From Frigoribacterium sp. Leaf415 (lineage in GTDB: Bacteria > Actinomycetota > Actinomycetes > Actinomycetales > Microbacteriaceae): a DNA stretch of 64,000 bases. The DNA is taken from assembly GCF_001424645.1 (NCBI RefSeq), contig NZ_LMQR01000001.1:1732149-1796148 (forward strand). The letters run 5' to 3'. The stretch's first letter is position 1. Every line of letters begins with the position of its first letter. The notes below the pieces were generated by a model that made no database searches, was not told where the DNA came from, and saw nothing but the letters and a program-made list of their open reading frames with translations. A program made the translations under genes and the position numbers. Positions 1 through 64,000 of this stretch are shown here, in pieces.

Positions 1-1356
1 TTGCCGGTCAACGGCGTCAACGGCCGCTGGAACTGGGGCTACGACGGCGTCGACTGGTTCACGGTGACCGACAACTACGGCGGCCCCGAGGCGTACCAGC
101 GCTTCGTCGACGCCGCACACGCGGCCGGCCTCGGCGTCGTGCAGGACGTCGTCTACAACCACCTCGGTCCGTCGGGCAACTACCTGCCCCTGTTCGGCCC
201 GTACCTGTCGAGCAAGCACGCCAACACCTGGGGCGACAACGTCAACCTCGACGATGACGGCGCCCACGAGGTGCGCGAGTTCATCCTCGACAACACGGCC
301 ATGTGGCTCGACGAGTACCACGTCGACGGTCTGCGCCTCGACGCGGTGCACGCGCTCAAGGACGACAGCGAGGTCCACCTGCTGCAGGAGCTGGCCGAGC
401 GCACCGCGGCCCTCAGCAGCCACCTGCGCCGCCCGCTCTCGCTGATCGCCGAGAGCGACCTCAACGACCCGCGCCTCGTCACCCCGCGCGACGGCGGCGG
501 CTTCGGCCCCGACCACCGCCAGGGCTACGGCCTCGACGCGCAGTGGAGCGACGACTTCCACCACGCCGTCCACGTCGCGCTGACCGGCGAGACGACGGGT
601 TACTACGCCGACTTCGAGCCCCTCGGCGCCCTCGCCAAGGTGCTCACCAAGGGCTTCTTCCACGACGGCACCTGGTCGTCGTTCCGCGAGGCGACGCACG
701 GCCACCCGGTCGACACCGAGCACATGCCGACCTGGCGCCTGGTCGTCGCCAACCAGAACCACGACCAGATCGGCAACCGGGCGATCGGCGACCGCCTGGC
801 CGCGACGCTCGACGACGGGCAGCTGATCATCGCCGCCACGCTGACCCTGGCCGGCCCGTACACCCCGATGCTCTTCATGGGCGAGGAGTGGGGCGCCTCG
901 ACCCCGTGGCAGTTCTTCACCTCGCACCCCGAGCACGACCTCGGCGAGGCGACCGCGAAGGGCCGCATCGCCGAGTTCGCGAAGATGGGCTGGGACGAGT
1001 CGTCCGTGCCCGACCCGCAGGAGCCCTCGACCTTCGAGAACAGCAAGCTCGACTGGTCCGAGCTCGAGACCGGCCGCCACGCGGTGCTGCTCGACGCGTA
1101 CCGCCGCCTCGGCGCCCTGCGCCGCAGCGAGCCCGCGCTCACCGACCCCCGCTTCGGCGAGACCGGCGTCGAGTACGACGGCGACGCCCGCTGGCTGGTG
1201 CTGACGCGTGGCGACCTGCGGATCGCGATCAACCTCGCCGACCAGGAGGCGCGGGTCGCGGTGAGCGCCGAGACCGTCCTGTTCGCCAGCGACGAGTCGA
1301 TCGTCCCGGGTGCGAGCCTGCTGCTGCCGGCGCACTCGGTCGCGATCGTCCGCTGA
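1..1356 (+). CDS. treZ: Malto-oligosyltrehalose trehalohydrolase, 5' end cut by window edge
   Basis: GH13 enzyme that releases trehalose from maltooligosyl-trehalose in the cytoplasmic TreY/TreZ route. The 451 visible residues hold the GH13 landmarks: NWGYDGV near the left end, DVVYNHLG (residues 49-56), [11 protein letters not shown] with nucleophile Asp114, LIAESD with acid/base Glu151, and NHDQIGNR with Asp255. The frame is open to base 1 with no start signal, and the missing part should be the N-terminal CBM48-like domain and the start of the barrel. TreY would be expected just outside the window. The gene converges on the mannosyltransferase gene, with a strong hairpin between them. Confidence 0.93.
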
Positions 1357-1387
1357 CGCGCGCGTCGGACGACGCGGGCACAGGTGA

Positions 1388-1420
1388 CGCGCGCCCGGGG
1401 CTGACCACCCCGGGCGCGCG
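1388..1420. terminator. Bidirectional hairpin between convergent genes
   Basis: A perfect 13-bp GC stem (CGCGCGCCCGGGG with its complement) closes a 7-base loop in the 79-bp gap between the treZ stop and the stop of the facing gene. No T-tract follows, as is usual in very GC-rich actinobacteria. Confidence 0.7.
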
Positions 1421-1435
1421 CGTGCCGCCTGCTGG

Positions 1436-2242
1436 CTAGCGCGTCGACACGTCGCCGCGGACGGGCCCGACCCGGTGCGAGGTGGCGCGGACGCTCGGCA
1501 GGCGACGGTGTCGCACGACCAGCTCGACGACGGCGCGGGACCGGCGACGCAGACCCCACAGGGTCACCTTGGTCAGCGACTCCCGGACGATCGAGCCGCT
1601 CATCTTCGACGCGCCGTGGATGCGCTCGGTGAACGTGATCGGGGTCTCGACGACCCGCAGGCCCGCCTGCAGCGCGCGCCAGAGCAGGTCGACCTGGAAG
1701 CAGTAGCCGCGCGACTCGACCCGGTCGAGGTCGATGCGGCGCAGCGCCGACGACCGGAACACCCGGAAGCCGCCGGTCGTGTCGGCCACCCGGATTCCCA
1801 GGGCGCCGCGCGTGTACCAGCTGCCGCCGCGGCTGAGCAGCTCCCGACGCAGCGGCCAGTTCTCGACGGCGCCGCCGGGCACCCACCGCGAGCCGAGCAC
1901 GAGATCGTTCTCGCGCAGCAGCTCGAGCATGCCGGGCAGGTACTCGGGGTGGTGCGAGCCGTCGGCGTCCATCTCGACGAGGGCGTCGTAGCCGCGCTCG
2001 AGTCCCCAGGCGAAGCCGGCGAGGTAGGCGGCGCCGAGGCCGGCCTTCTCGGTGCGGTGCATCACGTGCACACGGGGGTCGCGGTCGGCGTAGGCGTCGG
2101 CCAGCTCCCCGGTGCCGTCGGGCGAGCCGTCGTCGACGACGAGCACGTCGACCGAGGCACCGGAGGCGAGGGTGCGCCCCACGATCCAGTCGAGGTTCTC
2201 GCGCTCGTTGAAGGTCGGGATGATGACGAGGGCGTCGTTCAT
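1436..2242 (-). CDS. ppm1: Polyprenol monophosphomannose synthase (GT2)
   Basis: Transfers mannose from GDP-mannose to a polyprenyl phosphate on the inner membrane face, supplying the donor used by extracytoplasmic GT-C mannosyltransferases. The 268-aa protein has the dolichol-phosphate mannosyltransferase pattern: [11 protein letters not shown] at residues 7-17, DDGSPDGT at 37-44, MDADGSH at 91-97 and a late SKMSGSIV motif. It has no fused membrane acyltransferase domain, so it is the stand-alone catalytic subunit. It lies 136 bp downstream of the sortase gene on the same strand, and its product could feed the GT39 enzyme at 5.3-7.3 kb. That link is inferred. Confidence 0.85.
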
Positions 2243-2280
2243 GGTGGGGTCCTTTCCCGTCGGGTGGGAGTCGGAGGTGT

Positions 2281-2320
2281 CGGGTGTCGGGTGTCGGGTG
2301 TTCGGTGTTCGGTGTTCGGG
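2281..2320. repeat. Short tandem repeat upstream of ppm1
   Basis: Three perfect copies of the 7-mer CGGGTGT are followed by about two and a half copies of TCGGTGT. The tract sits in the gap between the sortase stop and the ppm1 start, 40-80 bp upstream of ppm1. No function is evident; copy number could vary by slippage. Confidence 0.8.
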
Positions 2321-2378
2321 GCGGGTCGGGGGCCCCGAGGTCAGGAGGCGCGGCGTGGGCCACCGGGGCGGCCGCCGG

Positions 2379-3056
2379 TCACGAGGTCACGAGGTCCGCG
2401 AACACGATCAGGTTGTCGACGTAGTGCCCGGTGGACCGGTCGAACGTGCCGTCGCAGGTGATGAGCCGCAGCCCGGGCGTCGGGCTCGCGCCGTAGACGT
2501 CGCTGGTCGGGAACGTCGCCTTCGGGGTGCGCTCGCTGCCGGTGACGCGGAAGGTCTCGACCGAGCCGGTGGACAGCGTGACCTGCACCTCGTCGCCGGG
2601 CACGAGCTTCGCCAGGTCGACGAAGACCGCTGGGCCCGAGCCCGAGTCGACGTGCCCGGCGATGACGGCCGGTCCGACCGCTCCGGGGACGACGCCGTCC
2701 TGGTACCAGCCGGCCGACTGCCACTCCTTCGGCGGGTCGAGCTCGCCCTGGGCCCCGAGCCCGAGGTCCTCGAGTCCGGAGTCGACGCCGATCGACGGGA
2801 TCTGCACGCGGACGGGCGTCGCGTCCGCCGGCGGCGCAGTGTACGACGGGGCGGCAGGGTCCTGGAAGGCCCCGGCGGCGCCGCTCGCGGGGTCCGGCGT
2901 CGCGGTGGCCGACGGCGAGGCCGCGACCGAGGTGCCCGTGTCGTCGGGCCGGTCGGCGACGGCGGCCGCGGTCACCCCGCCGGCGACGAGCACCAGGGCG
3001 GCACCGACGGCGAGGGCGCCGGCGCGATGGCCGGCCACGAAGGTCGCGAGGCTCAT
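2379..3056 (-). CDS. Class F sortase
   Basis: Secreted, membrane-anchored cysteine transpeptidase predicted to link a surface protein to the envelope. The 225-aa protein has an N-terminal membrane segment (about residues 12-34), a Thr/Pro/Ala-rich linker, then the sortase barrel with AGHVDSG (His135) and LITCDGTF (Cys201). Arg207 in FDRSTG is the nearest candidate for the catalytic arginine. The start ATG overlaps the upstream stop as ATGA, so it is translationally coupled to the GH8 gene. Its partner is likely encoded in the same operon, but no LPXTG protein is in the window; the DUF4397 protein two genes upstream is the best substrate candidate. Confidence 0.85.
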
Positions 3057-4228
3057 CCGGCCACCGCCAGAGGTGAGCACGCGCCGAGGCTCGTGCCCTC
3101 GAGCTGCAGGGCGGCCAGCGCCGCCCAGGCGGTGCCGTAGTACGTCGGGGTCGACTGCGACAAGGCGTCGGCGGTGCGCAGGTCGGCGGCGGCCCGGTCG
3201 TGCTGGCCGTCGCTGGCCTCGGCCGCCGCGCGGGCGGCGTAGGCGAGCGGGCTCTGGTCCGAGCCCAGGGACTGCCCGCCGAGGTCGAGTTGCATCGGCA
3301 GCTCGTCGTACCGCTGCAGCACGGAGGCCATCGAGGCGGCGAGGGCCACGTCGTCCGGCTGGCACGACTCGGCGTAACGCAGGGCCAACCGTCCCGCGTC
3401 GTAGCTGTACTGCACGGTGCCCGACGAGCCGTCGGCGCTCGGCAGCGGCACGGTCGTGCCGTCCTGCCGCACCTGGGCCCAGTCGCTCGGCAGGGCCGTC
3501 GACGAGAGGATGTTCGTGGTCACGGCACGCGAGCCGGCCTCGAGCTCGGCCCACCGGGGGTCGCCGCTGGCGGCGCCGAGCTGCGCGAAGGTGGCGGGCG
3601 AGGCGTACGAGGGGTTGTACGACCACGGGCCGGGGCCCATCGCCCACGGGCCGGGCAGCAGGATGCGGCCGACGTCGGTCGAGACCGTCATCTCGTCGAG
3701 CACGTCGGTGCCGAGGTCGACACCCGCGGTGGTGAGGTCGGGTCGGTCGAACGTCGAGCCGGCGAGCACGAGGGCCCGGGCCGCGTCGACGTCGGCGTCG
3801 CTGGCGGGCATGTCGTCGACCACCGCGCCGTCCTTCCACTGCCAGGCGAGCAGTCCGTCGGGACGGACGAGCTCGTCCTCCGTCCAGCGCCAGATGGCGT
3901 CGAACCGCTTCTCGTCGCCCACGGCGACCGCGACGAGCAGCCCGTAGGCCTGCCCTTCGCTGACGGTGTCGTCGCCCTGGTCGCGCCGGACGACGCGGCC
4001 GTCGTCGTCGACGTAGTCCGCCAGGAAGTCCTCGCCGATCTCGGTGGCGGTGCGGGGTTGCGGGGTCGCGGTGCCCGCGCCGGGGGTGCCGGTCGCGTCC
4101 GCACCGCCGCCTGCCTGGTCCGTCGACGGGCCGCCGGGCCCTCCGACGACGAGGGAGGCGATGCCGGCCGTGACGGCGATCGCCACCACGACGGCCGCTG
4201 CGAGCAGCGCCTTCGTCTTCTTCGTCAT
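3053..4228 (-). CDS. Secreted glycoside hydrolase family 8 protein
   Basis: Predicted extracytoplasmic endo-beta-glucanase-type hydrolase. The 391-aa protein starts MTKKTK, with a membrane/signal segment at residues 6-28 and a Gly/Thr/Pro linker to about 60. The GH8 signature SEGQAYG (acid Glu91) is followed by a DASDADVD-like segment with candidate base aspartates near 144-146 and by a PSYASP motif. AGGAG lies just upstream of the ATG. In bacterial cellulose operons GH8 enzymes (BcsZ) trim nascent beta-glucan; next to two cellulose-synthase-like GT2 genes the same role on a local glycan is likely but unproven. Confidence 0.8.
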   Translation of the reverse strand: MTKKTKALLAAAVVVAIAVTAGIASLVVGGPGGPSTDQAGGGADATGTPGAGTATPQPRTATEIGEDFLADYVDDDGRVVRRDQGDDTVSEGQAYGLLVAVAVGDEKRFDAIWRWTEDELVRPDGLLAWQWKDGAVVDDMPASDADVDAARALVLAGSTFDRPDLTTAGVDLGTDVLDEMTVSTDVGRILLPGPWAMGPGPWSYNPSYASPATFAQLGAASGDPRWAELEAGSRAVTTNILSSTALPSDWAQVRQDGTTVPLPSADGSSGTVQYSYDAGRLALRYAESCQPDDVALAASMASVLQRYDELPMQLDLGGQSLGSDQSPLAYAARAAAEASDGQHDRAAADLRTADALSQSTPTYYGTAWAALAALQLEGTSLGACSPLAVAG

Positions 4229-4287
4229 GTCGTTCTCTTCTCCTGCCCGATGGTGCCGGGCGTCGGTCGTGCGGTGGGGCGGGGAGC

Positions 4288-4329
4288 CGAGGAGGCGCGG
4301 TGCGGTGTGTCGCTCACCGCGCCTCCTCG
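4288..4329. terminator. Intercistronic hairpin built from two GAGGAGGCGCGG motifs
   Basis: The arms CGAGGAGGCGCGGTG (4288-4302) and its exact complement (4315-4329) form a 15-bp stem with a 12-base loop in the 142-bp gap between the DUF4397 and GH8 genes. It may attenuate transcription or protect an mRNA end inside the operon. It is also the clearest paired example of the motif scattered over the window. Confidence 0.65.
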
Positions 4330-4370
4330 TCCTGCCGGGCCGTGCTCGTCGTGCGGGGTCCTGCGGGTCG

Positions 4371-5237
4371 TCAGACCCCGAACCAGCCGAGCACGGTGGC
4401 CCAGAGGCCCTTGGCCTCGCTCTTCTGCGGGTGCTCGGCGAGGTAGCCGCCACCCGTCTGGACGCCGCCGACGGGAGCCTGGGCGGTGGCCGCGCTGTCG
4501 ACCACGGGCACGACGGTCAGGCCGCCGGTCGAGTTGTCGAGCACGAACAGGGTGTTGGTGCTGCCGGCCGTGAGGTCGACGTCGCTCGTGCCGGTGACCT
4601 TCTGACCCGTGAGGTCGAGGGTCCACGGGCCGGCCGCGACCTGGGCGTAGCCGCTCGCGCTGCCGAAGGGCGCCTTCTCGGCGATGGTGGTGCCCGTGCT
4701 GGTCGCGACGGTGACGGTCTTGCTCACGTTCGCGGCCTGCACGAGACGGACCTTGGCCTGGCCGTCGGCGGGCGGCGTCAGGTCGTCCTTGAAGACCTGC
4801 GTCTTGAGGTCGTCGTTCGGGCCGTACGCGACGGCCGTGATCGGCTGGTCGCTCGCCACCGTCACGTTGGCCGTGATGACGGGCTTCGCGCTGGCGGGAG
4901 CATCGGCTGCGGTCATCGCGACCACGTAGGTGCCGGCGGCCAACGCCTGGTAGGGGCTGACCTGACCGTAGGTGACGTCGTCGAGGTCCATGACGACCTG
5001 GCCGCCCTTGAGCGAGGTCAGGGTGACGTCGACGGCCTTCGTGTCGGGCGAGAGGTGGCCGACGCGCACCCAGCCGTCGCCGTCGGCGGCATGGGCGGGC
5101 GACGTCCCCACGAGGGCGCCGGCGAGGGCGACCCCGGTGGCGGCGGTGAGGGCGAGCACCGTGGCGAGACGGCGGCGCCGGGTCGGGACGGCGGTGAGGG
5201 CGGCGGAGGCGCCGGTGGTGCGTGAGAGGGAAGCCAC
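4371..5237 (-). CDS. Secreted DUF4397 protein, candidate sortase-linked surface protein
   Basis: A 288-aa exported protein of unknown function. The start is taken as the GTG (VASLSRTTG) with AAAGGACC a few bases upstream, giving a signal peptide with an RRRR charge cluster and an AHA|ADG cleavage site near residue 50. Two DUF4397-type beta units follow (WVRVGHLSPDTKAVDV; KVRLVQAANVSKTVTV). The C-terminus carries PVGGVQTGGG and then a short tail ending WFGV. It has no LPXTG, no clear membrane helix and no basic tail. Co-location with a class F sortase suggests the Gly-rich motif region may be the processing site, which is inference. Confidence 0.8.
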   Translation of the reverse strand: MASLSRTTGASAALTAVPTRRRRLATVLALTAATGVALAGALVGTSPAHAADGDGWVRVGHLSPDTKAVDVTLTSLKGGQVVMDLDDVTYGQVSPYQALAAGTYVVAMTAADAPASAKPVITANVTVASDQPITAVAYGPNDDLKTQVFKDDLTPPADGQAKVRLVQAANVSKTVTVATSTGTTIAEKAPFGSASGYAQVAAGPWTLDLTGQKVTGTSDVDLTAGSTNTLFVLDNSTGGLTVVPVVDSAATAQAPVGGVQTGGGYLAEHPQKSEAKGLWATVLGWFGV

Positions 5238-5335
5238 GGAGGCTGGTCCTTTCCGGTCGGGTGCCCCACCCGGGACGGGTGGGACGCGGTGAGGAGGTGC
5301 CGGTGCCCGCCCGAGGACGGGCACCGGCGTGGCGA

Positions 5336-7342
5336 TCAGTTCGAGAGGACGCCGGTCGGGGCGACGGCCGAGAAGGTGACGCGCAGTCCGTCACCCGAGG
5401 GGACGACGGACTCGGGGACGTAGACGCTGCCCAGTCCCTCGAGCGTCGCCTGCAGCTCGTCGACGGACTGGCCGCCCTGCGGGGTGATGTCGATCTGCCG
5501 GAACAGGGCGTCCTGCTCGCCCGGCAGGGCCTCGGGATCGGCGACCGAGATCGGCCCCTGGGCGGCGAGCTGGCCCAGCACGATGATCGCGCGCGGGTCG
5601 ATCCGACCGTCCGAGAGCGCCGTCGACAGGGTCGACGAGATCTGCAGGTTCGGGTTCTGGGCGAGTTCGGCACCGGCCTGCGCGCGGGCCGACGCGGCGT
5701 CGTCCGCCTCGGTCTGCGCCTGAGCGGCGCCCTGGCTGTCGATCTGCCGGACGTTGACCTGCTGGTCGCCGTCGCCGAACGAGGCGATGACGGTCGAGTT
5801 CGCGAGGGCCTCGCGGATCTCGGGCGACGTGGGCCCCGACGTGCGGACCGACTCGGTCTCGAACAGGTAGTCCGAGTCGCGCCAGCCGTTCGGCGACTGC
5901 GCCTGGACGGCGCCGTCGGTGTCGATCTTGTAGAACCAGATCACGTTGTCGCGGGCGAAGCCGGCCTTGACCAGGTCGACCCACACGGCGTCGTCCACCA
6001 GCAGGCGGCTGTCCTTCGGCACGTTCGTCTCGACCCAGCTCTCGGCGTTGCGCATGGGCGCGTCGAGGTCGCTGTCCAGGAAGCCGCGCAACTGCACGGC
6101 CCAGAGGGGGACGATCGCGACGACGGCCGCGAGGGTCAGGGCGAGCCAGGCGACCGAGCCGGTGCGGGTGGCCGCGGTCGAGAGCGCGCCGGCACGACGG
6201 GCACGGAACGCCTTCACGGCGTGGTCGGTGACGGCCGCGACGAGCAGCGCCGCGAACGGCAGCAGCATGATCACGTAGGGCACCGGCAGGTAGCCGCCGG
6301 GACGGAACATGAACGCGATCAGGAAGACCATCATCACGCCGAGCGGACGCAGCTTCCTGACGAAGACCGCGACCACCGAGGCGAGCGTGCCCAGCACGAT
6401 GAGCACCTGGTCGAGCTGCCACCACTGCGACACGGTCGCGAAGAACAGGCTGCCGGTGTCGAAGACCGAGCCGCTGGCTTCGCGGGTGGCGAGTTGGAAC
6501 TGGATGCCCTCGAGCAGGCTCACCCGGCCGGCGCCGGGCAGCAGTTCGCCCTTCACCGCGGCGAGCGCGACGTAGCCGAGGCCGACGAGCACGAGCAGGC
6601 TGCCCGCGATCGACAACGTGTAGCGACGGGTCGACTTGTCGGCCCCGCGCCACATCATCCACGCCAGGAAGGGCAGCGCGAGCAGGTAGGTCTCCTTCGA
6701 GAGCACGGCGATGCCGAACGACAGCGACGCGGCGGCGAAGCCGGCGAGCTGGTAGCGCTTGCTCAGGGCGAAGACGAAGGCCGCGAGCAACCACGGGGTG
6801 GCGACGTTGTCGAGGTAGACCGTGCGGTGGAACTGCAGGGCCAGCGGCGACACGGCGAACACGAGACCGGCGACGGCCGCCGCGGGACGACCGAGACCGA
6901 GCTTGCGGCCGAGCAGCCAGACGAGCGCGACCGAGACGACCGTGAAGAAGAGCATCGCCTCGCGAGCCGCGAGCACGGCGACGTCGTACCGCGAGAAGGC
7001 ACCGGTCAGGGCCGTGTAGGCCGAGATCTGCAGCCAGCCGACGGGCGGGTGGTCGTACCAGTAGGTGTAGTGGGTGATCTCGCCGAGGTTCTGGATCGCC
7101 CAGGCCTGGGCGGCGTAGGTTCCCTCGTCGTCGATGCGCTGCGGCGAGCCGTCCATGTTGAACGCCATGACGACGGCGGCGACCGCGAGGACGGGCAGCA
7201 GCCACGCGAGGCTCGCGCCGTGCCGGCGCAACCACGAAGCCGGCCGCGCGCCGCGCGAGTCCCTGGTGGGGACCACGGGGGTGCCCGAGCCGTTCGACAC
7301 GGTGGTGTCGGCCGCGCGGGGGCGGTTCAGCGTGCTGGTCAT
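5336..7342 (-). CDS. GT39-type polyprenol-phosphate-sugar transferase, membrane protein
   Basis: Predicted GT-C enzyme taking a sugar from a polyprenyl phosphate on the outer membrane face. The 668-aa protein opens with a cytosolic tail, a first membrane helix at about 44-62, and the acidic loop motif RIDDEGTYAAQAW (70-81) followed by YWYDHPPVGW, both typical of the PMT/ArnT group. About ten hydrophobic segments follow to residue ~400, then a soluble C-terminal region with an Ala/Gln-rich stretch. The ATG overlaps the stop of the upstream GT2 gene by four bases. The polyprenyl-phosphate donor could come from ppm1 nearby. Confidence 0.8.
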   Translation of the reverse strand: MTSTLNRPRAADTTVSNGSGTPVVPTRDSRGARPASWLRRHGASLAWLLPVLAVAAVVMAFNMDGSPQRIDDEGTYAAQAWAIQNLGEITHYTYWYDHPPVGWLQISAYTALTGAFSRYDVAVLAAREAMLFFTVVSVALVWLLGRKLGLGRPAAAVAGLVFAVSPLALQFHRTVYLDNVATPWLLAAFVFALSKRYQLAGFAAASLSFGIAVLSKETYLLALPFLAWMMWRGADKSTRRYTLSIAGSLLVLVGLGYVALAAVKGELLPGAGRVSLLEGIQFQLATREASGSVFDTGSLFFATVSQWWQLDQVLIVLGTLASVVAVFVRKLRPLGVMMVFLIAFMFRPGGYLPVPYVIMLLPFAALLVAAVTDHAVKAFRARRAGALSTAATRTGSVAWLALTLAAVVAIVPLWAVQLRGFLDSDLDAPMRNAESWVETNVPKDSRLLVDDAVWVDLVKAGFARDNVIWFYKIDTDGAVQAQSPNGWRDSDYLFETESVRTSGPTSPEIREALANSTVIASFGDGDQQVNVRQIDSQGAAQAQTEADDAASARAQAGAELAQNPNLQISSTLSTALSDGRIDPRAIIVLGQLAAQGPISVADPEALPGEQDALFRQIDITPQGGQSVDELQATLEGLGSVYVPESVVPSGDGLRVTFSAVAPTGVLSN

Positions 7343-8829
7343 CGGTCACCTCCGGTCATGGCCATGGCGGGCTCCTGCTGGGAGGCGCGGGGCGCCTCCT
7401 CGGGTGTCGTCGCGACCTCGTCGCGGTGCGCGCCGGTGTGCTCGGTCTTCTCCCACGCGTTGAGGCCCTTCAGCTGGCGGAAGACCGCCCGGACCGCGGC
7501 GAGCGCGAGGAAGATCTGGTAGGGCAGCAGGCCCCAGACGAGACGGAAGTAGTCCCGGGCCCGGACCTTCTGGCCGTAGACCCGCCCGAACTCGCGCAGG
7601 CCGGTGAACTCGACGGCCAGCAGCACGAGCGTCGGCGCCAGGGGCACGAACGAGACGAGGGCGATGGCGGTCGGCACCTTCGTGGTCAGGATCAGGATGA
7701 TCGAGACGGGGATCAGCAGACCGGTGGCGGCCTGGATGAACGGCATGGTCAGCAGGTAGCGGGCCATGAGGCGCTGGCGCAGACGGGGCAGCTTCTTCCA
7801 CTCGCCCTTGCCGTAGACCTGCATGAAGCCCTGGTTCCAGCGGGTGCGCTGCTTCAGCAGCGAGACGAAGGTGCCGGGGGTCTCCTCACGGGTGACGACC
7901 TCGGGGCTGTAGGCCACGACGACCTTGGCGCCGGCGCTCGAGAGGCGGACGCCGAGCTCGCAGTCCTCGGCGAGGCACTCGGCGTCCCAGCCCTCGGACC
8001 AGTCGAGCCAGTCCTTGCGCACGAAGACGGTGTTGCCGCCGAGCGGGATGAACTTCTCCTTGGCGTGGAAGTGAAGGCGCGATCGGAACCAGAAGTAGTA
8101 CTCGAGCACGTTGCGGAGGCTCCACCAGCTGCTCTGGAAGTTCATCAGCTGGACGCCGCCCTGCACCACGTCGGCGTCGGTCTCGGTGAACCGCGAGTCG
8201 ACGAGCGTCAGGAGGCGGGGGTGCACCTCGTCCTCGGCGTCGAACACGCCGACGATCTCGCCGCGCGACGACTGGAGGGCCAGGTTCAGCGCCTTGGGCT
8301 TGTTCTTCGGCACGCTCGAGTCGACGACCACGCGGATCAGTTCGGGGTGACGAGCGGCCGCCTCACGGGCGACCCGCTCGGTGCCGGGGTCGTCGTGGCC
8401 CACGATGGCGATGATCTCGAAGTCGGGGTGGTCCTGCTGGGCGAGACGGTCGAGGGTCTGGCCCATGACCTCCTCCTCGTGCCGGCCGGGGACGAGCAGG
8501 GTGAACGAGTGGGCGGCGTCGAGCGGGTTCTCGCTGAACTGGCTGTCGTCGAGGTTGTCCTTCGACCGCCAGGCGTGCAGCATCCACCAGAGGGTCGACA
8601 CGGCGACGGCGGTCAGCAGGATCGTCACGACGATCAGGGACGAGTAGCCGATCCATTCGAGGGGCGACCAGTCGGGCAACTGGAAGCCGATCGTCGACTC
8701 GGCGGCACCGGTCGAGCCACGGTTCGGGACGAACTGCGACGGGTCGGCGGGGGCTTGCGGGGTGAGCAGCGGCGCGGGTTCGCCTGCTGCGAGATGTGAT
8801 GTCGGGATCTGGGTCGGGTCAGTCGACAC
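7339..8829 (-). CDS. Cellulose-synthase-like processive GT2, catalytically intact
   Basis: Membrane glycosyltransferase of the BcsA/hyaluronan-synthase type, predicted to polymerise and extrude a glycan from a nucleotide sugar. The 496-aa protein has a Pro-rich leader with FVPNRG (33-38), a membrane helix at 59-82, and the GT-A core with NKPKALN (176-182), FDAED (196-200), LAEDCELG (286-293) and the QRTRW signature (327-331). Three to four C-terminal helices follow. No PilZ domain is present. The GTG start has GGAGAG upstream. A degenerate paralogue lies 0.7 kb upstream in the same direction, separated by gtrA. Confidence 0.87.
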   Translation of the reverse strand: MSTDPTQIPTSHLAAGEPAPLLTPQAPADPSQFVPNRGSTGAAESTIGFQLPDWSPLEWIGYSSLIVVTILLTAVAVSTLWWMLHAWRSKDNLDDSQFSENPLDAAHSFTLLVPGRHEEEVMGQTLDRLAQQDHPDFEIIAIVGHDDPGTERVAREAAARHPELIRVVVDSSVPKNKPKALNLALQSSRGEIVGVFDAEDEVHPRLLTLVDSRFTETDADVVQGGVQLMNFQSSWWSLRNVLEYYFWFRSRLHFHAKEKFIPLGGNTVFVRKDWLDWSEGWDAECLAEDCELGVRLSSAGAKVVVAYSPEVVTREETPGTFVSLLKQRTRWNQGFMQVYGKGEWKKLPRLRQRLMARYLLTMPFIQAATGLLIPVSIILILTTKVPTAIALVSFVPLAPTLVLLAVEFTGLREFGRVYGQKVRARDYFRLVWGLLPYQIFLALAAVRAVFRQLKGLNAWEKTEHTGAHRDEVATTPEEAPRASQQEPAMAMTGGDR

Positions 8830-8844
8830 AGGATCACTCTCCAG

Positions 8845-9456
8845 TCAGTGAGTCGGGTGCAGGTGGGTCTGCGTGGTGTTCTGTCGGGTGGGGTCGTCGG
8901 TCGGCCCGGGGCCGATGACGGTGGCGAGCGCGGCCGACGCGTCGGGGGTGTCGGCCGGGGTGGTGACCGCAGGCGAGCCGCGGAAGACGAGGTGGCGGTA
9001 GGCCAAGTACCGGAAGGCCGTCCCGAGCACGAGGCCGACGCCGTTGGCCGCCACGTTGTCGGCGAGCTGGCTGGTGAAGCCCAGCAGGTAGTGCGAGACG
9101 AACAGGCAGGCCGAGGCGATGAGCAGGCCGCCCACGTTGACGAGGCCGAAGGTGACGGCCTCGCGGACGACGGCCTGGTTGCGGCCCTCACGGAAGGTGA
9201 GGTAGCGGTTGCCGAGCCAGGCGACGGCCGTCGCGACGATGACCGAGATGACCTTGGCGCCGATCGGCTTGTCGTCGAGGACGGTGGAACGGAGCAGGTT
9301 GTACACGCCGACGTCGACGACGAAGGCGATTCCGCCCACGGCGCCGAAGGTCGCGAGTTCTCTCACCCGGGCGACGAGGCGCAGGGGTGGTGTCGGGTTC
9401 GTCGAGGCGACACGGTCGGGACGTGCCGCCTGAACGGGGTACTCGGGTTCGGGCAT
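8845..9456 (-). CDS. GtrA family membrane protein
   Basis: Small four-helix membrane protein of the GtrA family, whose characterised members help move or present polyprenyl-linked sugars. The 203-aa form starting MPEPEYP has an N-terminal cytosolic tail, four hydrophobic segments (FGAVGGIAFVVDVGVYNLL; VISVIVATAVAWLGNRYLTF; the VNVGGLLIASACLFV stretch; a final VGLVLGTAFRYL segment) and a polar Thr/Pro-rich tail. The start is uncertain because no clear Shine-Dalgarno is visible; an in-frame ATG lies 78 bp upstream. It sits between the two GT2 genes. Confidence 0.8.
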   Translation of the reverse strand: MPEPEYPVQAARPDRVASTNPTPPLRLVARVRELATFGAVGGIAFVVDVGVYNLLRSTVLDDKPIGAKVISVIVATAVAWLGNRYLTFREGRNQAVVREAVTFGLVNVGGLLIASACLFVSHYLLGFTSQLADNVAANGVGLVLGTAFRYLAYRHLVFRGSPAVTTPADTPDASAALATVIGPGPTDDPTRQNTTQTHLHPTH

Positions 9457-9541
9457 GACACCGGTTCGGGGGGCATCACGGAATCGGTTTGGTCGGGGTA
9501 CGCACATCAGGGCCAACTGCCAGAGAGCCGACATCTGCCGT

Positions 9542-10984
9542 TCATCCGGTGGCGGGTTCGTCGACCCCGACGGGTCGTCCGCCGCGGATCGGATCGCTCG
9601 ATGCAGACGGGCCCACGACTCTCGGCCGCGCGATGGCGAGCTCCGCCCCGACCGCCGCCACGACGGCGACGAGGGTGACCAACCGGTCGGGCACCGAGCC
9701 CACGACCACCAGGAGGCGCTCCCGCCCCGTCGCCCGCCGCCCCTGTTCCGCGGCCGCCTCCGTCGTGCCCCCGACGTCCAGGAGTTGCGAGAGCAGCCAG
9801 GGCAGCACCGGTACCGCCGCCAGCGCGATCACGAGGGCGGGCGCGCCGACCAGGACCGTCGACACGAGCGCCGAGGCCGTCACGATCGTCACGCCGGCGT
9901 CCAGCAGCGGCTCGGTGAGCACACCGAGGGCACGACGGCGCGCCCTCGGACGGAGTCGACGCCAGTCGCCCTGGCCGAGCACCTGCAGGCAGCCGCGGAC
10001 CCAGGTCACCCGGGCACGCGCCAGGTCTCGGAGCCCGTTCGGCGAGCGCTCGACCGTGGTCGTCTCGGCCGAGGTCGCCATCACGACGCGGGCCCCGGCC
10101 ACCGTCATGCGGACTCCGAGGTCCAGGCCCGCCGCGACACGGGTCGCATCCCAGCCTCCCGACCAGGCGAGCCAGGAGTGGCGGACGAAGAGCGTGCCGT
10201 CCGACAGCGGCACGAAGCCGGCCCGGCCGTGGGAGCGGACCACCGACCGGAACCACCACCACCGGTCGAGGGCCGATCGGGGCGCCCACCAGGGAGCCGC
10301 CTCGAGTGCCGGCCGACTCGCGTGCTGGACGGCGTCGGCGTCCGTTCGGGAGAGGACCGAATCGACGAGGGCGAAGAGCCGCGGGTGCGGCCGGTCACCC
10401 GCCGAGAAGACGCCGACCACGCCGTCGCCGACCTCGGCGAGCGCGTCGACGAGCGACGCGGCGACCGCGGGCGGACGCCCGGCGAGCGGCCCCGCCTGGA
10501 CGATCTGGACGCGACCGGGGTGACGCCGCACGGCGGAGGTCGCGACGTCGAGCGTCAGGGTGTCGACCGGGTCCACGGCGACGAGGACGCGCACGTCGGG
10601 GTGCTGCTGCCTCGCCAGCAGGTCGAGGGTGACGGCCAGGCCGGCCGGACCACGCGCCGGCACCAGCGCGGTGAAGACGTGAGCCGGGGGCAGCACCGGG
10701 CCGTCGAGGTCGCGGTGGCCCAGTTCCTCCTGCTCGCGGACGAGGTGGAGCCTGAGCACGACGCGACGGATCGAGACCAGCAGGATCAGGGCGACGAGCA
10801 CGGCGAGCAGCAGGAAACCGGCCCACTGCAGGCTCGACCAGTCGGCCCACGGCAGGGCGGCCGAGGCGTTCTCCACCGGACCGGTGGGCAGGCCGCCACG
10901 GTTCGGCGCGAACGGCGTGGGCGTCGCGGGCAGCGTCGGCGTGAGGACGGGGCCGGGCGCCGCGAGGGGCGGGGCGGAGGTCAC
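9542..10984 (-). CDS. Degenerate GT2 paralogue (pseudo-glycosyltransferase)
   Basis: A 480-aa paralogue of the GT2 at 7.3-8.8 kb with the same plan: Pro-rich leader with FAPNRG (25-30), helix at 54-72, GT-A-like core and C-terminal helices. Every visible catalytic motif is changed. NKPKALN becomes GRPPAVA, FDAED becomes FSAGD (193-197), AEDCELG becomes AAGLDLG (284-290), and QRTRW becomes ARVTW (324-328). The reading frame is full length and framework residues persist, as in PHPRLFALVDS and LFVRHSWLAWSGGWDA. This suggests selection as a non-catalytic partner or scaffold rather than decay. It is the first gene of the operon, with GTG start and GGAG upstream. Confidence 0.8.
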   Translation of the reverse strand: MTSAPPLAAPGPVLTPTLPATPTPFAPNRGGLPTGPVENASAALPWADWSSLQWAGFLLLAVLVALILLVSIRRVVLRLHLVREQEELGHRDLDGPVLPPAHVFTALVPARGPAGLAVTLDLLARQQHPDVRVLVAVDPVDTLTLDVATSAVRRHPGRVQIVQAGPLAGRPPAVAASLVDALAEVGDGVVGVFSAGDRPHPRLFALVDSVLSRTDADAVQHASRPALEAAPWWAPRSALDRWWWFRSVVRSHGRAGFVPLSDGTLFVRHSWLAWSGGWDATRVAAGLDLGVRMTVAGARVVMATSAETTTVERSPNGLRDLARARVTWVRGCLQVLGQGDWRRLRPRARRRALGVLTEPLLDAGVTIVTASALVSTVLVGAPALVIALAAVPVLPWLLSQLLDVGGTTEAAAEQGRRATGRERLLVVVGSVPDRLVTLVAVVAAVGAELAIARPRVVGPSASSDPIRGGRPVGVDEPATG

Positions 10985-11058
10985 GGTGGTGCTCCAGTCG
11001 GGTCGGGTCAGCAGGAGCTTCGGACGCCCGCCCCCGGGTGGGACCGCGACGTCCGACG

Positions 11059-11088
11059 GATCGTGTCCCCCAGGTGGGGGACATGATC
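11059..11088. promoter_or_regulatory. 30-bp palindrome, candidate operator of the glycan operon
   Basis: GATCGTGTCCCCCA-GG-TGGGGGACATGATC: 14-base arms with one mismatch around a 2-base centre, 75-105 bp upstream of the pseudo-GT2 start and just before the divergent aldo/keto reductase gene. The 18-bp core recurs at 39790-39807 with a CC centre. The symmetry and promoter position suggest a dimeric regulator site; the regulator is unknown. Confidence 0.6.
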
Positions 11089-11155
11089 TGATGAATCGTC
11101 ACTGTACGCCTTCCGAGTCGACCGCACACCCCTTCGCCCCGTCCGTCGCGACGCG

Positions 11156-11161
11156 TAGCGT
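11156..11161 (+). promoter_or_regulatory. -10 element TAGCGT, leaderless start
   Basis: TAGCGT lies exactly 6 bases before the ATG at 11168, so transcription should begin at or next to the start codon. TTCGCC sits 17 bases upstream as a weak -35. Confidence 0.6.
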
Positions 11162-11167
11162 GGGGTC

Positions 11168-12172
11168 ATGGAATTCAGACACCTCGGCGACAGCGGACTC
11201 AAGATCTCGGAGATCACCTACGGCAACTGGCTGACGCACGCGTCCCAGGTCGAGAACGACGTGGCGACGCAGTGCGTCCGCGCGGCCCTCGACGCCGGCA
11301 TCTCGACCTTCGACACCGCCGACGCCTACGCGAACACGGCGGCCGAACAGGTCCTCGGCGACGCCCTGAAGGGCGAGCGTCGCGAGAGCCTCGAGATCTT
11401 CACGAAGGTCTACTGGCCCACCGGCCCCCGCGGGCACAACGACGTCGGCCTCAGCCGCAAGCACGTGCTCGAGTCGATCGACGGGTCGCTCCGCCGCCTC
11501 GGCACGGACTACGTCGACCTCTACCAGGCACACCGCTACGACCACGAGACCCCGCTCGAAGAGACCATGCAGGCCTTCGCGGACGTGGTCCGTGCCGGCA
11601 AGGCGCTCTACATCGGCGTCAGCGAGTGGACGGCCGAGCAGATCCGCGCCGGCCACGAGCTCGCGGTGAAGCACGGTGTGCAGCTGATCTCGAACCAGCC
11701 GCAGTACTCGATGCTCTGGCGCGTCATCGAGTCCGACGTCGTGCCGGCGAGCAAGCAGCACGGCCTCGGCCAGATCGTCTGGTCGCCCGTCGCCCAGGGC
11801 GTCCTGACCGGCAAGTACAAGCCGGGCGCCGAGCTGCCCGCGGGCAGCCGCGCCACCGACGACAAGGGAGGCGCGGACACGATCAAGCGCTTCCTCACGG
11901 ACGAGGTGCTCACCGGCGTCGCGAAGCTCGAGCCGATCGCCGCCGACCTCGGCCTCTCGATGGCCCAGCTGGCCATCGCGTGGGTGCTGCAGAACGACAA
12001 CGTGGCGTCCGCCATCATCGGGGCCTCGCGCCCCGAGCAGGTGGCCGACAACGTCAAGGCGGCGGGTGTGGTGCTGCCGGCCGACGTCATGTCCCGCATC
12101 GACGAGGCGCTCGGCGACCTCGCCGAGAAGGACCCCGGCAAGACGGTGTCGCCCGAGCGTCGCCCCGCGTGA
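11168..12172 (+). CDS. Aldo/keto reductase
   Basis: NADPH-dependent oxidoreductase of the AKR superfamily, cytoplasmic, substrate unknown. The 334-aa TIM-barrel protein resembles the Kv-beta/YghZ branch: FDTADAYANT carries the catalytic Asp/Tyr pair, FTKVYWP the lysine and YQAHRYD the histidine. SEWTAEQIRAG and a late IIGASRPEQV cofactor motif follow. It is a single gene, divergent from the glycan operon, with no Shine-Dalgarno and a -10-like hexamer 6 bases before the ATG. Length is normal for the family. Confidence 0.88.
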   Translation: MEFRHLGDSGLKISEITYGNWLTHASQVENDVATQCVRAALDAGISTFDTADAYANTAAEQVLGDALKGERRESLEIFTKVYWPTGPRGHNDVGLSRKHVLESIDGSLRRLGTDYVDLYQAHRYDHETPLEETMQAFADVVRAGKALYIGVSEWTAEQIRAGHELAVKHGVQLISNQPQYSMLWRVIESDVVPASKQHGLGQIVWSPVAQGVLTGKYKPGAELPAGSRATDDKGGADTIKRFLTDEVLTGVAKLEPIAADLGLSMAQLAIAWVLQNDNVASAIIGASRPEQVADNVKAAGVVLPADVMSRIDEALGDLAEKDPGKTVSPERRPA

Positions 12173-12242
12173 CCCGCGGCCGGCCCGACCTCGGACCGAC
12201 CGGCCGACACCCCCTCGACATCTTCCGGACACCCCGGGAATG

Positions 12243-12271
12243 TTGTCCGGCTGGATGCGCTTGCATATACT
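12243..12271 (+). promoter_or_regulatory. Sigma-70-type promoter of yceI
   Basis: TTGTCC (12243-12248), a 17-base spacer and TATACT (12266-12271) make one of the best consensus promoters in the window. It lies about 64 bp before the yceI ATG, and an AGGAG ribosome site is present, so this mRNA has a leader. Confidence 0.7.
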
Positions 12272-12282
12272 CGTACCAGCTT

Positions 12283-12298
12283 CGATGACACGTCATCG
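12283..12298. promoter_or_regulatory. Palindrome CGATGAC-AC-GTCATCG at the yceI transcription start
   Basis: Two perfect 7-base arms around AC begin 12 bases after the -10 hexamer. A repressor bound here would block the promoter. No regulator gene is adjacent. Confidence 0.5.
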
Positions 12299-12334
12299 AC
12301 CTCGACCTCGACCTCAAAGATTCAGGAGAACACC

Positions 12335-12886
12335 ATGACCATCACCGCAGAGAAGATCCCCGCCGGCACCTGGAACCTCGACCCCACGCACAGCGAGGTC
12401 TCGTTCAGCGTCCGCCACCTGGCCATCAGCAAGGTCAAGGGCTCGTTCGAGTCCTTCGACGCCTCGCTCGTCACGGCCGAGGACCACACCGCCTCGAAGG
12501 TCACCGCCTCGATCGACGTGGCCTCGGTCAACACCAACCAGAAGGACCGCGACGGTCACCTGCAGACCGGCGACTTCTTCCTCGCCGAAGAGCACCCCAA
12601 GATGACCTTCGTGTCGACCAGCATCGAGGAGAAGGGCGACGACGCGTTCCTCGTGCACGGCGACCTGACCCTGCGCGGCGTCACCAAGCCCGTCACCCTG
12701 AAGAGCGAGTTCGGCGGCCTCGTCGTCGACGGCTACGGCCAGACCAAGCTCGGCTTCTCGGCCACGACCAAGATCGACCGCACCGAGTTCGGTGTCACCT
12801 GGAACGCCGCCCTCGAGGCCGGCGGCTTCACGCTCGGCAACGACGTCACCGTCACGCTCGAGATCCAGTTCACGCTCGCCGCGTAG
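12335..12886 (+). CDS. YceI family protein
   Basis: Lipocalin-like YceI-domain protein; family members bind polyisoprenoid-type lipids, and the cellular role here is unknown. The 183-aa protein has the diagnostic opening GTWNLDPTHSEVSFSVRHL (residues 11-29), then GHLQTGDFF, HPKMTF and a late FGVTWNAALEAGG. It has no signal peptide, so it is probably cytoplasmic, as is common in actinobacteria. AGGAG lies 8 bases before the ATG. It is monocistronic with its own promoter and terminator. Confidence 0.9.
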   Translation: MTITAEKIPAGTWNLDPTHSEVSFSVRHLAISKVKGSFESFDASLVTAEDHTASKVTASIDVASVNTNQKDRDGHLQTGDFFLAEEHPKMTFVSTSIEEKGDDAFLVHGDLTLRGVTKPVTLKSEFGGLVVDGYGQTKLGFSATTKIDRTEFGVTWNAALEAGGFTLGNDVTVTLEIQFTLAA

Positions 12887-12899
12887 GCAGCAGCACCCC

Positions 12900-12936
12900 G
12901 AAGGGCCCGCTCTCGCACGGCGAGGGCGGGCCCTTC
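12900..12936. terminator. Strong bidirectional terminator
   Basis: GAAGGGCCCGC, a T-G wobble, CTCGC, loop ACG, then the full complementary arm: a 17-bp stem in the 54-bp gap between the convergent yceI and yidC-like stops. Confidence 0.8.
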
Positions 12937-12940
12937 CGCG

Positions 12941-13684
12941 TCACCTCGAGAGGACGCGCCGCAGCACCGCCCGCTCCCCCAGCGTCCAAGCCGCGCTCGT
13001 CACGAGGTAGAGCGCGGCGGCGAGCGGCGCGAACGCCGCGAACAGCACGCTGACGAACGGCAACCACCGCAGCACGCCCGCCATGCCGGGGAGCGCCTCC
13101 TGCCCGGGCCCCGCCGTCGCGACGGTCGCCGGTCCGGTGAACCGCAGGGTGGCGCGCCGGCTCAGCTCGACGACGATCGCGAGCAGCACGAGCAGCACCA
13201 GGTACGGCCAGACCGCCGCGAGCCCCGTCCCGAGCGTGACGAACAGGTTGGCTCCGAGGGCGGCTCCGCCGAGGGTGTGCGTCAGAAGGGTGTTGGCGTG
13301 ACCGGCGATCCCGGAGTGCGCGAACAGCGAGTAGACGGCCGTGAGCACGGGGGCCTGCGCGAGCGTCGGCAGGCAGCCGGCCAGCGGCGACACCTTCTCG
13401 GAGGCGTAGAGCGCCATGAGCGCCTTGCTCCGGGCCTCGGGGTCGGTGATCCGGCGGGTGAGGTCGGCGATCGCCGGGGCGAGTCGACGGCGGGCGATCT
13501 CGGCGCGCACCTGCGAGACGCCCACCGGCACGAGCACGAGGCGGACGAGCAGGGTGAGCAACACGACGCCGACGGCGGCGGCCGACGCCCCGGCCACGGG
13601 TTCGACGAGCACGCCGAGGGTGGTGACGAGCGACTGCAGACCGCCGAGGACGACGGCGATCGGGGGAAAGGTGGACAGGTCCAT
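12941..13684 (-). CDS. YidC/Oxa1 family membrane insertase, second copy
   Basis: Predicted membrane protein insertase. The 247-aa protein has the Oxa1 core: a first helix region (residues ~20-55) ending in LVLVPVGVSQVRAEIARRRL, the cytosolic hairpin, LAGCLPTLAQAPVLTAVYSLF, and three further helices. It lacks the long basic C-terminal tail. The housekeeping yidC of actinobacteria lies in the rnpA-yidC-jag-rsmG block, which is absent here, so this is a paralogue. The ATG has GAGGAG upstream. A small DUF6412-type gene precedes it on the same strand, 94 bp away. Confidence 0.85.
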   Translation of the reverse strand: MDLSTFPPIAVVLGGLQSLVTTLGVLVEPVAGASAAAVGVVLLTLLVRLVLVPVGVSQVRAEIARRRLAPAIADLTRRITDPEARSKALMALYASEKVSPLAGCLPTLAQAPVLTAVYSLFAHSGIAGHANTLLTHTLGGAALGANLFVTLGTGLAAVWPYLVLLVLLAIVVELSRRATLRFTGPATVATAGPGQEALPGMAGVLRWLPFVSVLFAAFAPLAAALYLVTSAAWTLGERAVLRRVLSR

Positions 13685-13728
13685 GCGGACTCCTCGGTCA
13701 GAGAGACGGTGGGTGTCTTCTGGCCGCC

Positions 13729-13762
13729 GGGGGCGTCGGATCGACGGGGGCGTCGGATCGAC
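13729..13762. repeat. Tandem duplication of a 17-mer
   Basis: Two perfect head-to-tail copies of GGGGGCGTCGGATCGAC lie in the gap between the DUF6412-type gene and the yidC-like gene. No function is evident. Confidence 0.85.
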
Positions 13763-13778
13763 GCGGGCGCGGGTGCGC

Positions 13779-14075
13779 TCAGGCGGCCGGGACGGCCCGC
13801 CCGGGAGCCCGGGACCGCACGTGCCCGCGCGCGTCGGGGTCTCGTCGCCAGACGAGGAGGCGCGTGCCGGCTTCTTCGCGGAGCGTCACCTCGGGCACCG
13901 CCCCGGCCAGCCCGCAGAGCGTGAGCACGACACGGGCGACGCCGAGCGCGATCACCGCGGTGGTGGCGCCGAGCAGGCCGACGAGCACGACCGCGGACAG
14001 CGGCGCCCCGCCGGACGAGAGCACGGCCTCGACGAACGCCGCGAGGGGCGCCAGCATCGAGAGGCCGAGGGTCAT
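13779..14075 (-). CDS. Small membrane protein, DUF6412-like
   Basis: A 98-aa protein with two hydrophobic segments (about residues 4-20 and 25-60) followed by a conserved-looking polar tail with RRDPDARGHVRSRAPG. That motif and the neighbouring yidC paralogue fit the actinobacterial DUF6412 family; the assignment is from memory of the motif. It is probably a partner of the insertase or co-regulated with it. The start is supported by TAGGTT exactly 6 bases before the ATG and the absence of a Shine-Dalgarno. Confidence 0.6.
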   Translation of the reverse strand: MTLGLSMLAPLAAFVEAVLSSGGAPLSAVVLVGLLGATTAVIALGVARVVLTLCGLAGAVPEVTLREEAGTRLLVWRRDPDARGHVRSRAPGRAVPAA

Positions 14076-14081
14076 GCGCCC

Positions 14082-14087
14082 AACCTA
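14082..14087 (-). promoter_or_regulatory. -10 element TAGGTT, leaderless start
   Basis: On the minus strand TAGGTT is followed by 6 bases and then the ATG of the DUF6412-like gene. Confidence 0.55.
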
Positions 14088-14220
14088 CCTCGCGCCTCCC
14101 TGCCACGACAGGGTCTGGAGACCGCCGAACGGACACGGCGAGCGCACTAGCCTCAGGAACAACCTGGCGACGTCCGCGGTTGACGCCGAGAGCCACCGCC
14201 CCACCCCGAGAGGACTCCCG

Positions 14221-14778
14221 ATGACCGTCGACTGGATCACCCTGCAGAAGACCGCCCACGACGAGTTCGCCCGCCGCGTCGAGGCCGTGGCCGACTGGGA
14301 CGCCCCGACGCCCGACACCGAGTGGAAGGTGCGCGACCTCGTGCGGCACGTGACGCGCGAGCAGCAGTGGGTGCCGCTGCTGCTCGAGGGCGGCGATCCC
14401 GCCGAGGCCGAGAACTCCATCGAGCCGCTCGGCGACGACCTCGTCGAGGCGTGGCACCGGTGGTCGAGTGCGGCCACCGCCGCCTGGAGCGAGGCCGACC
14501 CCCATGCCGAGGTGCGGCTGAGCGCCGACGTCGTGCCCGTGCACGAGTACCTCGCCGAGCAGGTCGCCGACGTCACGATCCACACCTGGGACCTCGCCCG
14601 CGCCGTGGGCACCGACGAAGAACTCGACGACGCGCTGGTCGAGGCCGTGTGGGGCGTGTTCGCACCGCAGAAGGACGCGCTCGAGGCCTCGGGCCTGTTC
14701 GCCTCGCCCGTCCCGGTCGACGACGACGCCCCGCTGCGCATCCGCCTGCTCGCCCTCACCGGGCGCGACGCCCGCTGA
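14221..14778 (+). CDS. TIGR03086-type mycothiol-transferase-fold protein
   Basis: A 185-aa protein of the maleylpyruvate-isomerase/mycothiol-dependent (DinB-like) superfamily. It begins with a helical DWITLQKTAHDEFARRV segment, then WKVRDLVRHV, where the His is a usual metal ligand, and VTIHTWDLARAVG, which supplies two more likely ligands. GAGAGGACT precedes the ATG. Members are metal-binding thiol transferases or detoxification proteins; no substrate can be assigned. It stands alone upstream of fadD. Confidence 0.75.
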   Translation: MTVDWITLQKTAHDEFARRVEAVADWDAPTPDTEWKVRDLVRHVTREQQWVPLLLEGGDPAEAENSIEPLGDDLVEAWHRWSSAATAAWSEADPHAEVRLSADVVPVHEYLAEQVADVTIHTWDLARAVGTDEELDDALVEAVWGVFAPQKDALEASGLFASPVPVDDDAPLRIRLLALTGRDAR

Positions 14779-14872
14779 GGCGGCGCGGGCCCACCGTCCC
14801 GTCTCGGGCCCGACCGGGGGCGTCCTCGGCGACGCGACCCGCGCCTCCCGGGGGTTCATCACCCGACCCTGC

Positions 14873-14878
14873 CAAGGT
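14873..14878 (+). promoter_or_regulatory. -10 element CAAGGT, leaderless start
   Basis: CAAGGT is followed by 6 bases and the ATG at 14885. No Shine-Dalgarno is visible. Confidence 0.45.
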
Positions 14879-14884
14879 GGTGGC

Positions 14885-16579
14885 ATGACCGCCCCGATCG
14901 ATCGCCCGTGGCTGCACAGCTACGCCCCCGACGTCCCCGACGACATCGAGCCCGTGACGGGCAGCCTCGTCGACCTCATCGACGACGCCGTGTCGACGTA
15001 CCGGCAGAAGCCGGCCCTCGAGTTCTTCGGCCGTGAGACCAGCTACCGCGACCTGGGCGACCAGGTCGCGCGCGCGGCCGAGGGCCTCAGGAGGCTCGGC
15101 GTGGGTCGAGGCGACCGGGTCGCCTTGATCCTGCCGAACAGCCCTCAGCACGTGGTGGCGTTCTACGCCGTGCTGCGCCTCGGTGCCGTCGTGGTGGAGC
15201 ACAACCCGCTCTACACCGACCGCGAGTTGCGGCACCTCTTCGAGGACCACGGCGCCACGATCGCCATCGCGTGGGACAAGCTGGTCGACCGGCTGCGCTC
15301 GCTGCCCGCCGACATCGGCTTCTCGACCGTCGTCTCGGTCGACGTGACGAAGGGCATGCCGCTCGGCACGCGCCTCGCCCTCAAGCTGCCGGTGCCCGCG
15401 GCGAAGAAGAGCCGCGCGGCCCTGACCGACGGAGTCGAGGGCGACGTCACCTGGCAGGGCCTGCTGGCGAACCGTCCGTTGCGCAAGAAGCACCCGCGCC
15501 CCGACGTCGACGACATCGCCCTGCTGCAGTACACCAGCGGCACCACGGGGTCACCGAAGGGCGCGATCCTGACGCATCGCAACCTCCGCAGCAACGCCGC
15601 GCAGGGTCGGGCTTGGGTGCCCGGCCTGGTCGACGGCGACGAGACGGTCTACGGCGTGCTGCCGTTCTTCCACGCCTACGGCCTGACGCTCTGCCTCACC
15701 TTCGCGATGAGCATCGGGGCACGCCTCGTGCTGTTCCCGAAGTTCGACGTCGACCTCGTGCTCAAGGCCGCGAAGAAGCACCCGCCGACCTTCCTGCCGG
15801 CCGTGCCGCCGATCTACCAGCGCCTGGCCGACGCGGCCCGTGAGCGCGGCGTCGACCTGTCGTCGGCCCGCTTCGCGATCTCGGGCGCGATGAACCTGCC
15901 GACCGCGGTCGTCCAGGCCTGGGAGGGCGTCACGGGCGGCATGCTCGTCGAGGGATTCGGGCTGACCGAGACCTCGCCGGTCGCCCTGGGCAACCCGATC
16001 GGCCCGACCCGCCGCGTCGGCACCGTCGGCGTGCCGTTCCCCTCCACCGAGGCGATGGTCGTCGATCGCAACGACCCCGACCCGAGCCGTCCGGTCGTCG
16101 CCGGGGCCGCGGGAGAACTGCTGCTTCGAGGGCCGCAGGTCTTCCGCGGTTACTGGAACCGCCCCGACGAGACCGCCGAGGCCTTCCTCGAGGGCGGCTG
16201 GTTCCGCACCGGCGACATCGTCACCATGAGTGCCGACGGCTACGTCACGATCGTCGACCGCATCAAAGAGCTCATCGTCACGGGCGGCTTCAACGTCGCC
16301 CCCTCGGAGGTCGAGGAGGCCGTGCGGAACGCCCCCGGCGTGGCCGAGGTTGCCGTGGTCGGCCTGCCCCGGTCGGGCGGCGGCGAGGACGTCGTCGCGG
16401 CCGTCGTGCTCGAGCCGGGCGCCTCGTTCGACGCCGAGGCCATCCGCGACGCCTCACGCGGCCAACTCGCGGCCTACAAGGTGCCGCGTCGGGTCGTGCA
16501 GCTCGACGAGTTGCCGAAGTCGCTGATCGGCAAGGTGCTGCGGCGCGAGGTGCGCGACCGGCTCATCGCCGCGGGCTGA
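14885..16579 (+). CDS. fadD: Long-chain fatty-acid-CoA ligase (copy 1)
   Basis: Acyl-adenylate/thioester-forming enzyme that activates fatty acids with ATP and CoA. The 564-aa protein has the AMP-binding P-loop YTSGTTGSPKGA, PFFHAYGL, the GFGLTETSP motif, GWFRTGDI and the C-terminal IDRIKELI-type hinge (here VDRIKELIVTGGFNV). The C-terminal LPKSLIGKVLRREVR includes the catalytic lysine. It opens with WLHSYAPDVPDDIEP. A close paralogue sits at 23.3-24.9 kb with the same opening and architecture, so the two probably arose by duplication. Confidence 0.9.
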   Translation: MTAPIDRPWLHSYAPDVPDDIEPVTGSLVDLIDDAVSTYRQKPALEFFGRETSYRDLGDQVARAAEGLRRLGVGRGDRVALILPNSPQHVVAFYAVLRLGAVVVEHNPLYTDRELRHLFEDHGATIAIAWDKLVDRLRSLPADIGFSTVVSVDVTKGMPLGTRLALKLPVPAAKKSRAALTDGVEGDVTWQGLLANRPLRKKHPRPDVDDIALLQYTSGTTGSPKGAILTHRNLRSNAAQGRAWVPGLVDGDETVYGVLPFFHAYGLTLCLTFAMSIGARLVLFPKFDVDLVLKAAKKHPPTFLPAVPPIYQRLADAARERGVDLSSARFAISGAMNLPTAVVQAWEGVTGGMLVEGFGLTETSPVALGNPIGPTRRVGTVGVPFPSTEAMVVDRNDPDPSRPVVAGAAGELLLRGPQVFRGYWNRPDETAEAFLEGGWFRTGDIVTMSADGYVTIVDRIKELIVTGGFNVAPSEVEEAVRNAPGVAEVAVVGLPRSGGGEDVVAAVVLEPGASFDAEAIRDASRGQLAAYKVPRRVVQLDELPKSLIGKVLRREVRDRLIAAG

Positions 16580-16596
16580 GCCCCGGGGCGGGTCTT

Positions 16597-16657
16597 GCCG
16601 GCGGGCCCGTCGGCGGGTCCGGTCGGCGGGCCCCGTCGGCAGGCCCGGTCGGCGGGG
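16597..16657. repeat. 13-bp imperfect tandem repeat downstream of fadD
   Basis: About five units of the form TCGGCGGGCCCGG fill the whole gap between the fadD and lepB stops. The repeats are G/C-biased and partly self-complementary, so they may also act as a diffuse terminator. Confidence 0.7.
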
Positions 16658-17299
16658 TCAGAGCCGCTGCCACCGGTCGATCGGCCAGCTGATCACGAAG
16701 GCCCGCCCGATCACGTCGTCGACGGGCACGAAGCCCGCGTAGGGCCCGGCCTGGTGGGCGCGCGAGTCCGCCGAGCGGTCGCGGTTGTCGCCGAGCACCC
16801 AGAGCGCCCCCTCGGGCACGGTCACGTCGAAGTCGATGGCCGAGGCCCGGGGCCCGCCGTCGGCGAGCGTGAGGTACGGCTCGTCGAGGGGCCGGCCGTT
16901 CACGAGCACGTGACCGTCCGCGTCGCAGCAGCTGACGTGGTCGCCCGGCAGTCCGATGACGCGCTTGACGAGGTCCTGCCCGGCGTCGTCGCCGTAGCCG
17001 AGCCACCCGCCCGGGTCCTCGAAGACGACGATGTCGCCCCGGTGGAGCGGCATCACGCCGGGGGCGAGCTCGTTGACGATGATCCGGTCGCCGATCATGA
17101 GCGTCTGCTCCATCGACCCCGACGGGATCGAGAAGCTGCGCACGAGGAAGGTGCGGACGCCCCACGACAGCAACAGCCCGACCAGCACGATGGCCAACAG
17201 CTCGAGCAGCCACCGTCCCGTGGAGCCCCGACGAGCCGAGGAGGCGCGGGTCGCTTCACCCTCGTCTGTCGCGTCGGCGAGAGGGCTGGTGTCGGTCAC
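16658..17299 (-). CDS. lepB: Signal peptidase I
   Basis: Membrane serine protease that removes Sec/Tat signal peptides on the outer face. The 213-aa protein has a short cytosolic tail, one membrane helix (residues ~30-48), then FSIPSGSMEQT with catalytic Ser62 and DLVKRVIGLPGD with the general base Lys112. The GDNRDRSADSR box follows. A CC pair occurs in the variable loop (VSCCDADG). The GTG start has a CAGGAT hexamer 6 bases upstream and no Shine-Dalgarno. This is one of possibly several actinobacterial copies, and not in the usual rplS-rnhB context. Confidence 0.92.
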   Translation of the reverse strand: MTDTSPLADATDEGEATRASSARRGSTGRWLLELLAIVLVGLLLSWGVRTFLVRSFSIPSGSMEQTLMIGDRIIVNELAPGVMPLHRGDIVVFEDPGGWLGYGDDAGQDLVKRVIGLPGDHVSCCDADGHVLVNGRPLDEPYLTLADGGPRASAIDFDVTVPEGALWVLGDNRDRSADSRAHQAGPYAGFVPVDDVIGRAFVISWPIDRWQRL

Positions 17300-17305
17300 C
17301 GGCTC

Positions 17306-17311
17306 ATCCTG
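17306..17311 (-). promoter_or_regulatory. -10 element CAGGAT, leaderless start
   Basis: On the minus strand CAGGAT precedes the lepB GTG by exactly 6 bases. Confidence 0.45.
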
Positions 17312-17385
17312 CCAGCGGCCGCCCGGTCCCGCCCTCCCCGGTCAGGGGGCCGCGCGGTCGCGACCGGGCGGCACCGGGCCACGCG

Positions 17386-18303
17386 TCAGGCGGCCGTCCA
17401 CCCGATGCGGTCGAGCCGTGCGAGGGCGTGTTCCTCGGCGACGGGTCGCTTGCCGAGGACTCCCCCGACACCGGCGAGCATGGCCTGGGCCGGCGCCCGG
17501 GTCGGCAGGTCGATCGGCCCGACGTGCGGCGCGCGCAGCCCGAGCAGCTCGCGGAAGCGCGGCTGCAGCGTGCCGACCGCGCCGTTGAAGAGGACGGGGT
17601 AGCCGACCTTGAGCGCGGGGAAGAGGGGCGGACGCTTGATGAACTTCACGACGTCGTCGGTGCGGGCCGTGCGTTCGAGCACGCCTCGACGGTCGAAGTC
17701 CATGAGCTGTTGCTGCATCTCGGCGACGCTGCGCGGCGGGTTCGGCACGCCCATCAGCTCGCCGGCCGTCGCCCACTCGCGGACGTAGGCGTCGGGCCCA
17801 CCCGGGATCGGCTCGCGGCCCCACTCGAGGTAGGCGGCGAGGAACGAGTCGGCGAAGGCCATGTGCACCCAGCTGAGCAGCTCCGGGTCGTTGGCGGCGT
17901 AGTCGTGGCTCACGCCGTTCCGGTCGTCGTACGTGCCGACGACCTTCGTGTGCAGGCGTGACACCCAGTTCGACGCGTGGGTGGCGGCCTCGCGGCTGCC
18001 GTACGAGACGGTGTAGATCCAGCGGATGGTGCCGGCCAGGCGGCCCAGCGGGTCCTCGCGGAAGCGCGAGTGGTCGTGCACGCCGGCGAGCGCCCCCGGG
18101 TGCAGCGCCTGGACGAGCAGGGCCCGCACGCCGGCCGGGATGGTCGACATGGCGCCGTGCACGGCCCACACCGCCGAGCCCGGCAGGAAGAACCCCTCGT
18201 CGTCGCCCTTCTCGAGGTCGGTGACCCACTCGGGCGTGCCCGTGTACTGCCCGTTGAAGGTGTACTGCAGACGGGCGCGGAGCGGTTCGGTCAGAGCGGG
18301 CAT
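17386..18303 (-). CDS. MpaB/DUF2236 family oxygenase-like protein
   Basis: A 305-aa protein of the MpaB/latex-clearing-protein-like family (DUF2236), many of whose members are heme-dependent oxygenases. Recognisable segments are GSAVWAVHGAMSTIPAGVR, an ALHPGALAGVHDHSRF stretch with conserved histidines, the GTIRWIYTVSYGS segment and WVHMAFADSFL. The substrate is unknown. The start ATG has CATGAT exactly 6 bases upstream. It is divergent from the secreted-peptide cassette, sharing a 150-bp intergenic region. Confidence 0.8.
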   Translation of the reverse strand: MPALTEPLRARLQYTFNGQYTGTPEWVTDLEKGDDEGFFLPGSAVWAVHGAMSTIPAGVRALLVQALHPGALAGVHDHSRFREDPLGRLAGTIRWIYTVSYGSREAATHASNWVSRLHTKVVGTYDDRNGVSHDYAANDPELLSWVHMAFADSFLAAYLEWGREPIPGGPDAYVREWATAGELMGVPNPPRSVAEMQQQLMDFDRRGVLERTARTDDVVKFIKRPPLFPALKVGYPVLFNGAVGTLQPRFRELLGLRAPHVGPIDLPTRAPAQAMLAGVGGVLGKRPVAEEHALARLDRIGWTAA

Positions 18304-18309
18304 GCCTCG

Positions 18310-18315
18310 ATCATG
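18310..18315 (-). promoter_or_regulatory. -10 element CATGAT, leaderless start
   Basis: On the minus strand CATGAT lies 6 bases before the MpaB-family ATG. Confidence 0.45.
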
Positions 18316-18379
18316 CGCCGCGGTAGCTGGGTGATCCCGACGCCTTCTCGTGGCGTCGAGTCCTTTGTCATTCCGACAC

Positions 18380-18411
18380 TTGACATGGTTATTAAAAACG
18401 AGACGTATCGG
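18380..18411 (+). promoter_or_regulatory. AT-rich promoter region with perfect -35 box, secreted-peptide gene
   Basis: TTGACA at 18380-18385 is a perfect -35. It is followed by an A/T-rich spacer (GGTTATTAAAAACG) unlike anything else in the window, and a weak -10 candidate TATCGG at 18406-18411 (20-base spacing). A leader of roughly 40 bases with AAAGGAGA leads to the ATG. The unusual composition suggests a special or strong promoter. Confidence 0.5.
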
Positions 18412-18454
18412 TTGTGTCGTCCAGCCGGGCGACGATCGAGTCAAAGGAGATTCC

Positions 18455-18742
18455 ATGCAGATCACGCGACGCCGCTCTCTCGGCACCGTCGTCCTCGCCA
18501 CCGCGCTCGCCTTCGGCGGTGCCGTCGCCATGAGCGTCCCGGCCCAGGCCGCCGGAACGTACCGCCTCACGACCGCGAAGACGTACTCACAGGCGACGAC
18601 CCAGACGAGCGGCGGCACCTGGGGCCAGTCCCGCGCCTACCACGGCTGCGCCTCGTCCGTTTCCGCCTGGAGCCAGAGGAGCACCCTCGCCTACGCCAGC
18701 TGCGGGTCGCAGTACGGCTCGGCGCAAGCACTCTTCCGCTGA
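18455..18742 (+). CDS. Small secreted peptide, bacteriocin-like by context
   Basis: A 95-aa precursor I do not recognise as a named family. It has a clear signal peptide (RRR at 5-7, hydrophobic core, VPAQA|AG cleavage near residue 32), giving a ~63-aa mature peptide. That peptide is rich in Ser, Thr, Ala, Gln, Trp and Tyr, with Cys65 and Cys83 able to form one disulfide. It has a strong AAAGGAGA ribosome site and an A/T-rich promoter. It heads a cassette with a lipoprotein, peptidoglycan-binding adaptor, ABC ATPase and permease, an arrangement like lactococcin-972-type operons. The typical Lcn972 motif pattern is absent. Function as a bacteriocin or signalling peptide is inferred. Confidence 0.6.
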   Translation: MQITRRRSLGTVVLATALAFGGAVAMSVPAQAAGTYRLTTAKTYSQATTQTSGGTWGQSRAYHGCASSVSAWSQRSTLAYASCGSQYGSAQALFR

Positions 18743-18745
18743 GCC

Positions 18746-18776
18746 GATGCGGCGAGCCGATGAGGCTCGCCGCATC
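18746..18776 (+). terminator. Attenuator-like hairpin between peptide gene and transport genes
   Basis: GATGCGGCGAGCC (18746-18758), loop GATGA, then the perfect complement (18764-18776) form a 13-bp stem starting 4 bases after the peptide stop. There is no U-run. It probably lowers expression of, or stabilises mRNA upstream of, the transport genes so that the peptide is made in excess. Confidence 0.7.
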
Positions 18777-18816
18777 CTCACCTCCCTCGCCACCCCTCAC
18801 GGATCGGTAGTCGACA

Positions 18817-19440
18817 TTGCGCAGCCTCGCCCCCTCCCTCGTCCTCATCGGCCTCCTCCTCACGACGTCAGCCTGCACGGCGGAACCCGCCCCCCTGGCG
18901 GACACCGATGGCGAGAAGGTCGCCGGAAGCCTCACCGAGCTCTTCGAACGACAACTCGAGCACGAATCCGACCCCTTCGTCGTCGATGTCCTCGAACGGG
19001 CGATCGAGTCCGGGTCGATCACTCAGGGCGATTACGACGCCGCCCACGCGATGTATGACCGCTGCATGTCGGACCTCGGCCACGAACTGGACTACGAGCG
19101 GCGCAAGAACGGGACCCTCGCCGAGACAGGCCCGTTTCCTGATTCGCAAGACGAGCTCGACGCGTTCAGCGACGATGCGGAAGGGTGTGCCGAACAGATC
19201 GCCCCCATCGAGAGCCTCTTCGCCACTCAGAACGGCAATCCCGAGCTCTTGGCCGACCCGGAGACACAGGTCGTGAGGTGTCTCGCCGACCGAGGTCTCA
19301 CACCCGACTCCTACGACGAAGACACCTTTCGATCCGACCTCGAGAAACTCGCGGACTCCCCCTTCCCCTTCGACGTGAACTCACCCGAAGCTCAAGAATG
19401 CTTCGAGAACGCCGGTTTCGGCATCCAGGTCGGATCGTGA
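18817..19440 (+). CDS. Predicted lipoprotein of the secreted-peptide cassette
   Basis: A 207-aa acidic protein with no family I recognise. The TTG start gives MRSLAPSL, a short hydrophobic segment and a lipobox-like LLTTSAC (Cys20). The rest is hydrophilic and helical, with Cys residues in RCMSDLG, EGCAEQI, VRCLADRG and QECFENAG, so disulfides are likely. It has no usual strong ribosome site. It ends in a 4-base overlap with the next gene. By position it may be an immunity or receptor protein for the peptide; this is inference from operon context only. Confidence 0.6.
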   Translation: MRSLAPSLVLIGLLLTTSACTAEPAPLADTDGEKVAGSLTELFERQLEHESDPFVVDVLERAIESGSITQGDYDAAHAMYDRCMSDLGHELDYERRKNGTLAETGPFPDSQDELDAFSDDAEGCAEQIAPIESLFATQNGNPELLADPETQVVRCLADRGLTPDSYDEDTFRSDLEKLADSPFPFDVNSPEAQECFENAGFGIQVGS

Positions 19441-20477
19441 CACGGCCCCGTTCCGTCGCCGTCGCGGCGGTGTGCGGGGTCGCGCTCGTCGCGGCGGGGG
19501 CCTGCCTCGCGGTCGGGCTGGCACCGGTCGAACCGCCGTCGGTGCTCGCCACGGCGATGCCCGGCGACACGGCGCCGGCGACACCCAGCTCGTTCGACGA
19601 CGGTCGCAAGGTGCAGGTCTCGTTCGTCAGCGGCGACCCCGTCGGCGTGACGAGCCCCGTCGGCGGGGTCCTCACCCGACGCCCCTGCACACCGGGCGGC
19701 AGCCTCGACTCGGGCACGGTCGTGGCCCACGTCGACGAACGGCCGCTGCTCGGCCTGCACACGAGCGTGCCGCTCTACCGCGACCTGCAGCTCGGCGACC
19801 GCGGCGCCGACGTCCGCGCCCTCCAAGACGAACTGACGAGGCTCGGACACCCCGTCGGCAGCGACGGCCGTCTCGGCGCCGGCACCGCCCGCGCCGTGGC
19901 GGCACTGCTGAAGGGAGCGGGCATCACCCGTCCTGACGCGCCGCTCGTCCTCCCTCTCGACCAGGTCGTCCGCCTCCCCCGCGTCACGACACCGGTCACC
20001 CGCTGCGCCGACCTCGGCTCCGTCGTCCGGCCCGGCGACGAACTCGCGTCCGCACCCGCGACGGTCAGCGCCGTCCGGCTCTCGTCGATGCCGACCGACC
20101 TCGCTCCCGGGGCGAGGGACCTCTCCGTGCTCGGCGCCACGGGACCGATGACCGACGAGTCCGGCAGCACCGACCCCACCTTCCTCGCCGCCCTCGCGGG
20201 TGCCGAGGGTTTCGACGACCTCGTCGCCACAGCGGACGACGCCATCCCCGCCACCCTCGTGCTGCGCGAGCCGATCCCGGTCCTCCAGGTCCCCGCCGCC
20301 TCCGTCAGAACGGGCGACACTCCCGGGACGGGATGCCTCGCCCTGCCGAGCAGCACCGTCCCGGTCGACATCGTGGGCTCGACCCTCGGCGCCTCGCTCG
20401 TCCGGCTGCCCGAGGGCACCGAGCCACCGACGGAGGTGAGCCTCCGTGTCGACGACCGCCGCGCCTCCTGCGGGTGA
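19437..20477 (+). CDS. Peptidoglycan-binding membrane adaptor of ABC exporter
   Basis: A 346-aa protein starting at GTG (overlapping the upstream stop as GTGA), with an N-terminal membrane anchor (~7-29). A lipoyl-like hammerhead region around residues 76-112 (SPVGGVLTRRP) is followed by a PG_binding_1 domain at about 113-162 (YRDLQLGDRGADVRALQDE). The rest is a beta-rich segment like membrane-fusion proteins. In Gram-positives such adaptors tether MacB-like exporters to the wall. The neighbours are an ATPase and a permease, so this is probably the extracytoplasmic part of that exporter. Confidence 0.7.
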   Translation: MTRPRSVAVAAVCGVALVAAGACLAVGLAPVEPPSVLATAMPGDTAPATPSSFDDGRKVQVSFVSGDPVGVTSPVGGVLTRRPCTPGGSLDSGTVVAHVDERPLLGLHTSVPLYRDLQLGDRGADVRALQDELTRLGHPVGSDGRLGAGTARAVAALLKGAGITRPDAPLVLPLDQVVRLPRVTTPVTRCADLGSVVRPGDELASAPATVSAVRLSSMPTDLAPGARDLSVLGATGPMTDESGSTDPTFLAALAGAEGFDDLVATADDAIPATLVLREPIPVLQVPAASVRTGDTPGTGCLALPSSTVPVDIVGSTLGASLVRLPEGTEPPTEVSLRVDDRRASCG

Positions 20478-21153
20478 CGGGACTCCACGGCCGTCGGTCA
20501 CGGCGGACCGGATCGCCGTCCGACACGGACGGGGGCCCGAGCTCTTCCGCGACCTCAGCTTCCGCCTCGCCCCCGGCGAGGTCGTCGCCGTCTGCGGCCC
20601 TTCGGGCTGCGGCAAGTCGTCGCTGCTCTCGGTGCTGGCCGGCACACTGGCCCCCGTGGCCGGCAGCGTCGACCTGACCGGCGTCGCCCGCACCGGCTGG
20701 GTGTTCCAGAACCCTTGGGGCGTCCCCGGCCGCAGCACCCTCGACCACGTCGTCTTCCCCTTGCTGGCCGACGGCTCGCGACGTCGCGACGCCGAGCCCG
20801 TCGCCCGCCACACCCTCGACCGCTTCGGGCTCCTGCCACTCGCCGACCGGCCGTTCGCCCAGCTCTCCGGCGGCGAAGCGCAACGGCTCATGCTCGCCCG
20901 GGCCGTCGCCACCCGACCCGACCTGCTGCTCGTCGACGAGCCCACCGCGCAGCTCGACCGACGGTCCGCCGCGACGGTCAACGACCGCCTGCGGGCCGCG
21001 GCCGACGACGGTGCGACGGTCGTCGTCGCCACCCACGACCCGCAGACCCGCGACGCCTGCACCCGGGTGATCGACCTCGGCCCGACCGACCGTGCCACCG
21101 GGCTCGACGCCGAGGCAGGGTCGGCACCGCGCACCGTCGAGACGACCCCGTGA
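20446..21153 (+). CDS. ABC transporter ATPase of the secreted-peptide cassette
   Basis: MacB/LolD-type nucleotide-binding subunit, 235 aa. Walker A is GPSGCGKSS, the signature LSGGEAQRL, Walker B LLLVDEPTA, with a switch histidine in VVATHDPQT. The called GTG overlaps the adaptor gene by 32 bases. A later start is possible but would trim the N-terminal strand region before VTADRIAV. It is coupled to the following permease by a GTGA overlap. Confidence 0.88.
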   Translation: MSTTAAPPAGDGTPRPSVTADRIAVRHGRGPELFRDLSFRLAPGEVVAVCGPSGCGKSSLLSVLAGTLAPVAGSVDLTGVARTGWVFQNPWGVPGRSTLDHVVFPLLADGSRRRDAEPVARHTLDRFGLLPLADRPFAQLSGGEAQRLMLARAVATRPDLLLVDEPTAQLDRRSAATVNDRLRAAADDGATVVVATHDPQTRDACTRVIDLGPTDRATGLDAEAGSAPRTVETTP

Positions 21154-22211
21154 GACTCTCGAGCGTGCTGAGCGAGGCCGGCCGCGACATCCGCTCCGGC
21201 ACCACCCGCTTCGCGACCTTCGCCCTGCTGCTCGCCGCCACCACCGGCATCGCCGGCGCCGCGGACGTCGGCACCGTGGCGTCCCTGACCCGCGACGCCT
21301 CCGCCTACGTCGCCTCGGGCGCCGCGACCCGCACCGCCGCTCGGGAAGGCGGCATCGACGGCGCCGCCTGCGACGCACTCGCCGGGCAGGGCGACGTCCT
21401 CGCCGCCGGGGCCCTGCGCCCGGGCCCCGGCCTCGCGCTCACCGCCCTGCCCGGAGCCACGCTGTCGACCTTCGAGGTCACCCCCGGTCTGGCGGCCCTG
21501 ATCGCCGACTCCGACGGGCGCGCCGGCGCCTGGCTCTCCCCCACGCTCGCCGAGCGCCTCGGAGCCGCCGCAGGTGACGAGCTCGGCACACCGCAGGGCC
21601 CGCTGCCCGTCGCGGGGGTCTTCGTGCACCCGGACGACGGGCGCGACAGCCGCCTCTCGTCCGCCGTGCTGCTGCCCGGCGACACATCACGCCCGTTCGA
21701 CGAGTGCTGGGCCCGTGCCTGGCCGCAGGGCGACAGCACCGACGACCTCCTGAGGTCCACGACATCGTCGTCGGCCGGTCCGACGGCACCCCTGTCACTC
21801 GGCCAGCTCAACGCATCGCTCGGGTCGACCTTCGACACCGACGCCGTCGGCGAGCGCCTCACCCGCTGGGCCCCCGCCGTCGCCGCGGTGACGGCCGCCG
21901 TGCTCGGCGTCGTGTCCGTCCGGCGTCGACGGCTCGAACTCAGCGGGGCCCGTCAGGCCGGTCAGAGCCGGACGGCGCAACTCGCCGTGGTGGTCGTCGA
22001 GACCGCGGCCTGGGCCGTCTGCGGGGCCGTCGTCGCCTCGGGAGTCACGGCACTCACCCTGCTGTTCGATGCGGACTCCCTCGTCGACTCCCCCGCGCAC
22101 CTGCTCACGGCGGCACCACTGGCCGCCGCCGCCGGGGCGGTCCTCGCCGCCGCCCTGACCACGGCCACGATCCGCCGCCGCGATCTCGTCCGGTGGTTCA
22201 AGGACCGGTGA
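21150..22211 (+). CDS. FtsX/MacB-like four-helix permease of the secreted-peptide cassette
   Basis: A 353-aa membrane protein from GTG (MRLSSVL). One N-terminal helix (residues ~19-40) is followed by a ~200-residue extracytoplasmic domain with Cys in AACDALAG and DECWARAW. Three C-terminal helices follow (WAPAVAAVTAAVLGVVSV; VVVVETAAWAVCGAVVAS; LLTAAPLAAAAGAVLAAAL). This 1+3 topology is that of FtsX/MacB permeases. With the ATPase and adaptor it should form a complete mechanotransmission-type exporter or a self-immunity pump. Sequence similarity to named FtsX members is weak. Confidence 0.7.
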   Translation: MRLSSVLSEAGRDIRSGTTRFATFALLLAATTGIAGAADVGTVASLTRDASAYVASGAATRTAAREGGIDGAACDALAGQGDVLAAGALRPGPGLALTALPGATLSTFEVTPGLAALIADSDGRAGAWLSPTLAERLGAAAGDELGTPQGPLPVAGVFVHPDDGRDSRLSSAVLLPGDTSRPFDECWARAWPQGDSTDDLLRSTTSSSAGPTAPLSLGQLNASLGSTFDTDAVGERLTRWAPAVAAVTAAVLGVVSVRRRRLELSGARQAGQSRTAQLAVVVVETAAWAVCGAVVASGVTALTLLFDADSLVDSPAHLLTAAPLAAAAGAVLAAALTTATIRRRDLVRWFKDR

Positions 22212-22212
22212 G

Positions 22213-22232
22213 CCGCGAGACGGCTCGCGGCG
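22213..22232 (+). terminator. Hairpin right after the peptide-cassette operon
   Basis: GCCGCGAG, loop ACGG, CTCGCGGC: a perfect 8-bp stem beginning 2 bases after the permease stop. Confidence 0.65.
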
Positions 22233-22252
22233 GCGTCCCCGCGGACGCACGC

Positions 22253-22292
22253 CGCGCCTCCTGCGTCCCGGGGAGGAGGCAGGAGGCGCGGT
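22253..22292. terminator. Bidirectional hairpin from paired GAGGCGCGG motifs
   Basis: CCGCGCCTCCTGC (22253-22265) and its exact complement (22280-22292) enclose a 14-base loop between the convergent permease and SDR genes. Confidence 0.65.
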
Positions 22293-22311
22293 GTGCGTGA
22301 CGGGGCGGGTG

Positions 22312-23130
22312 TCAGTTCCCGTGCGCCTCGATCGAGACGGGCTGCCAGTCGTTCCACGTCTTCAGACGCGACTCGTAGTCCTTCGTGGCGATCTCGAGCG
22401 GTGCCTTGCCGAAGAAGATGCGCAGCGGCGGCTCGTCCGCGTCGACGACCTTGAGGATCGCCGAGCGGGTGGCCTTGGGGTCACCGGGATCGGCGGCCGA
22501 GGGACGCTTCGACGCGGCCTCGCGCACCTCGGCGTAGGCCTCGAGCTCGTCGCTGCGCGAGGCGGACGGGCCGGACCAGTCGGTCGAGAAGCCGCCGGGC
22601 TCGACGAGGGTCACCTTGATGCCGAAGCCCGCGACCTCCTGGGCCAGCGACTGGCTGAAGCCCTCGAGGCCCCACTTCGACGCGTGGTAGATGCCGACCG
22701 TCGGGAAGGCACTGATGCCGCCGATGCTCGACACCTGGACGATGTGGCCCGAGCCCTGCTCGCGCATGATCGGCAGCGCGGCCTGCGACACCCAGAGGGC
22801 ACCGAACAGGTTCGTCTCGAGCTGGGCGCGGGCCTCGTCCTCGGTGATCTCCTCGATCATGCCGAAGTGGCCGAAACCGGCGTTGTTCACGACGACGTCC
22901 AGGCGGCCGAAGTGCTCGGCGGCCTGCCGGACCGCGGCGACGTCTGCCGCACGGTCGTTCACGTCGAGCTGGATGGGCAGGAAGGAGTCGCCGTACGCGT
23001 CCACCAAGGGCGTGACGTCGTCGATCTTCCGTGCGGTGCCCGCGACCTTGTCGCCGCGTTCGAGGGCCGCCTCGGCCCACTCGCGGCCGAAGCCCTTGGA
23101 TGCACCGGTGATGAACCAGACCTTGCTCAC
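22312..23130 (-). CDS. SDR family oxidoreductase
   Basis: Classical short-chain dehydrogenase/reductase, 272 aa, probably NADP-dependent. It has the TGASKGFGRE nucleotide-binding motif (residues 8-17), LDVND, NNAGFGHFG, the catalytic Ser in VSSIGG and Tyr/Lys in YHASKWG. The substrate is unknown. It is monocistronic, and convergent with the secreted-peptide cassette. The ATG start is preceded by AGAGAGGAACG, a reasonable ribosome site. Confidence 0.9.
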   Translation of the reverse strand: MSKVWFITGASKGFGREWAEAALERGDKVAGTARKIDDVTPLVDAYGDSFLPIQLDVNDRAADVAAVRQAAEHFGRLDVVVNNAGFGHFGMIEEITEDEARAQLETNLFGALWVSQAALPIMREQGSGHIVQVSSIGGISAFPTVGIYHASKWGLEGFSQSLAQEVAGFGIKVTLVEPGGFSTDWSGPSASRSDELEAYAEVREAASKRPSAADPGDPKATRSAILKVVDADEPPLRIFFGKAPLEIATKDYESRLKTWNDWQPVSIEAHGN

Positions 23131-23241
23131 GATGTGTCGTTCCTCTCTCCGTGATGTCGAGGACCATGGTGCGCCGCGCCTCCTCGTCCGCGGTCAGGTT
23201 GCCAGGCGGCACCGAGCCGACGGGGTACGCCCGGCGGTCGA

Positions 23242-23247
23242 TAGAGT
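23242..23247 (+). promoter_or_regulatory. -10 element TAGAGT, leaderless start
   Basis: TAGAGT, 6 bases, then the GTG at 23254. No Shine-Dalgarno. Confidence 0.6.
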
Positions 23248-23253
23248 GGCCCG

Positions 23254-24936
23254 GTGACCACCGACAGCGCTCGTCCCTGGCTCGACTCCTACGCACCCGG
23301 CGTGCCGCACGACCTCGAACCGGTCGACGGCTCGCTGCTCGACCTGGTCGAGGCCTCCGCCGCGCGGTATCCGAGGGCGGTGGCGCTCGAGTTCTTCGGG
23401 GCGACGACCACCTACTCCGAGCTCGTCGACCAGATCTCGCGGGCGGCCGAGGGGCTGCGCAGGCTCGGCGTCGGGCACGGCGACACGGTCGCGATCGTGC
23501 TGCCGAACGGTCCGCAGCACGTCGTCGCGTTCTACGCGGTGCTGCGCCTCGGGGCGATCGTCGTCGAGCACAACCCGCTCTACACGCCGCGTGAGCTGCG
23601 TCACCAGTTCGAGGACCACGGCGCCAAGGTCGCCATCGCCTGGAACAAGGTGGTCGACACGATCCAGGCCTTCCCCGACGACGTCGCCGTCGAGCACCTC
23701 GTCTCGGTCGACGTCACCCGGGCGATGCCGTTCGCCACGCGGGCCGCCCTGGCCCTGCCGATCAAGAAGGCCCGCGAGTCCCGCGAGCGGCTGACGACGA
23801 CCGTGTCGGGCACCACCCCGTGGGAGAAGGTCGTCGGCTCGGCGCGCATCAAGGCGAAGCACCCGCGACCGGTCACCGACGACCTCGCGGTCATCCAGTA
23901 CACGAGCGGCACCACCGGCACGCCCAAGGGCGCCCAGCTGACGCACCACAACCTGCTGTCCAACGCCGCGCAGGCCCAGGCCTGGGTGCCGACGATCGAG
24001 CGCGGCACCTGCGTCGTCTACGCCGTGCTGCCGATGTTCCACGCCTACGGCCTCACGCTCTGCCTCACCTTCGCCATGAGCATGGGTGCCCGCCTCGTGC
24101 TCTTCCCCGCCTTCGACCCGGCACTCGTGCTCAAGGTGATGAAGAAGCACCCGCCGACCTTCCTGCCCGCCGTACCGCCGATCTACGCGCGCCTGCAGAA
24201 GGCCGCGCTCGACGCGGGCGTCTCGCTGAAGGGCGTCGACGTCGCGATCTCGGGCGCGATGCCCCTCTCGGCCGACGTCGTCGAGCCGTGGGAGGCCGAG
24301 TCCGGCGGCTGGCTGGTCGAGGGCTACGGGCTGTCCGAGTGCTCGCCCGTGCTCATGGCCAACCCGGTCGGGCCGACGCGTCGCGCGGGCACGGTCGGTC
24401 TGCCCCTGCCGGGCACCGAGGTGCGGGTCGTCGACCCCGAGAACCCCACGGTCGACGTGCCGGCCGGCGAACGCGGCGAGCTGATCGTCCGCGGCCCGCA
24501 GGTGTTCAGCGGGTACTACCGCAAGCCGAAAGAATCGGGCGAGGTCTTCGTCGACGGCGACTGGTTCCGCACCGGCGACATCGTCACCATCGACGACGAC
24601 GGCTTCGTCCGCATCGTCGACCGCATCAAAGAGCTGATCATCACGGGCGGGTTCAACGTCTCGCCGTCCGAGGTCGAAGAGGTGCTGACCCGGTTCGAGG
24701 GCGTCGCCGAGGCGGCCGTCGTCGGCCTGCCGACCCCCGGCGGCGAGCAGGTGGCCGCCGCCATCGTCACCAAGCCGGGTGCCCACGTCGACGTCGCGGC
24801 CCTGCGCTCGTTCGCCCGCAAGCACCTCACGCCCTACAAGGTGCCGCGACGCATCGTCGTCGTGGACGACCTGCCCCGGTCGCTGATCGGCAAGGTCCTG
24901 CGGCGCAAGGTGCGCGACTCGCTCGCCGAGCGCTGA
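23254..24936 (+). CDS. fadD: Long-chain fatty-acid-CoA ligase (copy 2)
   Basis: AMP-forming acyl-CoA ligase, 560 aa from a GTG start. Motifs are the P-loop YTSGTTGTPKGA, MFHAYGL, GYGLSECSP, WFRTGDI and VDRIKELIITGGFNV, with a C-terminal LIGKVLRRKVR. It matches copy 1 at 14.9-16.6 kb along the full length, including the N-terminal LDSYAPGVPHDLEP and the conserved LVLFPAFD region. Differences in the substrate-side motif (SECS versus TETS) suggest different acyl preference. It is monocistronic and apparently leaderless. Confidence 0.9.
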   Translation: MTTDSARPWLDSYAPGVPHDLEPVDGSLLDLVEASAARYPRAVALEFFGATTTYSELVDQISRAAEGLRRLGVGHGDTVAIVLPNGPQHVVAFYAVLRLGAIVVEHNPLYTPRELRHQFEDHGAKVAIAWNKVVDTIQAFPDDVAVEHLVSVDVTRAMPFATRAALALPIKKARESRERLTTTVSGTTPWEKVVGSARIKAKHPRPVTDDLAVIQYTSGTTGTPKGAQLTHHNLLSNAAQAQAWVPTIERGTCVVYAVLPMFHAYGLTLCLTFAMSMGARLVLFPAFDPALVLKVMKKHPPTFLPAVPPIYARLQKAALDAGVSLKGVDVAISGAMPLSADVVEPWEAESGGWLVEGYGLSECSPVLMANPVGPTRRAGTVGLPLPGTEVRVVDPENPTVDVPAGERGELIVRGPQVFSGYYRKPKESGEVFVDGDWFRTGDIVTIDDDGFVRIVDRIKELIITGGFNVSPSEVEEVLTRFEGVAEAAVVGLPTPGGEQVAAAIVTKPGAHVDVAALRSFARKHLTPYKVPRRIVVVDDLPRSLIGKVLRRKVRDSLAER

Positions 24937-25029
24937 GACCGCACCCTCGCCTCCTCGTCCGGACGACGGTCAGGAGGCGCGGGTCGCCCGCCTGCGACGC
25001 GGTCGGTCGGTCGGTCCAGGAGGCGCGGT

Positions 25030-25485
25030 TCAGCTGGGCGAGACGCGGTCCGTGACGCGTCCTTCGGCCAGCCAGGCGAGACGCTGCAGCGCCTCTTTGT
25101 TGCGCCAGTGCAGCGGAGGGTCCATGAGGGGTTTCGGCACCAGGCGGCCGGGGCCGGCGACGGCGTACTCGGTCATCGTGACGAAGCAGCCGCCCATGCG
25201 GTTGCGGACGTCGATCTCGACCCGGGCCTCGCCCATCGGCCAGCCCTTGGCGTGGAACACGGCGCGGACCGGAGGGTCCCACTCGAGGATCGTCGTCACG
25301 TCGTCGATGACCAGCGGCCAGACGCCGAACGAGTGGTGGATGGTGGCCTCGACGCTCGGCCAGGTCAGGTCGACCTCGCGGATGCGCGCCGAGCCGACGA
25401 CCCAGCTCGGGAAGAGCCATCCGTCGCTCAGCACGTCGAAGACGTCGTGGGGCGAGGCCTCGATGAAGCGGTGCGTGGTGCTCAT
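25030..25485 (-). CDS. SRPBCC family protein
   Basis: A START/SRPBCC-fold protein of 151 aa, predicted to bind a hydrophobic ligand. It opens with the typical FIEASPHDVFDVLSDG strand-helix, continues WVVGSARIREVD, and ends with a long C-terminal helix (NKEALQRLAWLAEG). The start at MSTTHRF is supported by CAGGAT 6 bases upstream. It lies beside the FAD oxidoreductase/SDR pair but 108 bp away with its own promoter-like element. The ligand is unknown. Confidence 0.8.
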   Translation of the reverse strand: MSTTHRFIEASPHDVFDVLSDGWLFPSWVVGSARIREVDLTWPSVEATIHHSFGVWPLVIDDVTTILEWDPPVRAVFHAKGWPMGEARVEIDVRNRMGGCFVTMTEYAVAGPGRLVPKPLMDPPLHWRNKEALQRLAWLAEGRVTDRVSPS

Positions 25486-25491
25486 CCGTCG

Positions 25492-25497
25492 ATCCTG
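25492..25497 (-). promoter_or_regulatory. -10 element CAGGAT, leaderless start
   Basis: On the minus strand CAGGAT precedes the SRPBCC ATG by exactly 6 bases. Confidence 0.45.
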
Positions 25498-25593
25498 GCA
25501 TGATCCCCGCGAGCCGCGCACCCCGTTGACGCGCCCCGTCGGCCGTGGATCACATCGGGCGTCGGGTGCCGGCCCGATCTCGGGTGGACCCGC

Positions 25594-27057
25594 TCAGGCG
25601 TCGACGCCGAGGTGGGGCAGCCGGTCGATGCCGAACTCGTGCTTCAGCGCACTGCGTGCGGCATAGGCCCCGCCGAGACCGTGGACCGACGGCCCGGGTG
25701 GCGTGGACGACGAGCAGAGGTAGAGGCCGGGGGTCGGCGTGCGCCACGGCTCGGTCGACAGGGTCGGTCGTGCCGCGAGCTGCCAGACGCTCGGCGCCCC
25801 GGAGGCGATGTCGCCTCCGATGTAGTTCGGGTCGTGCCGCTCGAGCTCGACGGCCGTCCGGCTGTGCGTCGCGAGGATCGTGTCGCGGAATCCCGGGGCG
25901 AAGCGCTCGATGCCCTCGATGACGGTCGCGGTCTGGTCGACGGTCGAGCCGCGGGGCACGTGCGTGTAGGCCCAGAGCGACTGCTGCCCCTCGGGCGCCC
26001 GCGTGCCGTCGACCACGCCGGCCTGCGCGACCAGCACGTAGGGCGTGCGGGCGTGTCGACCGGACGCGACGTCGTGCTCGCCCGAAGCGATCTCGGCGCG
26101 CGTCCCTCCGAGGTGCAGGGTCGGGCTGCGCCGGGCCTCCTCGTTCGCCCAGGGCACGGGGCCCGACAGGGCGAAGTCGACCTTGGCCGCCGCGTTGCCG
26201 TACCGGAAGCGACGGAGGGCGCGCTCGTACCGGTCGGGCAGACGACTGCCCGCGATGTCGGCGAGGGCGCGCGCGCTCGTGTCGAAGATCGTCGCCCGCG
26301 CCGTGGGCAGCTCGTCGATCGACGTGACGTCCACGCCCGTCGTGATCGTGCCCCCGTGGGCCCGGACGTCGTCGGCCATGGCGTCGACGATCGACTGGCT
26401 GCCACCGGTCGGCACGGGCCAGCCCCGCGCGTGCGCGTGGACGGCCAGGACGAGCCCCGCGGCCGAGGTCGACAGGCTGGGCATCGGCCGGATCGCGTGG
26501 GCCATCACCCCGGCGAGCATGGCGGGGGCCTCGTCGCCCGTGAAGCCGGCGTTCCACCAGGGGCCGCTCTGCGAGAGGGCGGCCAGGCCGAAGCGGGCGA
26601 GGGTCACCGGGTCGTCCGGCACCCGGACGAGCTCGCGCATCGTGAACTTCGACATGCGGGGTTCGCGCTCCACGAGTCCCCGCAGCAGACGCGTCCAGGC
26701 GGCCCCGTCGCTGCCGAGCCCCTCGGCCGTCCGGTCGAGGTCGCGGTAGGCGATGCCGGCCCGACCGCCGTCGAGCGGGTGCGCGTACGAGATCTCGGGC
26801 ACCGTCAACTCGATGCGGCGGTCCAGCTGGAAGCGTTGGAAGAACCCCGAGGCGAGGGCCATCGGATGCACGGCCGAGCAGATGTCGTGGCGGAACCCCG
26901 GCAAGGTGGCCTCTTGGGTCCGGGCACCTCCGCCGATGGTGTCCGCGCGTTCGACGACCTCGACGCGCAGACCCGCCCGGGCGAGCACGACGGCCGCCGC
27001 GAGCCCGTTCGGGCCCGCACCGACGACGACCGCGTCGACCTCGGGCGCGGCGCTCAT
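25594..27057 (-). CDS. FAD-dependent oxidoreductase, phytoene-desaturase-like
   Basis: A 487-aa flavoprotein with the dinucleotide motif VVVGAGPNGLAAAVVLA (residues 10-26) and a following GGGART. The C-terminal FAD motif PGPSVHGLGGAYAA is of the CrtI/NAD(P)-oxidoreductase type. No carotenoid genes are near, so the CrtI name should not be read as function. Its ATG overlaps the stop of the SDR gene by four bases, so the two form a translationally coupled pair that may oxidise and reduce the same lipid-like substrate. Confidence 0.82.
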   Translation of the reverse strand: MSAAPEVDAVVVGAGPNGLAAAVVLARAGLRVEVVERADTIGGGARTQEATLPGFRHDICSAVHPMALASGFFQRFQLDRRIELTVPEISYAHPLDGGRAGIAYRDLDRTAEGLGSDGAAWTRLLRGLVEREPRMSKFTMRELVRVPDDPVTLARFGLAALSQSGPWWNAGFTGDEAPAMLAGVMAHAIRPMPSLSTSAAGLVLAVHAHARGWPVPTGGSQSIVDAMADDVRAHGGTITTGVDVTSIDELPTARATIFDTSARALADIAGSRLPDRYERALRRFRYGNAAAKVDFALSGPVPWANEEARRSPTLHLGGTRAEIASGEHDVASGRHARTPYVLVAQAGVVDGTRAPEGQQSLWAYTHVPRGSTVDQTATVIEGIERFAPGFRDTILATHSRTAVELERHDPNYIGGDIASGAPSVWQLAARPTLSTEPWRTPTPGLYLCSSSTPPGPSVHGLGGAYAARSALKHEFGIDRLPHLGVDA

Positions 27058-28064
27058 GCCCGACGCCCCCGGGTCACCCGGCCCACGACGGCAGCGGTGG
27101 CGGCCGCGGAGGCCCCGAGTGCGGCGCCGACGGTCAGGGCGCGGTGACGGGTGTACCAGACCTGCGGGCTCGTGCTGCGGGCACGGTCGCTGAAGATGCC
27201 CCGGGCGCCCTGGTCGCCGGCCGTGGGCTCGTAGAGGTTGTCCGGCAGCATGGGTTCGGTCTTGTCGGGCGCCTGCTGGCCCGAGTACCCGCTCTTGGCC
27301 AGGTAGACGTCGAGGAAGTTCGCCACGAAGCGGTTGCCGAGGACCGTCATGACGGTCGGCTCGCCGAGCCAGGTGCGGCGGCGCGGCTTGTCGGCGACGT
27401 CGGCGATGGCCCGGGCCCCGACCTCGGGCTCGAAGATCGGCGGCACCGGTTGGGGGTGCTCGGGCAGCGTCGACCGCACCCAGTTGAACTGGATCGTGTT
27501 GAGCGCCGGCATGTCGACCGTGCTGATGCGCACCGAGCTCTTGTTGTGGATCAGCTCGGTGGTGACCGATTCGGTGAACCCCTGGACGGCGTGCTTCGCG
27601 CCGCAGTACGACGCCTGCAGCGGGATGCCGCGGTGCGCGAGGGCCGAGCCGACCTGGACGACGTGGCCCCGGTCGCGGGGCACCATGCGCGACAGCGCCG
27701 CACGGGTGCCGTTGACGAAGCCGAAGTAGTTGACGGCCGTCGCGCGCTCGAAGTCGTCGGGATCGGTCTCGAGGAACTCGCCGAAGACGCCGACCATGGC
27801 GTCGTTGACCCACAGGTCGATGGGGCCGAGCTCGGCCTCGACCCGGTCGGCGGCCGACTCGACCTGGGCCCGATCGGCCACGTCGGTGGAGATGCCCAGC
27901 GCCCGACGCCCCGCGGCCTCGACGTCGCGGACGGCACCGTCCAGCCCGTCCTGGCCTCGGGCGAGCACCGCGACGTCCCACCCGCGCGCGGCGAGCTCTC
28001 GGACGGTGGCCCGGCCGAGGCCGGCGGACCCTCCGGTGACGACGGCGACTCTGGTGCTGGTCAT
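27054..28064 (-). CDS. SDR family oxidoreductase with C-terminal extension
   Basis: A 336-aa short-chain dehydrogenase with TGGSAGLGRA near the N-terminus, STDVAD, the catalytic Ser in QVGSALAH and Tyr/Lys in YCGAKHA. The N-A-G motif is changed to VNDAMVG. After the ~250-residue core comes an extension with a hydrophobic segment (LTVGAALGASAAATAAVVG) and a basic RVTRGRRA end, which may act as a membrane anchor. GGGAG precedes the ATG. It is coupled to the FAD oxidoreductase downstream. Confidence 0.85.
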   Translation of the reverse strand: MTSTRVAVVTGGSAGLGRATVRELAARGWDVAVLARGQDGLDGAVRDVEAAGRRALGISTDVADRAQVESAADRVEAELGPIDLWVNDAMVGVFGEFLETDPDDFERATAVNYFGFVNGTRAALSRMVPRDRGHVVQVGSALAHRGIPLQASYCGAKHAVQGFTESVTTELIHNKSSVRISTVDMPALNTIQFNWVRSTLPEHPQPVPPIFEPEVGARAIADVADKPRRRTWLGEPTVMTVLGNRFVANFLDVYLAKSGYSGQQAPDKTEPMLPDNLYEPTAGDQGARGIFSDRARSTSPQVWYTRHRALTVGAALGASAAATAAVVGRVTRGRRA

Positions 28065-28152
28065 GGTGCTCCCTGGGGCCTGACGGCGGGTGGTGGGCGG
28101 ACCCTCGACGGTAGTCCGCGTCGAGGGGTCCGTCCCGGGTGACGCCCAGGTG

Positions 28153-28971
28153 TCAGATGTCGAAGCCGCCGCCGAAGTCGCCTCCACCGAAGTCACCGAA
28201 GCCCCCGCCGAAGTCGCCACCCCCGTCGGCACCGAAGTCCCCGCCGCCGTCGCTCGCCGTCTCGGTGCCGGCGTCGGCACCGCCGTCTGCTCCCCCGTCG
28301 CCCTCGGTGCCCTGGTCGGCGCCCGTGTCGTCACCCGCGCCTCCGTCGGCCGTCGCGCCCGCGTCGGGGAGGAACGCGCTCATCAGGGTCGACCCGATCA
28401 CGTAACCGGCCACCGTGCCGAGGATCGACCCGCCGATGATCGAGCCCATGCCGGGACCCTGGCGGACGGGCTGGCCGTTCGGGCCGACCTGCTGCTGGCC
28501 GGTCGAGCCGCCACCGAGCGTGCGCTCGAGGGTACCGGGCCGACGCAGCTCGGAGCGGGTCGCTGCCTGGGCGAGCGAGCCGGCGTCGTCGCCACGGGGT
28601 GCCTCGCCGGGGCTCGACTCGGCCGACAGCTGGTCGAAGACGAGGCGCCGCTGCTCGGGGCTGAGCTTCGCGAACGCCTCGGCGTGGACCTGCTCGATCG
28701 TCTCGGGCGGGGCGGTCTTCAGCAGGTAGCGGTACCGCTCGACGGCGATCTCGTCGTCGCTGCGGGCCGGGCCACCGCCCGGGCCGGCGGGCTGGGCCGA
28801 CGGCTGTTGGCCGTATCCCTGCTGCCCGTACCCCTGCTGGCCGTACCCCTGCTGCGGGGCGGCGGGCTGCTCGTAGCTCTGCTGGCCGTACCGGTAGCCC
28901 TGCGGGGCGGAGGGCTGCTGCGGCTGTCCCTGCTGCGGCTCGCGGCCGAGGAGGCGGTCGAGGAATCCCAT
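28153..28971 (-). CDS. Low-complexity protein: Gln/Gly/Tyr repeats, central helix, Gly/Asp-rich tail
   Basis: A 272-aa protein of unknown function. It opens MGFLDRLLGRE, then has a QQGYGQQGYGQQGYG repeat (about residues 40-55) and a folded segment with DDEIAVERYRYLL and LSPEQRRLVFDQL. A possible glycine-rich membrane segment follows (GSIIGGSILGTVAGYVIGS), then a C-terminal tail of about 60 Gly, Asp and Phe residues in DFGGG units. No signal peptide is seen. The tail resembles other actinobacterial Gly-rich tails, and no function is claimed. Confidence 0.65.
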   Translation of the reverse strand: MGFLDRLLGREPQQGQPQQPSAPQGYRYGQQSYEQPAAPQQGYGQQGYGQQGYGQQPSAQPAGPGGGPARSDDEIAVERYRYLLKTAPPETIEQVHAEAFAKLSPEQRRLVFDQLSAESSPGEAPRGDDAGSLAQAATRSELRRPGTLERTLGGGSTGQQQVGPNGQPVRQGPGMGSIIGGSILGTVAGYVIGSTLMSAFLPDAGATADGGAGDDTGADQGTEGDGGADGGADAGTETASDGGGDFGADGGGDFGGGFGDFGGGDFGGGFDI

Positions 28972-29080
28972 GGTGGTGTCCTGTCGGATCGTGTGCACGG
29001 TGCCGCACGCGGAGCGCGACGTCGGTCTGCCCACCACGGTACGGACCGACCCGGCCTGCCGCCTGGACGACGACGGAGCG

Positions 29081-29797
29081 TCAGCCGCGAACGTCCTGAT
29101 CGACGGCGTCGCGCGACGCGTCGTCGACACCGGCCCGACGACGGCGCACCGACCGGACGACGAGGAACACCACGACGCTCGCGATGGCCGCGTACACCGC
29201 GTAGTCGAGGTACTTCGCGTACTGGTCGATGAGCTCGTACTGGGTGCCGAGGGCGGCGCCCAGGCCGATCAGCAGGCCGTTCCAAAGGCCGCTGCCCACG
29301 ATCGTGAAGAGCGAGAAGACGATCAGGGGCATGCGCTCGGCCCCCGCGGGCAGCGAGATGAGGCTGCGGACGCCCGGGATGAACCGGCCGAAGAACACGG
29401 CCGACCGCCCGTGGCGCTCGAACCAGCCGGCCGCCTGCTCGAAGTCGTGCCGGTCGACGAGCGGCAGCTTGGCGAGCCACCGGATGCTGCGGTCGAGGCC
29501 GAGACCGGCCCCGAGTCCGTAGAGCACCAGAGCGCCCAGGTAGGCGCCGAGGGTGCTCAGCGCGATCAACAGCACGATGTTCATCGACCCGGCGCCGGCG
29601 AGGAAGCCGGCCAGCGGCAGGATGATCTCGCTCGGGATCGGGGGGAACACCGTCTCGACGAAGGTCAGCAGGGCGACGCCCCATTCGCCGAGGGCGTCGA
29701 TGACGCGGGCGGCGAACCCGACGAGGCCGTCGAGGTCGGCGACGACGTCCTGGCTCGAGGACGAGGAGGCGCGGAGGACGGAGGCGGTCGAGGTCAT
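29081..29797 (-). CDS. DedA family membrane protein (copy 1)
   Basis: A 238-aa member of the DedA/SNARE-associated superfamily, which includes undecaprenyl-phosphate and phospholipid translocases. Recognisable segments are FVETVFPPIPSEIILPLAGFL (without the last residue a typical DedA motif) and FFGRFIPGVRSLISLPAG with the conserved FxGRxxPxxR arginines. Several TM helices follow, and a basic tail. The chosen ATG (MTSTASVL) is 204 bp inside the longest frame. A second DedA protein is encoded at 44.7-45.4 kb. Confidence 0.85.
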   Translation of the reverse strand: MTSTASVLRASSSSSQDVVADLDGLVGFAARVIDALGEWGVALLTFVETVFPPIPSEIILPLAGFLAGAGSMNIVLLIALSTLGAYLGALVLYGLGAGLGLDRSIRWLAKLPLVDRHDFEQAAGWFERHGRSAVFFGRFIPGVRSLISLPAGAERMPLIVFSLFTIVGSGLWNGLLIGLGAALGTQYELIDQYAKYLDYAVYAAIASVVVFLVVRSVRRRRAGVDDASRDAVDQDVRG

Positions 29798-29987
29798 GGG
29801 TCCCAGGTGGTCGGTCGGGCGCTCGGGGGCGCAGCGGATCGGCAGCCCCGAGTATGGCGGGGCAGCCTGCACGTCCGCCCACAACGCCCTCACGAGGTGG
29901 ACTGTCGGGGAACACCTGATCGCAAGGTACATTGACCTGTGTCGGACTCGTTGCCGACGCCGGCCACACTCACGAAACAGGACCCCC

Positions 29988-30314
29988 ATGGGATCGCTCA
30001 TCTACGGCACCTCGGGCATCGAGGTCGAGTTCGAGGACCGCGTGCTCGAACACCTCCAGATCGTCATCGCGACCAAACTGCGCCGACGCGAGTCGTTCTT
30101 CTTCTCGTGGCGCGACACGCAGAAGGTCGGCGACGGCCGCAGCAGCATCTGGCTGGACGCCGGCATCCCGCTCTACTTCAAGTACTCCGGTGGTCGCGTG
30201 CCGTCCATCAACCGCGAGTGGCTCACCGAGTTGACGGCCTCGTCGAACAGCTCGTCGGGCCTCGTGCTCACCGACGAACCCAGCCTCGACAACAGCGTCA
30301 AGCGCCGGAGCTGA
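29988..30314 (+). CDS. Small conserved Microbacteriaceae protein (DUF7882-like)
   Basis: A 108-aa cytosolic protein opening MGSLIYGTSGIEVEFEDR, followed by LEHLQIVIATKLRR and an FFFSWRD motif, then SIWLDAGIPLYFKY. This pattern is common in Microbacteriaceae and, as I recall, is called DUF7882; some homologues are mislabelled DNA-ligase-like. Function is unknown. Upstream, the short GGTACATT tract about 50 bases before the ATG is a possible -10. Confidence 0.6.
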   Translation: MGSLIYGTSGIEVEFEDRVLEHLQIVIATKLRRRESFFFSWRDTQKVGDGRSSIWLDAGIPLYFKYSGGRVPSINREWLTELTASSNSSSGLVLTDEPSLDNSVKRRS

Positions 30315-30338
30315 CCCGGGTCGGGTGCCGCCGCGGTC

Positions 30339-30755
30339 TCAGCTCCGGCTGCCCCGCACGCGTCGCACGAGGGCGAGCACGGCCCGCCAGCCCACGAGGA
30401 ACACACCGAGCACCACGATCGTCACGATCACGAAGCTGAGCTGCACGCCCTGGCCGGCGACCACCCGCAGCAGCAGCCCGATCACGGCGGTCGAGACCCA
30501 GACGACCGCGCCCGACCGGAGGACCGACAGCGGCCAGCGGACGCCCGCCACGCTCACCCAGCCGACGACCGCGCCGACGACGAACGGCCAGAGGGTGCCG
30601 AGCAGCCCCGGCAGGTCGAGCCCCTCGGCGTGACTGCGACGCCCGATCACCACGAAGGCCAGGACGGCGACGAGGTCGACGACGATCGACCACCGGGCCT
30701 GACCGGCGTCGCGTCGCCGGGTCGTCGTGGTCGCGGTCGGGGTGGGGCGGGTCAT
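30339..30755 (-). CDS. DUF3054 family membrane protein
   Basis: A 138-aa protein with a Thr-rich cytosolic start and four hydrophobic segments. It carries the family-type opening VVDLVAVLAFVVIGRRSHAEG followed by LWPFVVGAVVGW. Function is unknown. It lies downstream of a hypothetical gene on the same strand with a 52-bp gap. CGAGAGGACC precedes the ATG. Confidence 0.75.
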   Translation of the reverse strand: MTRPTPTATTTTRRRDAGQARWSIVVDLVAVLAFVVIGRRSHAEGLDLPGLLGTLWPFVVGAVVGWVSVAGVRWPLSVLRSGAVVWVSTAVIGLLLRVVAGQGVQLSFVIVTIVVLGVFLVGWRAVLALVRRVRGSRS

Positions 30756-30807
30756 CTCGGGGTCCTCTCGTGGCGTGGGCACCCGCAGCGGGTCGGGCGG
30801 TGCCGGT

Positions 30808-31656
30808 TCAGCGGGACCGCGGCTGCTCGAGTGCGCGCGACAACTCTGCCAGCAGTTCGTCGACCTGCGGGGCCACGAGACGGTCGATCGCCTCGGCGAT
30901 GCGAGGGCGGTGCTGCACGAGGGCCAGGCACAGGCTCGTGCCGACGGCCTCCGCGTGGTCGCCGGCCAGGGTGATCTCGTGTCGCAGCGCGGCCTTGGCC
31001 TCGTCCGAGTACTCGGGCTGCGGCTCGGACTCGGCTCGCGGGGCGGGTTCGGGCTGGTGTTCCCATCGCCCCACCGGGCGGGGCGCGTCCGGCGGGAGCG
31101 TGTCGATCGGCGTCGCCGAGTCGGGCGGCAACAACCAGCCGTCGAGGTCGTCGGCGTCGAACGAGGCGGCACCGACGTCGGGTTCGGTGGTCGGCCCCGC
31201 GTGCTCGCCACCCGAGACGGTCGGGTCGGGTGGGACGAGGCCGTCGTCCGCGGGCATCCCCGCGAGACCGGCGAGCGTGAAGAGGAACGGCTGGCCCGGT
31301 TCGGGCTCGGGGTCGAGGTCGAGACCCTGGAACTCGGGGTCGAGACCCTGCTCGGGTCGGTAGCCCCGCGCCTCCTGCGCCTCGGCGAGTCGCAGCTCGC
31401 GCGTCACGAGCGGCAGGTTGCGGGCCGTGTACTCGTCGACGTCGTCGTCGACGATCTGCCGCATCCGGTTCAGCAGCGCGTGCTGCACGGCGTGCGGCAC
31501 GTCGTGGTCGAAACCGGCGGCCGTGGCCACGGGCGAGCCGAGGCACACCCGACAGGGTCGCGTGCGACCCCGGGCGGTGCCGATGTGCCACCGGGGCAGC
31601 CAGCGCAGCCAGGCGTCGACGGCCGAGCTGACGCGTCCCTCGATCTGCTCGGCCAT
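30808..31656 (-). CDS. Hypothetical cytosolic protein
   Basis: A 282-aa acidic protein that I do not recognise. The N-terminal third is helical, with WLRWLPRWHIGTARGR and a PCRVC segment. A long Asp/Pro/Glu-rich, probably disordered middle follows (about residues 100-210), then a helical C-terminus containing ALRHEITLAGDHAEAVG and LVAPQVDELLAELSRAL. No signal peptide or membrane segment is evident. A TAGATT hexamer 7 bases before the ATG suggests an almost leaderless mRNA. Confidence 0.6.
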   Translation of the reverse strand: MAEQIEGRVSSAVDAWLRWLPRWHIGTARGRTRPCRVCLGSPVATAAGFDHDVPHAVQHALLNRMRQIVDDDVDEYTARNLPLVTRELRLAEAQEARGYRPEQGLDPEFQGLDLDPEPEPGQPFLFTLAGLAGMPADDGLVPPDPTVSGGEHAGPTTEPDVGAASFDADDLDGWLLPPDSATPIDTLPPDAPRPVGRWEHQPEPAPRAESEPQPEYSDEAKAALRHEITLAGDHAEAVGTSLCLALVQHRPRIAEAIDRLVAPQVDELLAELSRALEQPRSR

Positions 31657-31663
31657 GCCCTCG

Positions 31664-31669
31664 AATCTA
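31664..31669 (-). promoter_or_regulatory. -10 element TAGATT, near-leaderless start
   Basis: On the minus strand TAGATT lies 7 bases before the ATG at 31656. Confidence 0.45.
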
Positions 31670-31757
31670 GGGCGAAAAGCGGCCCGAGAGCCGACACGCC
31701 CGGGCGATTCCCGGGGATCGTGGTCCCGAAGCGGTCTCTCGGGGCCGATGCCCGGGC

Positions 31758-32594
31758 TCAGCCCGACGTGACGAAGTCGATCAGTTCCTCGACCCGGCCG
31801 AGCACCGACGGTTCGAGGTCGGCGTAGCTGCGCACGCGCGACAGGATGTGCTGCCAGGCCCGGGCGATGTCGGCCTGGTCCTCGTGCGGCCAACCCATCG
31901 CCTCGCAGACGCCGTGCTTCCACTCGACCGAGCGGGGCACGACGGGCCAGGCGTCGATGCCGAGCCGGGCCGGCTTGACGGCCTGCCACACGTCGACGAA
32001 CGGGTGCCCGACGACGAGCACGTGGCGACCGAGCGGGCTGCGGGCGATGCCCTCGGCGACGCGGCTCTCTTTCGAGCCCGGCACGAGGTGGTCGACGAGC
32101 ACGCCGACGCGTCGCTCGGGCCCCGGCCGGAAGTCGCGCAGGACGTCGGCCAGGTGGTCGACACCCTCGAGGTACTCGACGACGACGCCTTCGACCCGCA
32201 GGTCGGAGCCCCAGACCTTCTCGACCAGTTCGGCGTCGTGTCGTCCCTCGACGAAGATGCGGCTCTGACGGGCGACCCGGGCCTTCGCCCCCTCGACGGC
32301 GAACGAGCCGGAGGCCGTGCGTGCCCGGCCCTGCGGCGCCGCCCGCGGCACCCGCAGGGCGACGGGGGCCCCGTCGATCAGGAACGACCCGGTCATCGGA
32401 AAGGCCCGCACCCGGCCCTTCCAGTCCTCGAGCTCGACGGTGCCGGCCTCGACGCGCACGATCGCTCCGGTGAAACCCGACCGGACCTCCTCGACCACGA
32501 GGTCACGGACGGCGTCGGTCGGCGTCGGCGCGGGCTTCGACGATCGCTTCCAGTCGCCGGCGAGCACGTCGGCCCCGTATCGGTCGTCATCCAC
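31758..32594 (-). CDS. DUF3097 family protein
   Basis: A 278-aa conserved actinobacterial protein. It contains VEEVRSGFTGAIVRVE, then SRIFVEGRHDAELVEKVWG, a Toprim-like acidic pattern typical of DUF3097, and VVGHPFVDVWQAVKP and GWPHEDQADIARAWQ. Function is not established; the Toprim-like core suggests nucleic-acid processing, an inference. The GTG start (VDDDRYGAD) overlaps the end of the upstream membrane-protein gene by 8 bases. Confidence 0.8.
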   Translation of the reverse strand: MDDDRYGADVLAGDWKRSSKPAPTPTDAVRDLVVEEVRSGFTGAIVRVEAGTVELEDWKGRVRAFPMTGSFLIDGAPVALRVPRAAPQGRARTASGSFAVEGAKARVARQSRIFVEGRHDAELVEKVWGSDLRVEGVVVEYLEGVDHLADVLRDFRPGPERRVGVLVDHLVPGSKESRVAEGIARSPLGRHVLVVGHPFVDVWQAVKPARLGIDAWPVVPRSVEWKHGVCEAMGWPHEDQADIARAWQHILSRVRSYADLEPSVLGRVEELIDFVTSG

Positions 32595-33384
32595 GGGGGC
32601 CTCCGGAGCGGGGTCGGGGTTGGTAGGGGCGGGGCGGGCCTGTACGCGGTCCGTCCCCGGTCGGTGTCGGGGGCCGTCCGGGCGCACGGCCCGGCCGCGA
32701 TGACGGAACAGGAGGCGCGGTGCCGATCCGCGGGGTCTCGACCGTCGGACGGGGGCTCACACGCGACGGACGGGCCGCCGACGGACCGGACCGGGGGGTC
32801 TCGACGACGGAGGCGGACGGTCGGGACACGGCCCGCGCCTCCTGGTCGGACGCGGCCGCACGGGCCGCGACGCCCGCCGGAGTCGGGGTGAACCCGGCGG
32901 TGAAGACCCAGACCAGACCACCCAGGACGAAGAGCACGAACGCCGCCGACACGGCCGCCGGCAACCACCAGGCGGTGAGGGGGCCGCTCTGCGAGACCGT
33001 CGCGAGGACGAACAGCGCGGCGACGAACCACAAGGAGGCGCTGGTCGCGACGGCGAGGTACCGCGCGTACCGGCGCCTCATCTCGGCCCGGTTCGGCGGT
33101 TTCTTCCAGAACGAGGCGTGCGGGACGAGCACGTGGCGGACGGGCGTCACCGCGAGGAACAGCGCCGAGACCAGCCAGGTCACGACGATGCCGACCACGA
33201 GCACGGCGCCCAGCAGGACGAGGTCGCTGCGGCTGGCCGCGAACGCCGACCCCCCGGTCTCGCTGAGGTGGACCATCACGACCCGACCGGGCAGGACGCG
33301 CGAGGCGACGGCCAACGTCACGAGGACGCCGACGAGGGCGACCGCCACGGGCACGGCGGGGCGCAGACGCGCGACGAGGTTCAT
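32587..33384 (-). CDS. Membrane protein with Pro/Arg-rich cytosolic tail
   Basis: A 265-aa protein of no clear family. Four hydrophobic segments occupy the first ~155 residues, with a DUF1648-like GRVVMVHLSETG loop after the first. A WKKPPNRAEMRRRYARY segment joins the second and third. The last ~90 residues are Pro/Arg/Ser-rich and probably disordered. The start is uncertain: an ATG at 33384 is used, and a GTG four codons upstream is also possible. It sits between gatB and the DUF3097 gene. Confidence 0.6.
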   Translation of the reverse strand: MNLVARLRPAVPVAVALVGVLVTLAVASRVLPGRVVMVHLSETGGSAFAASRSDLVLLGAVLVVGIVVTWLVSALFLAVTPVRHVLVPHASFWKKPPNRAEMRRRYARYLAVATSASLWFVAALFVLATVSQSGPLTAWWLPAAVSAAFVLFVLGGLVWVFTAGFTPTPAGVAARAAASDQEARAVSRPSASVVETPRSGPSAARPSRVSPRPTVETPRIGTAPPVPSSRPGRAPGRPPTPTGDGPRTGPPRPYQPRPRSGGPRG

Positions 33385-33421
33385 CGTGCGCCGCACCCTG
33401 CCGCGGCCGTGGTCACGTCGA

Positions 33422-34921
33422 TCAGGCCTGCGCCCGCTCGAGCACCAGCTCGCGGACGCGCGCGGCGTCCGCCTGACCCTTCATGGCCTTCATGACGGCG
33501 CCGATGACGGCACCGGCCGCCTGCACCTTGCCGTCGCGGATCTTCGCGAGCACGTCGGGCTGGCTGGCCAGGGCCTCGTCGATCGCCGCGATCAGCGCGC
33601 CGTCGTCGGAGACGACCTTGAGCCCGCGAGCCTCGACGACCTCGGACGGGCTGCCCTCGCCGGCGACGACGCCCTCGAGCACCTGGCGGGCCAGTCGGTC
33701 GGTCAGCTCGCCGCTCTCGACGAGCGCGATGAGCTCGCTGACGTGCAGCGGCGACACGAGGCTCGAGGCCTCGACGCCCTGGGCGTTGGCGAGGCGGGCG
33801 ATCTCGCCGGTCCACCACTTGCGGGCGGCCTGCGGCGAGGCACCGGCGGCGACGGTCTCGACGAGTTCGGTGAGGAGCCCCGAGTTCACGACGTCCTGGA
33901 ACTCGAGGTCGGCGAAGCCCCACTCGGACTTGAGCCGGCGACGCTGGGCGACCGGCGCCTCGGGCAGGGCGAGGCGCAGTTCTTCGACGAGTTCGCGCGG
34001 AGGGACGACGGGCAGCAGGTCGGGCTCGGGGAAGTACCGGTAGTCGTCGGCGTCGCTCTTCGGGCGGCCCGCCGAGGTGCGGCCGGTGTCTTCGTGCCAG
34101 TGGCGCGTCTCTTGCGTGATGGTGCCGCCCGCGGCGAGGATCGCGGCCTGACGCTGGATCTCGTAGCGGACCGCACGCTCGACCGAGCGGAACGAGTTGA
34201 CGTTCTTGGTCTCGGTGCGGGTGCCGAGCTTCTCTTGCCCGTGCGGACGCAGGGAGACGTTCGCGTCGCAGCGCAGGTTGCCGCGCTCCATGCGGGCCTC
34301 GCTGACGCCCAGGGCCCGCACGATGTCGCGGATGGTCGAGACGTAGGCCGCACCCAGCTCGGGGCCCTTGGCGCCGGCGCCGATGATCGGCTTGGTGACG
34401 ATCTCGACGAGCGGGATGCCCGCACGGTTGTAGTCGACGAGCGAGTACTCGGCGCCCTGGATGCGACCGGTCGACCCGCCGACGTGGGTCAGCTTGCCGG
34501 CGTCCTCTTCCATGTGGGCACGCTCGATCGGGATGGCGAAGACCGTCCCGTCGGGCAGTTCGACCTCGACCTCGCCCTCGAACGCGATCGGTTCGTCGAA
34601 CTGGCTGACCTGGTAGTTCTTGGGGTTGTCGGGGTAGAAGTAGTTCTTCCGGGCGAAGCGCGAGCTCTCGGCGATGGAGCAGCCCAGGGCCAAGCCGAGG
34701 CTGATCGAGTAGCGCACGGCCTGCTCGTTGACCACCGGCAGCGAGCCGGGCAGGCCCAGGTCGACCGGGGTGACATTGGTGTTGGGCTCGCCGCCGAAGA
34801 AGTTCGGGGCGTCCGAGAACATCTTGGTCTTGGTCGCGAGCTCGACGTGCACCTCGAAGCCGAGGACGACCTCGAACTGCTCGAGCGCCTTCTCGTAGTC
34901 CATCAGGTCTGCCTTGGCCAT
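33422..34921 (-). CDS. gatB: Asp-tRNA(Asn)/Glu-tRNA(Gln) amidotransferase subunit B
   Basis: The tRNA-binding and kinase subunit of GatCAB, which converts misacylated Glu-tRNA(Gln) (and Asp-tRNA(Asn)) to the correct amide. The 499-aa protein opens with [21 protein letters not shown] (first 19 typical), then has [26 protein letters not shown] and [14 protein letters not shown] helical YqeY-like tail ends [11 protein letters not shown]. The ATG shares one base with the gatA stop (TGATG). It is the last gene of gatCAB. Confidence 0.97.
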
Positions 34922-36471
34922 CAGATGACTCCCTCGGTGGCGGCGGTCTGCTCGGTCGCGCTCAGGTCGGGCGCGCGCGAGATGAGCGTGTGGCCCCAGC
35001 CCTGCTCGAGCAACTGCTCGAGGGCGGCGCCGTAGGTGTAGAGGCGGGCGTCGCCGCGCGCGGGGGCCATGAACTGCAACCCCGTCGGCAGACCGTCTTC
35101 TTCGGCCAGGCCCATCGGCACCGTGATGCCGGGGATGCCGGCCAGGTTGGCGGGGATGGTCGTGATGTCGTTGAGGTACATCGCCAGCGGGTCGTCGATC
35201 TTCTCGCCGAGCCGGAACGCCGTGGTGGGCGCCGACGGCGAGACGAGCACGTCGACCTGGTCGAACGCGGCCGCGAAGTCGCGCTGCACGAGGGTGCGCA
35301 CCTTCTGCGCGCTGCCGTAGTAGGCGTCGTAGTAGCCGGCGCTCAGGGCGTACGTGCCGAGGATGATGCGGCGCTTCACCTCGGGGCCGAAGCCGGCCTC
35401 ACGGGTGGCGGCCATGACGTCCTCGACGGTGCCGCCGCCCTCGGGGACGACCCGCAGGCCGAAGCGCACCGAGTCGAACTTGGCGAGGTTGCTCGACGCC
35501 TCGGCCGGGAGGATCAGGTAGTAGGCGCTGATCGCGTGCTCGAAGCTCGGGGCCGAGATCTCGACGATCTCGGCACCGGCCGCGCTCATGAGCTCGAGGG
35601 CCTCGGCGAAGCGGGCCTTGACGCCGGCCTGGAAGCCCTCGCCGTTCAGCTCGCGGACGACGCCGACGCGGACGCCCTTCAGGGCGCCGCCGGCGAGACC
35701 GGTGCGGGCCGCCTCGGTGAACGACGGCCAGGCGTCGCGCAGCGAGGTGGAGTCGCGAGGGTCGTGCCCGGTGATGACGTCGTGCAGCATGGCGCTGTCG
35801 AGCACGGTGCGGCTGACGGGACCGACCTGGTCGAGCGAGCTGGCCAGGGCGATCGCGCCGTAGCGGCTGACCGACCCGTAGGTCGGCTTGACCCCGACGG
35901 TGCCGGTGACGGCGCCGGGCTGGCGGATCGACCCGCCGGTGTCGCTGCCGAGGGCGAGGGGCGCCTCGAAGGCGGCGACGGCAGCCGCCGAGCCACCGCC
36001 CGACCCGCCGGGGATGCGGTCGAGCGACCAGGGGTTGTGCGTGGGCCCGTAGGCCGAGAACTCGGTCGACGAACCCATGGCGAACTCGTCCATGTTCGTC
36101 TTGCCGAGCGGGACCAGGTCGGCCGCACGCAGCTTGGCGACGACGGTCGCGTCGTAGGGCGGCACCCAGCCCTCGAGGATCTTGCTGCCCGAGGTCGACG
36201 GCATGTCGATCGTGCACAGCACGTCTTTGATGGCGATCGGGACGCCGGCGAGCGGGCCGAGGGCCTCGCCCGCGGCACGACGACGGTCGACGTCGGCGGC
36301 CGTGTCGAGCGCGGCCGAGCTGACGTGCAGGAAGGCGTGGACGTCGCCGTCGACCGCCTCGATGCGGTCGAGGTGGGCGCGCGTGACGTCGACCGACGAC
36401 ACGTCGCCGGCGGCGAGGCGGGTCGACAGCTCGGCGGCGGACAGGTGGACGAGCGAGGTGGTGTCGGTCAT
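34921..36471 (-). CDS. gatA: Asp-tRNA(Asn)/Glu-tRNA(Gln) amidotransferase subunit A
   Basis: The glutaminase/amidase subunit of GatCAB, releasing ammonia from glutamine. The 516-aa protein has the amidase-signature triad: Lys in PIAIKDVLC, the cis-Ser in [12 protein letters not shown], and the nucleophile Ser in [24 protein letters not shown] and [10 protein letters not shown] are also typical. GGAGAAG precedes the ATG. Only 2 bases separate it from gatC. Confidence 0.97.
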
Positions 36472-36473
36472 GG

Positions 36474-36773
36474 CTACTGCTCTTCTCCCAGGATCGCGCT
36501 CACCCGGAAGCGCGAGCCGTCGTGGTCGGGGGCGCCGGACAGCGCCTGCTCGGCCGTGAGCGTCTCGCCCACGACGTCGGGCCGGAACACGTTCTCGAGC
36601 GGGATGGGGTGGCTGGTCGCGGGGACGTCGTCGGTCGCGACCTCTCGGACCTTGGCGACGCTGTCGACGATGTGGCCGAGCTCGGCGGTCATCGTGTCGA
36701 TCTCGGCCTCGGTGAGGGCGATGCGGGCGAGACCGGCGAGGTGCTGCACCTGCTCGCGCGTGATTTCGGACAT
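36474..36773 (-). CDS. gatC: Asp-tRNA(Asn)/Glu-tRNA(Gln) amidotransferase subunit C
   Basis: The small GatCAB assembly subunit, 99 aa. It shows the typical [17 protein letters not shown] helix, an [16 protein letters not shown] stretch and [21 protein letters not shown] lies before the ATG. It is the first gene of the gatCAB operon, whose order gatC-gatA-gatB is standard in actinobacteria. Confidence 0.95.
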
Positions 36774-36827
36774 GCTTCTCTCTCACGTGGTCGTGCGGGG
36801 GTACCGCGGCGGGGGTACCGCACGATT

Positions 36828-38102
36828 CTACGGGGCGGCACCGACGCCGGGGCCCCGGTCCGCCGCAGGGCCCCCGGCCGCCGCGCGGCGGGCCACGAGC
36901 CAGAGCCCCGCCCCCGCCGCGGCGAACGCCGAGGCCAGCACGATCCAGCCGGGGGTGCCGAGCCCGATCGCGGTCTGCGTCACCACGACCGGCGCGAGCA
37001 TCCCCCCGATCGCGGACCCGGTGCCGTAGACGCCCTGGTAGGCGCCGGCCCGCTCGGGGTCGGCGAGCTCGAAGCCGAGCCCCCAGCCGCCGGCCGACAG
37101 GTGCACCTCGGCGAGCGAGTGGGCCGCGGCGGCCGCGAGCAGCACGACGACGGCGACGACGGGTGACCCGGTCGCGGCGGCGGCCCAGAGGGCGCAGGCG
37201 ACCACCATGAGGAGTCCGCCGACGAGACTGGCGCGACCCGCGCCTCCCACGTCGTGGGTCCCTCGGGAGAGCGGGATCTGCAGGGCGATCACGATCGCCG
37301 TGTTCATCAGCAACAGAACCGACACGACCGCCGCCGGCGCCTCGGTGTGCTGGGTCACCCACACCGGGACGCCCACCTCGAACAGGCCGAACTGCACGGT
37401 CGTCACGGCACCGAGCACGGTGACCGCGAGGTAGCGCCGGTCCCGCAGCGGCGAGCGCCCCGGAGCCCGCTCGCCACGGACGCGGGGCACGGGGGCCGGA
37501 TCGACGTACGGCACCCTCACGATCCAGACGACGCTGGCCAGGAACAGCACGCCGCCCATCACGAGGGCACCCCGGTAGACCACGGCGTCGTCGACCACGA
37601 GCGCGACGCCCGCCACGGCCGTTCCGATCGCGATGCCGACGTTGGTCACGACCCGCATGGTGGCGCGCGCCGAGACCCTGGCCGGGCCGACGAACGCCCG
37701 CGCCAGCAGGGCCGAGCGCGCCGACTGGGCCGTGCCCTGGCTGCCCACGACGACGCAGGCGGCCGCCAGGTAGGACGCGAACCCGTCGACGACGGCGTAC
37801 CCGAGCAGGCCGCAGGCCATCACCGCGGTGGCGACCACGAGCAGCCGCTTCGCCCCCACCCGGTCGGCGAGGTAGCCGCCGCCGAACGAGGCGACGACCC
37901 CGACGGCGCCCGCGATCGTGAGCCCCGCACCGACCGACAGGGCGGAGAGCCCGACCACCCGCGTCATGTAGATGACCGTCAGGGTGAAGAACAGTCCGCG
38001 GCCGACCGTGCCGACCAGCGTCGACGCGAGCAGGCCGCGCAGCACCGGGTCCTGGCTCCGGAAGCGCTCGAGGGGCCGACGGAGGAGGCGGGGCGTGGTC
38101 AT
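36828..38102 (-). CDS. MFS transporter
   Basis: A 424-aa major-facilitator protein with about 12 hydrophobic segments. The first loop has [15 protein letters not shown], the signature between helices 2 and 3, and a central cytosolic loop runs near residues 200-225. It looks like a drug/metabolite exporter, substrate unknown. The ATG has CAGAGT exactly 6 bases upstream. It lies downstream of the hydrolase gene, separated by a 9-bp tandem repeat. Confidence 0.85.
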
Positions 38103-38108
38103 CGGTCG

Positions 38109-38114
38109 ACTCTG
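38109..38114 (-). promoter_or_regulatory. -10 element CAGAGT, leaderless start
   Basis: On the minus strand CAGAGT precedes the MFS ATG by 6 bases. Confidence 0.45.
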
Positions 38115-38160
38115 GACCGCCCCGGCCCGCGCCTCCAAATCGACGCCCCCGCCGGGCGGC

Positions 38161-38206
38161 GTCGCGCCCGTCGCGCCCGTCACACCCGTCACGCCCGTCG
38201 CGCCCG
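38161..38206. repeat. 9-bp tandem repeat, about five units
   Basis: Units GTCGCGCCC, GTCGCGCCC, GTCACACCC, GTCACGCCC, GTCGCGCCC run directly up to the stop codon of the hydrolase gene. It is a likely slippage tract; no function is evident. Confidence 0.85.
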
Positions 38207-39664
38207 TCAGTCGCGGAAGTACACGTCCTGGGGCCGCACCACCGTGAGCACCGGTGCCTCGGGGCCACCCCGGCCGGGGTCGCCGGCACGACCGTCGACG
38301 AGCACCCCGTGCCCCAGCCCGATCAGGGCCAGGCTGCGCATCGACTCGGTGCCGGCGCGGAAGTAGTCGTTGTGGCCGAGGGCACCGGTCAGGGCACGGC
38401 CCGTCACCGTGTCGGCGCCACCGCCCATGTGCAGCACGACGGCACCGAAGGCCGCCGCCGCCGGGTCGGCCCCGAAGAACCCGCTGCCCGCCACGGGGTC
38501 GAAGCTGCCGGCCGCCGCGTAGACGTCGGTTCCGCGGACGGCCAGGTCGCCTGCATCGGGCACGACGCTGCCGGGCGACCCGAGCAGCACCAGCGAGTCC
38601 ACCGCGACGCGGCCCGACGACAGGGCGATCGTCGCCGTCGTCGAACCGTACGAGTGCGCCATGACCGACACCCGCGGTTCGTCGTCCGCGCGCGCCGCGT
38701 CGAGTCCCTCGAGGGCACCCTCGAGATGGGCGGCCCCCCGCTCGGCCAGGCCGAGGTCGTAGAAGTTCGTCAGGTCGGGCGTCTGGTAGCCCATCCAGGC
38801 CACGACGGCGACGGTCGGCACGGGGCCCGGGCCGCTGCGCCCCAGCAACGTCGCCCAGGTGGCCTGCTCGTCGTGCAGCGCGCCGGCGGTGTTGGTCCAG
38901 TCGACGAGCTGGTCCGACACGGTGAAGAGCATGCCGGGCACGAGCACGCTGACGTCGTCGGCCGTGTCGAGGTCGCCGACGGTGACGGCCGCCCGGCCGG
39001 GCAGGACCGTGTCGAGGGCGACGAGGTGCCGGTCGGCCGTCCCGGCGAAGGGCACGTCGTGGGTCGCACCGTCGAGGGTCGCCCGCACCTGCTCGAGCAT
39101 CGCGAGGCGCCGGGGGTCGTCCGATCGCTCGGCGTCGGAGCCGATGCGCCCGGCGACGGCCGTGGTGGCGTCCCGCAGGAACTGACGGTTGGCGGTGTCG
39201 CGGACCGAGTACGGGACGCCCTCGAGGTTGCCCACGACGCCGGGCACGGCGTGCGCGAGGACCGTCCGTCGGCCGTCGTCCAGGTCGGACCACCAGGCCG
39301 CCGCGTCCTCGGGCGGGACCTGCTCGCCGACCGCTGCCACGAGCGCGGCCGCGTCGTCACCGTCGGCGTCGAGCGTCGCGGCGAACCGCTCGACCCCGGC
39401 CGAGGAGGCGCGGGCCAGCTGGTCGAGGCAGGCCTCGGCCGAGAACGTGGTCGCCTCGACCCCCCGGCAGCCGTCGAGCTCGGGCACGGCCCGCCCGTCC
39501 CGCACCGGGGCGGGCCCGGGGACGTCGTGGTCGGACGCCTGGACGAGCGGCGCGGCTGCCGGCCGGTCGACCGTCAGGACCGTCGCGGAAGGCACGGTCG
39601 GAGCATCGGCCACCCCGGCGAGGTGGACCGAGGCAGAGAGCATTGCTGTAGCGAGGAACAGCAC
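38207..39664 (-). CDS. Secreted alpha/beta hydrolase, DUF1023 type
   Basis: A 485-aa exported protein. The GTG start gives a hydrophobic [21 protein letters not shown] signal-like stretch (cleavage likely after ADA). A ~230-residue helical region precedes the hydrolase core with [10 protein letters not shown], the nucleophile elbow MAHSYGST, and a catalytic His candidate in GHNDYF. This layout fits DUF1023 alpha/beta hydrolases of actinobacteria. The substrate is unknown. Two palindromes lie upstream, one matching the glycan-operon operator. Confidence 0.75.
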
Positions 39665-39714
39665 GTCGGGTCTTCCCCCTCGTCACGTGCCTGTACCCCG
39701 GCTCCCTACTGCTG

Positions 39715-39731
39715 GAGGACGACACGTCCTC
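39715..39731. promoter_or_regulatory. Palindrome GAGGACG-ACA-CGTCCTC upstream of hydrolase gene
   Basis: Two perfect 7-base arms around ACA, 51-67 bp before the hydrolase GTG. It could be an operator or a leader hairpin. Confidence 0.45.
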
Positions 39732-39768
39732 ACATCTTAGGAAGGCAAAGTGCCCCTGACCAGGGAAA

Positions 39769-43259
<3,491 letters not shown>

Positions 43260-43265
43260 CCGACA

Positions 43266-43271
43266 AGTGTA
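43266..43271 (-). promoter_or_regulatory. -10 element TACACT, leaderless start of mnmA
   Basis: On the minus strand TACACT is followed by 6 bases and the mnmA ATG. A TAGGGT for the divergent MFS gene lies 12 bases further along the plus strand. Confidence 0.6.
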
Positions 43272-43298
43272 CGCAGCGGGCCTAGGGTGGCGGACGAC

Positions 43299-44549
43299 AT
43301 GTCTTCCTCCTCCCCCGCCTTCAGCATGCGGTCGGTGGCCCTCGCGGCGTTCCTGCCCGCGGCGCTCTTCGCCATCGGCGAGGGGGCCATCATCCCGATC
43401 ATCCCCGTCGTGGCGAGCGAGCTCGGTGCGTCGCTCCCCTTCGCCGGCTTCGTCGCCGCGCTCATCCTCGTGGGCGAGCTGATCGGCGACATCCCGAGCG
43501 GATGGCTCGTCAGCCGCATCGGCGAGCGCACCTCGATGATCGGCGCGTCGCTCGTCAGCATCGGCGGTCTCGTCACCTGCCTGCTGGCGCCGAACGAGAT
43601 CGTCCTCGCCGTCGGCGTGCTGGTCATCGGCCTCGCGACCGCGGTCTTCGCCCTCGCTCGGCACGCCTTCATGACGACCTTCGTGCCCGTCGAGATCCGC
43701 GCCCGGGCACTGTCGAGCCTCGGCGGCGTCTTCCGACTCGGCTACTTCGTCGGGCCGTTCCTGTCGGCCGGGGTCATCGAGCTGACCGGGTCCGTCCAGT
43801 CGGCGTTCGTCGTGCACATCGTCGGCTGCCTCGGTGCGGCCGTCGCGCTGCTCGTGCTGCGTGACCCGTCGGCGGCCTTCGGCGTCCGGCCGGGCCGCGG
43901 CACGGAGGACGGCGCCGAGCTCGTCGCGAGAGAGACCCAGGGGCTCTTCGGCACCCTCTGGCGCCACCGCGGCGTGCTGCTGAAGCTCGGCAGCGGGGCG
44001 GCCCTGATCGGGGCGATGCGCTCGGGCCGCCAGGTCATGCTCCCCCTCTGGGCCGTCAGCATCGGTCTCGGGGCGTCCGAGACCGCGATCATCATCGGCA
44101 TCGCCGGCGCCGTGGACTTCGCGTTGTTCTACACGAGCGGCCAGATCATGGACCGCTTCGGGCGCCTCTGGAGCGCCGTCCCCTGCATGGTCGGCCTCGG
44201 CCTCTCGTACCTCGCGCTGTCGGTCACGCACGACCTCGACGCGAACGTCGGCTGGTTCGTCACCGTCGCCGTCCTGATGTCCCTGGCCAACGGCGTCGGC
44301 AGCGGCATCCTCATGACGCTCGGCGCCGACCTGGCCGACAAGGGCGACCCCGCGCCCTTCCTCGGCGCGTGGCGCTTCACCGGGGACGCCGGCAGCGCGG
44401 CCGCTCCGCTCCTCATCTCCGGGGTGACCGCCGTCGTGTCGATCTCGCTCGCCAGCGGGGTGATGGGCGCGCTCGGTCTCGTGGGTGCGGCGATCCTCGT
44501 GCGCTACGTGCCCCGGTACTCACCGCACGTGCCCCGCTCGAAGCGCTAG
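43299..44549 (+). CDS. MFS transporter
   Basis: A 416-aa major-facilitator protein with ~12 hydrophobic segments. It has [19 protein letters not shown] at the helix 2-3 loop and [15 protein letters not shown] in helix 5, a typical exporter motif C region. The substrate is unknown. The ATG at 43299 has no Shine-Dalgarno; TAGGGT lies 10 bases upstream, leaving a very short leader. The gene ends just before tRNA-Leu. Confidence 0.85.
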
Positions 44550-44604
44550 CGCCTCCTCGTCCGCCGTTCCGGCCGGGGGCCGTCGTCGGTACACTCGGTC
44601 TTCC

Positions 44605-44686
44605 GCGGGAGTGGTGGAATTGGCAGACACGCAGGATTTAGGTTCCTGTGCTTTCGAGCGTGAGGGTTCAAGTCCCTTCTCCCGCA
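44605..44686 (+). tRNA. tRNA-Leu (anticodon TAG)
   Basis: Class II tRNA. The acceptor GCGGGAG pairs with CTCCCGC, followed by discriminator A. The anticodon stem CAGGA/TCCTG encloses TTTAGGT with TAG at 44639-44641. A long variable arm, a TTCAAGT T-loop and a TGGCAGACA D-loop region are present. The CCA end is not encoded. It reads CUA and probably other CUN codons. Confidence 0.95.
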
Positions 44687-44738
44687 CGACCCATCTGAGG
44701 CCCCGGGCACGCCGGCGACCACGACCGGAGAACACCCG

Positions 44739-45446
44739 ATGCTGCCCCTCGTCTCCATCCCCTGGCTCAACCCCGAGTACCTGCTCACGTCCTTCGGCCC
44801 GTGGGCCGTGCTCGGCGTCTGCCTCCTCGTCTTCGCCGAGACGGGTCTTCTCGTCGGCTTCCTGTTCCCGGGCGACACGTTGTTGATCATCACGGGCATC
44901 CTCGCCGCGACCAACCCCGGGGCCCTCGGCCTGCCGATCTGGCTCATCGCGATCTTCATCAGCATCGCCGCGTTCGCCGGTGGCGAGCTCGGCTACCTGA
45001 TCGGCCACAAGGTCGGCCCGCGCATCTTCGAGCGGAAGGAGAGCGGGCTGTTCAGCGTCGCCAACGTCAACCGCACGAACGCCTTCTTCGAGCGGTTCGG
45101 CCCGATGGCCGTCATCATCGCCCGGTTCGTCCCGGTGATCCGCACCTTCGCGCCGATCATGGCCGGCGTCGGCCACATGAGCTACCGGCGTTACTCGCTG
45201 TTCAACGCCATCGGTGCGGTCGTCTGGGGCATGGGCATCACGCTGGCGGGCTTCGGCATCGGGCACATCCCGCCCGTCGCGGACTTCGTCAGCTCGTACA
45301 TCGACCTCATCCTGCTCGGGGCCGTGCTGGCCACGGTGATCCCGATCGCGATCCACTACTTCCACGGGGTGCACCAGGCCAAGAAGGCCGAGGCCTCGGG
45401 CGAGGTCGAGACGCCGCACGTCTCGTCCGCGCCGCACGACGCCTGA
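44739..45446 (+). CDS. DedA family membrane protein (copy 2)
   Basis: A 235-aa DedA protein. It has VFAETGLLVGFLFPGDTLLI (19-residue core motif), GGELGYLIGHKVG, the conserved FFERFGPMAVIIARFVPVIR and a following FAPIMAGVGHM. Both functional arginines are present, and the basic/polar tail is short. The FPGD and RFxPxxR motifs fit better with the canonical polyprenyl-phosphate/phospholipid flippase group than copy 1. GGAGAA precedes the ATG. Confidence 0.9.
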   Translation: MLPLVSIPWLNPEYLLTSFGPWAVLGVCLLVFAETGLLVGFLFPGDTLLIITGILAATNPGALGLPIWLIAIFISIAAFAGGELGYLIGHKVGPRIFERKESGLFSVANVNRTNAFFERFGPMAVIIARFVPVIRTFAPIMAGVGHMSYRRYSLFNAIGAVVWGMGITLAGFGIGHIPPVADFVSSYIDLILLGAVLATVIPIAIHYFHGVHQAKKAEASGEVETPHVSSAPHDA

Positions 45447-45503
45447 GCACCGCGGGCACGCAGGCGCCTGCCGGTCGGACGATCCCGAGGAGGCGCGCGC
45501 GGC

Positions 45504-46130
45504 TCAGTCCGCCAGCGCGGCCACCCGGGGTGCGATCGCCCGGAACGCCCGGGAGCGGTGGCTGACCGCGTTCTTCTCGTCCGCGGTGAGCTCGGCCGCG
45601 CTGCGGCTCTCGCCCTCGGGGCGGAACACGGGGTCGTAACCGTGCCCGTTCGAGCCGACCCGCGCCTCCAGCACCTCGCCGTGCCACTCGCCGTACTCGA
45701 CGTGCTCGACCCACTCGCTCGCCTCGGGCGGCCCGTCGGGGCCCTCGGCGCCGACGGGCGGCGGCACGACGAGGGCGGCGGCGCACGAGAACCACGCCGA
45801 GCGGTCGTCGGCACCGCCGAGCTCGGTCAGCAGCTTGTCGATGTTGTCGTCCGCGTCGCGGGTGCCGGCGTAGCGCGCCGAGTGGATGCCCGGAGCACCG
45901 CCGAGGGCCGCCGCCGAGATGCCGCTGTCGTCGGCGAGCGCGGGGAGTCCGGTGTGACGTGCTGCGGCGCGCGCCTTGATCAGGGCGTTGGCCGCGAAGG
46001 TGTCACCGTCCTCGACCGGCTCGGGGCCGTCGTAGGCGACCAGCTCGACGCCCGGCGCCGTCTCGGCGAGCAGCAGCCGCAGCTCGGCCACCTTGCCCTG
46101 GTTGTGCGTGGCGATGACGACGCGGGTCAT
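45504..46130 (-). CDS. rdgB: Non-canonical purine NTP pyrophosphatase
   Basis: House-cleaning enzyme that hydrolyses (d)ITP and dXTP. The 208-aa protein has the [11 protein letters not shown] start, FAANALIKA, the catalytic [17 protein letters not shown] and a GYDPVF motif near the end. The terminal SHRSRA is also conserved. It is longer than the E. coli enzyme (~197 aa) because of a Pro/Glu-rich loop before GHGYDP. Its ATG overlaps the rph stop by four bases. Confidence 0.95.
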
Positions 46131-46873
46131 CGGCCGAGGGCCTCGCGCTGGAAGCGGCTCAGGTCGACGGCGCCGGCGACGGCGAGGTCCAGCAGGGAGT
46201 CGAGTTCGCGACGGTCGAAGGGCGCCCCCTCGGCCGTGCCCTGGACCTCGACGAACGACCCGCTGCCCGTGACGACGACGTTCATGTCGGTCTCGGCCCG
46301 GACGTCCTCGACGTACGCGAGGTCGAGCATGGGCTCGCCGTCGATGATGCCGACCGAGACGGCCGAGACGCTGTCGGTCAGCGGCGTGGCCTTCTGCCCG
46401 ACGAACTTCTTCTCGCGGCCCCACTCGATCGCCTGGGCGAGGGCGACGTAGGCCCCCGTGATCGCGGCGGTCCGGGTGCCGCCGTCGGCCTGCAGGACGT
46501 CGCAGTCGAGCACGATCGTGTTCTCGCCGAGGGCCTTGGTGTCGACCACGGCCCGGAGGCTGCGGCCGATGAGGCGCGAGATCTCGTGCGTGCGGCCGCC
46601 GATCTTGCCCTTGACGCTCTCGCGGTCGTTGCGCGAGTTGGTGGCCCGGGGCAGCATCGCGTACTCGGCGGTGACCCAGCCCTTGCCCTTGCCGGTCAGC
46701 CAGCGGGGCACGCCGTTCGTGAAGGACGCGGTGCACAGCACCTTCGTGCCACCGAACGTGATGAGGGCGCTTCCCTCGGCGTGGGCGCTCCAACCGGTCT
46801 CGATGGTGACGGGTCGCAGATCGGTGGTGCTGCGGCCGTCGGCGCGGACGGTCGTGCTCGTGGTGTCGGTCAT
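46127..46873 (-). CDS. rph: Ribonuclease PH
   Basis: Phosphorolytic 3' exoribonuclease that trims tRNA 3' ends. The 248-aa protein has the [12 protein letters not shown] start, [20 protein letters not shown] (here [17 protein letters not shown]), the conserved [16 protein letters not shown] and [20 protein letters not shown] precedes the ATG. It is coupled to rdgB, a common actinobacterial order. Confidence 0.96.
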
Positions 46874-46945
46874 GGTGCCTTCTCTCGGCGGTGGTGGTCG
46901 GATGGCGATCGGGGTCGTCGACCCGGGGGACGCAGGAGGCGCGGG

Positions 46946-47800
46946 TCAGGTCCGTTCGACGGGGCGGAGGTTCGTGGGCAACTCGATCGCCCCCGTCTCG
47001 AGGTGGCCGACGCGCGAGACCTCGGGCCCCAGGAACCGTCGGGCCAGGCGCAGGAACGCCTTCTCGTCGGGCCCGGTGGCCTCGAACTCGTGGTGTGGCT
47101 CGCCGCGGTCGGTGCGCTCGAGCCCGTGCTGGACGAGGGTTCGGTAGACGTCGGCCGCGGTCTCTTCGGCGCTGGACACGAGCCGGACGTCGGGGCCCAC
47201 GACGTACTGCACGGCGGCCGACATGAGGGGGTAGTGGGTGCAGCCCAGGACGAGGGTGTCGATGCCGGCGTCGCGCAGCGGGGCGAGGTAGCCCTCGGCG
47301 ACGGCCCGCAGCTCGGGGCTCGACGTGTCGCCCGCCTCGACGAACTCGACGAAGCGCGGGCAGGCCTGCGTGAACAACTCGAGACCCGCGGCGGCGGCGA
47401 AGGCGTCCTCGTAGGCCCGCGAGTTGATCGTGCCCTCGGTGCCGATCACGCCGATGCGGCCGTTGCGCGTCTGCTGCACGGCCGCGCGCACGGCCGGCTG
47501 GATCACCTCGACCACGGGGATGCCCGCGCCGATCGTGTATCGCTCACGGGCGTCGCGCAGCACCGCGGACGACGCGGTGTTGCACGCGATGACCAGCAGC
47601 TTGACGCCCTGGGCGACGAGGTCGTCCATCACGGCGAGGGCGTACTCGCGCACCTGGGCGATGGGCTTCGGTCCGTACGGCGAGTGGGCCGTGTCGCCCA
47701 CGTACCGGATCGACTCGTGCGGCAGCTGGTCGATGATCGCCCGCGACACGGTCAGGCCGCCGACGCCGCTGTCGAAGACTCCGATGGGTGCGTCCGTCAC
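46946..47800 (-). CDS. murI: Glutamate racemase
   Basis: Makes D-glutamate for peptidoglycan. The 284-aa protein begins [18 protein letters not shown]. The catalytic cysteines lie in IACNTASS and [17 protein letters not shown] and a C-terminal EETA motif are typical. The start is ambiguous between GTG at 47800 and GTG at 47806. The former fits homologue length and lies 8 bases from a TAGGCT hexamer, so a short leader is likely. It is divergent from pncB. Confidence 0.94.
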
Positions 47801-47854
47801 GACCACGAAGCCTACCCGTCGCGAGCCGCGAGGCCCGGGACGACCCCGCGAGCC

Positions 47855-47860
47855 TAGGCT
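47855..47860 (+). promoter_or_regulatory. -10 element TAGGCT, leaderless start of pncB
   Basis: TAGGCT, 6 bases, then the GTG at 47867. Confidence 0.6.
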
Positions 47861-47866
47861 GGCGGG

Positions 47867-49156
47867 GTGACCAGCGCACTGTTGACCGACCGGTACGAGC
47901 TCACCATGGTGGAGGCCGCCCTCAAGGCGGGCACGGCCCACCGGGACAGCGTCTTCGAGGTGTTCGCCCGACGCCTGCCCGAGGGGCGGCGTTACGGCAT
48001 CGTCGCGGGCACCGGTCGCTTCCTCGAACTGCTCGCCGACTTCCGGTTCGGCGACGACGAGGTGGCCTGGCTGCGCGAGGCGGGGGTCGTGGACGCCACG
48101 ACGGCCGACTGGCTGGCCGACTACCGGTTCTCGGGTGACATCTGGGGCTACGCCGAGGGCGAGGTGTACCTGCCCGGGTCGCCGCTGCTGGTCATCGAGT
48201 CGACGTTCGCCGAGGCCGTGCTGCTCGAGACCCTGGCGCTGAGCGTCTTCAACTACGACTCGGCCGTGGCAAGCGCGGCGGCGCGCATGGTCTCGGCCGC
48301 CGACGGACGCCCCCTCGCCGAGATGGGCTCACGCCGCACGGGCGAACGCAGCGCCGTGGCCGCGGCCCGGGCCGCCTACATCGCGGGCTTCGGCGCCACG
48401 AGCAACCTCGAGGCCGGCCGGTCGTGGGGCGTTCCGACGATGGGCACCGCGGCCCACGCGTTCACGCTGTTGCACGACACCGAAGAGGACGCCTTCCGCG
48501 CCCAGGTCGACACCCTGGGGCCGGGCACGACCCTGCTCGTCGACACCTACGACATCCCCGAGGCCGTGGCCACGGCCGTCCGGGTGGCCGGGCCGGGTCT
48601 CGGAGCGGTGCGCATCGACAGCGGCGACCTGCCGTCGCTGGTGGGGCAGGTCCGTACCCAGCTCGACGAACTCGGCGCGACGGGGGCGAAGATCACCGTC
48701 ACGAACGACCTCGACGAGTACACGATCGCCGCCCTGCGCGCGGCCCCGGTCGACTCCTTCGGCGTGGGCACGTCCGTCGTCTCGGGCTCGGGCCACCCGG
48801 CCGCCGGCATGGTCTTCAAGCTGGTCGCCCGTCGCGGGGACGACGGCGACTGGGTCTCGGTGGCCAAGAAGTCGGCCGACAAGGCCACGGTCGGCGGACG
48901 GAAGTCCCCCGTGCGCGTGATCGTCGACGGGGTCGCCACCCGCGAACTCATCCGCGTCGGATCATCCGAGGTCGCGACCGGGGAACGCTCGCTGCACGTG
49001 CCGCTCGTGACGGCCGGCGAGATCGACACCCGTCACACAGGAGCCGAGGGCGTGGCCCGCGCGCGCCTCCATCGGGCCGCGGCCGTGGCCGAACTGCCCG
49101 ACCAGGCGCTGCGGCTGGGCCGTGGCGAGCCGGTCGTCCCGACCGTCTACGCCTGA
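47867..49156 (+). CDS. pncB: Nicotinate phosphoribosyltransferase
   Basis: Salvages nicotinate into NAD synthesis using PRPP. The 429-aa protein has the [18 protein letters not shown] start, [25 protein letters not shown] and the phosphoryl-acceptor histidine in [10 protein letters not shown]. The phosphate-binding IDSGDLPSL region and TNDLDEY follow. GTG start, leaderless by the adjacent hexamer. It is convergent with the DUF3039 gene, 13 bp away. Confidence 0.95.
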
Positions 49157-49169
49157 AACGGCTCCGGCG

Positions 49170-49430
49170 TCATTCGGACGTCATCTTCTCGTAGATCTCT
49201 TTGCAGGTCGGGCACACCGGGAACTTCTCGGGATCGCGACCAGGCGTCCATTTCTTGCCACAGAGCGCCTTGACCGGCTTGCCGCTCAGCGCGGACTCCA
49301 TGATCTTGTCCTTCTTCACGTAGTGCGAGAAGCGCTCGTGGTCGCCCGGGTCGATCGCCTCGTCGTTCAGGAGCTTCTCGAGCTCGCGGTCCATGACGTC
49401 GAGGCCGCCGCCCGTCTGCGTGTCAGTCAT
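49170..49430 (-). CDS. DUF3039 family protein
   Basis: An 86-aa conserved actinobacterial protein of unknown function. It has HERFSHYVKKDKI, then a KALCGKKWTPGRDP segment and CPTCKEIYE, giving a C-x(n)-CxxC zinc-ribbon-like set. It is cytosolic. The start ATG is fixed by TACGAT exactly 6 bases upstream with no ribosome site. A metal-binding or nucleic-acid-binding role is plausible but not shown. Confidence 0.85.
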   Translation of the reverse strand: MTDTQTGGGLDVMDRELEKLLNDEAIDPGDHERFSHYVKKDKIMESALSGKPVKALCGKKWTPGRDPEKFPVCPTCKEIYEKMTSE

Positions 49431-49436
49431 GCAGAC

Positions 49437-49442
49437 ATCGTA
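49437..49442 (-). promoter_or_regulatory. -10 element TACGAT, leaderless start
   Basis: On the minus strand TACGAT precedes the DUF3039 ATG by 6 bases. Confidence 0.6.
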
Positions 49443-49455
49443 CGTCGACCTCGAC

Positions 49456-51021
49456 TCAGCTGCGGAGGGCGAACGCCAGCAGCTCGGGCGCTCGGCGCGA
49501 GAAGACCCGGGCGCCGAGGGCCACACCCGCGACCAGCACGACGAGTCCGACTCCGACACCCAGGACCAGCGCCCACGTGCCACCCGCCGGGTAGCCCGTG
49601 ATCAGGCCCCGACCGGCGAACCAGAGCGCGGGCGCCGTCGCGAGGACGGCTCCCCCGATCATGACGGTCTGCGCCCACGCCGCGGTGGCGCCGTTCGACT
49701 GCGGCTGCTGGAACGGGTCGTCGTGCGGGCGGACCGTGGCGTAGGGCATGAGGGCCGACACCAGGCTCGACAGACCGAGGCCGCTGAGCAGGAAGCCGGC
49801 GCTCACCCCCAGCTCGGACGGCAGGGCCTGCCAGTCGCCGAACAGCCAGGTCGCGACGACCGAGCCGATCACGACGAGCGGGACACCGATCAGCAGAGGA
49901 GGCGCGAGTCGCCCCACGCGGTCCGCCAGACCCCGCGTGTCGGACGCCACGTGCATCCAGAGCGCCGTGCTGTCGTAGGCCACGTCGTTGTGCGGCAGGA
50001 ATCCCAGGATGAGGCACATGATCGGCACCGGGACGAGGGCCAGCCAGTTCCAGCTGACTCCCGCGATGCCGAGGGGGACGACGAGCAGCGGCAGGAACGG
50101 GATGATGACGAGCGACATGCGGTAGCGGGCGTCGCGCATCCAGTAGGTGAGGCTGCGGCCGGCGACGGCACCGGTCGGCGAGGCCCGGACGTACTCGAAC
50201 CAGCCGAGGCCGTCGCCGTCGTCGACCTCTTCGGGTTCGGGCCGGTCGACGAACGCGCGAGCGACGAGTGCCCGCCAGGCGAGCCAGAGGGCCACCAGCG
50301 TGACGGCGGCGATGGCGACGTCGGCCACGACGCGACCGGTCTGGCCCTCGGCGACGTGACCGGGGAGCGCGAGCGCGGCCCCGAACGGCGTCCAGGCGAG
50401 GGCGTCCGCGACGACTCCGGTGCCCGAGCGGCCGGGCAGCGAGAGGCGGACGAGGTCGACGATCACGGGCACGGCCAGCAGGACGACGAGCACGGCGCCG
50501 ACGAGCGCGAGCTCGCGACCGCGGCGGGACGTCAGGACGACGCTGTTCAGCGTCGAGGCCACGAGGGCCAGCAACAGCGCGGTGACCCCGGCGACGAGGG
50601 CGCCGGCGACGGCGACGGCCGCGACGCCGGTGCCCTCGCCCCAGGCACGGACGTACCCGGTCGAGAGGACGAGCAGGGCCAGCGTGGGCAGGCCGATGGC
50701 GGCACCGAGCGCCAGGCCGACCGCTGCCCGCCCCTCGGGCACGCCGAGGACGGCGAGACGGCGGGGGTCGCTCCAGGCGGGACGGACGGTCGCGAACGGG
50801 ACCACGGTGAAGCCGACCAGCAGCAGGGCGCCCCCGCCGACCGCGAGGGCGCGGACGTCCTCGAGGGGCGCGGCGCGCAGCCCGCTCACGAGGCTCGCGA
50901 CGGCGATCGTGACGATGAGGACGGCGAGCACGGAGGCCACGGCGACGGTCAGGCGGCGCGGCCCGAAGCGGACCGTGTTGCCGATCGTCTGGAGCCTCAG
51001 TCGGAGAAGTTCTGCAACCAT
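49456..51021 (-). CDS. ABC-2 type transporter permease
   Basis: A 521-aa membrane protein with roughly 12 hydrophobic segments, arranged as two halves around a cytosolic acidic loop (RPEPEEVDDGDGLG) near residue 255. It has a helical cytosolic start (ELLRLRLQTIGNT). It overlaps the ATPase gene by 25 bases, so both are coupled. The substrate is unknown. Its long length and double arrangement resemble actinobacterial ABC-2 exporters of unknown substrate rather than MacB-type permeases. Confidence 0.75.
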   Translation of the reverse strand: MVAELLRLRLQTIGNTVRFGPRRLTVAVASVLAVLIVTIAVASLVSGLRAAPLEDVRALAVGGGALLLVGFTVVPFATVRPAWSDPRRLAVLGVPEGRAAVGLALGAAIGLPTLALLVLSTGYVRAWGEGTGVAAVAVAGALVAGVTALLLALVASTLNSVVLTSRRGRELALVGAVLVVLLAVPVIVDLVRLSLPGRSGTGVVADALAWTPFGAALALPGHVAEGQTGRVVADVAIAAVTLVALWLAWRALVARAFVDRPEPEEVDDGDGLGWFEYVRASPTGAVAGRSLTYWMRDARYRMSLVIIPFLPLLVVPLGIAGVSWNWLALVPVPIMCLILGFLPHNDVAYDSTALWMHVASDTRGLADRVGRLAPPLLIGVPLVVIGSVVATWLFGDWQALPSELGVSAGFLLSGLGLSSLVSALMPYATVRPHDDPFQQPQSNGATAAWAQTVMIGGAVLATAPALWFAGRGLITGYPAGGTWALVLGVGVGLVVLVAGVALGARVFSRRAPELLAFALRS

Positions 51022-52415
51022 TCCATGCCCTCCGTGACCGCGCGCCCGCCGGCGAGCTCGACGAACCGCTGCTCGAGGGAGCGTCCGGCCCGGACCTCGT
51101 CGACCGTGCCGCTGGCGAGGACGTGACCGTCGACGATCACCGCGACGCTGTCGCAGATGCGCTCGACCAGGTCCATGCTGTGACTGGAGAGCAGGACCGT
51201 CCCGCCCCCGGCCACGTAGCGCTGCAGGACGTCCGTCACGGTGGCGGCCGACACGGGGTCGACCGACTCGAAGGGCTCGTCGAGCACGAGGACCCGCGGC
51301 GAGTGGATGATCGCCGCGGCCAGGGCGATCTTCTTCGTCATGCCCACGGAGTAGTCGCTGACGAGACGGCCGAGCGCGTCGTGCAGGCCGAACGCCGTGG
51401 CGAGGTCGGAGGAGCGCTTGCGTGCCGTGACGCCGTCGAGCCCGCGCAGGGTCGCCGAGTAGTAGAGGAGCTGCGCACCGGTCAACCGGTCGAAGAGCCG
51501 GAGACGGTCGGGGAGGACACCGAGCGACCGCTTCGCCGCGGCCGGGTCGCGCCAGACGTCGGCCCCGAGGACGGTCACCGTGCCGGCGTCTGGTCTCAGG
51601 AGACCGGTCACGATCGACAGGGTGGTCGTCTTGCCGGCCCCGTTCGGACCGACGATGCCGTAGAACGACCCGGCTCGGACCTCGAGGTCGACGTTCTCGA
51701 CCGCGACCGTGCCGCCGTAGCGCTTCATGAGCCCCGAGATCGCGAGCACGACGGGGGCCTCGGCGTCGACCTCGCGGGCCGGCCGCACGGCGCCCTCGTC
51801 GACGGTGGGCCGTTCTTTCTCGACGGCGACGCCGTCGGTCTCGGAGACGTCGGCGGGAGTCTCGTCGGGCGCGGAGACGTCGGCGGAGGTCTCATCGGGC
51901 GCCGGCGTGGCGTCGTCGGCCAGCGCGTCGTCGAGGGCGGCGGCCGATTCCTCTTCGGCGGTCAGGGCGTCACCGAAGTAGTCGTCGGCGGAGACGGGCA
52001 CGACGACGGTGCCGTCCGTCGTGACGCCCGCGTCGGCGAGTTCGGCGACGACCTCTTCTTCTGCGGCCCTCGCCGCCGCCTCGGCCCGGGCGCGCGCGTT
52101 CGCGGCGCGGGTCGCTGCCGCCTTCTTGGCCGCCGCCGACCGGTCGGCGGCGGTGCGCTGCGAGGGCTTCCGAGGCGACGCGGGCTTGCGGGGCGCCGAG
52201 GGCTTGCGAGCCGTCGCGGCCTTCGTCACCGGCACGCGGGGCGTCGTGGCCTCGGTCGTGGCGGCCGTCCCCTCGGCCACGTCCCCCGCGGTCGTCGCGT
52301 CGTCGTCCACTGTGTTCTCCCCCTGGTCGGACGCGCCCACCGCTCCGACCGTGTCGTCACCCGGCGTCGAGTCGGGGGCGATGTCACCCACTTCGTCCTC
52401 GCGCCGTCCAGCCAT
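50997..52415 (-). CDS. ABC transporter ATPase with long histone-like N-terminal extension
   Basis: A 472-aa protein. The last ~245 residues are an ordinary ABC-2 ATPase: Walker A GPNGAGKTT (256-264), signature-like YSVGMTKKIALA, Walker B VLVLDEPFESVD, and switch His in SSHSMDL. The first ~225 residues are extra. They comprise an acidic stretch, a Lys/Pro/Ala-rich segment (ARKPSAPRKPASPRKPS, residues 69-85), an Ala/Arg/Lys helix (about 90-122) and acidic repeats. TACGGT 6 bases before the ATG supports this long start. The tail looks like a histone-H1 or coiled-coil module; its role is unknown. Confidence 0.85.
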   Translation of the reverse strand: MAGRREDEVGDIAPDSTPGDDTVGAVGASDQGENTVDDDATTAGDVAEGTAATTEATTPRVPVTKAATARKPSAPRKPASPRKPSQRTAADRSAAAKKAAATRAANARARAEAAARAAEEEVVAELADAGVTTDGTVVVPVSADDYFGDALTAEEESAAALDDALADDATPAPDETSADVSAPDETPADVSETDGVAVEKERPTVDEGAVRPAREVDAEAPVVLAISGLMKRYGGTVAVENVDLEVRAGSFYGIVGPNGAGKTTTLSIVTGLLRPDAGTVTVLGADVWRDPAAAKRSLGVLPDRLRLFDRLTGAQLLYYSATLRGLDGVTARKRSSDLATAFGLHDALGRLVSDYSVGMTKKIALAAAIIHSPRVLVLDEPFESVDPVSAATVTDVLQRYVAGGGTVLLSSHSMDLVERICDSVAVIVDGHVLASGTVDEVRAGRSLEQRFVELAGGRAVTEGMEWLQNFSD

Positions 52416-52421
52416 CGCCCC

Positions 52422-52427
52422 ACCGTA
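52422..52427 (-). promoter_or_regulatory. -10 element TACGGT, leaderless start
   Basis: On the minus strand TACGGT precedes the ABC ATPase ATG by exactly 6 bases, supporting the long N-terminal extension. Confidence 0.55.
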
Positions 52428-52679
52428 CCAAGGCCACGACGCCGACCGGACGACGGGAGGCGCTCATCACGAAAGGGACACGCTTCGGGTCCCCTCCCTG
52501 GCTGCCCCGGGGCCCATCGGGTAGTCTGCAACAGCACGACGACGTGTCCAGATCGATGCTCCGCGGTGAACACCGCTCGAACACGAGGCGAATCGCACCC
52601 AGAGACGGGTCCGGTCCGCACCGCCGGGGCCACCGCAGAGCCCGTCCCGCACGGGCTCGCCCCTTGTGAGGAGACCAGC

Positions 52680-53393
52680 GTGAGCAAGAACGACACGAAC
52701 CACCGCCAGCAGATCGTCATCCTGGCCGCCGGGCTCGGCAGCCGCCTCGGCCGTTCGCTGCCCAAGGCACTGACCGAGCTCAACGACGGCCGCACCATCA
52801 TGCAGCAGCAGTTCGACAACATCCGTGCCGCCTTCGGGCCCGACGCCCGGGTGACCGTCGTCGTCGGCTACAAGTTCGAGCACATCGTCGAGGCGTTCCC
52901 GTCCGCCTCGTTCGTCTACAACGAGATGTACGACCAGACCAACACGTCGAAGAGCCTGCTCCGCGCCCTGCGGGCCAGCGCCTCCGGTGGCGTCCTGTGG
53001 ATGAACGGCGACGTCGTGTTCGACCCCACGGCCCTCACCCGTGCCGCTCGCCTCGTCCGCGACGACCAGTCGTTCGTCACCGTCAACACCTCCAAGGTGT
53101 CCGACGAAGAGGTCAAGTACACGACCGACGCCGAGGGCTACATCGCCGAACTGTCGAAGCAGGTCAAGGGTGGGCTGGGCGAGGCCGTGGGCATCAACTA
53201 CGTGTCGAAGGCCGACAAGGCGACGCTCATGCACCAGCTCTCCAAGGTCGACAACCAGGACTACTTCGAGCGTGGCATCGAACTGGCCATCGGCCAGGAC
53301 GGGCTACGCTTTGAGCCCGTGGACATCTCCGACCTCTACGCCGTCGAGGTCGACTTCGCCGAAGACCTCGAGCGCGCGAACCTGTTCGTCTGA
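52680..53393 (+). CDS. Sugar/alcohol-phosphate nucleotidyltransferase (LicC-like)
   Basis: A 237-aa cytoplasmic NTP transferase. It has VILAAGLGSRLGRSLPKAL (residues 13-31), the nucleotide-binding signature, QQQFDNIRAAF, the NEMYDQTNTSKSLLRAL segment and WMNGDVVFD with the metal-binding Asp. The best match is the phosphocholine/inositol-phosphate cytidylyltransferase group. It probably makes a CDP-linked alcohol for the glycopolymer enzymes nearby, but the substrate cannot be read from sequence. GTG start with GAGGAG 8 bases upstream. It begins the plus-strand export operon. Confidence 0.75.
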   Translation: MSKNDTNHRQQIVILAAGLGSRLGRSLPKALTELNDGRTIMQQQFDNIRAAFGPDARVTVVVGYKFEHIVEAFPSASFVYNEMYDQTNTSKSLLRALRASASGGVLWMNGDVVFDPTALTRAARLVRDDQSFVTVNTSKVSDEEVKYTTDAEGYIAELSKQVKGGLGEAVGINYVSKADKATLMHQLSKVDNQDYFERGIELAIGQDGLRFEPVDISDLYAVEVDFAEDLERANLFV

Positions 53394-53454
53394 ACCGGGC
53401 CGTCTCCCGACGGCTGCGCGCCCCTGCGTGATGTCCTGAACGAGAAGGGCGTCC

Positions 53455-54252
53455 GTGAGTACTGACCTGGCCGAACGGCCCCGTCGCAGCGGCTTCGCGC
53501 GCTACCGCCAGACGCTCTGGCTGCTGACGAGTCGCGACCTCAAGGTCCGGTACTCCACGTCGAAGCTCGGCTACTTCTGGTCGATCCTCGACCCGCTCGT
53601 GATGTCGGGCATCTATTTCTTCGTCTTCTCGGTCGTCTTCAAGCGCTCGGTCGGCGACGAGCCGTACATCGTCTTCCTCCTCTCGGGCCTCCTGCCCTGG
53701 ATGTGGTTCAACGGCGCGGTCTCCGACAGCACCCGCGCGTTCATCCGCGAGGCGAAGCTCGTCCGTTCGACCAAGATCCCCCGGACGATCTGGGTGTTCC
53801 GACTCGTGGGTTCCAAGGGCATCGAGTTCGCCCTCAGCCTGCCCGTCCTGGCCTTGTTCGCCGCCGTCGGTGGGGCACAGCTGCATTGGCAGGTGGTGTT
53901 CTTCCCCCTGGCCATGGTCATGCAGACCGTGCTCGTCGCCGGGCTGGGGCTCATCGTCGCGCCGCTCGTCGTGTTCTTCCGCGACCTCGAGCGCGCCACG
54001 AAGCTCGCCCTGCGGTTCGCCTTCTACGCCTCGCCCATCATCTACGGCACCCAGGACCTCCCCGAGAGCCTGCACCTGCTGGCCGCGTTCAACCCGCTGA
54101 GCGGCATCTTCGGCCTCTACCGGTCGGCGTTCTTCCCGGAGCAGTTCGACCTGACCGAGGTGCTCGTCGGTGGGGCCGTGTGCGTCGTGGTCCTGGCCGT
54201 CGGCCTGCTCGTCTTCCGAGCCAGCGAGCGTGCCGTGCTGAAGGAGATCTGA
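53455..54252 (+). CDS. Polysaccharide/teichoic-acid ABC exporter permease (Wzm/TagG-like)
   Basis: A 265-aa ABC-2 permease with six hydrophobic segments. It opens with an amphipathic LLTSRDLKVRYSTSKLG segment, then YFWSILDPLVMSGIYFFVFS, typical of Wzm/TagG. The middle has LLSGLLPWMWFNGAV and the end FNPLSGIFGLYRSAFF. It should move a lipid-linked polymer across the membrane with the ATPase encoded next, whose start overlaps its stop by one base (TGATG). Confidence 0.88.
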   Translation: MSTDLAERPRRSGFARYRQTLWLLTSRDLKVRYSTSKLGYFWSILDPLVMSGIYFFVFSVVFKRSVGDEPYIVFLLSGLLPWMWFNGAVSDSTRAFIREAKLVRSTKIPRTIWVFRLVGSKGIEFALSLPVLALFAAVGGAQLHWQVVFFPLAMVMQTVLVAGLGLIVAPLVVFFRDLERATKLALRFAFYASPIIYGTQDLPESLHLLAAFNPLSGIFGLYRSAFFPEQFDLTEVLVGGAVCVVVLAVGLLVFRASERAVLKEI

Positions 54253-55013
54253 TGTCCACCACCGGACAGGGCCCCGTGATCCGCGTCGAGGGAGTCGGCA
54301 TCCGCTTCCGCCGCAACCGGCGCGGGCGGCGGTCGTTCAAGGACCTCTTCGCCGACAGCAGCAGGCGGTCGCGACCGGGCGAGTTCTGGGCCCTGCGCGA
54401 CGTCAGCTTCGAGGTCCGGCCGGGCGAGGCCATCGGCGTCGTCGGACGCAACGGCCAGGGCAAGTCGACGTTGCTCAAGCTGGTGGCCGAGGTGATCCTG
54501 CCCGACACGGGCACCGTCGAGGTGTCGGGCGGCGTGGCCCCCCTCATCGAGATCACCGGTGGCTTCGTCGCCGACCTGACGGTGCGGGAGAACGTGTACC
54601 TGACCGCCGGCCTGCACGGCATGACCCGCCCCGAGATCGACGAGCGCTTCGACGAGATCATCGACTTCGCCGAGATCGGCGACTTCGTCGACACCCCCTA
54701 CAAGCACCTCTCGAGCGGCATGAAGGTCCGCATCGCGTTCGCCGTCATCTCACGGCTCGAGGAGCCCGTCGTGCTGGTCGACGAGGTGCTCGCGGTGGGC
54801 GACAAGGCCTTCCGTGAGAAGTGCTACGCCCGGATCGGCGAGATGCTGGCCGACGGTCGCACGCTCTTCCTCGTGTCGCACAACGAACGCGACCTCAGGC
54901 GGTTCTGCCGACGGGGCCTCTACCTCGACAAGGGCGCCCTGGTGTTCGACGGCCCGCTCGACGACGCCCTGGCCCGGTACGCCTCCGATCACCCTCCCCG
55001 CCCCTCGGCGTAG
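54252..55013 (+). CDS. Polysaccharide/teichoic-acid ABC exporter ATPase (Wzt/TagH-like)
   Basis: A 253-aa nucleotide-binding subunit. It has an N-terminal extension with FKDLFADSSRRSRPGEFWAL, Walker A GRNGQGKST, the family-specific GVAPLIEITGGFVADLTVREN, signature LSSGMKVRI, Walker B VVLVDEVLAVGD and switch His in VSHNERD. It ends shortly after the core, so it lacks the carbohydrate-binding C-terminal domain of O-antigen Wzt and resembles TagH. The stop codon overlaps the -10-like hexamer of the next gene. Confidence 0.9.
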   Translation: MSTTGQGPVIRVEGVGIRFRRNRRGRRSFKDLFADSSRRSRPGEFWALRDVSFEVRPGEAIGVVGRNGQGKSTLLKLVAEVILPDTGTVEVSGGVAPLIEITGGFVADLTVRENVYLTAGLHGMTRPEIDERFDEIIDFAEIGDFVDTPYKHLSSGMKVRIAFAVISRLEEPVVLVDEVLAVGDKAFREKCYARIGEMLADGRTLFLVSHNERDLRRFCRRGLYLDKGALVFDGPLDDALARYASDHPPRPSA

Positions 55014-55016
55014 TGT
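55011..55016 (+). promoter_or_regulatory. -10 element TAGTGT built on a stop codon
   Basis: TAGTGT, 6 bases, then the GTG at 55023. Its first three bases are the stop codon of the Wzt-like gene. Confidence 0.5.
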
Positions 55017-55022
55017 CGAGGC

Positions 55023-55826
55023 GTGCCCGAACGCAGTCAGCCCCACAGCCCCGATCACGCGCCCTCGACGACGGACGCACAGCTCGCCGCCCGCGACGCC
55101 GCGAACTCGACCGAGTACCACTACCAGACGTCGGCGCCCGACCGGTCGGACGATGCAGCCTGGGTCCGCCGCCTCGACAAGCTGCTGGCCGTCCAGCGTC
55201 CGGTCGTCGTCAAGCACGTCGCCACGCTGCGTCGCCGTCACAAGAAGGCGACGCCGCAGAAGCTGATCACCATCCTCGAGCGCGAGTACCTCGCCGCGGT
55301 CACGACCGGCGGGGCCGCCGTCGGGGCCAGCGCGGTGATCCCCGGTGTCGGCTGGGGCGTGTCGCTGGCGCTCTCGGGCGTCGAGACCGCCGGTTTCCTC
55401 GAGGCGAGCGCACTCTTCGCGCAGTCCGTGACCGAGGTCCACGGGATCGCCGTCTCGGACCCCGACCGCGCCCGGGCCCTGGTCATGGCCATGCTGCTCG
55501 GAGGTCCCGGCGCCAGCCTCGTCCGTCAGTTCGCCGGCGAGGCCATGGGCACGGCTCCGGCCCGGACCGCGTTCTGGGGTGAGCTGGTCACCTCCAAGCT
55601 GCCGAAGGCAGCCATGAGCGGCCTGACCGACACGATCCGCAAACAGTTCATCCGACGGTTCGCCGCCTCGCAGGGCGCCTCCGTCCTCGGCCGGGCCCTC
55701 CCGTTCGGCATCGGGGCCGTCGTGGGAGGGACGGGCAACCACCTGCTCGGACGCAAGGTCGTCACGACGGCCCGCACGGCGTTCGGTGCGGCGCCGGCCG
55801 AGTTCCCGGTCGACCTGTCCCTCTGA
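55023..55826 (+). CDS. Hypothetical Gly/Ala-rich protein, possibly membrane-associated
   Basis: A 267-aa protein with weak likeness to EcsC-type proteins. The N-terminus is polar, followed by a basic VKHVATLRRRHKKATP segment. A long Gly/Ala-rich region follows (AAVTTGGAAVGASAVIPGVGWG) that could be membrane-inserted or amphipathic, then FIRRFAASQGASVLGRALPFGIG and GNHLLGRKVV. No signal peptide is seen. The GTG has a leaderless-type hexamer that overlaps the upstream stop, so it may be both cotranscribed and independently started. Function unknown. Confidence 0.55.
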   Translation: MPERSQPHSPDHAPSTTDAQLAARDAANSTEYHYQTSAPDRSDDAAWVRRLDKLLAVQRPVVVKHVATLRRRHKKATPQKLITILEREYLAAVTTGGAAVGASAVIPGVGWGVSLALSGVETAGFLEASALFAQSVTEVHGIAVSDPDRARALVMAMLLGGPGASLVRQFAGEAMGTAPARTAFWGELVTSKLPKAAMSGLTDTIRKQFIRRFAASQGASVLGRALPFGIGAVVGGTGNHLLGRKVVTTARTAFGAAPAEFPVDLSL

Positions 55827-55945
55827 GCGGCCGCCTCGTGACGGCGGTCCCGTCGGCCGGCGTGGCCGGTCATGTCCCCCTCGACGGGTCCTCCCCAGGC
55901 GGGCGTCGTCCACAGGGACGCGAGACGACCCTCGGCGGTCGCTCC

Positions 55946-55951
55946 TAGGGT
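55946..55951 (+). promoter_or_regulatory. -10 element TAGGGT, near-leaderless start
   Basis: TAGGGT is followed by 7 bases and the ATG at 55959. Confidence 0.45.
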
Positions 55952-55958
55952 CGGCGAC

Positions 55959-56240
55959 ATGACGTCGACGATCCTCGCCTACACCGTCCCCTTCACCCTC
56001 GACCGCTCCCGCGCGCCCCGCGTCTACCGACTGGTCAACGACTCCCCCGAGACCGTGACCGGCATCAGGGTCACCCTCGTGGGCACGGGGCTGCTCGTCC
56101 CCGTCGCGACCACCCGACTCGACCCCGGCGACTCCGTCGACCTCTGCGTGCTGGGTGTCGAACTGACCCGCAGCGCGATCGCCGTCGTGCGGTGGTTCCG
56201 GCCCGACGGCGACGAGTACCTGTGGCGGTTCAGCTTCTGA
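55959..56240 (+). CDS. Small hypothetical protein
   Basis: A 93-aa protein with no recognised family. It looks mainly beta-strand (TILAYTVPFTLDR; VYRLVNDSPETVTGIRVTL; AIAVVRWFRPDG) and lacks a signal peptide or membrane helix. The pattern is like a small immunoglobulin-like or beta-sandwich fold. It is a separate unit with TAGGGT 7 bases upstream, convergent with the XRE regulator gene. Confidence 0.6.
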   Translation: MTSTILAYTVPFTLDRSRAPRVYRLVNDSPETVTGIRVTLVGTGLLVPVATTRLDPGDSVDLCVLGVELTRSAIAVVRWFRPDGDEYLWRFSF

Positions 56241-56278
56241 TCCCCGGGACGGACGACCCCTGACGGCCGAGGGGCGCG

Positions 56279-56584
56279 TCAGCTGCTGAGACGAGCCCGT
56301 CTCTCGGCGACGTAGTCCGCGGCCGTGAAGGCCTCGAGGACGGGCGGGAGGTGTTCGACCCCGAGGCCGGTCACCAGGACGGCCGGGTCGACCCCCAACA
56401 CCACGGCGAGCCGGACGATCGTGTGCAGCACGGGGTTGCCGATGCCGCGCTCGATCTTCCCGTAGTTCGACACGTTCATGCCCGCGAGGTGCGCCACTTC
56501 GTCCTGGCTCAGTCCGAGCCGCAGGCGCTCGTCGCGGATGCGTTCTCCGAAGAGGCGGGCGGCGGCGGACGTCGGATCAGGCAT
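56279..56584 (-). CDS. XRE-family transcriptional regulator
   Basis: A 101-aa helix-turn-helix protein. The HTH lies in residues ~13-68, with ERLRLGLSQDEVAHLAGMN and IERGIGNP matching the Cro/C1 pattern, and the tail (EAFTAADYVAERRARLSS) is unassigned. It sits at the centre of the 52.7-60.8 kb glycopolymer region, between the plus-strand export operon and the minus-strand transferase operon. Inverted TGCCTCA half-sites lie around its start and in the upstream gap, suggesting autoregulation and perhaps control of neighbours. Confidence 0.85.
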   Translation of the reverse strand: MPDPTSAAARLFGERIRDERLRLGLSQDEVAHLAGMNVSNYGKIERGIGNPVLHTIVRLAVVLGVDPAVLVTGLGVEHLPPVLEAFTAADYVAERRARLSS

Positions 56585-56661
56585 GCCTCATGGATACGCT
56601 GCTCAGCGTCTGAGATCCAGAGTCCAGATCACCGAGACATGAATGCCTCAGCGACGAGGCA
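56579..56661. promoter_or_regulatory. Repeated TGCCTCA half-sites around the XRE gene start
   Basis: AGGCATGCCT (56579-56588) covers the start codon in the near-palindrome TCAGGCATGCCTCA. A second inverted pair, TGCCTC-N6-GAGGCA, lies at 56644-56661 upstream. Together they look like operator sites of the regulator. Confidence 0.5.
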
Positions 56662-56684
56662 CTCCCGGTGCTCCGTTCTCGGGG

Positions 56685-57989
56685 TCAGAGGTCGGACGCC
56701 TCCGCGTCGCCGGCCTCCCGGTCGGCGTCGTCGTCCGCACCCTGCGAGCGTGGTTCGTCGGATGACGGCCGGCGTGCGGCGTAGTCGTCACGCAGCCGCA
56801 CGAGGTCCGCCACCGCGTTCTCGAACCGATGCGTGGCCGCCCCGGGCGACGTGTCACCGAAGTGACGACGCACCCAGTGCTCGAGACGGCCCCGCGCCTC
56901 CGGATCGTCGACGACCCGGTCGACGAGAGAGACGATCTCGCCCGCACCGTCGGCCGTCAACCATTCGGCGTCGCCGAGGTAGCCCGACTCGTCGACGTCG
57001 GCCTCGACGGCCACCGGACGGGTCACGACCAGGGGCCGGCCCGTCGCGAGGCGGTCGTAGACCATCGCCGAGATGTCGGTGACGGCGACGTCGGCCGCGG
57101 CCAGTTGCCAGCCGAGTTCGGGCCCCTCGTCGTGGACGTGGTGGGCGCCGGGATCACGTGTGTTGGCCTCGGCCAGGGCCCGGATGATCGCCTCGTGGGC
57201 TCGCCGGTACTCGGGGTCGAGCACACCGCTGCGCGGGTGCGCCCGATAGACGACCCGGTGACGCCCCGAGGCCAGCAGAGCCCTGACGAGGGCGAGGCCG
57301 TGCGTGGCGATCGATCCGTAGGCGGCTGCAGGACGGTCGCCCTCCCAGGTGGGGGCGTAGAGCACGACCAGTCGGTCGTCGTCGGGGTAGGGCACCTCGC
57401 CCGAGAAGTGGTCGGCCTGGGGCCGACCGATGGGCACGGCACGCTTGTCGAGGTCGTAGTCCCAGAGTTTGGCGGCGAGGCGGTCCTTCGCGGCGTCGCC
57501 CGCGACGAAGGCGTAGTCGTACGCCTTGAACTGGTTCGTCGTCATGTACATCTTGTCGCTCTCGCCGTGGTTGACGAAGACGTGCCACATGCGGCCGTAC
57601 CGCATCATCTGGAAGTTCTTGGCGTTCTGGTTGACGTACAGCGTCATGGCGAGGGGTTGAGCGGCGACGAAGTCCTCGAGGTCGGCCACCTTGCGGGCGT
57701 AGACGAGGGGCACCGGGCTCTCGTCGAGCATCGTGACCATCGTGCCCGGCGAGCGGACGACGATCGCGACGGGGAAGGTCTCGGCCAGGCGGGCGAGCGG
57801 TGCGTACCACTGCCGGATCTGGTACATGTTCACGGCCGTGTCGGCGAAGTACACGGCGACGCGGACCGTGCCCGGAGCGGGCGTCGCCGCGGCCCGTGGG
57901 TCGCGCTCGAGCCGGCGTCGACTGCTGCGCGAACGGACGGCGCGGCGGGCGAGGCTCCAGGCGAGCCCCAGGTCTCGGGTCAACGGCAC
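56685..57989 (-). CDS. CDP-glycerol glycerophosphotransferase (TagF/TagB) family protein
   Basis: A 434-aa enzyme of the teichoic-acid polymerase/primase family. It contains VFVNHGESDKMYM (residues where TagF has its catalytic HG motif), YAPTWEGDRPA, VVYRAHPRSG and the phosphate-binding VTDISAMVYDRLATGRP. An N-terminal basic stretch (RRAVRSRSSRRRLERD) may contact the membrane. The GTG start (VPLTRDLG) has GAGGAGG just upstream. The C-terminus is acidic. It is the last gene of the minus-strand transferase group. Confidence 0.82.
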   Translation of the reverse strand: MPLTRDLGLAWSLARRAVRSRSSRRRLERDPRAAATPAPGTVRVAVYFADTAVNMYQIRQWYAPLARLAETFPVAIVVRSPGTMVTMLDESPVPLVYARKVADLEDFVAAQPLAMTLYVNQNAKNFQMMRYGRMWHVFVNHGESDKMYMTTNQFKAYDYAFVAGDAAKDRLAAKLWDYDLDKRAVPIGRPQADHFSGEVPYPDDDRLVVLYAPTWEGDRPAAAYGSIATHGLALVRALLASGRHRVVYRAHPRSGVLDPEYRRAHEAIIRALAEANTRDPGAHHVHDEGPELGWQLAAADVAVTDISAMVYDRLATGRPLVVTRPVAVEADVDESGYLGDAEWLTADGAGEIVSLVDRVVDDPEARGRLEHWVRRHFGDTSPGAATHRFENAVADLVRLRDDYAARRPSSDEPRSQGADDDADREAGDAEASDL

Positions 57990-58042
57990 ATGCCCTCCTC
58001 GGGTCGGTCCGTCACCCCGATCGGCGCCGGACCCCGGAAAGC

Positions 58043-58900
58043 CTAGAGGACCGGAGGTCGGCCGGCCCTGGACATGCGGAGGACCGTTACCCAACCGATG
58101 GACCGTCGACCGCCCGGCGCCTCCCGCCACCCCTCCATCCAGCCCGCGAACCACGGCCGCAGGCGGCGCGGGGTCCGTGCCCACCGCAGCAGCTGGACCG
58201 CCGTCCAGGACGCCACGTAGACGGGGACGAGCGGCCAGGGGAGGTTGCGCTTGGCCAACCAGACCCGGTTGCGGGCGTTCAGCCGGTAGTACTCGGCGTG
58301 GCGCGCCGGGTCGATGGCCGGATGGTTCGCCACGAGCGAGCCCTCGTACCAGGTGCGCCTGCCCTGGGCCCAGACCCGCCACGCCAGCTCGATGCCCTCG
58401 TGCGCGTAGAAGTACGGCTCGCCCCAGCCGGCACAGGCGTCGAAGACGTCGCGGGGCAGCAGGGTCGCCCCCTCCCAGACCGAGAAGACGTCGCTCGACC
58501 GGCGGGGGTCTCCCTTGCGCAGGCGAGGCGTCCACCGGCGCGGGTTGACGGCACCGTCGGGGTCCACGACCCGTGGCTGCAGGAGCCCGATCTCGGGTCG
58601 GGCCCGCGACAACGCGACGGCGTCGGCGAGGAACCGGTCGGAGGGCAGACTCGCGTCGTCGTCGAGGAAGAAGATCCAGTCGCCCGAGACGGCTTCGGCC
58701 CCCCGGTTGCGGCCGGCGGGGATGCCCACGTTCTCGGCGAGCTCGAGCAGGCGGACTCCGGTCGGCACCTCGACCTCCGCGGTCGCGGCGTCGCGTCCGT
58801 TGACCACGCAGACGACGTCCAGGTCGACGTCGCGCTGGGCCAGCAGCGAGGCCAATCCCCGACGCAGGTCGCCAGGGCGTCGCCCCTGGGTCAGGCTCAC
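58043..58900 (-). CDS. Glycosyltransferase family 2, N-terminal start unusual
   Basis: A GT2 enzyme of 285 aa from the only canonical start, GTG (VSLTQGRRPGD). It contains ENVGIPAGRNRGAEA, WIFFLDDDASLP with the metal-binding DDD, AHEGIELAWRVWAQG and a C-terminal basic, partly hydrophobic tail. The open frame continues upstream through LPRVGVV, which would complete the first beta-strand, but no ATG, GTG or TTG is present there. A CTG start at 58918 or a missed start is possible. It follows the CDP-alcohol transferase gene. Confidence 0.8.
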   Translation of the reverse strand: MSLTQGRRPGDLRRGLASLLAQRDVDLDVVCVVNGRDAATAEVEVPTGVRLLELAENVGIPAGRNRGAEAVSGDWIFFLDDDASLPSDRFLADAVALSRARPEIGLLQPRVVDPDGAVNPRRWTPRLRKGDPRRSSDVFSVWEGATLLPRDVFDACAGWGEPYFYAHEGIELAWRVWAQGRRTWYEGSLVANHPAIDPARHAEYYRLNARNRVWLAKRNLPWPLVPVYVASWTAVQLLRWARTPRRLRPWFAGWMEGWREAPGGRRSIGWVTVLRMSRAGRPPVL

Positions 58901-58926
58901 GACTCCGACCCGGGGCAGGACCTCGC

Positions 58927-59733
58927 TCAGGAGCGCACCCGCTTCGACGCCATGATCGCGACGAAGTGGCCGACCAGCGCCAGCACCGACAGCGGGAGCA
59001 GGGCGACGAGCAGGACGCGGTCGGCGGTCACGCCTCCGACGACGAGGCCGACGAGCGCGGCGAGGAAGACGAGCATGGTCAGCTCGACGGAGTGGTACAG
59101 CCGGTGGAACGGCACGAAGCGCGCGGCGCTGCGCAATCGGGACAGGAGGCGCCCGCTCGGCTGCGTCGCGCCTCCTCGTTTGTCTTCGAGCCGGTCGAGG
59201 CCCGCGTTCGCGCGAGCGACGTGGACCATGTCGTTGAGCGCCTTGTTCAGCACGATCACGAGGGCCAGGGCGAAGCCCGCGGTCGTCCAGAGGAAGTCGC
59301 CCGGCGTCTCGAACGGGAAACCGGCGGCACGGATGCCCAACACGATCGGGATGAGGGCCTCGGTCGAGTAGTGGCCGACCTTGTCGAGGAAGACCCCGGC
59401 CGGCGAACTGGTGCCGCGCCAGCGGGCGACCTCGCCGTCACAGCAGTCGACGAGCATCTGCAGTTGGCCCAGCACGAGGGCGAGCAGCGCGCCGGTGATG
59501 CCCGGCACGAGCAGCGACAGGGCGGTGCACCAGCCGACGAGAATCATCAACCCGGTCACGCCGTTCGCCGAGACGCTCGTCTTGAGCAGCCACCAGGTCA
59601 GATAGGGCGAGACGTCGCGCAGGTACAACGAGGCCGTCCAGTGCTCGGCGTTCGCACGACTGCGCACCTCGGGCGGCTGGGCGACGCGTCGCAACTCGGC
59701 GATCGAACTCGGTCTGGTGGGCAGCGCGGTCAT
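58927..59733 (-). CDS. CDP-alcohol phosphatidyltransferase family protein
   Basis: A 268-aa membrane enzyme with about six hydrophobic segments. The catalytic motif reads DCCDGEVAR, an 11-residue spacer, GVFLDKVGHYS, so the usual last aspartate of D-x2-DG-x2-AR-x8-G-x3-D-x3-D is replaced by His. It presumably links a phospho-alcohol from CDP to a lipid or sugar. The donor could come from the nucleotidyltransferase at 52.7 kb. Six bases separate it from the upstream GT2 stop. Confidence 0.82.
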   Translation of the reverse strand: MTALPTRPSSIAELRRVAQPPEVRSRANAEHWTASLYLRDVSPYLTWWLLKTSVSANGVTGLMILVGWCTALSLLVPGITGALLALVLGQLQMLVDCCDGEVARWRGTSSPAGVFLDKVGHYSTEALIPIVLGIRAAGFPFETPGDFLWTTAGFALALVIVLNKALNDMVHVARANAGLDRLEDKRGGATQPSGRLLSRLRSAARFVPFHRLYHSVELTMLVFLAALVGLVVGGVTADRVLLVALLPLSVLALVGHFVAIMASKRVRS

Positions 59734-59739
59734 CGGCGG

Positions 59740-60783
59740 CTACCTTCCGGTCTGGGCAGTGATGTTCTTCGTGAGGTCGAGGAAGCCGAGCACGAAGCCG
59801 ACGCCCCACCCGAAGTGGATGGAAGGCAAGACTACGAGAAACCAGAGGCGGGTGCGGAGGTCGTCGCCGCGGGCGGCGAGCAGTGCGGCCGCGAGGACGA
59901 AGACGACGTACACGCCGGGCACGACGAGGGCGAGCGTCGCCCACCCGAGCGGGCTGCCGAGCACGAGCCCGACCACACCGACCAGTCCGACCAACAGGCC
60001 GAGGGCCACCCCGACCACCATGACGGGCGGCACCAGGTACCGCAAGGTGTTCGCCTTGGGGAACCGCCGGGCCAGTTCGCCGCGCCAGAGCCCGGTGGCG
60101 ACGAACTGTCGGGCGAGCTTGCGCAGGCTCGGACGAGGCCGGTAGGTGACCACGAGCCGCGGGGTGAACCAGACCGTCCCGCCCGTGGCCCGGAGCCGCC
60201 GGTTGAGCTCCCAGTCCTGACCGCGCTTGACGCCCTCGTCGAAAAGTCCGACCTCGAGCAGCCGGTGTCGCAGGAAGACGCCCAAATAGGCCGTGTCGGT
60301 CGGGCCTTCGACGCCGCCGACGTGGTGGGGCGTGCCCCCGAGGCCGACCCTGCTGCCGTAGGCCCGGGCCACGGCCTTCTCGAAGGGGGTGCGCCCGACG
60401 GCGGCCATGATGCCGCCCACGTTGTCGGCTCCACTGCGCTCGAGGGTCTCGACCGCGATGCGGGTGTAGTCGCTCGGAAGCACGGAATGGGCGTCGACGC
60501 GCACCGTGATCGGGTGGACCGACGCTCGGATGGCCACGTTGAGGCCGGCCGGCGTGGAGCCGACCGGGTTGGGGATGCTGCGGACCCGGGGGTCGGCCGC
60601 CGCCATCTCGGCCACGACCTCGTTCGTGCGGTCGACGCTCGGGCCGAGGGCCAGGATGACCTCGAAGGGGCCCTCGTAGTCCTGGATGAGCAGGCTCTCG
60701 ACCGCCGCCCGGATCTCACGCTCTTCGTTGAGGACGGGCATGACGTACGAGACACCGGGTCGGGTGGCGTCGCCTGCTTGCAT
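59740..60783 (-). CDS. Glycosyltransferase family 2 with C-terminal membrane segments (ExoA-like)
   Basis: A 347-aa GT2 protein. It has VSYVMPVLNEEREIRAAVES (residues 11-30), a DAHS at the metal-binding site (RVDAHSVL), GTPHHVGGVEGPTDTAYLG and KRGQDWELNRRLRATGG with the general-base aspartate. Three C-terminal hydrophobic segments follow residue ~255. This matches ExoA-like exopolysaccharide transferases. GAGGAACG precedes the ATG. It heads the minus-strand transferase group. Confidence 0.85.
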   Translation of the reverse strand: MQAGDATRPGVSYVMPVLNEEREIRAAVESLLIQDYEGPFEVILALGPSVDRTNEVVAEMAAADPRVRSIPNPVGSTPAGLNVAIRASVHPITVRVDAHSVLPSDYTRIAVETLERSGADNVGGIMAAVGRTPFEKAVARAYGSRVGLGGTPHHVGGVEGPTDTAYLGVFLRHRLLEVGLFDEGVKRGQDWELNRRLRATGGTVWFTPRLVVTYRPRPSLRKLARQFVATGLWRGELARRFPKANTLRYLVPPVMVVGVALGLLVGLVGVVGLVLGSPLGWATLALVVPGVYVVFVLAAALLAARGDDLRTRLWFLVVLPSIHFGWGVGFVLGFLDLTKNITAQTGR

Positions 60784-60879
60784 GGATCGCGTTCCTCGGG
60801 CTCGTGAGCGCCGGGGAGGCGCGGGTCGGGACTGCGGACGGCCGCAGGGATCGTGGCGAGCTTAGCAACACCCGAACGG

Positions 60880-60907
60880 GGGTCGGGACGCCGTGGCGTC
60901 CCGACCC
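60880..60907. terminator. Hairpin downstream of htrA
   Basis: GGGTCGGGACGC, loop CGTG, GCGTCCCGACCC: a perfect 12-bp stem 26 bases past the htrA stop on the minus strand and upstream of the GT2 gene. Confidence 0.75.
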
Positions 60908-60932
60908 GCGCCGCACCGACCGGGGCGGACCG

Positions 60933-62696
60933 TCAGCTGGTCAAGGTGTCGAGGGTGACCTTCGTCGTGTCGGTCGTCCCGTCCCGGACGTAGGTCAGGT
61001 CGGCCGTCGCGCCACCGGCGAGGAACCTGACCTGCGCCGTGAGGTCGGTCCGGTCGCTGATCGGCACGCCGTTGAACTCGGTCACGACGTCGCCCTGCCG
61101 CAGGCCGGCGTTCTGTGCCGCGCCACCGGGGCTGAGCTGGACGATGAGGGCACCGACCCGGGTGGCCGCCGCGTCGCTCGTGGCGTCGTTCACGCTGGCA
61201 CCGAGGAGGCCGTGGCTGGCCTTGCCGTTCGCCATGATCTCTTTGGCGACCCGCTGCACGAGGTTCGACGGCACCGAGAACCCGACGCCGATGCTGCCGG
61301 ACGACTCCCCCGAACTGGCGATGGCGACGTTGAGGCCGATCAGCTCGCCCTGCGAGTTGAGCAGCGCACCACCGGAGTTGCCCGGGTTGATCGACGCGTC
61401 GGTCTGGATGACCGGCAGGGAGATGACCGAGCTGGCCTGGTTCTGCGTGGAGCCGTCACCGTTGTTGAACGAGAAGGGCCCCTGGCCGTTGTTGTCGTTC
61501 TGCTGTCCCTCGTCGCTGCCGTCGGTCGGCGCTGCCGAGGACTGCACGGTGATGCTGCGGTTGAGGGTCGAGACGATGCCGTCGGTCACCGTGTTCGACA
61601 GGCCGAGCGGTGCTCCGATGGCCACGGCCGTGTCACCGACGTTCAGCTTCGACGAGTCGGCGAAGTCGATCGGGGTGAGCCCCGTCGCGTCGACCTTCAG
61701 CACGGCGAGGTCGACCGTGGGGTCGAGCCCCACGACCTCGGCCGGCAGGATGCTGCCGTCGCTGAGCGTGACGGTGACGGTGCCCGACGCGCTGGCCCCG
61801 TCCAGGGTGACGACGTGCGTGTTCGTGACGATGTAGCCGTCGTCGCTCAGGATGACGCCCGAGCCGGTGCCGCCGGACTCGCCCGCCGTCACGTTGATCG
61901 TGACGACCGACTTCGTCGCCTTCGCCGCGACGGCCGTGACGACCGTCGCGTCGTCGTAGTCGTTCACCGTCAGGTCGCGGGACTCACCGGTCGCCGAGAC
62001 CCCGGCCCCCGAGTCGCGGGAGAGCACCGCGGCGACGCCACCGCCCGCCGCGCCGCCCACGAGGACGCCGACCAGGAGGGCCGCGGCGACGGACCCCACG
62101 CCGCGCCGGCTCTTCTTCGGCTTCTCCGGGGGTGCCTGCCAACCCGCCGCGGCGTACGAGTTCGTCGTGTCGTACGCGAACGCCGACGGGTCGGAGGCCT
62201 GCTGCTGGTAGGGATCGCCCTGCTGGTACGACCCTGGCTGCTGGTAGGGGTCACCCTGCTGGTACGACCCTGGCTGCTGGTAGGGGTCACCCTGCTGGTA
62301 CGACCCTGGCTGCTGGTGAGAACCCGGCTGCTGGTGAGATCCGGCCTGCTGGTACGGAGCAGGCTGCTGGTAGGAACCGGGCTGCTGGTACGAGCCGGAC
62401 TGCTGGTACGACGACGGCTGCTGGTACGAGCCGGGGTGGGGCTGCGTCCGGTCGTGGGCCTGGTCGTGCCGCGCCTGGTCGGCCCCGGACTCGAAGGACC
62501 CGGCCTGCGGGGTGCTGCCGGGCAGGGGCGGAGCACCGTAGGTGACGCCCTGGTCGGCCGGGTACGGCGTCGTGGGCTGGGCGCCGTCGTGCGCGCTCCG
62601 GTCGTCGCCCGGGACGCCCTGCGAACCGTCGGCGGTGCCCTCGGGCGTGCGCGGGGCGCCGTCGTCGGTGTCGTCGTGGCGGGGGGTGTCGGTCAT
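60933..62696 (-). CDS. HtrA/DegP-type membrane serine protease with PDZ domain
   Basis: A 587-aa quality-control protease. The cytosolic N-terminus (1-190) is acidic then Gln/Tyr/Ser/Pro/Gly-rich with thirteen 6-residue repeats (88-165). One membrane helix (~200-225) follows. The extracytoplasmic trypsin-like domain has His in TNTHVV, Asp in TVDLAVLKV and nucleophile Ser in INPGNSGGALL. A PDZ domain is at the C-terminus (SPGGAAQNAGLRQGDVV). An insert of Gln/Asn/Asp-rich sequence separates ITVQSS from VISLPVIQTD. It is monocistronic with a terminator. Confidence 0.93.
   Translation of the reverse strand: MTDTPRHDDTDDGAPRTPEGTADGSQGVPGDDRSAHDGAQPTTPYPADQGVTYGAPPLPGSTPQAGSFESGADQARHDQAHDRTQPHPGSYQQPSSYQQSGSYQQPGSYQQPAPYQQAGSHQQPGSHQQPGSYQQGDPYQQPGSYQQGDPYQQPGSYQQGDPYQQQASDPSAFAYDTTNSYAAAGWQAPPEKPKKSRRGVGSVAAALLVGVLVGGAAGGGVAAVLSRDSGAGVSATGESRDLTVNDYDDATVVTAVAAKATKSVVTINVTAGESGGTGSGVILSDDGYIVTNTHVVTLDGASASGTVTVTLSDGSILPAEVVGLDPTVDLAVLKVDATGLTPIDFADSSKLNVGDTAVAIGAPLGLSNTVTDGIVSTLNRSITVQSSAAPTDGSDEGQQNDNNGQGPFSFNNGDGSTQNQASSVISLPVIQTDASINPGNSGGALLNSQGELIGLNVAIASSGESSGSIGVGFSVPSNLVQRVAKEIMANGKASHGLLGASVNDATSDAAATRVGALIVQLSPGGAAQNAGLRQGDVVTEFNGVPISDRTDLTAQVRFLAGGATADLTYVRDGTTDTTKVTLDTLTS
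62202..62435 (-). repeat. Thirteen 18-bp coding repeats in the htrA-like gene
   Basis: Thirteen in-frame 18-bp units encode xxxYQQ/xxxHQQ hexapeptides such as PGSYQQ, GDPYQQ and PSSYQQ. At the 3' side, PGSYQQ-GDPYQQ forms a 36-bp unit repeated three times almost identically, which suggests recent expansion by slippage or unequal recombination. Confidence 0.9.
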
Positions 62697-62742
62697 GGTG
62701 CTCCTTCCAAGCCCTGACAGCCTGGTCGCCCAAGCTGGGCGG

Positions 62743-62748
62743 ATCATA
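62743..62748 (-). promoter_or_regulatory. Possible -10 element TATGAT of the htrA-like gene
   Basis: TATGAT on the minus strand lies ~47 bp before the start ATG, with only a weak -35 candidate. A ribosome site (AAGGAGC) precedes the ATG, so a leader is expected. Confidence 0.35.
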
Positions 62749-62840
62749 CGGCGAGCCTGTGAGCGGACTGCACCCAGCTTATGCGGCGGCTGGACACGAC
62801 CACCCCGGCACCCGTCCCGCGGAGATACGGTGACGGGATC

Positions 62841-64000
62841 ATGACTCCTCCAGCACCCTGGCAGCGCGCGGCGAGCGGCGCGATGCTCCTCGACGGCGCG
62901 GGCCGACTCGCCCCGACGATCTTCGCCGAGATGTCGGCCCTCGCCACGGCGACCGACAGCATCAACCTCGGGCAGGGCTTCCCGGACGAGGACGGCCCGG
63001 TCGAGGTCCTCGAGGCGGCGCACGAGGCCCTGCGCTCCGGCCTCAACCAGTACCCGCCGGGCCGAGGCATGCCCGTCCTGCTCGAGGCGGTCGCCGCCCA
63101 CCAGCGGCGGTTCTACGACCTCGACCTCGACCCGCGACGCGAGGTGCTCGTGACCGCGGGGGCGACCGAGGCGCTGGCGGCGACGATCCTGGCGTTCGTC
63201 GACCGGGGTGACGAGGTGGTCACGCTCGAACCGTTCTACGACGCGTACGGGGCCGTCATCGGGCTCTCGGGCGGCGTCCACGTCACCGTGCCGCTCCGGG
63301 GTCCGGACTCGACGGTCGACCCGGACGAACTGCGCCCGGCCTTCGGACCGCGCACCCGGCTCGTCGTGCTGAACGATCCGCACAACCCCACCGGCAGCGT
63401 CCTCGACGACGCGACCAGGCGCCTCCTGCTCGAGCTCGCCGTCGAGCACGACGCACTCGTCGTCACCGACGAGGTCTACGAGCACCTGCTCTTCGACGGT
63501 GCGGTCCACGTGCCGTTCGCCACACTGCCCGGCGCGGCGGCTCGGACGATCAGCATCTCGTCGGGGGGCAAGACCTTCAACACGACGGGGTGGAAGATCG
63601 GCTGGCTGACCGGTCCGGCGGAGCTCGTCGATCGCATCGTCGCCGTCAAGCAGTACCTGACCTTCGTGAACGGTTCGGTCTTCCAGCCCGCGATCGCCGT
63701 CGGGCTCGGACTCCCCGACGCCTACTTCGAGGGGATCGCGCGCACGCTGGCCCACAAACGCGACGTCCTGTCCGACGGGCTGCGCCGTGCCGGGTTCGCC
63801 GTGCGCGCCAGCCACGGCTCGTACTTCGTGGTCGCCGACGCCGCCCCCCTGGGCTTCGACGACGCGGCCGACCTGTGCCGGCGGCTTCCCGAGCTGGCCG
63901 GTGTCGTCGGGCTGCCGATCAGCGCCTTCTGCCATCCGGTGCACGCCGCCGAGCAGTCGTCCCTCGTCCGGTTCGCCTTCTGCAAGCGCATCGAGGTGCT
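62841..64000 (+). CDS. PLP-dependent aminotransferase (class I/II), 3' end beyond window
   Basis: At least 386 residues, running off the right edge. It has the fold-type I landmarks: INLGQGFPDEDGP, NQYPPGRG, the LNDPHNPTGS cofactor loop, VTDEVYEHL and the PLP lysine in SSGGKTFNTTGWKIGW. The closest familiar types are methionine/kynurenine aminotransferases (YbdL-like) and the DapC-like group of actinobacteria; the substrate cannot be assigned. The ATG has TACGGT 9 bases upstream, so the leader is very short. The gene is divergent from the htrA-like gene. Confidence 0.85.
   Translation, partial: MTPPAPWQRAASGAMLLDGAGRLAPTIFAEMSALATATDSINLGQGFPDEDGPVEVLEAAHEALRSGLNQYPPGRGMPVLLEAVAAHQRRFYDLDLDPRREVLVTAGATEALAATILAFVDRGDEVVTLEPFYDAYGAVIGLSGGVHVTVPLRGPDSTVDPDELRPAFGPRTRLVVLNDPHNPTGSVLDDATRRLLLELAVEHDALVVTDEVYEHLLFDGAVHVPFATLPGAAARTISISSGGKTFNTTGWKIGWLTGPAELVDRIVAVKQYLTFVNGSVFQPAIAVGLGLPDAYFEGIARTLAHKRDVLSDGLRRAGFAVRASHGSYFVVADAAPLGFDDAADLCRRLPELAGVVGLPISAFCHPVHAAEQSSLVRFAFCKRIEV

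Follow-up and report, generated by a model that had tools for sequence, protein, structure and literature searches.

A cassette of five genes in Frigoribacterium sp. Leaf415 is most simply read as a bacteriocin system, in which a Sec-secreted peptide with a predicted beta-sandwich fold is accompanied by a lipoprotein antidote and an outward-acting pump. This reading draws on the observed anatomy, distribution and co-variation of the genes and on the predicted fold of the peptide. The cassette lies in a 64,000-nucleotide stretch of contig NZ_LMQR01000001.1 (hereafter the window), and its features are as follows, in window positions.

18331-22234, no strand: accessory island (inserted cassette), from alignments of cassette-free sites and flank adjacency
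18405-18439, plus strand: upstream box GTATCGGTTGTGTCGTCCAGCCGGGCGACGATCGA, probable promoter or operator region
18455-18742, plus strand: predicted secreted peptide precursor, 95 aa, ATG start, ribosome site AAAGGAG
18746-18776, plus strand: 13-bp hairpin without a T run, directly 3' of the peptide stop, z -4.0 against 100 shuffles
18817-19440, plus strand: lipoprotein, 207 aa, TTG start, lipobox Cys20
19437-20477, plus strand: membrane-anchored adaptor with a peptidoglycan-binding-like domain (PG_binding_1) and an N-terminal hydrophobic segment, GTG start
20446-21153, plus strand: ABC ATPase (ABC_tran), 235 aa, GTG start
21150-22211, plus strand: permease with 1+3 helices, 353 aa, GTG start
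22208-22228, plus strand: operon-closing hairpin without a T run, computed fold

The sequence-only reading had described five genes in one direction, encoding a 95-aa peptide, a lipoprotein, an adaptor, an ATPase and a permease, and all five were found on the plus strand (18455-22211) where it had placed them. The last four are joined, as it had claimed, by GTGA or longer overlaps: GTGA at 19437-19440 between lipoprotein and adaptor, 32 bases (20446-20477) between adaptor and ATPase, and GTGA at 21150-21153 between ATPase and permease. A hairpin does fold at the end of the operon, as it had also stated, but lacks a T run, and the terminator scan listed no terminator at 22208-22228. Open reading frame starts were picked by a home-made script, and GC at the third codon position was 0.80-0.91 across the five genes. 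The frames are regarded as real genes because they are conserved in Frigoribacterium sp. VKM Ac-2836, not because of their length. The cassette of that strain, located at the same place by tblastn, shares 61% identity with the window in the peptide, 47 and 89% in two lipoproteins, and 85, 88 and 96% in the adaptor, ATPase and permease, respectively.

Five cassette-free sites were extracted and four were aligned to delimit the island. Homology ends at window position 18330 on the left in all four, and restarts on the right at 22235 in two sites and at 22242 in the other two; a larger hairpin at 22245-22298, recognised by eye in 5/5 cassette-free sites, is part of the old locus. The left neighbour gene (17386-18303), which we take to be of the DUF2236 type, is present in all 16 genus genomes, the window genome included. 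It directly adjoins an SDR-like gene in 14 of them, and in the window the cassette stands between the two. Cassette genes beside this neighbour were found only in the window genome and VKM Ac-2836 (G010) among the 16. No integrase occurs among the five cassette genes, and no direct repeat joining the island edges was found among the 20 of 26 repeat families listed. One explanation, towards which we lean, is a horizontally movable bacteriocin and self-protection cassette, probably of narrow spectrum.

The peptide precursor carries RRR, a hydrophobic stretch and an AQA cleavage motif at residues 30-32, read by eye without a signal-peptide program, and the cut gives a mature peptide of 63 aa (18551-18739). 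Such a Sec-type signal is a trait of the lactococcin 972 (Lcn972) family, and the window peptide is, judged from its sequence, almost certainly Sec-secreted. It has cysteines at 65 and 83 and no Pfam or NCBIfam match, PF09683 and TIGR01653 included. None of 17 window-type (A2) peptides matched PF09683 at E <= 1, and all 14 scanned comparison peptides did (A3, or class I; members chosen by eye for the Lcn972 pattern, one being the canonical peptide of locus L153). The predicted fold of the window peptide, however, aligns end to end with the 2LGN beta sandwich at 8% identity, and the model makes an Lcn972-type fold very probable. The claim that the mature peptide falls outside the Lcn972 pattern therefore holds for its sequence, but not for its predicted fold.

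A search of 5.8 billion proteins yielded 29 candidates for the window peptide, four of them at E <= 0.01, of which one, 99% identical and with no source given, is perhaps the window's own protein. The peptide is present in 2 of 149 related genomes, including its own. More distant relatives were obtained by tblastn over 80 loci gathered with the permease profile, and 17 window-type (class II) peptides, from tblastn and picks by eye, were aligned. They come from Microbacteriaceae, Cellulomonadaceae, Propionibacteriaceae, Nocardiopsidaceae and Micromonosporaceae, and S59, A61, H63, G64, W72, A79, A81, G84 and A90 are invariant in the mature part. Cysteines are paired at 65/83 in seven peptides and at 33-34/54 in seven, are absent in three, and occur in odd number in none. 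This is what an extracellular disulfide would give, and the two types are also divided by lineage. A second peptide at locus L196, outside the count of 17, has a cysteine set unlike either paired type. In a class-wide sample, the A2 profile matched 19 of 394 genomes at E <= 0.001, and four were accepted as window-type (the window genome, G265, G381 and G372). The peptides of the latter three all lie within complete cassettes, which bears out the earlier claim of a secreted-peptide cassette with dedicated partners, G265 being apparently the same contig as L064 and thus already part of the A2 profile. Among the 15 weaker-matching genomes, the three inspected (G305, G525 and G286) contained no cassette genes.

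The remaining genes form a chassis that is shared more widely. The adaptor had been called peptidoglycan-binding, and PG_binding_1 is visible in it (E 1.2e-4), at 22.6 bits just below the Pfam cut-off of 23; adaptor matches occurred in 49 of 149 genomes, and many of these are weak and probably represent different adaptors. The ATPase (ABC_tran, E 6.4e-27) consists of the ABC domain only, with no peptidase domain, and exceeded no NCBIfam cut-off among the 25 of 197 models listed. Family-averaged hydropathy over 20 sequences agrees with the 1+3-helix permease read earlier, placing helices at about 22-40, 241-259, 286-304 and 323-341, with an outer domain of about 200 residues between the first two, the trait of type VII ABC systems; cysteines 74 and 186, both in this outer domain, are invariant in the 20 aligned sequences. 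Permease relatives were found in 13 of 149 genomes and in 150 confirmed stretches from a collection of 84,980 species genomes, the 80 best stretches being retrieved.

In total, 90 chassis loci were counted, the window being excluded, L157 and L159 dropped as duplicates of L116 and L091, and L073 left out because it had no adaptor match. More than 1.5 kb lies upstream of the adaptor in 80 of the 90, and the lipoprotein family was recognised by profile in 75 of those 80. Class peptides were recognised at 36 (18 of class I, 13 of class II and 5 of class III); the class and lipoprotein profiles were built from the same loci, so that their members match by construction. Class III peptides, a third type by sequence, read ACWGQITQ...GKNYTGCG..., and further chassis loci carry peptides of still other sequence. 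By coordinates, 6 of the 20 PF09683 places in the 149 genomes stand just before a homologous adaptor. The sequence-only reading would have been weakened by ATPase and permease homologues serving other substrates, and this is partly the case, since they accompany other peptide classes, true Lcn972 peptides among them. The chances seem even that the loci represent an unnamed actinobacterial bacteriocin platform, a conserved chassis of four genes (helical immunity lipoprotein, adaptor binding the wall, ATPase and 1+3 permease) in which cognate peptide-lipoprotein pairs, up to four in tandem, are exchanged, and which serves several sequence-unrelated peptide classes, at least two of them sharing the Lcn972 fold.

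The start of the operon has features of its own. The upstream box GTATCGGTTGTGTCGTCCAGCCGGGCGACGATCGA is conserved before three peptide copies, one in the window and two in VKM Ac-2836, where the truncated copy is also preceded by it. It is probably a promoter or operator region, as far as conservation can tell, and no sigma-70 consensus was found at it. The 13-bp hairpin behind the peptide gene is absent from the earlier reading. In the 70-base stretch that follows the peptide stop, 10/14 class II, 9/18 class I and 4/11 class III copies had z values below -2; the share among 200 control stretches was 4.5% (100 shuffles per site, 30 per control). Such a hairpin may act by stabilising the peptide mRNA or by slowing read-through, and the peptide would then probably be produced in excess over its partners.

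The lipoprotein family (27 sequences) shares the lipobox Cys20, four invariant cysteines (83, 124, 155 and 195) and N141-P142. Its AF2 model (mean pLDDT 87.6) is mostly helical with one small beta hairpin. No convincing Pfam relative was found in the 27 members (best E 0.0042, TPR_19, in one member), nor any convincing structural relative, with no NisI or SpaI structure among the matches listed. Peptide and lipoprotein genes are multiplied jointly: Curtobacterium salicis (L094) has four pairs upstream of one pump, besides a 56-residue lipoprotein fragment, and Curtobacterium sp. MCPF17_052 (L114) has two pairs and a lone lipoprotein. The 39 loci with a class I-III peptide, counting the window, comprise 6 with more lipoproteins than full-length peptides, 33 with as many and none with fewer (peptides counted as full-length at 75% of the model, lipoproteins from 50%). 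The peptide lies about 2 kb upstream of the lipoprotein in L054 and L062. In VKM Ac-2836, a divergent first pair is followed by the upstream box fused to a peptide remnant, the last ~23 codons of a window-like peptide, and then by the intact lipoprotein of 89% identity. In L160, a remnant that lacks the signal and covers the second half of a class I peptide stands ahead of an intact lipoprotein. An antidote would be expected to persist in this way after its peptide is lost. L196 (G372), outside the 39-locus count, is an exception: the adaptor there is preceded by a peptide, a lipoprotein, another lipoprotein that is shortened internally, and a further peptide, and confidence in the immunity role and in the overall explanation was lowered because of it. 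On these sequence comparisons, the lipoprotein is still rather likely to be the immunity protein.

The lipoprotein also follows the peptide in its divergence. Class II forms a single supported clade in the lipoprotein (15 rows, 100/100), permease (14 rows, 100/98) and adaptor (14 rows, 100/98) trees, with a stem of 2.1 in the lipoprotein tree (the drawn root lies on that branch), 0.19 in the permease tree and 0.26 in the adaptor tree. Median end branches are 0.62, 0.47 and 0.56, respectively, so general rate alone is insufficient for the stem difference. The three peptide classes require four class changes on each of the three trees, and by these counts alone the lipoprotein thus does not stand out. 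Within class II (14 loci, the first pair being taken for L053), peptide distances correlated with those of the lipoprotein at r 0.74, the adaptor at 0.51, the permease at 0.44 and the ATPase at 0.41. The partial correlation of peptide and lipoprotein given the permease was 0.67 (permutation p 0.0005, 2000 permutations), and that of peptide and permease given the lipoprotein was -0.16.

A working sequence of steps can be proposed. The peptide would leave by Sec, be cut after AQA, and adopt within the wall an Lcn972-like beta-sandwich fold with a single closing disulfide. Judged from the fold, it is likely antibacterial and probably binds a cell-wall precursor such as lipid II, thereby blocking wall synthesis in close relatives. 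Co-variation and gene loss suggest that the lipoprotein, anchored on the outside of the membrane, binds the peptide cognate to it and shields the producing cell. In the step of which we are least sure, the adaptor and the MacB/LolCDE-like ATPase and permease would use ATP from inside to drive the peptide, alone or in complex with the lipoprotein, off the membrane and into the wall or across it. Secretion would be helped and immunity provided at once, in a manner like that of NisI with NisFEG, and no leader peptide would be transported across the membrane. That the pump acts on the outside of the membrane is slightly favoured by its predicted topology.

The same genes had earlier been taken for an adaptor-type exporter, and in the corresponding alternative the adaptor, ATPase and permease export the peptide, with the lipoprotein as a secretion chaperone without an immunity role. 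The single operon and the inheritance of the pump genes together with the peptide class agree with this, but by eye the peptide shows a Sec-type signal ending in an AxA site and lacks a double-glycine leader, the permease topology is that of pumps acting outside the membrane, and an ATPase limited to its ABC domain also speaks against it. Streptococcin B, which is Lcn972-like, is secreted without the ComAB transporter, which its authors regard as support for Sec in the accessible part of their report (PMC11796350). Surplus lipoproteins without peptides are hard to square with a chaperone, and dedicated export is considered unlikely. Surplus lipoproteins bear likewise on the proposal that the lipoprotein is an active toxin partner, as second component or display platform, with protection by the ABC module alone. 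Joint duplication in L094 and L114, co-variation, and the second peptide of L196 next to a shortened lipoprotein all suit a partner; intact lipoproteins nevertheless remain where the peptide is broken or absent, and we hold this to be quite improbable.

Co-variation, and the position of a lipoprotein next to an ABC transporter, would also suit a signalling peptide with the lipoprotein as receptor or binding protein and the ABC set importing or sensing it. A folded, disulfide-closed sandwich of 63 residues is, however, an unlikely uptake substrate, the permease topology is unlike that of an importer, no regulator occurs among the five genes, the peptide fold matches a bacteriocin family, and a lost peptide with a kept lipoprotein suits immunity better; signalling is thus the least probable of these alternatives. 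If the platform reading is true, the bacteriocin-antidote-pump cassette would provide the immunity and pump logic that has been missing for the Lcn972-like peptides of Actinomycetota. The proposed antidote is a lipoprotein of its own, which evolves fast and keeps pace with its peptide. Species that lack the cassette but have almost the same flanks are natural candidates for sensitive strains, and the roles of toxin, antidote and pump are separable by gene removal. The results further suggest that the Lcn972 fold extends beyond Pfam and NCBIfam recognition, so that sequence-based genome mining would miss possibly wall-active peptides, here in five actinobacterial families.

Among known systems, MacB and LolCDE have a permease of 1+3 helices with a large outer domain after helix 1. 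The cassette resembles them in its 1+3 permease with outer domain, separate ATPase and membrane-anchored adaptor, but its permease has no Pfam match and a weak LolC match (E 0.17). PMC12646458, in its accessible part, assigns FtsEX, LolCDE and MacAB to the type VII ABC systems, and PMC8062640, likewise, names a mechanotransmission mechanism for MacAB-TolC. The lipoprotein NisI and the ABC transporter NisFEG protect nisin producers (PMC8538875, accessible part). The likeness, a lipoprotein and an ABC transporter guarding the producer from a peptide that binds a wall precursor, is an analogy of mechanism only; no sequence link was found, the cassette lipoprotein differs in its mostly helical model with a small beta hairpin and its four invariant cysteines, and the cassette has an extra wall-binding adaptor. 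No description of this lipoprotein/adaptor/ATPase/permease chassis was found in the titles and opening abstract lines of the literature matches listed, most subscription journals lying outside the search.

The closest comparison is the Lcn972 family (PF09683/TIGR01653; 2LGN, 9HKJ). Lcn972 itself has a beta-sandwich structure and targets lipid II at the septum by binding it (PMC9964109, accessible part), and its partner-gene functions are verified in no locus according to the accessible part of PMC11796350. The window peptide differs in lacking a PF09683 match and in its cysteine pair, Lcn972 being described without cysteines in the accessible part of PMC8538875. Its partners are a lipoprotein, an adaptor and a short permease instead of one large membrane protein, and no such large protein is present among the five cassette genes, so that the family's combination of large membrane protein and TIGR03608 ATPase is absent. 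The window genome also holds a canonical Lcn972 operon (L153), and tblastn found one in three other genus members.

L153: peptide 5305-5691; 700-aa membrane protein 5770-7872; ATPase 7859-8698

The L153 operon comes from the same organism and has the same product type. Gene calling placed neither a lipoprotein nor an adaptor gene between its three members, and on TIGR03608 its ATPase reaches 199.5 bits, compared with 109.2 for the window ATPase, both below the cut-off of 254.85. The lactococcin-972-like operon layout proposed earlier is supported. The window cassette shares with the family the same-length predicted beta sandwich, the Sec-type signal, the mature part of 63-66 residues and the downstream ABC genes, and classical members of the family stand on the same chassis in other actinobacteria.

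The insertion locus in the window is flanked on either side by acyl-CoA synthetase-like genes (14885-16579 and 23254-24936), which share approximately 61% identity with each other over the aligned part. An identical arrangement of acyl-CoA synthetase-like genes was found in the relatives examined, where the cassette was missing. A long hairpin (22245-22298) located 3' of the SDR-like gene was recognised by eye in five cassette-free relatives and therefore predates the island. A terminator-like stem with a T-rich tail (18338-18358) was observed barely within the left edge of the island, 5' of the upstream box of the peptide.

Small secreted peptides with sequences unlike those of the other classes preceded the same chassis as that of the window at seven loci, and peptide-lipoprotein pairs were multiplied or altered at two others, as follows (coordinates within each locus):

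Secreted peptides with other sequences, upstream of the chassis
L129:3247-3552
L161:3101-3406
L166:1903-2205
L088:2949-3269
L125:920-1291
L124:2736-3065
L165:2891-3208

Multiplied or altered pairs
L094:346-4341 (Curtobacterium salicis), four tandem peptide-lipoprotein pairs of the Curtobacterium type, with a single adaptor/ATPase/permease set downstream
L196:6150-8068 (genome G372), two class II peptides flanking two lipoproteins, of which one is full and the other internally shortened

The shortened lipoprotein retained the signal and the C-terminal part. At locus L164 (6652-8426), two lipoproteins and a stretch weakly resembling a Bifidobacterium-type peptide were located 3' of the permease rather than upstream. 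The classical Lcn972 profile was matched in part at L092:3461-3634 (- strand), antisense to the adjoining cassette; this match is perhaps an inverted fragment.

The window genome also carries a canonical Lcn972-type operon elsewhere, comprising the following:
L153:5305-8698 (G000:C1:2537304-2540697), peptide, 700-aa membrane protein and ATPase

Counterparts of all three genes were detected using tblastn in Frigoribacterium sp. VKM Ac-2836 (G010) and two other genus members (G009 and G014).
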